From positions 1 to 16,175 of the forward strand of contig CANHZL010000025.1 in the NCBI GenBank assembly GCA_947465345.1: a stretch of 16,175 nt of DNA, given 5' to 3'. The stretch is from Opitutia bacterium (lineage in GTDB: Bacteria > Verrucomicrobiota > Verrucomicrobiae > Opitutales > UBA953). A model generated the notes under the pieces. The model was given only the letters and a program-made list of their open reading frames with translations, was not told the origin of the DNA and did not search any database. Below, piece by piece: positions 1 through 16,175 of this stretch. The position numbers and the translations under genes were made by a program. Numbering within the stretch: position 1 is the first letter of the stretch; every line of letters begins with the position of its first letter.

Positions 1-190
1 ATTTGGCGGCACGCTTGGGTTCATGCTGCGTCAGCTGGCAGAAGTAGTCGTAGAAGCCGTCGGCGGACTTGCGGTCGAAGCCGGCCCAGAAGGCGGGCTC
101 GCAGATCGCGGCGCAGCCCGCGAGGGCCATGGCCTGATAGGCGTCGGTGGTGCGGCTCACCATGTGGCCGTGCGGTTCGATGTAGCGCAT
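1..190 (-). CDS. TatD-like metal-dependent hydrolase, EboB-like (N-terminal 63 residues only)
   Basis: The gene starts at ATG 190-188 and runs off the left edge. The first residues read MRYIEPHGHMVSRTTD, with the His-x-His pair (H7, H9) that TatD and other amidohydrolase-fold enzymes use to hold the first metal. A conserved stretch AGCAAICEPAFWAGFDR follows. From memory, this opening resembles the TatD branch known as EboB in ebo clusters (with the prenyltransferase EboC and others), but those neighbours lie outside the window and this cannot be confirmed. The gene begins 9 bp after the stop of the small gene at 200-502, so the two are probably co-transcribed. The enzyme is likely cytoplasmic; its substrate is unknown. 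TatD family is fairly sure, the Ebo link is inference. Confidence 0.8.
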   Translation of the reverse strand, partial: MRYIEPHGHMVSRTTDAYQAMALAGCAAICEPAFWAGFDRKSADGFYDYFCQLTQHEPKRAAK

Positions 191-199
191 GGTCGTGGC

Positions 200-502
200 T
201 TACTTGAGGCCGGGCCAGACGCCCGAGGCGGCCTTGGTGTCGGCCTTTTCGATCGGGGCGACGGAAGGGTCGCTCCAGAGGGTCAGGATGCGGGCGACGC
301 GACCTTCGTCCTTTTCGAGGAGGAGCGGGAGGGCGGCGCGGAGGCCACGGACGCGGTGGTCGTCGCCGCCGGCGGCGCGGTCGAGGCGGTCGAGGAAGGC
401 CGCCAGGTCGAGCAGCTTATACCGCGCGTCCATGAAATGCAGGTCGGCCACCTGCTCGCGGGTGCGAGCGGGGGCGCCAGGATGGGGTTGGGGGGTCGAC
501 AT
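200..502 (-). CDS. Small conserved-looking protein of unknown function, upstream of TatD gene
   Basis: This is a 100-residue soluble protein with no signal peptide or membrane segment. I chose ATG 502-500 (MSTPQPHPGAP), because the longer frame back to 652 runs into the spacer beyond the cytochrome c gene and gives a low-complexity Arg/Gly-rich extension. After a Pro-rich start, the body is helical and charged: ADLHFMDARYKLLDLAAFLD, then a basic/acidic helix and the segment ILTLWSD. The stop lies 9 bp before the TatD-like start, so the two probably form one transcript and may act together. I do not recognise a named family. No Shine-Dalgarno sequence is visible, as for most genes here. Confidence 0.65.
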   Translation of the reverse strand: MSTPQPHPGAPARTREQVADLHFMDARYKLLDLAAFLDRLDRAAGGDDHRVRGLRAALPLLLEKDEGRVARILTLWSDPSVAPIEKADTKAASGVWPGLK

Positions 503-573
503 GGGGAAGGCACGCCTGCGCGTACTTGGATGAGACACCAAAGTGCGGCAGAGGTCCCCGCTGGTCAAGCCAC

Positions 574-590
574 CCCGCCCTGGAGGCGGG
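574..590 (-). terminator. Possible weak terminator hairpin after the cytochrome c gene
   Basis: A 6-bp GC stem (574-579 with 585-590) and a 5-nt loop lie 8 nt after the TAA stop of the minus-strand cytochrome c gene. No T-run follows in that direction, so it is either a weak or factor-assisted terminator or just an RNA 3'-end structure. Confidence 0.3.
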
Positions 591-597
591 TACCGGC

Positions 598-1062
598 TTA
601 CTTCTTGGCCGGCTCTTCCTTGGGCTCCTTCTCGTACTCGGCCGCAGTCCACATGGTCTTACGGTCGGCGTACTTCTTCTTGATGGCCTTCACTTCATCC
701 TCGGTGACGGAGGCGCCGGTGTTGCCCCAGCTATTGTTAACGTAGGTCACGACGTCGGCGATATCCTTGTCCGAAAGGCCGGCGACCGGGGGCATCATGC
801 TATTATAGGTGACGCCCTTAACGGTGACGGGACCCATCATGCCGTTCACGATGTTGCGGACAGCAATCGAAGCGCTCTTGGCAATCCACTCGGAGCCGGC
901 AAGGGGCGGGAAGACCGGCGGCAGGCCCATACCGGTCGGCTGGTGGCAGGCGATGCAGGTGCGGGAGTAGACGGCCTTACCACGCTCCATGGAGGCGGCG
1001 TCAGGCGCGGCCACGGCAGCGGCGGCGAGGAAACAAAGAGCGAAGGACTTGAGGGAGGTCAT
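598..1062 (-). CDS. Secreted class I cytochrome c
   Basis: This 154-residue protein starts with a signal peptide (about residues 1-19, hydrophobic core FALCFLAAAAVAA). A single heme c site CIACH follows at 36-40. GMGLPPVFPPLAGSEW is a conserved class I feature, and M89 or M90 in NSMMPP is the likely sixth iron ligand. A helix with SDKDIADVVTYVNNSWGN closes the heme fold. The C-terminal tail (EDEVKAIKKKYADR, then Lys/Glu-rich) resembles soluble mono-heme cytochromes that carry electrons to oxidases or reductases. It should act in the periplasm as an electron carrier. It is divergently placed from the PAS-AraC gene, with a hairpin in the shared spacer. Its redox partner cannot be told from this window. 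Confidence 0.9.
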   Translation of the reverse strand: MTSLKSFALCFLAAAAVAAPDAASMERGKAVYSRTCIACHQPTGMGLPPVFPPLAGSEWIAKSASIAVRNIVNGMMGPVTVKGVTYNSMMPPVAGLSDKDIADVVTYVNNSWGNTGASVTEDEVKAIKKKYADRKTMWTAAEYEKEPKEEPAKK

Positions 1063-1154
1063 GGGTGTTCGTTGGAAGGTAGAGGTGCGGGTAATAGGGA
1101 AGACCTCAAAATCAAAAAGCAGTTCCCTTCAGGAAGGGGGAGGTAATTAGCCCA

Positions 1155-1178
1155 GGGGAGCCTAGGTATTAGGCCCCC
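1155..1178. promoter_or_regulatory. Hairpin/dyad in the divergent cytochrome c - AraC spacer
   Basis: The 228-bp spacer at 1063-1290 separates two divergent genes. It holds an imperfect dyad: GGGG (1155-1158), a bulged A, GCCTA (1160-1164), loop, TAGGC (1170-1174), CCCC (1175-1178). The paired length is 9 bp with one bulge. It could be an operator or an RNA hairpin in the AraC leader. I could not find a convincing -35/-10 pair for either gene, and nothing else stands out in the spacer. Confidence 0.35.
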
Positions 1179-1290
1179 GTGCTAAGGTTTAATGCGACAA
1201 ATAGCCGTCGCGCAGGTCGGCGAGCTCATAGGCCTTGCACCCTATTAAAATCGGGTGGAAACCTGCCAAAAGCCCCCTAGCCTACTTGGT

Positions 1291-2031
1291 ATGAAAACGC
1301 CAGACGCCCACCCAGACTGGATGCGCCACGTGCGCCCAGAAAGCCTGCGGAGCGTCTTCGACCACCTCCCAGGGGTGATGTTCTTCGCCAAGGATCTGGC
1401 GGGGCGTTTCACGATGGCCAACCTGGCCTTCGCCCAACGCTGCGGCGTTCCCGATGAGGCCAGCCTGCTCGGCAAGACCGACGCCGACATCTTTCCGCCG
1501 GAACTGGCCGCGGCCTTTAAGAAGAAGGACCTCCAGATCTGCCAGACGGGCCAGCCCCTGCCCCGCATCATCGAGCTCTTCCCGAACGCCGACGGCGAAC
1601 ACGTCTGGTACGAGACCACCAAGGTCCCGCTCTTTGACGAGGCCGGCCGCGCCTGCGGGGTGTGCGGCACGGTGCGCAGTTATGAAGGCACGAAGGCCCT
1701 CCTCGAACCCTTCCTCCAGGTCGAAGCCGCCGCGGAGTTCATTAGGGACAACCTCACCACCTCTCTTAATATAGCCAAGCTGGCCAAGCTTACGGGGATG
1801 TCGGTCCGCCAGTTTGAACGTAAATTCCATAAGGCCTACCAGGTCAGCCCCCGTGGCTACCTAGTCCGCATGCGCGTGGCCGCGGCCACGGACCTCCTTC
1901 GCACCACGGACCTCCGCCCCTCCGAAATCGCCCACCAGACGGGGTTCTACGACGCCAGCGATTTCTCCCGCCAGTTCCGCCGGGCGATGAAGGTCAGCCC
2001 GACCGAATTCCGTCGTCATTTGCAGGCCTGA
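1291..2031 (+). CDS. PAS-domain AraC-family transcriptional regulator
   Basis: This is a 246-residue cytoplasmic regulator from ATG 1291; a GTG at 1255 would add 12 unconvincing residues. Residues about 20-140 are a PAS fold (VFDHLPGVMFFAKDLAGRF, then NADGEHVWYETTKVPL, typical of the PAS_4 group), which would sense a small molecule or redox state. Residues about 150-245 are the double helix-turn-helix AraC domain: LNIAKLAKLTGMSVRQFERK is the first HTH, and PSEIAHQTGFYDASDFSRQF with SPTEFRRH is the second, containing the family signature. The usual AraC cupin sugar-binding domain is replaced by PAS. It lies about 100 bp upstream of and co-directional with the MFS permease, so control of that permease is the simplest guess. 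Its ligand is unknown. Confidence 0.93.
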   Translation: MKTPDAHPDWMRHVRPESLRSVFDHLPGVMFFAKDLAGRFTMANLAFAQRCGVPDEASLLGKTDADIFPPELAAAFKKKDLQICQTGQPLPRIIELFPNADGEHVWYETTKVPLFDEAGRACGVCGTVRSYEGTKALLEPFLQVEAAAEFIRDNLTTSLNIAKLAKLTGMSVRQFERKFHKAYQVSPRGYLVRMRVAAATDLLRTTDLRPSEIAHQTGFYDASDFSRQFRRAMKVSPTEFRRHLQA

Positions 2032-2046
2032 CCCCGGGGAGCCGGG

Positions 2047-2063
2047 AGGGGTCTGACCCCTAC
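2047..2063 (-). repeat. Single GTAG-foot palindrome after the AraC gene
   Basis: The arms AGGGGT (2047-2052) and ACCCCT (2056-2061) pair around a 3-nt loop, 16 nt after the AraC stop. Read on the minus strand it is GTAG joined to a GGGTC/GACCC palindrome, the same layout as the repeat modules further right but in the opposite orientation. It may also serve as the 3' end of the AraC transcript, although no T-run follows. Confidence 0.5.
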
Positions 2064-2133
2064 TTGCCTACTCGACAGAGGGGGGCTTATTGGTTTTATT
2101 CACACCCGTACCCCCCTTCCCTACAAACATACT

Positions 2134-3693
2134 ATGAGCACCGAAACTACGGTTCCTAATGCGAAGCGCCTACTCTGGGCCGGCTTCATGGCTATCCTCG
2201 CGGCCGGCGTCGGCTTCGCCCTCCGTGGCGGCATCTTCGGCGCTTGGGCGTCCGAATACGGCTTCACCGGCTCCCAGCTCGGTGCCATCGGCGGCGCCGG
2301 CTTCTCGGGCTTCTGCTTCGGTATCATCATCGGCGGCGTGATCGTCGACAAGATCGGCTACGGCAAGCTCGTCGCGGTCGCCCTCGTCGGACACATCCTC
2401 TCAGCGTTCGTGACTTTCGGTGCCTCCACCCCGCAGAACGCCTATGACTTCCTCTATTGGGGTATGTTCATCTTCGCCTTTGCGAACGGCACCCTCGAAG
2501 CCGTGGCCAACCCGCTCGTCGCCACGATCTTCCCCAAGCAGCGCACGCACTACCTCAACATCCTGCACGCCTCCTGGCCCCTCGGCATGGTTGTCGGCGC
2601 CGCCGCCTCCTACCTCCTTGGTTCCGTCCTCCACCTCGGCTGGAAGGGTCAGCTCGCCTTCTACCTCGTCCCGACCATCGCCTACGCGGTGATGTTCATG
2701 GGCCAGTCCTTCCCGAAGTCGGAAGCTGCCGAAAAGGGCGCCTCCTTCTCCGAGATGTTCAAGGACGTCGGCATCCTGGGCTCGCTCGTTGCCTGCTACC
2801 TGCTCTCGATCTTCCTCGGTAACGTCCTCGGCCCAGTGCTCCACATCAATAACCTTGGCCTCTATCTCGCCGGCATCCTCCTGATTGCCGTCGGCGTCAT
2901 CACGCGCTTCTCGCTGGGTTCCCTTCTGCTCTTCGTGCTCTTCATCACCCACGCCATCGTCGGCGCGGTCGAACTCGGCACGGACTCCTGGATCGAAGCC
3001 ATCACCGGCAATCTCTTCACCGCCGAGCAGGGCAAGATGCTCTTCATCTGGACCTCAGCCATCATGTTCGGCCTGCGCTTCTGCGCCCACTTCATCGAAT
3101 CCAAGCTCGGTTTCTCCCCGATTGGCATCCTGGTGACCTCGGCCCTCCTCGCCTTCGCCGGCCTGCAGCTCGCCTCGGGCATGAACAGCTTCGGCGTGGC
3201 CCTCGTCGCCCTCGGCATCTACGCCCTCGGCAAGACGTTCTTCTGGCCCACGATGCTCGCCGTCGTCGGCGACCGCTTCCCGCGCTCCGGCGCCGTCGCG
3301 ATGTCCATCATGGGTGGTATCGGCATGCTCTCCGCTGGCCTGATCGGCGGCCCCGGCCTCGGTTACGCCAAGGACCGCTTCACCGCCGAAGCCCTGCAGA
3401 AAGACGCCCCAGCCGCCTACGCTTCGGCCAAGGCTTCCTCGGAATCTAACTTCCTCTTTCTCGCTCCGGTGACCGCCGTCGCGGGCGACAAGCTCGAAGC
3501 CGCCAAGAAGGCCGGCGAAAAGGGTACGGCCGACCAGAAGGCCATCGTCGCCTCCAACCAGGCCGGTGACCGCGCCACGCTGAAGGCCGACTCCTTCCTG
3601 CCTCTGACCATGGCCGCGATTTACCTGCTACTGCTCTTCTACTTCAAGAGCATCGGCGGCTACCGCGCCCTGAAGATCGAAGAGCAGGTCTAA
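2134..3693 (+). CDS. MFS transporter, sugar-type permease
   Basis: This is a 519-residue inner-membrane protein with about 12 hydrophobic segments. Early marks are [17 protein letters not shown] and, after the second helix, [12 protein letters not shown], the loop 2-3 motif (D-x-x-G-x/K) typical of the major facilitator superfamily. [19 protein letters not shown] and [14 protein letters not shown] recall FucP/GlcP-like sugar permeases and the MFS branch common beside carbohydrate genes in Planctomycetes and Verrucomicrobia. A hydrophilic insertion at about 410-485 (YAKDRF to KADSF, Lys/Ala-rich) precedes the last helix. It is longer than a standard 400-residue member for that reason. It lies downstream of the PAS-AraC regulator and upstream of the Gfo/Idh/MocA gene. 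Substrate unproven; a monosaccharide or uronate is likely. Confidence 0.9.
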
Positions 3694-3716
3694 GTTCCTG
3701 CCCTCGCTATGAAGCT

Positions 3717-3748
3717 GAAGGCCGCCCACCCGGGCGGCCTTCTTGTTT
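3717..3748 (+). terminator. Intrinsic terminator of the MFS gene
   Basis: An 11-bp perfect stem (3717-3727 with 3732-3742) encloses the loop ACCC and is followed by a T-rich stretch TTGTTT. It lies 24 nt after the MFS stop and separates that gene from the Gfo/Idh/MocA gene. Confidence 0.9.
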
Positions 3749-3837
3749 GGTAGGTTTGCGAACGAACCCCGTCGGTTCCGTCCTAGCAAATCGGCTTCCG
3801 TCCGCGGACGAGTTTGGACTGAATGAAGCCACACCCC

Positions 3838-4965
3838 ATGAGCACCCCGAAGATTCGCATCGCGCTGGCCGGCCTCGGCTTCGGCGCCGAATTCATCCCA
3901 ATCTACCAGGCCCACCCGAACGCGGAGATCGTCGCGATCTGCCAGCGTAACCCGGAGAAGCTCAAGGCGATCGGCGACCGCTATAAGATCGCGAAGCGTT
4001 ACACGGATTTCGACGCACTCCTCAAGGACCCGGAGGTCGACGCGATTCATATCAACACGCCGATCCCCGACCACGGGCGCCAGTCCATCGCCGCCCTCAA
4101 GGCCGGCAAGCACGTGGCCTGCACAGTCCCGATGGCGACCTCGATCGCCGAATGCGAAGAGATCGTGAAGCTGGTGAAGGCGACAGGCCTGAGCTACATG
4201 ATGATGGAGACGGTGGTCTACGCCCGCGAGTTCCTCTACGTGAAGGAGCTCTACGACAACGGCGAGCTCGGCCGCCTGCAGTTCCTCCAGGCTTCGCACC
4301 AACAGGACATGGAAGGTTGGCCCGGCTACTGGCCCGGCCTCCCGCCGATGTATTACGCCACGCACTGCGTGGGCCCGATGCTCGCCCTCACCCGCGCCGA
4401 CGCGGAATACGTCTCGTGCTTCGGCTCCGGCCGCATCGCCGAGGACATGGTCCCAATCTACAACTCGCCCTTCGCGGTCGAGACGGCCCACATCAAGTTC
4501 CATAAGTCCGACGTCTCCGCGCGCATCATCCGCTCGCTCTTCGACACGGCCCGCCAGTATCGCGAGTCGATCGATGTCTACGGCTCGAAGAAATCTTTCG
4601 AGTGGCCGCTCATCGAAGGCGAAGAGCCGGTCCTCCACACGGCGAAGAAGGCCGAGCCGGAGATCCCGCAGAAGGTCAAGGTGCCCGACTTCGCCCATCG
4701 CCTCCCGAAGGAGATCCAGCACTTCACGACCAAGGGCGTCTATGGCGAAGGCGAAGACCACCTGTCCTTCACGCAGGGAGGCGGCCACGGTGGTTCCCAC
4801 CCGCACCTCGCCAACGAATTCATCCAGGCGCTGCTCGCCAAGCGCGAGCCGTTCCCGAACGCGCGCCAATCCGCCAACTGGACGTGCACCGGCATCCTCG
4901 CCCACGAATCCGCGATGGCCGGCGGCGAGCTCCGCAAACTCCCCGCGTTTACCTTGCCCGGCTGA
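3838..4965 (+). CDS. Gfo/Idh/MocA-family oxidoreductase with altered EKP motif
   Basis: This is a 375-residue protein from ATG 3838 (MSTPKIRIALAGLGFGAEF); an ATG at 3823 would add five residues. The N-terminal half is a Rossmann fold with the dinucleotide-binding turn GLGFGAEF at about 12-19. The usual E-K-P motif, whose Lys is catalytic in most members, is replaced by CTVPMATS (T96-V97-P98). The C-terminal half has the family's alpha/beta fold with GWPGYWPGLPPMYYATHCVG; H176 there sits where a catalytic His is expected. I recall close relatives in Planctomycetes and Verrucomicrobia sharing the same changed motif, so it is a subfamily trait and not a local mutation. It is probably a cytoplasmic sugar-modifying enzyme acting after MFS uptake. 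Its reaction is unknown. It carries its own terminator. Confidence 0.9.
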   Translation: MSTPKIRIALAGLGFGAEFIPIYQAHPNAEIVAICQRNPEKLKAIGDRYKIAKRYTDFDALLKDPEVDAIHINTPIPDHGRQSIAALKAGKHVACTVPMATSIAECEEIVKLVKATGLSYMMMETVVYAREFLYVKELYDNGELGRLQFLQASHQQDMEGWPGYWPGLPPMYYATHCVGPMLALTRADAEYVSCFGSGRIAEDMVPIYNSPFAVETAHIKFHKSDVSARIIRSLFDTARQYRESIDVYGSKKSFEWPLIEGEEPVLHTAKKAEPEIPQKVKVPDFAHRLPKEIQHFTTKGVYGEGEDHLSFTQGGGHGGSHPHLANEFIQALLAKREPFPNARQSANWTCTGILAHESAMAGGELRKLPAFTLPG

Positions 4966-5016
4966 GCGCTGCTCAGCGTGGGGATCCGCTGGCAGGGTGA
5001 ACTGCTGCGAAGCAGT
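4961..5016 (+). repeat. Stop-codon hairpin plus 35-nt 3' motif (copy 1)
   Basis: A 7-bp stem (4961-4967 with 4971-4977) overlaps the TGA stop of the Gfo/Idh/MocA gene. Directly after it, 4977-5011 is a motif CGTGGGG, GCTGGCAGGGTGAAC, GCTGCGAA shared with the ends of two other genes (10007-10041 and, on the minus strand, 11302-11336). In this copy its end folds as ACTGCT-GCGA-AGCAGT (5001-5016), a 6-bp stem with a GNRA tetraloop. Confidence 0.75.
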
Positions 5017-5022
5017 AGGGAG

Positions 5023-5049
5023 GGACAGCACAACGTGCTGTCCTTTTTT
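5023..5049 (+). terminator. Intrinsic terminator of the Gfo/Idh/MocA gene
   Basis: A perfect 9-bp stem GGACAGCAC/GTGCTGTCC with loop AAC is followed by six T. A GTAG lies just before it (5014-5017), and the stem matches the repeat module at 6575-6600, so this terminator is probably a recruited repeat module. Confidence 0.95.
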
Positions 5050-5070
5050 GCGCCCAGAAAAGATGCCTCA

Positions 5071-5153
5071 CTCCAAAGGGAGACCGGAGACCGGAATGTT
5101 TGCTTCGGTCATATGCCCCAGCCAATCATCCGGTCTCCGGCTTCCCCTTTGAG
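5071..5153 (+). repeat. Second repeat family: inverted repeat with GGTCTCC arms (full copy)
   Basis: The arms of about 22 nt (5074-5096 and 5129-5151) are near-perfect inverted repeats built on CCGGAGACC/GGTCTCCGG with CAAAGGG/CCCTTTG tips. The 32-nt centre is not paired. Degenerate or partial copies in the same orientation are at 5347-5364, 6832-6863 and 14223-14291. Confidence 0.8.
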
Positions 5154-5171
5154 CTAACTGCATGCTGCCTT

Positions 5172-5198
5172 GGGTAGGGTCGGGACCGCGTCACGACA
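5172..5198 (+). repeat. Single GTAG-hairpin module, type GTCGGGA
   Basis: GGTAGG is followed by GTCGGGA, loop CCGCG, TCACGAC, a 7-bp stem with one mismatch. Copies at 6618-6642 and 11047-11072 are identical in these bases. Each lies a short way upstream of a full inverted unit. Confidence 0.75.
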
Positions 5199-5210
5199 TA
5201 GCCTACCTGA

Positions 5211-5336
5211 GGTAGGGACGTGATTGCCATCACGTCCGTTCGCCTCCGTATGTCCGTATTCATCGCGCCTAGCTAAGACCCGCCGACTCCCCTTTCACGG
5301 CTTCGAACGGCGGCGATGGCAATCGCCGCCCTACCC
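5211..5336 (+). repeat. REP-doublet-like inverted unit, copy A
   Basis: The left module is GTAG, stem GGACGTGAT, loop TGCC, stem ATCACGTCC, then GTTCG. The right module, inverted, is CGAAC, GGCGGCGAT, loop, ATCGCCGCC, CTAC, with a perfect 9-bp stem. The spacer between them contains the conserved AGCTAAGACCCG. The unit begins GGTAGGG and ends CCCTACC. It sits between the Gfo/Idh/MocA and GH99-like genes. Confidence 0.9.
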
Positions 5337-5346
5337 AAGAGCACGG

Positions 5347-5364
5347 CCAATCATCCGGTCTCCC
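5347..5364 (+). repeat. Fragment of the second repeat family
   Basis: CCAATCATCCGGTCTCC matches the right half of the 5071-5153 element and directly follows copy A. A separate hairpin, GTTCGCC/GGCGAAC (5366-5383), comes next. Confidence 0.6.
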
Positions 5365-5386
5365 CGTTCGCCGCAGGGCGAACCCA

Positions 5387-5450
5387 GGTAGGGGCACGAT
5401 TCATCGTGCACTCCGCAGCAGGAGGGCGCGGCGTAGCCACGCCCCTACCC
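5387..5450 (+). repeat. Compact REP-doublet variant
   Basis: This 64-bp unit begins GGTAGGGGC and ends GCCCCTACCC. The left module is GTAG with stem GCACGAT/ATCGTGC. The right inverted module pairs GGGCGCGGC with GCCACGCCC, with one imperfect pair. The stems differ in sequence from copy A but the plan is the same. After it, 5451-5532 is C-rich with one GCGGC/GCCGC hairpin at 5511-5525. Confidence 0.75.
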
Positions 5451-5532
5451 TCGGCCGCCCTCATCATTTCCCTCTTGCCCACGTGTCACCGTGTCAACTT
5501 GCCCCCTTGCGGCTCCGCCGCATCTTCCCCCC

Positions 5533-6579
5533 GTGGCTCGCCTCCTCTCCACCCTCTTGCTTCTTCCTCTCTCGCTGCTTGCGGCAGATCGCCCGTCGGT
5601 CGGCGCGATTCGCTGGGACGCGTGGAGCGGTGGCGGGGTGACGGAACAGGTCGAACAGACGCTCAGCCCGGAGAAGCATCGCGCCCGTCTGCCGTGGTTC
5701 GCGAAACTCGACACCTCCGGCAACGCGCGCATCGATGCGTCCGCTGATGGGATCATGGAGCAGGAAATCGCGTACGCGAAAGACTCGGGGCTGAACTACT
5801 GGGCGTTCCTTACCTACCCGGAAGGCGATGCGATGAGTTCGGCGCTCACTCGCTACCTGCGTAGCCCGAAGCGCGCCGACCTCGGCTTCTGCCTGATCCT
5901 GCATCAGACGCTTTCCGTGCCGGCCACCCGCTGGCCCGCAGAACGTGGCCGTGTCATCAAACTTCTCCAAGAGCCGGGCTATCAGAGAGTAGGCACTCGA
6001 CCGCTGGTCTTCGCCTTCGACCTCAAGACGGAGCACCCGACGATCAAGCAGCGCTTCGACGAACTGAAGTCAGCGGCAAAGACTGCGGGACTCGATCCCT
6101 ATTTCGTCTACATGGGCTGGAGTCCGGCTCGCGACTACCAGGCGCACGCCACCGAAGGGTTCGCGGCGGTCTCGGCCTACGCCCATCCGGGCAAGGAACC
6201 CGTCTTCGCGAAATACGTCGATGCGTTCGAACAGCACGCCTGGGCCAACGCGCTCGCCACGAAGACGCCCTACATCCCGCTGGTGACGACGGGCTGGGAT
6301 AAGCGTCCGCGTCAGGATCATCCGGTGTCATGGGAGAAGAACGCAGCCTATGCCGACCAAAAGACTTTCCCCGCCGCGCCCACGAACGGCGAACTCACCG
6401 GACACCTTAGCCGCGCGCTCGCCTTCGTGCAGGCCCATCCCGACGTCTGTCCGGCGAACACGGTCATCGTCTACGCCTGGAACGAACACGACGAAGGCGG
6501 TTGGCTCTGCCCCACCTGGACTCCCTCCGGCCAGCCCGACACCTCCCGTCTCGACGCCCTACGCAGCATCCTGAGGTAG
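5533..6579 (+). CDS. Secreted GH99/WbsX-like glycan-active protein
   Basis: This is a 348-residue protein. I chose GTG 5533 because it opens directly on a signal peptide (MARLLSTLLLLPLSLLAA); the GTG at 5491 would translate part of a repeat hairpin. The mature protein begins SVGAIRWDAWSGGG. The C-terminal motif YAWNEHDEGGW (E318, E321) is the counterpart of the WNEW-x-EG motif of GH99 enzymes and WbsX-like proteins, where the acidic residues serve catalysis. The size fits a single (beta/alpha)8 barrel. It is exported and probably cleaves or binds a polysaccharide. The TAG stop lies in the first bases of a repeat module (6575-6600). The large PVC cytochrome follows 371 bp later on the same strand. 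The fold call is moderately sure, the substrate unknown. Confidence 0.75.
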   Translation: MARLLSTLLLLPLSLLAADRPSVGAIRWDAWSGGGVTEQVEQTLSPEKHRARLPWFAKLDTSGNARIDASADGIMEQEIAYAKDSGLNYWAFLTYPEGDAMSSALTRYLRSPKRADLGFCLILHQTLSVPATRWPAERGRVIKLLQEPGYQRVGTRPLVFAFDLKTEHPTIKQRFDELKSAAKTAGLDPYFVYMGWSPARDYQAHATEGFAAVSAYAHPGKEPVFAKYVDAFEQHAWANALATKTPYIPLVTTGWDKRPRQDHPVSWEKNAAYADQKTFPAAPTNGELTGHLSRALAFVQAHPDVCPANTVIVYAWNEHDEGGWLCPTWTPSGQPDTSRLDALRSILR

Positions 6580-6600
6580 GGACAGCACCACTTGCTGTCC
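6575..6600 (+). repeat. Single GTAG-hairpin module supplying a stop codon
   Basis: GGTAGG is followed by GACAGCA and TGCTGTC arms. The TAG inside GGTAGG is the stop of the GH99-like gene. The stem matches the terminator at 5023-5043, but here only TTGT follows. Confidence 0.7.
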
Positions 6601-6617
6601 TTGTCATCTCAGCCCTT

Positions 6618-6642
6618 GGTAGGGTCGGGACCGCGTCACGAC
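6618..6642 (+). repeat. Single GTAG-hairpin module, type GTCGGGA (copy 2)
   Basis: The bases match the modules at 5172 and 11047: GTCGGGA, CCGCG, TCACGAC after GGTAGG. Confidence 0.75.
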
Positions 6643-6696
6643 ATAGGAGCCTCCAGTTCCCGCAGCTCCCATCCGCTAACCGCTATCACCTTCAAT

Positions 6697-6822
6697 GGGT
6701 AGGGGCGCGACTGCGTCGCGTCCGTGCGAGGAGGGAGATACGACGTCTTCGAGCCTAGCTAAGCCCCGACGCCTCCCCTTTCACGGCTTCGAACGGCGGC
6801 GATGGCAATCGCCGCCCTACCC
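6697..6822 (+). repeat. REP-doublet-like inverted unit, copy B
   Basis: The left stem differs from copy A (GGGCGCGAC, loop TGC, GTCGCGTCC) yet pairs along its length with one G-T wobble. The right stem is the perfect GGCGGCGAT/ATCGCCGCC form. The spacer retains AGCTAAG and CCCGACG. It fills the gap before the PVC cytochrome gene. Confidence 0.88.
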
Positions 6823-6831
6823 AAGAACCCA

Positions 6832-6863
6832 GCCAATCCTCCGGTCTCCGGTTTCCCTTTGAG
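6832..6863 (+). repeat. Half copy of the second repeat family
   Basis: CCAATC-TCCGGTCTCCGG and CCCTTTGAG match the right arm of the 5071-5153 element and directly follow copy B, as the 5347 fragment follows copy A. From 6864 to 6950 I see no further repeat and no clear promoter. Confidence 0.65.
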
Positions 6864-6950
6864 TTAATCCCCGCCCTCCACCCGTATCGACGGCTTTTGA
6901 CGCCCTTCTTTAAGATGGAACTCCCCCCGCCCCCTATGGTCATATCAGCC

Positions 6951-9900
6951 ATGCTCCGACTACCCCTGCTCGCGGCAGCCTACCTGGCTGCGCTTCTCGC
7001 CTCGTCCCCGCTCCGCGCCGAAACCTTCTGGGTCTGGGGCGCAAAGAACAACGTGACCAACCAACAGGTCTGGTTCCGCTCCTCCTTCGAGCTGAAGGAA
7101 GTCCCGACCAAGGCCCAGCTTCAGGCTGTCGCCGACAACCACTGCACGGTCTGGCTCAACGGTAAGCAACTCGGCGGCTCCGATGAATGGCAAGAGCCCT
7201 TCGCCGCCGAAGTCAGCGCCGACCTTAAGGCGGGCGTGAACACGATCGCCATCCTCGGCCGTAACGACGGCGGCATCGCTGCGATGGCCTTCCGTCTTTC
7301 CATCGGTAAGAAGGTGCTCGCCGAATCCGGCGACAACTGGAAGACGTCCCTCGCTGATCCCGGCAAAGGCTGGGAAGCCGCCGGCTTCGACGACGCGAAG
7401 TGGACCGCCGCGACGATCGTGAAGAAAATGGGCGAACAGCCCTGGGGTAACTCCTTTAGCGGCAACAAGCCTCTCGCCAAAGGCGGTAAGCGCACCCCGG
7501 CCTCTTCGGTCGCTCCGGCCGATGAACTCATCCTCCTCCCGGGCTTCAAAGCCGAGCTGCTGCACCTCGTCCCGAAGGCGGAACAGGGCACCTGGGTCTC
7601 CCTCGCGGTCTCGCCCGAAGGCGACCTCGTCGCCGGCGACCAAGGCGGCGTGCTCTGGCGCATCTCCCTCAAGGATCCGACGAAGCCCGTCGTGACCAAG
7701 ATCGACACGAAGGCCTTCGGCTGCCACGGCCTACTCTTCGCCCACGGCGCCCTCTACGCGTGCGCGAGCGAAAAGGGTAAGGGCGATATCTGGCGCCTGC
7801 GCGACACGAAGGGCGACGGCTCCTACGCCGAACAGACGCTGATCCGCGCCCTCAAAGGCTCCGGTGAACACGGCCCACACCAGCTCGTCCTCGACCGCGA
7901 CGGCTCGATCCTCGTCTTCGGTGGTAACCACACGAAGCTGCCCGACGACGAGAAGGCCGGCGCGGCCGCCAAGCATTACGACGAAGACGACCTGCTGAAG
8001 AAGTTCGAGGACGCCAACGGCCACGCCTCCGGCATCAAGGCCGTCGGCGGCTGGATCGCCCGCATGGATAAGGACGGCAAGGACTGGATCCGCGTGACGA
8101 CCTGCTTCCGCAATCCGTATGACGGCGCGGTCGCTCCGGACGGTGACATCTTCTCCTACGACTCCGACATGGAGTGGGACATGGGCGCTCCTTGGTATCG
8201 CCCGACCCGTATCAATCTCTGCACGCCCGGCGGCGAACTCGGTTGGCGCTCCGGTGCCGGCAATAACGCGCAGGCCCTCGTCGACTCCCAGCCTGCACTC
8301 GTCGACATCGGCCCCGGCAGCCCGACAGGTTGCACGATGGGCACCGGCGCGAAATTCCCCGCCGCCTATCAGCGCGCGTTCTTCGCCTGCGATTGGACCT
8401 ACGCCACGCTCTACGCCATCGTCCTAGAACCCGAAGGTGGCGCTTGGAAAGCCCGCCGCGAAGTCTTCGCCGCTGGCAAGCCGTTCTCCGTCACTGACGC
8501 GGTCATCCGCCCGCAAGACGGACACATGTATGTGACCATCGGCGGTCGCGGCGGTCAGTCCGCGCTTTATCGCATCACCTACCAGGGCAAGGAATCCACC
8601 GCGCCGGCCGCCTGGTTTACGGCCACGCCTGAACAGAAGCTCCGCCGCGAACTCGAAGCCTTGCGCGACGTCGCTCCGTCCGCCGCCGCCCTCGACAAAG
8701 CCTGGCCGCTCATGGGCCACCCTGATCGCTGGGTCCGCTTCGCCGCCCGCATCGCCGTCGAACACCAGCCGGTCGCCAGCTGGCGCGCCCGCGTGCAGGC
8801 CGACGCCAACGTCGACCTCGCGCTCAACGCCGCTACTGCCCTCGCTCGTTGTGGCGAAGCTTCCGACCTCGCGGCCATCGTCGCCGCGGCGGATAGCGCC
8901 CTGAAGTCTAAGGACCTCCGCCTGCAACAGGATCGCCTGCGCGTCTTCCAGATCGCCTTCTCGCGCCGCGGCAAGCCCGACGCCGCCACGGCCAAGCGCC
9001 TCGGCAAGGAAGCCGCCGACCGTCTTCCTTCCGGCGATAACGCCCTCGACCGCCAGCTCGCGACGATCGCGATCTTCTTCGAAGAACCCACCGCTCCGGC
9101 CCGCGTGCTGAAGGCGATGAAGTTCGCCCAGCCCGGACCCGCCGTCGTCGCCGATCCAGAAGTGCTCGCCCGCCACCCAGGTTACGCCAAGGCCGCCGCC
9201 GCCGCAATGGCCGTCACGCCTTCCTCCACGCGCATCGGCCTCGCGGTCTATCTCTGCCGCGCCACCGTCGGTTGGACGCCAGAACTGCGCAAAGAGTTCT
9301 TCGGTTTCCTCGACGGTCTCTCGCAGGCCGAAGGCGGACACTCGCTCAAGGGCTTCGTCCGCAACATCCGCAAGGAATCCCTCGCCGCCGCTCCGGAAGC
9401 CGAACGCGCCGCCCTCGAAGAGATCGCGCCCGCCACGCCACGCAAGGCCGCCGCGCCGATCCCGACCGCTTCCGGTCCCGGTCGTCTCTGGACGCACGCC
9501 GAAGCCCTCAAGGTCTGGGAAACCGCCAAGGCCGAGAAGTCCTTCGATTTCGCCAACGGCCAGAAGATGTTTGCTGCTGCGCTCTGCTCGCAGTGCCACC
9601 GCCTCGGCGACAACGGCGGTGCGCAGGGTCCGGATCTCTCCGGCCTCGGTGCCCGTACCGCGCCGGCCGACGTCCTGATGAGCGTCATCCAGCCCAGCGC
9701 CATCGTCTCCGACCAATACTCGAACTCGATCATCGGTCGCGTCGACGGCGGTAAGACCATCGGCCGTATCCTCAACGAAGCAGGCGACAAGCTACAGCTC
9801 GCGGTCAACCCGTTCGACTTCTCGGTCCAGCTCGCGGTCAACCGCTCGGATATCCTGAGCATCGATCGCTCGCCGGAAAGCCCGATGCCCGTCGGCCTGC

Positions 9901-9989
9901 TCAACTCGCTCAACGCCCAGGAAGTCGCTGACCTCCTCGCCTACCTCATCTCCGGCGCGAACCCCAAGGACCCGATGTTCACGAAGTGA
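6951..9989 (+). CDS. Large secreted PVC-type heme-binding protein: carbohydrate-binding, beta-propeller, HEAT and cytochrome c domains
   Basis: This is a 1,012-residue exported protein from ATG 6951; upstream ATGs at 6915 and 6936 only add a Pro-rich lead. A signal peptide (1-23, ending PLRA) is followed by a jelly-roll-like domain (about 24-150; WLNGKQLGGSDEWQ) as in carbohydrate-binding modules. Residues about 190-550 look like a glucose/sorbosone-dehydrogenase-type beta-propeller (ELILLPGFKAELL, GEHGPHQLVLDRDGS, CFRNPYDGAVAPDGDIF). Residues about 580-840 are Ala-rich helices of HEAT type. A C-terminal cytochrome c has CSQCH at 879-883 and MPVGLLNSL with M979, the PVC heme-binding signature. 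It probably oxidises sugars in the periplasm and passes electrons to a carrier such as the cytochrome at 598-1062. A UUCG terminator follows. Confidence 0.92.
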   Translation: MLRLPLLAAAYLAALLASSPLRAETFWVWGAKNNVTNQQVWFRSSFELKEVPTKAQLQAVADNHCTVWLNGKQLGGSDEWQEPFAAEVSADLKAGVNTIAILGRNDGGIAAMAFRLSIGKKVLAESGDNWKTSLADPGKGWEAAGFDDAKWTAATIVKKMGEQPWGNSFSGNKPLAKGGKRTPASSVAPADELILLPGFKAELLHLVPKAEQGTWVSLAVSPEGDLVAGDQGGVLWRISLKDPTKPVVTKIDTKAFGCHGLLFAHGALYACASEKGKGDIWRLRDTKGDGSYAEQTLIRALKGSGEHGPHQLVLDRDGSILVFGGNHTKLPDDEKAGAAAKHYDEDDLLKKFEDANGHASGIKAVGGWIARMDKDGKDWIRVTTCFRNPYDGAVAPDGDIFSYDSDMEWDMGAPWYRPTRINLCTPGGELGWRSGAGNNAQALVDSQPALVDIGPGSPTGCTMGTGAKFPAAYQRAFFACDWTYATLYAIVLEPEGGAWKARREVFAAGKPFSVTDAVIRPQDGHMYVTIGGRGGQSALYRITYQGKESTAPAAWFTATPEQKLRRELEALRDVAPSAAALDKAWPLMGHPDRWVRFAARIAVEHQPVASWRARVQADANVDLALNAATALARCGEASDLAAIVAAADSALKSKDLRLQQDRLRVFQIAFSRRGKPDAATAKRLGKEAADRLPSGDNALDRQLATIAIFFEEPTAPARVLKAMKFAQPGPAVVADPEVLARHPGYAKAAAAAMAVTPSSTRIGLAVYLCRATVGWTPELRKEFFGFLDGLSQAEGGHSLKGFVRNIRKESLAAAPEAERAALEEIAPATPRKAAAPIPTASGPGRLWTHAEALKVWETAKAEKSFDFANGQKMFAAALCSQCHRLGDNGGAQGPDLSGLGARTAPADVLMSVIQPSAIVSDQYSNSIIGRVDGGKTIGRILNEAGDKLQLAVNPFDFSVQLAVNRSDILSIDRSPESPMPVGLLNSLNAQEVADLLAYLISGANPKDPMFTK

Positions 9990-10041
9990 GCGCTGAGCGA
10001 TCACTTCGTGGGGTTCTGCTGGCAGGGTGAACTGCTGCGAA
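9980..10041 (+). repeat. Stop-codon hairpin plus 35-nt 3' motif (copy 2)
   Basis: A perfect 10-bp stem CACGAAGTGA (9980-9989) with TCACTTCGTG (10001-10010) ends exactly on the TGA stop of the PVC cytochrome. The shared motif (CGTGGGG, GCTGGCAGGGTGAAC, GCTGCGAA) occupies 10007-10041. Confidence 0.75.
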
Positions 10042-10052
10042 ACCAAAGATCA

Positions 10053-10076
10053 GGGCGGCTTCGGCCGCCCTTTTTT
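10053..10076 (+). terminator. Intrinsic terminator of the PVC cytochrome gene, UUCG loop
   Basis: The stem GGGCGGC/GCCGCCC (10053-10059, 10064-10070) closes a TTCG tetraloop and is followed by six T. Confidence 0.96.
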
Positions 10077-10103
10077 ATGCCCGCTGGATTTTGCTTCACC
10101 CCC

Positions 10104-10143
10104 ATGTCCCCGTGCCAGCGTATCCCCTCGCGGCTCCGCCGCG
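10104..10143 (+). repeat. Third repeat type: TCCCC...GCGGC hairpin tag
   Basis: ATGTCCCC, TGCCAGCG, TCCCCTCGCGGC and a CGCGGC/GCCGCG hairpin (10129-10143) recur at 13277-13316 and, with a longer GGCC hairpin, within 11270-11296 and 13237-13263. Here it abuts copy D. Confidence 0.6.
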
Positions 10144-10145
10144 CT

Positions 10146-10273
10146 GGGTAGGGACGTGATTGCCATCACGTCCGTTCGCCAGCGCACGCCATAACTTCAC
10201 CGTTCTTCGCTAAGCCCCGACGACTCTGCTCCTGCGGAGTCGAACGGCGGCGATAGCAATCACCGCCCTACCC
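10146..10273 (+). repeat. REP-doublet-like inverted unit, copy D
   Basis: The left stem is GGACGTGAT/ATCACGTCC with loop TGCC, then GTTCG. The right stem is GGCGGCGAT/ATCACCGCC with one C-A mismatch on this strand, which is a G-T wobble on the other. The spacer has GCTAAGCCCCGACGACT plus its own GACTC/GAGTC pair. The remaining 10274-10383 holds the tRNA promoter region; no confident promoter is seen. Confidence 0.88.
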
Positions 10274-10383
10274 AAGGCACAGCAGAGGGCATAAATACCC
10301 CTGTTCCGATGGGCCTTGCCCACCCAGCGGCGTTTAATTCTTGCCCGCCCGCCATCCAGGGACTTCCTCAACTGTCCTGGATA

Positions 10384-10471
10384 GGAGGGGTGGCAGAGTG
10401 GTCGATTGCGTCTGATTCGAAATCAGATGAACCGCAAGGTTCCGGGGGTTCGAATCCCTTCCCCTCCGCCA
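10384..10471 (+). tRNA. tRNA-Ser (anticodon CGA), CCA encoded
   Basis: The acceptor stem GGAGGGG (10384-10390) pairs with CCCCTCC (10461-10467), with discriminator G and CCA encoded at 10469-10471. The anticodon arm is TCTGA-TTCGAAA-TCAGA with anticodon CGA, reading UCG serine codons. A long variable arm AACC-GCAA-GGTT is the class II mark of Ser. The T-loop is TTCGAAT; the T-stem ends in two G-T pairs. The eight bases TGTCCTGG just upstream (10373-10380) are complementary to CCAGGACA (10469-10476), so leader and trailer can pair. Confidence 0.97.
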
Positions 10472-10501
10472 GGACAATTTCATCGTTCGCGAGCTGAGGG
10501 T

Positions 10502-10963
10502 TCAATGTCTTGAGATGGTGCTCAGCTCATTTTTAGCTCGCTCGATCGCATCTTCGAGCCGCTGCAGCGCATTACGCAACACGGCGTCGACGACCTCGCT
10601 GTTCGGGATGCGATGATGCGCCGCGAGGATGGCCTCGATCGAGCAGACTAAGAGTGGGGTCGGAGCTTCGACCAAGAAGAACTTCACGCCAGGCGTTTCA
10701 GCGTTGAGGCGGACCGCCAAGCGGCGGGCAGGCTCCATCCCGTGCATGCCGCGGGCAAACGGAAGCTGCGCCTGCAATGCCATGATCTCGGGCGAATTAA
10801 CCGAGTCGAAGGACAGGATGAACTCGCGGCGGCCGTTGAGCGCCTTGAAACGAAGTGCCACCTGGTAGTCGCTCGTCTGTGTGACCACACTCACGTCCTC
10901 CCAAGCCACCTCGCGGATTGCGCGGATATAGAGGAGTTTCAGCTCTTCAGTCGGAAACAGCAT
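10502..10963 (-). CDS. Conserved-looking small soluble protein of unknown function
   Basis: This is a 153-residue cytoplasmic protein without signal or membrane segments. A GGTGAGGG run lies just before the ATG, one of the few Shine-Dalgarno-like leaders in the window. The predicted order is helix (TEELKLLYIRAIREV), several strands (VSVVTQTSDYQVALRFKAL, REFILSF), helix, strands (GVKFFLVEA, LLVCSIEAI) and a long charged C-terminal helix (VLRNALQRLEDAIERAKNEL). This alpha-beta pattern loosely recalls YbjN-like or secretion-chaperone-like folds, but I do not recognise the family. It stands alone on the minus strand between the tRNA and a repeat cluster. Confidence 0.7.
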   Translation of the reverse strand: MLFPTEELKLLYIRAIREVAWEDVSVVTQTSDYQVALRFKALNGRREFILSFDSVNSPEIMALQAQLPFARGMHGMEPARRLAVRLNAETPGVKFFLVEAPTPLLVCSIEAILAAHHRIPNSEVVDAVLRNALQRLEDAIERAKNELSTISRH

Positions 10964-11003
10964 ACCCTCACCATGCCCACCTGCTAAGTGCCTGCAATCC
11001 CCA

Positions 11004-11030
11004 GGTAAGGGCCAGCACCGCGTGCTGCCC
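11004..11030 (+). repeat. Degenerate single module with GTAA foot
   Basis: GGTAAG is followed by GGGC(C)AGCAC, loop CGC, GTGCTGCCC, a 9-bp stem with one bulged C. The foot is GTAA where other copies have GTAG. Confidence 0.6.
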
Positions 11031-11046
11031 TAGCTGCATCTGCCTT

Positions 11047-11072
11047 GGGTAGGGTCGGGACCGCGTCACGAC
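11047..11072 (+). repeat. Single GTAG-hairpin module, type GTCGGGA (copy 3)
   Basis: The bases match 5172 and 6618, again a few bases before a full inverted unit. Confidence 0.75.
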
Positions 11073-11077
11073 ATAGC

Positions 11078-11309
11078 CTGCCTCGGGTAGGGACGTGATT
11101 GCCATCACGTCCGTTCGCGGACGCACGGCCGACGTCATCGCACCAAGCTAAGACCCGTCGACTTCCCTCCTGCGGTCTAGAACGGCGGCGATAGCAATCA
11201 CCGCCCTACCCAAGGCCCCACCCGCCACCTGAAACGATGTCTCTGCTTCGCAGCATGCCAGCGTGCCAGCATGTCCCCTCGCGGCCTCCGGCCGCGCCTG
11301 CTTCGCAGC
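11078..11309 (+). repeat. Left 232-bp direct repeat, containing inverted unit copy E (11085-11211)
   Basis: This block matches 13045-13276 at a constant offset of 1,967 bp with no gaps. By eye I count 10 mismatches, all in the first 102 bp; the last 130 bp (from 11180) are identical. It contains a full inverted unit (left stem GGACGTGAT, right stem GGCGGCGAT/ATCACCGCC), a CTGCTTCGCAG palindrome and a GCGGCC/GGCCGC hairpin. Confidence 0.9.
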
Positions 11310-11355
11310 CGTTCACCATGCCAGCAGTTCCCCACGAAGGCGAAGCCTTCGCCTT
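11302..11355 (-). repeat. Stop-codon hairpin plus 35-nt 3' motif (copy 3)
   Basis: On the minus strand, the palindrome AAGGCGAAG/CTTCGCCTT (11337-11355) overlaps the TAA stop of the esterase. The shared motif follows at 11336-11302 (CGTGGGG, GCTGGCATGGTGAAC, GCTGCGAA). It overlaps the last bases of the 232-bp direct repeat. Confidence 0.75.
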
Positions 11356-12544
11356 ACTTCTGCGCCGCGCGTATCTGCAGATTCGCCTCGGCGAACGCCT
11401 CGCCCATGAGCGCGAAAGTCTTGGCGCAACCGAGATAATGATAGCCGGCGTTGGACGCGCCTCGCTTCTGCATGGCGGCCTCCTCGGGCGAGATCAGCTT
11501 GGCCTCGTAGTCCTTGAGGTACTCCCGCTGCTGCGCTTCGGTCATCTTGCCGTCGGCGTTGGCCGACCGCTTCCCCTTGGTGCGTAGCTCATAACCCATC
11601 TGGCGGACCTTCTCTTTCTTATCCTGGATGGCGCCCAGTTTCTCGTCCCAGAACGGCGCGGTCCGCACAGCGATGACGTTACCCTTGAACTCAGGCAGCG
11701 CGGCCGGCGCGGCCATGGCTTCGCGGAAGGCAAGATTGTCCTCGCTGCCGGGATCCTTGCCGCCGACGCCCATGACGCCGATGACGAACGGGAGCTTGGG
11801 TGCGCCGAGGTCCTTCCGGACGTCGCGGATGAAGGCGCTGAGATAATTCGAATATGGCGCGAAGCGTTGGCCGGCTTCGCCCTTGGGCCGACGTGGATAT
11901 AAATTGCCATCCACCATATCATTAAAGCCCTGCAGCCAGATGAACCCGGCCAGCTCGTTACCTTCCTTGGAGTCATAGGCGGGGCAGACGCGTCCCGGAT
12001 TGGCCAAGACCTGTTTCGCATGCGCGAGCATGAGCCGGTAATAATGACCGGCATTGGCGAGCGAGTTTTTGTCGGTCTCGAGGTCGCGGGCTGTCCGCTG
12101 ATACGGGCCCGCGCCGGGCGAACGGAAATCGTAGCTCAACGACTTACCGCCCCAGGCGGCCTTGATGAGTAAGACGGGGCCTTTGCCCGCACGCTCCATC
12201 GCTAGACCGAAAGTATACTCGGGCCCGATCTTCCCGCCATCCTTGGCCGGATCCTGGCGTGAGCCGTAACCGGTCGTCAGCGGACCGAAGCCTTCGCCGT
12301 TCTTGTCACCGATGCCGGTGTAATACGAGATCCACACGTTCTTCGCGGTCGCTGGTTTACCGTCCGGACCGAGCATGCGCTTCAGCAACGGCGCGGTCGC
12401 TGGGTCTTCGCCGATATAATCGATGGTCTCGACCCGTGCATGACCTTCCATGTTCGACTGCCCCACGAGAATATAAACCTGTAGCGGCTTCGCTTCAGCC
12501 ACGGCCACAGCCAGCGCAAACCATACGAGGAGGGGGACTCTCAT
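11354..12544 (-). CDS. Secreted SGNH esterase, sialate O-acetylesterase type
   Basis: This 396-residue enzyme has a signal peptide (1-18, VPLLVWFALAVAVAEA). The SGNH blocks are visible: GQSNMEG with nucleophile S30, KAAWGGKSL with the oxyanion Gly at 132-133, and QGFND with N208. H369 in NAGYHYLG is the probable catalytic His of block V; the usual upstream Asp is replaced by Ala-Gly. The family (SASA domain) removes O-acetyl groups from sialic acids or plant and algal polysaccharides, outside the cytoplasm. Length is usual for single-domain members of this group. The GIY-YIG gene ends 38 bp upstream on the same strand, and the pair is enclosed by 232-bp direct repeats. Confidence 0.92.
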   Translation of the reverse strand: MRVPLLVWFALAVAVAEAKPLQVYILVGQSNMEGHARVETIDYIGEDPATAPLLKRMLGPDGKPATAKNVWISYYTGIGDKNGEGFGPLTTGYGSRQDPAKDGGKIGPEYTFGLAMERAGKGPVLLIKAAWGGKSLSYDFRSPGAGPYQRTARDLETDKNSLANAGHYYRLMLAHAKQVLANPGRVCPAYDSKEGNELAGFIWLQGFNDMVDGNLYPRRPKGEAGQRFAPYSNYLSAFIRDVRKDLGAPKLPFVIGVMGVGGKDPGSEDNLAFREAMAAPAALPEFKGNVIAVRTAPFWDEKLGAIQDKKEKVRQMGYELRTKGKRSANADGKMTEAQQREYLKDYEAKLISPEEAAMQKRGASNAGYHYLGCAKTFALMGEAFAEANLQIRAAQK

Positions 12545-12582
12545 GCCGACTTTATGCCGTCCCCAGCGACGCCCTGCAACCC

Positions 12583-12996
12583 TCAGGATGAGATGACAGC
12601 GAAGCCTTCTGCGCGCAGTAAAGCGGCGACCTTGGCCTCACGCACCCGCGGATCACTCATCTGTCGTTTGGCTAAGCGGGCGATTTGCTTACGCACTTCC
12701 GGGGACACGCCTCGGCCGAAATCGGCTTCACCTTCGTCAAGCGGGACGGGGCGCTGTTTATATTTCCGAATCCACCCCCGGCCGGCCTTAATGCCGCTGA
12801 GGTGCTGCTGATAGCGCGTCTCGAATGGTCGCGAGGTCTGTCCGACGTAATAGACCTTCAACTTGGTGACCGCCTGCGGATTCTTTTCCTGCACCGATTT
12901 ACGGTCACCCGGCTTGAAGCTATCGAGCCCGACCAAGAGCACCGCATAGACGATGCTACCCGGCGGCTCATGCGAACGATCTTCAGTCGGTTCCAT
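12583..12996 (-). CDS. Single-domain GIY-YIG nuclease
   Basis: This is a 137-residue protein from ATG 12996 (MEPTEDRS); a GTG at 13023 would add nine Gly-rich residues. The two half-motifs are IVYAVLLV (for GIY) and KVYYVGQTSRP (for YIG), about 30 residues apart, wider than usual because of a polar insertion. R in TSRPFETRYQQH is the expected catalytic Arg region. The C-terminal helix EAKVAALLRAEGFAVIS holds a candidate for the metal-binding Glu. It has no fused domain, so a role in repair or element mobility cannot be decided. It lies inside the direct-repeat cassette, upstream of the esterase. Confidence 0.8.
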   Translation of the reverse strand: MEPTEDRSHEPPGSIVYAVLLVGLDSFKPGDRKSVQEKNPQAVTKLKVYYVGQTSRPFETRYQQHLSGIKAGRGWIRKYKQRPVPLDEGEADFGRGVSPEVRKQIARLAKRQMSDPRVREAKVAALLRAEGFAVISS

Positions 12997-13044
12997 GCCC
13001 CCACCCTGCCCATTGCCGGCCACCCCGCAACCCCACTATCCTAA

Positions 13045-13276
13045 CTGCCTCGGGTAGGGACGTGATTGCCATCACGTCCGTTCGCGGACGGATAGCGGAC
13101 ATCATCGGGCCAAGCTAAGACCCGACGACTTCCCGCCTGCGGTCTCGAACGGCGGCGATAGCAATCACCGCCCTACCCAAGGCCCCACCCGCCACCTGAA
13201 ACGATGTCTCTGCTTCGCAGCATGCCAGCGTGCCAGCATGTCCCCTCGCGGCCTCCGGCCGCGCCTGCTTCGCAGC
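13045..13276 (+). repeat. Right 232-bp direct repeat, containing inverted unit copy F (13052-13178)
   Basis: This is the partner of 11078-11309. The unit has left stem GGACGTGAT/ATCACGTCC and right stem GGCGGCGAT/ATCACCGCC. The sequence CGTCCGTTCGCGGACG can also fold as a 6-bp stem with a TTCG loop, sharing bases with the left stem. The identical 130-bp tail runs on to 13276. Confidence 0.9.
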
Positions 13277-13316
13277 ATGTCCCCATGCCCACATATCCCC
13301 TCGCGGCTACGCCGCG
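13277..13316 (+). repeat. Third repeat type, copy next to the outer-membrane gene stop
   Basis: ATGTCCCC, TCCCCTCGCGGC and the hairpin CGCGGC/GCCGCG (13302-13316) match 10104-10143. The hairpin starts one base after the TGA of the minus-strand gene at 13318 and could shape its mRNA end. Confidence 0.6.
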
Positions 13317-13317
13317 C

Positions 13318-14169
13318 TCAAAACCTCCAGCGCGAACCGAGGCTGATCAGGAGGCCCGGGGCGAGATCGTATTCGCTTTCGACGCCACCGACTTCGCGAC
13401 GGGCCTGCGCACGGAAGGCCCAGCCAAGGGAGATTTCGTCGGTGCGGCCATCGGCGGTGCGACGCAAGCCGAAGAGCGCCGCGACGCGTTCACTCTCATA
13501 ATCCTGACGCTGGCCAGCGAGATCGGCGAGGCGCGCTTCTTCCTGCTGGAAGGCGAGGGTCAGCGAGGCGCGCCAGGCTTCGTCGAGCTTACGCTCGAGC
13601 ACGAGGGACTTGCGACCGGTGCCGAGCGACCAATCCGGAGCGAACTGCCAGCGGAACGTCGGGACGACCAAGACCATCGGCGACCGCACCGCGCGGGTCT
13701 CGGCGAGGAATAGATAACCGAGCGTGAAAGTCTCCGAGCGACGCCAGTCGGCGCCATAGAGGGCCTGGACGGTGAGGGCATCGCCGAGCGAGACGCCTTC
13801 CGCGGCATCGCCGTTGACCTGCAAGACCGCGTAACGGGAACGACCAGCTTCGGTGGAGGCGTAGCCGCTGAGATTAAGCGACGCACCACGGACCAGATCA
13901 AAGGTAACCGGCGCCGCGGTCCAATCGTGACGGGTCTGCGCATACCGGAAGCCCCAGTCGTATTGCCAGGAGCCGGTCTTCAACAGCGGGAAATTACCCG
14001 TCACTTCGAAACCCGTCGCGCGATCCTCGGCCTTGCCCTCGCCGGAAGCCGAAGCGGAAGTGAATCGAACGCCCACGCCTTCGAAGCCCGCCCGCGGCCG
14101 AGGCGCTTCAGCGAAGACGGCGGCGGCGAACAGAAGCGGAAGGAGGCGGTAGAACATGTCCCGTATCAT
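13318..14169 (-). CDS. Outer-membrane beta-barrel protein
   Basis: This is a 283-residue protein with a signal peptide (LLPLLFAAAVFAEA). The start is ATG 14169 or, equally possible, ATG 14157 (MFYRLLP). The body is a run of amphipathic strands with alternating aromatic and polar residues (GSWQYDWGFRYAQ, FTLGYLFLAETRAV, VLVVPTFRWQF, DEISLGWAFRAQAR). It ends RWRF, the C-terminal aromatic signal read by the BAM complex. It resembles the DUF6268-like barrels of Bacteroidetes and Verrucomicrobia, though this is from memory. No catalytic motif is seen; it may be a channel or structural barrel. A repeat hairpin lies directly after its stop. Confidence 0.78.
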   Translation of the reverse strand: MIRDMFYRLLPLLFAAAVFAEAPRPRAGFEGVGVRFTSASASGEGKAEDRATGFEVTGNFPLLKTGSWQYDWGFRYAQTRHDWTAAPVTFDLVRGASLNLSGYASTEAGRSRYAVLQVNGDAAEGVSLGDALTVQALYGADWRRSETFTLGYLFLAETRAVRSPMVLVVPTFRWQFAPDWSLGTGRKSLVLERKLDEAWRASLTLAFQQEEARLADLAGQRQDYESERVAALFGLRRTADGRTDEISLGWAFRAQARREVGGVESEYDLAPGLLISLGSRWRF

Positions 14170-14222
14170 CCTGATTCCCCGGGTATGTCAATTGAGGTCG
14201 GCGGGCGGACCAATCCGTCACA

Positions 14223-14291
14223 ATGGGAGACCAGAAATCGGAACAAATGCTGCGGACATAAACCCCGTCTAATCATCCAGTCTCCTTTGAG
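14223..14291 (+). repeat. Degenerate copy of the second repeat family
   Basis: GGGAGACC, CGGACATA, CCCC, TAATCATCCAGTCTCC and TTTGAG line up with 5071-5153 in the same order and orientation, but the arms no longer pair well. A decayed GTAGGGATTACCCC remnant follows (14308 onward). I see nothing else in 14170-14404. Confidence 0.6.
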
Positions 14292-14404
14292 TTCTATCTG
14301 CCTCTAAGTAGGGATTACCCCATAGCCAGGCTCACGACTTCACCTCAGGCCTCCGCTGTCGGCTTGCTGATGTTCGATCCGTCGCCGCAACCTCGGCGCC
14401 GTGC

Positions 14405-14767
14405 ATGTGGCAATACCTGATCACCCCGCAGTTCGAACGCTCTAAGAAGCGCTACGACAAGAAGCGGCCGGCCGAACTGGCGGCCGTGTTTCGCAATCTC
14501 GATCGACTACGTGAACAGCTCAACGGGATCCCCCACTGTCGCGCGGCTCAAGCGGGCTTTCTCCATCACGAGCCCGAGGGAATCTGGGCACTCGACCAGA
14601 AAGGGCCCAGTCGGACGAAGCTCCAAGAGACCCGGCTCTACGTGTTTCCGGAGGAGGAAACTGAGGCCTTGCACATTATAACTGTGGGGAATAAAAATTC
14701 CCAAGGCGCCGATTTACAGTGTGCCCTCGCTTACGTCCAATCCCTCGAACCTCCTCGCCAGCCATGA
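14405..14767 (+). CDS. RelE/HigB-like toxin of a type II toxin-antitoxin pair
   Basis: This is a 120-residue basic protein. It begins MWQYLITPQFERSKKRYDKK and continues with a helical pair (AAVFRNLDRLREQL) and strands TRLYVFPEEETEALHIITVG, the order of the RelE/ParE/HigB mRNA-interferase or gyrase-inhibitor fold. The sequence is divergent and the exact subgroup is unclear. The stop TGA overlaps the start ATG of the HTH gene by four bases (ATGA), so the two are translationally coupled. Toxin-first order is the HigBA arrangement. If a true toxin, it would cleave mRNA on the ribosome. I saw no clear promoter. Confidence 0.75.
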   Translation: MWQYLITPQFERSKKRYDKKRPAELAAVFRNLDRLREQLNGIPHCRAAQAGFLHHEPEGIWALDQKGPSRTKLQETRLYVFPEEETEALHIITVGNKNSQGADLQCALAYVQSLEPPRQP

Positions 14768-15348
14768 GCTCTCCGCGCCCCTTTCGACCAGCCAAGTCTG
14801 CCCAGCGGACCTATGCTTCCGTCGAAGCCCTCATGAAGGGCGAAGGCCTGGGCGATGCGGTGCAAAAGACCTATGCCCAACTTGTCCAAGATACCTGCGT
14901 CACCGACGGCCTGACGCGTCTGCGCCGCCGGGCGAAACTGACGCAGGCGGAGGTCGCTAAGCGATTAGGCGTTACCCAGGCCGCGGTCTCCAAAATTGAA
15001 TCAGGCCGCGATGAGACGCTGACCCTTGCCATCATCAGCGCCTACGCCTCGACGAGCCGACAGCGGATCACCTTCAGCTTCGGCAAGCCCCTGACGCACG
15101 TGGAAGCGGTGAAGCAGCATGCCCTCGGCTTACGGCATCATTTGGAAGCCTTGGCCTCACTCGCGCACAAGGACGAAGCCATCGCGCGGGATATCGCCGG
15201 CTTCTTCCGCGAGGCATCTCTCAACATCGACCAGATCGTCGCCCACTGTCGCGAGCGCTTGCCGAAGAACACAAAGGTCGAGGTCCGCATGCAGACCCAC
15301 GTCGGGCCAATTACCGAAACGCCGGCCATCAAGACTGCCTCGAGGTAG
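14764..15348 (+). CDS. XRE-family HTH antitoxin with C-terminal extension
   Basis: This 194-residue protein starts at ATG 14764 inside the toxin's stop. The helix-turn-helix is at about 50-95: LTRLRRRAKLTQAEVAKRLG, then VTQAAVSKIESGRDETL, a textbook Cro/C1 fold. It is longer than usual HigA-type antitoxins (about 100 residues). An N-terminal 45 residues (EALMKGEGLGDAVQKTYAQL) and a C-terminal helical part (HALGLRHHLEALASLAHKDE and on) flank the HTH. It should bind the toxin and repress the operon. The TAG stop lies in the first bases of repeat copy G. Confidence 0.88.
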   Translation: MSSPRPFRPAKSAQRTYASVEALMKGEGLGDAVQKTYAQLVQDTCVTDGLTRLRRRAKLTQAEVAKRLGVTQAAVSKIESGRDETLTLAIISAYASTSRQRITFSFGKPLTHVEAVKQHALGLRHHLEALASLAHKDEAIARDIAGFFREASLNIDQIVAHCRERLPKNTKVEVRMQTHVGPITETPAIKTASR

Positions 15349-15467
15349 GGACGGCTCTCCGAGCCGTCCGTTCGCGGACGGACATATGCCTTCGCCGAAC
15401 TTAACTAAGACCCGACGACTTTTCACCTGCGGTCTCGAACGGCGGCGATGGCAATCACCGCCCTACC
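15344..15467 (+). repeat. REP-doublet-like inverted unit, copy G
   Basis: The left stem is a new sequence, GGACGGCTC/GAGCCGTCC with loop TCC, again perfectly paired and followed by GTTCG. The right stem is GGCGGCGAT/ATCACCGCC. The spacer keeps CTAAGACCCGACGACT. The unit fills the gap between two convergent genes and could end both transcripts. Confidence 0.9.
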
Positions 15468-15474
15468 TAAGGCC

Positions 15475-16175
15475 CTACTTCACCCAGAGGCGGACGACTT
15501 GGCGGGGCTGTAGAGGGGTCGACAAGGAGACGAGCTCGAGCGACACCTTGCAGAGGTTGCCTTGGAATTTAGCGGCCTTGATCGTCGCGAGGGTCTCCGG
15601 GCCGGCAGCTTGGCGATCGGCGCCAGCGCCGACGAGGCGTACGGCTGCGCCAGGCTTAAGCGTCCGGCCGACTTCACCGGCTTCCTGGAAGAGGGTCAGC
15701 TCGATCTGCTTGGCGGCCACCACGTCGACGTAGCCAGGCGCGCCTTCCGCGATCATGCGCTGCGCATGGACGGCGCGCTGCTCGGTTTGAAATTTCACGA
15801 GGCTGGCCTCATCGAGGAACACTTCCCAGCACATGCGTACCTTGCCCTTGCCGAGGCCATGGGTCTTGGTCCGCAGTTTATCGCCGACCTTGATGTCGCC
15901 GAACTTCGCCGGCTGGCCGTCCTTCCAATAGCGGGTCGAGGACTCCGTCTCGAGGACGATGCCTTTCTCGCGCACGAAGCTCCGGTCAAAATTCGCCTGG
16001 TTGCAGGTGATCTTGCCCGAGGCGGCGTCAAGGGCATCGACGTAAAAGAACTCCTTGTGGCCGTTCATCATGTTCATCTCGTCTTGGATATAGGTCAGCC
16101 AAGTCCAAGTGCGTTGCGCATCTTCGTGGACACGGAAGATCGCTCGCTCGCCGACCCGGAAGTCCTGCAGGTCGC
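15475..16175 (-). CDS. Conserved protein of unknown function (C-terminal part; start beyond the right edge)
   Basis: The frame stays open to the edge: reading in from 16173 it gives DLQDFRVGERAIFRVHED, then TWLTYIQDEMNMMNGHKEF, so the ATG at 16077 is internal. About 232 residues are seen. It is rich in beta strands (FFYVDALDAASGKITC, FGDIKVGDKLRTKTHG) with a helical middle (ASLVKFQTEQRAVHAQRM) and a second strand-rich part ending RLWVK. I recall similar proteins of unknown role in Verrucomicrobia and Planctomycetes. No catalytic motif is evident; the 'VGD' strands suggest small barrel or OB-like modules, which is inference. The stop is TAG, 8 bp from repeat copy G. Confidence 0.75.
   Translation of the reverse strand, partial: DLQDFRVGERAIFRVHEDAQRTWTWLTYIQDEMNMMNGHKEFFYVDALDAASGKITCNQANFDRSFVREKGIVLETESSTRYWKDGQPAKFGDIKVGDKLRTKTHGLGKGKVRMCWEVFLDEASLVKFQTEQRAVHAQRMIAEGAPGYVDVVAAKQIELTLFQEAGEVGRTLKPGAAVRLVGAGADRQAAGPETLATIKAAKFQGNLCKVSLELVSLSTPLQPRQVVRLWVK

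Follow-up and report, generated by a model that had tools for sequence, protein, structure and literature searches.

What are the inverted hairpin pairs in this stretch of DNA, and what could have copied them? The window, meaning the whole stretch of 16,175 nt analysed here, belongs to a freshwater bacterium whose intergenic gaps are occupied by paired hairpins.

Hairpin units of the window

Six full units of about 125 bp had been predicted in the window and all six were located there, each measuring 122-124 bp foot to foot with GTAG facing outward. The predicted module anatomy of GTAG, a 9-bp stem and a 3-4 nt loop was present in 12 of 12 modules, with every stem starting GG (G-T pairs allowed); the predicted GTTCG tail was exact in 10 of the 12, the exceptions being GTGCG at 6699 and GTTCT at 11184. 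The left stem was GGACGTGAT in four units, GGGCGCGAC in one and GGACGGCTC in one, and the right stem was GGCGGCGAT in two and GGCGGTGAT in four. Four units were classed as type I, and none of the paired units was assigned a strand. The unit at 5212..5334 joins a GGACGTGAT-TGCC module on the plus strand to a GGCGGCGAT-TGCC module on the minus strand, both with GTTCG tails, and as DNA it folds into one long hairpin (z -4.1 and -4.6 for the two strands). The units at 10148..10271, 11087..11209 and 13054..13176 all carry GGACGTGAT-TGCC on the left and GGCGGTGAT-TGCT on the right, the GTTCT tail being the right tail of the second. The 259-nt segment 13045-13303, which contains the unit at 13054..13176, was 93% identical to 11078-11336. 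Two further units have a type I core, with GGGCGCGAC-TGC (tail GTGCG) and GGCGGCGAT-TGCC at 6699..6820, and GGACGGCTC-TCC and GGCGGTGAT-TGCC at 15345..15466. None of the six overlaps a reading frame taken as a gene (intergenic position was checked in the window), save at the four bases 15345-15348, where the TAG of the foot serves gene 14764-15348 as stop codon. This arrangement, in which a short diverse spacer separates two REPs of inverted orientation, was seen six times in the window and found in 151 units across 120 loci and the window.

The compact unit at 5388..5448 had been predicted to be an inverted doublet of the same kind. It is a pair of GTAG hairpins, but of another class, with an imperfect GGGCACGA-TTCA stem on the left, GGGCGTGGC-TAC on the right and the tails TCCGC and TCCTG. 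It closely resembles the modules beside a RAYT of a relative (L143, G016) and is also much like a pair at an orthologous gap of genome G006. Several hairpins of the window were absent from the list given in the original prediction. These comprise a GTAG hairpin at about 5015-5046, an imperfect GGTAGGGTCGGGACCGCGTCACGACATAG hairpin present three times, and, at 6576..6600 on the plus strand, a single imperfect GTAG hairpin that belongs to the class GGACAGCAC-CAC and whose TAG provides the stop codon for gene 5491-6579. The GGACAGCAC-CAC class has a separate RAYT clade of its own in relatives. The idea that GTAG feet are positioned as stop codons was dropped, as a frame of at least 100 codons ended at 39 of 480 feet (18 and 25 in the other two frames), compared with 10.4% of TAG triplets overall.

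Hairpin specificity and copies in relatives

Copy number and the transposase were assessed in relatives of the window's organism. Of 79 genomes in the family, 33 contained modules with the same loop, at 1-113 per genome and with 0 control matches, in agreement with the many copies that had been anticipated; the module pattern had no match in viral contigs. Genomes G013 (113 copies) and G016 (26 copies) possess a RAYT of the matching clade. Genomes G001, G010 and G003 carry 73, 61 and 43 copies, all with no RAYT of the matching clade in assemblies that are fragmentary and in which RAYT genes lie between repeats.

We also examined the foot in a 400-kb stretch of relative G020 (L225-L244) selected independently of the module pattern. 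GTAG footed 22 nine-bp hairpins in this sample, compared with 8 for the next of the 256 tetranucleotides, GAAC, which probably represents the same hairpins read from the opposite strand; conserved GTAG feet had thus been correctly foreseen. Five Markov controls gave 0, 1, 0, 0 and 0 GTAG-footed 9-bp hairpins, and at every other stem length from 6 to 13 bp the sample held at most one. Stem pairing was complete at 7 of 7 positions in 200 of 212 modules with a GTTCG tail and a 4-nt loop. Among 40 distinct modules mean pairing was 6.65 of 7, compared with 4.40 (at most 5.15) after arm shuffling, and across the 28 distinct forms with complete pairing every position from 3 to 7 had changed on both sides 2-17 times; the fetch pattern imposes no constraint on these positions. 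The dinucleotide at which known RAYTs cleave is CT. Among 471 modules the CT start was at -5 (106 modules), -9 (85) or -6 (65), compared with about 26 expected anywhere; CT at one fixed place relative to the module was not found in this set.

Orthologous gaps were occupied by REPs that differed, by a copy in tandem or by a unit with half of it deleted. The gap corresponding to 6699..6820 contained a different, shorter REPIN in G018 and G009, and that corresponding to 10148..10271 contained a GGACGGCTG/GGCGGGTTG pair in G009. No clean empty site was present among the orthologous gaps that were read; in a search of 30 loci both flanks were in order in 4 (one of them, L330 with a gap of 390, unread), one or both were missing in 23, and they were misordered in 3. 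Stem switching was observed at one of eight orthologous sites (G010 versus G003 and G013), and because these eight were hand-picked from 57 candidates it counts as a single case. An apparent insertion in an MFS gene of G017 was not a REPIN.

RAYT genes and their flanking modules

Small Y1/HUH transposases (RAYTs) were identified in 33 of 79 family genomes. The best PDB match was E. coli TnpAREP (4er8; profile E 2.6e-17, fold match E 3.3e-9), with which the HUH motif and the tyrosine align. H70, H72 and Y123 were invariant in 13 RAYTs, and in an alignment of 8 one sequence (L180) has R in place of the second H. For the three small RAYTs tried, NCBIfam REP_Tyr_transpos was the best family by far (E 1e-18 to 3e-21), with 67-76 bits falling under the 80-bit cut-off. 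PF01797 alone was too insensitive for these proteins (15 of 24 genomes). Longer Y1 proteins, mostly of about 300 aa and matching PF01797, were excluded, their 15 loci containing one GTAG hairpin (L124).

Analysis of 55 RAYTs revealed flanking GTAG hairpins on both sides of 45, on one side of 7 and on neither side of 3, and each RAYT clade had a distinct stem and loop of its own. The modules upstream and downstream of the same RAYT differed by a mean distance of 0.74, compared with 5.71 when permuted; within 9 genomes (27 RAYTs) the corresponding values were 0.66 and 5.57. Distances among RAYTs and among their modules were correlated (Mantel rho 0.67, reached in 0 of 2000 permutations). The intact RAYT at L147 is surrounded by doublets of a sister form, type II, two on each side; a variant of type II accompanies RAYT L187, and a broken RAYT in L216 has type II on one of its sides. 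RAYTs with matching REPs were also found for other hairpin classes present in the window. The expectation of a RAYT flanked by the same kind of module was upheld in relatives; type I doublets, the exact subtype (both tails GTTCG), flanked none of the 55 RAYTs.

Origin, recognition and known systems

Taken together, the inverted GTAG doublets, their copies and the matched RAYT flanks in relatives indicate that the window units are REPINs, non-autonomous REP doublets copied by a RAYT (TnpAREP) of the clade with GTAG feet and 9-bp stems, a reading to which we assign a probability of about 0.87. Weighing against it are the absence of type I doublets beside the 55 RAYTs, the module-rich genomes in which no RAYT of the matching clade was seen, the absence of a clean empty site among the gaps read, and the scattered positions of CT. 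It is also the reading of the original prediction, which spoke of REPs mobilised by a RAYT and is supported by the copies, RAYT genes and GTAG feet of relatives. There is a smaller than even chance that loss of their RAYT has left the type I units as dead relics, with type II and other classes alone still mobile. The absence of type I flanks from the 55 RAYTs is in line with this, as is the greater divergence of type I cores compared with type II (mean identity 0.50 versus 0.60; best pair 0.93 versus 1.00), but the type I arms (identity 0.89) are nearly as well preserved as the type II arms (0.91). The GGACGTGAT-TGCC arm is common to both types, and the type II RAYT may therefore act in trans on type I. 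Type I may thus be moved in trans by an L147-type RAYT, or be a relic.

It is highly improbable that the host retains the units, however they arose, as terminators of transcription or as hairpins that stabilise mRNA. Their intergenic position would suit such a role, and a T run followed 5 of 23 exact copies of the GGACAGCAC REP class in 120 loci, this form being found repeatedly behind the same gene in L154-L157. However, no T run followed any of the 12 modules that make up the six units and whose tails are GTTCG, GTGCG or GTTCT, and termination needs neither a GTAG foot, a fixed 9-bp stem nor matching to a RAYT; among the 490 GTAG hairpins of the window and the loci fetched by pattern, 7 were followed by TTTTT. 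We regard as less credible still an origin of the units as MITEs of a classical DD(E/D) transposase: they are short and non-coding with inverted ends, but these ends are GTAG-footed hairpins rather than plain terminal repeats, and the genes found to match them in relatives encode Y1/HUH transposases.

For REPINs, each end of the single-stranded element would fold into a GTAG-footed hairpin; in type I the two ends could alternatively pair into one long hairpin. By analogy with the biochemistry known from E. coli, Stenotrophomonas and Marinomonas (PMC8266576), the RAYT would recognise foot, stem and loop, its tyrosine would cleave beside the foot, and strand transfer would join the element elsewhere. 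A single-stranded GTAGGGACGTGAT-TGCC hairpin is the putative substrate of the L147/L187-clade RAYT.

The RAYT position that best tracked stem and loop was R92 of the L147 RAYT (helix 82-95), which aligns with E. coli K82, a residue that contacts the REP hairpin according to PMC8266576. Stems with CC at positions 7-8 went with a small or uncharged residue at 92, and other stems mostly with Arg, His or Lys. A second, weaker signal linked RAYT residue 4 (Pro or other) with the G or T that follows the stem. Outside the family this signal was unconfirmed, with Pro in 13 of 14 cases with a G tail and non-Pro in 2 of 4 with a T tail (P = 0.11; five mixed rows excluded). On how perfect-stem REPs are recognised, PMC8266576 can offer only speculation because structures are lacking, and it points to helix alpha-3; PMC3733652 leaves undecided whether REP tails are read. 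We tentatively suggest that the family could be a natural experiment in hairpin recognition, in which about fifteen RAYT clades (our own grouping) have differing GTAG hairpins, two protein contacts are separable, and an element passes to another RAYT via few paired stem changes. The 45 RAYTs with two-sided modules in one family, with 23 more in its order, are enough for a recognition code, testable via a named residue and named hairpin positions. This lineage's rich set of matched transposase-hairpin pairs could reveal how such enzymes choose DNA.

As portrayed in PMC2817692, PMC8049555 and PMC3116915, the REPINs and RAYTs of Pseudomonas and Stenotrophomonas are alike in having inverted REP doublets with a diverse spacer, a RAYT gene between matching REPs, RAYT and REP trees that agree, and solo REPs as decay products. 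The system described here differs in its stems and loops, in its phylum, and in having about fifteen RAYT/REP classes in one bacterial family with 9-bp stems nearly fixed. The REPs of Group 3 TnpAREP, exemplified by S. maltophilia in PMC8266576, resemble the present modules in form, with GTAG followed by a perfect stem that carries a short loop; what sets the present modules apart is the conserved tail on the 3' side of their stems. The same paper gives E. coli REPs a bulged stem, compared with perfect stems here. Opitutus terrae, of the same phylum and, by most records, the same class, has a genome highly enriched in GTAG repeats (families GTAG-17, GTAG-19 and GTAG-20) according to PMC3733652 (2013). 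That report was the sole relevant one found on such repeats in Verrucomicrobia; the original prediction that few had been described in this lineage is correct, yet the number is not zero. Compared by description, O. terrae also has GTAG hairpins, inverted (HH) doublets included, and several families per genome, but the partners of its GTAG-17 HH doublets are separated by 1-2 bp versus about 70 bp here (PMC3733652). Because these O. terrae repeats were reported earlier, the window units are an addition to a known kind.

GTAG doublets in the window and in related genomes

The window (64% G+C over 16,175 bases) carries six units of 122-124 bp (outer starts 5212, 6699, 10148, 11087, 13054 and 15345), each made of two inverted modules with GTAG facing outward, together with one compact pair (5388); the six units of about 125 bp and the compact unit of the original prediction were present. 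The 12 modules in the six long units all displayed the predicted GTAG, 9-bp stem (starting GG) and 3-4 nt loop, while the GTTCG tail, predicted for every module, was identified in only 10 of the 12. The right-hand stem was GGCGGCGAT or GGCGGTGAT, and four left modules were GGACGTGAT-TGCC, the other two being GGGCGCGAC-TGC (unit 6699) and GGACGGCTC-TCC (unit 15345). An Rfam search of the window identified a tRNA at 10384-10468 and nothing else.

Related genomes were searched with a pattern in which the loop and the two A-T pairs closing it were fixed, while five stem positions (3-7) were left free. This pattern matched at least 120 stretches of genome contigs in at least 24 assemblies, the titles among the matches listed being mostly Opitutae, Opitutia, Opitutales, Opitutus, Verrucomicrobia or Verrucomicrobiota; no match was detected in viral contigs. 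Using the MFS protein (2134-3693), the nearest relatives among the matches listed were G006 (94%) and G007 (93%), with 94% also recorded for G012 over a 174-residue fragment. At loci L007 (G006) and L033 (G018) the same REPINs occur together with close orthologues of window genes; the titles of these assemblies, Polynucleobacter meluiroseus and Akkermansia muciniphila, are probably wrong.

The predicted high copy number was observed in these relatives: modules with the window's loop were present in 33 of the 79 genomes of one bacterial family (that of G013), at 1 to 113 per genome, compared with 0 matches to a reversed control pattern across all 79. A looser pattern allowing any loop matched 54 of the 79, but control matches occurred too. 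We also examined a sample not selected by the pattern, 400 kb of a 438-kb contig (C12) of the relative G020. Here GTAG was the foot of 22 perfect 9-bp hairpins, compared with 8 for the runner-up among all 256 feet (median 0) and 0-1 in five Markov controls, and no other stem length between 6 and 13 bp yielded more than one GTAG hairpin. In the loci fetched by pattern, which are enriched for GTAG hairpins by that selection, the stem was exactly 9 bp in 480/490. Of 212 modules with a GTTCG tail and a 4-nt loop, 200 were paired at all seven variable positions, although pairing was not required in their selection, and changes on both sides at the free stem positions 3-7 numbered 13, 12, 2, 16 and 17, respectively (28 distinct paired forms). 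The abundance of GTAG hairpins is beyond chance, and the GTAG foot is conserved as predicted.

RAYT transposases and their flanking hairpins

PF01797 matches were found in 15 of the 24 assemblies drawn from the pattern matches listed. Small Y1 proteins of approximately 150 aa had an invariant HUH motif (H70, H72) and Y123 in 13 aligned sequences; the best family for the three tried was REP_Tyr_transpos, with scores slightly below the cut-off. A profile of these RAYTs matched E. coli TnpAREP (4er8) at 2.6e-17, and a predicted structure (mean pLDDT 74) matched it by fold at 3.3e-9. Our own profile identified RAYTs in 17 of the 24 assemblies and in 33 of the 79 family genomes. For the 55 RAYT domains that reached 110 aa (from 59, with four shorter ones omitted and identical ones counted once), GTAG modules lay on both sides of 45, on one side of 7 and on neither side of 3, in keeping with the prediction that RAYT genes flanked by such modules exist. 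At three loci (L127, 1839; L133, 1785; L148, 1866) the RAYT frame takes its stop codon from the TAG of the downstream GTAG foot.

The two flanks of a RAYT carried matching hairpins, the mean difference between upstream and downstream modules being 0.74 compared with 5.71 when sides were permuted, and 0.66 compared with 5.57 inside nine multi-RAYT genomes (27 RAYTs). RAYT distance correlated with hairpin distance (rho 0.67; 0/2000 permutations), also among 22 dereplicated RAYTs (rho 0.57; 0/2000 permutations), and every clade of the RAYT tree had its own stem and loop. A search across the order with an alignment of eight RAYTs gave matches in 72 of 372 genomes; outside the family, 23 of 57 listed RAYT places were flanked on each side by matching GTAG or GTGG hairpins. 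The RAYT-hairpin design extends into the order.

To locate candidate recognition residues, residue differences in each protein column were correlated with hairpin differences, with overall protein distance regressed out. For stem and loop jointly, position 92 (L147 RAYT numbering) ranked first of 118-119 columns at three dereplication levels, with correlations of 0.40, 0.52 and 0.47 against largest values of 0.31, 0.38 and 0.47 in 300 family-wise permutations, the third thus not exceeding the permuted maximum. In six tests with stem or loop alone it ranked first five times and second once, and three of the six values lay above the largest permuted one. Position 92 lies within helix 82-95 of the predicted structure and, in a profile alignment counted along by hand, aligns with residue 82 of 4er8, a lysine; excerpts of PMC8266576 describe K82 of E. 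coli TnpAREP, in helix alpha-3, as contacting base C27 of the REP. Family RAYTs with CC at positions 7-8 of both nearest stems had G, C, Q or T at position 92 (11/11), those without CC had R or H in 30 of 32 and A in two, and two with mixed stems had one G and one R. Outside the family, the residues were S, A and G in the three RAYTs with CC in one or both stems; of the 20 lacking CC, 17 had R, K or H (the others one I, one Q and one gap). This rule was formulated once both tables were known, and few independent changes on the tree underlie it. Residue 4 correlated with the tail in the family (0.50, 0.72 and 0.75; largest permuted values 0.29, 0.56 and 0.68), a strong signal that was not confirmed among RAYTs outside it.

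Two doublet types and change at orthologous sites

The TGCC loop is common to two doublet types: type I, with GTTCG at both ends, to which most units in the window belong, and type II, with GTTCG at one end and GTGGG at the other. The intact L147 RAYT is flanked by two type II doublets per side, the L187 RAYT by a type II variant, and a broken RAYT at L216 has a type II doublet on one side. No type I-flanked RAYT was found among the 55 domains, all from relatives; the predicted flanking of a RAYT by the same modules was seen for the sister type II. Module-rich genomes without a matching-clade RAYT were G001 (73), G010 (61) and G003 (43); genomes with one were G013 (113) and G016 (26). Assembly may account for the absent RAYTs, as contig ends hold some of the RAYTs that were identified (L182, L193, L204). 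Type I was more diverged than type II in the core (identity 0.50 vs 0.60), with nearly equal arms (0.89 and 0.91). Folded as single-stranded DNA, three type I units were each predicted to give a single long hairpin (z -3.2 to -5.0 across six strands) and one type II unit two separate hairpins (z -3.7, -3.4).

Orthologous gaps were compared in relatives. The gap of unit 6699 held a shorter REPIN with other stems in G018 and G009, and that of unit 10148 a GGACGGCTG/GGCGGGTTG pair in G009. A compact pair in G006 occupied the gap where G003 and G008 carry a type II unit; one site had a tandem unit in G013 versus a single unit in G003, and another was reduced to one REP in G010. At one of eight hand-picked sites the hairpin class switched from ACGTGAT-TGCC to GCGCGAC-TGC with core and partner hairpin kept. 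No clean empty site was found at the gaps examined. The 6969-9989 protein is 98% identical in G018 and G009 (L245, L246), compared with 85% for the MFS protein (G018) and 76% for the 11357-12544 protein (both), which may be a sign of between-species recombination at this locus.

Neighbouring elements and relation to known repeats

Other elements lie near the REPINs. Four relatives (L154 156, L155 4324, L156 4354, L157 177) share, behind the same gene, a REP hairpin of the GGACAGCAC class with a T run after it, and a near variant is at window 5015-5046; this REP may serve as a terminator, or the reverse. An imperfect GGTAGGGTCGGGACCGCGTCACGACATAG hairpin, a further, degenerate GTAG class, occurs immediately ahead of REPINs at 5173-5201, 6618-6646 and 11048-11076. 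A short repeat, CCAATCATCCGGTCTCCGG... (5117-5149, 5342-5374, 6828-6860; inverted at 5074-5104), has two REPINs nearby; it may represent a preferred target or else a second family of repeats. A 43-nt repeat with a terminal G+C-rich palindrome was seen at 5482-5524, 10103-10145 (directly before a REPIN), 11254-11296, 13221-13263 and 13276-13318. Directly before the last REPIN, the overlapping frames 14405-14767 and 14764-15348 look by eye like a putative RelE/HigB-like toxin and helix-turn-helix antitoxin pair.

The REPIN/BIME-like identity proposed for the window units was borne out by the module copies and RAYT matching in relatives. Searches of a collection of open-licence papers listed no account of these repeats in freshwater Opitutae. 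Excerpts of PMC3733652 locate GTAG repeats in the PVC superphylum, with O. terrae highly enriched, and those of PMC2817692 report RAYT-REP coevolution in Stenotrophomonas; RAYT biochemistry is covered by PMC8266576, and solo REPs are described as REPIN remains in excerpts of PMC8049555. Taken together, the window units are very probably REPINs of an already known kind, and their host lineage carries many matched RAYT/REP classes.
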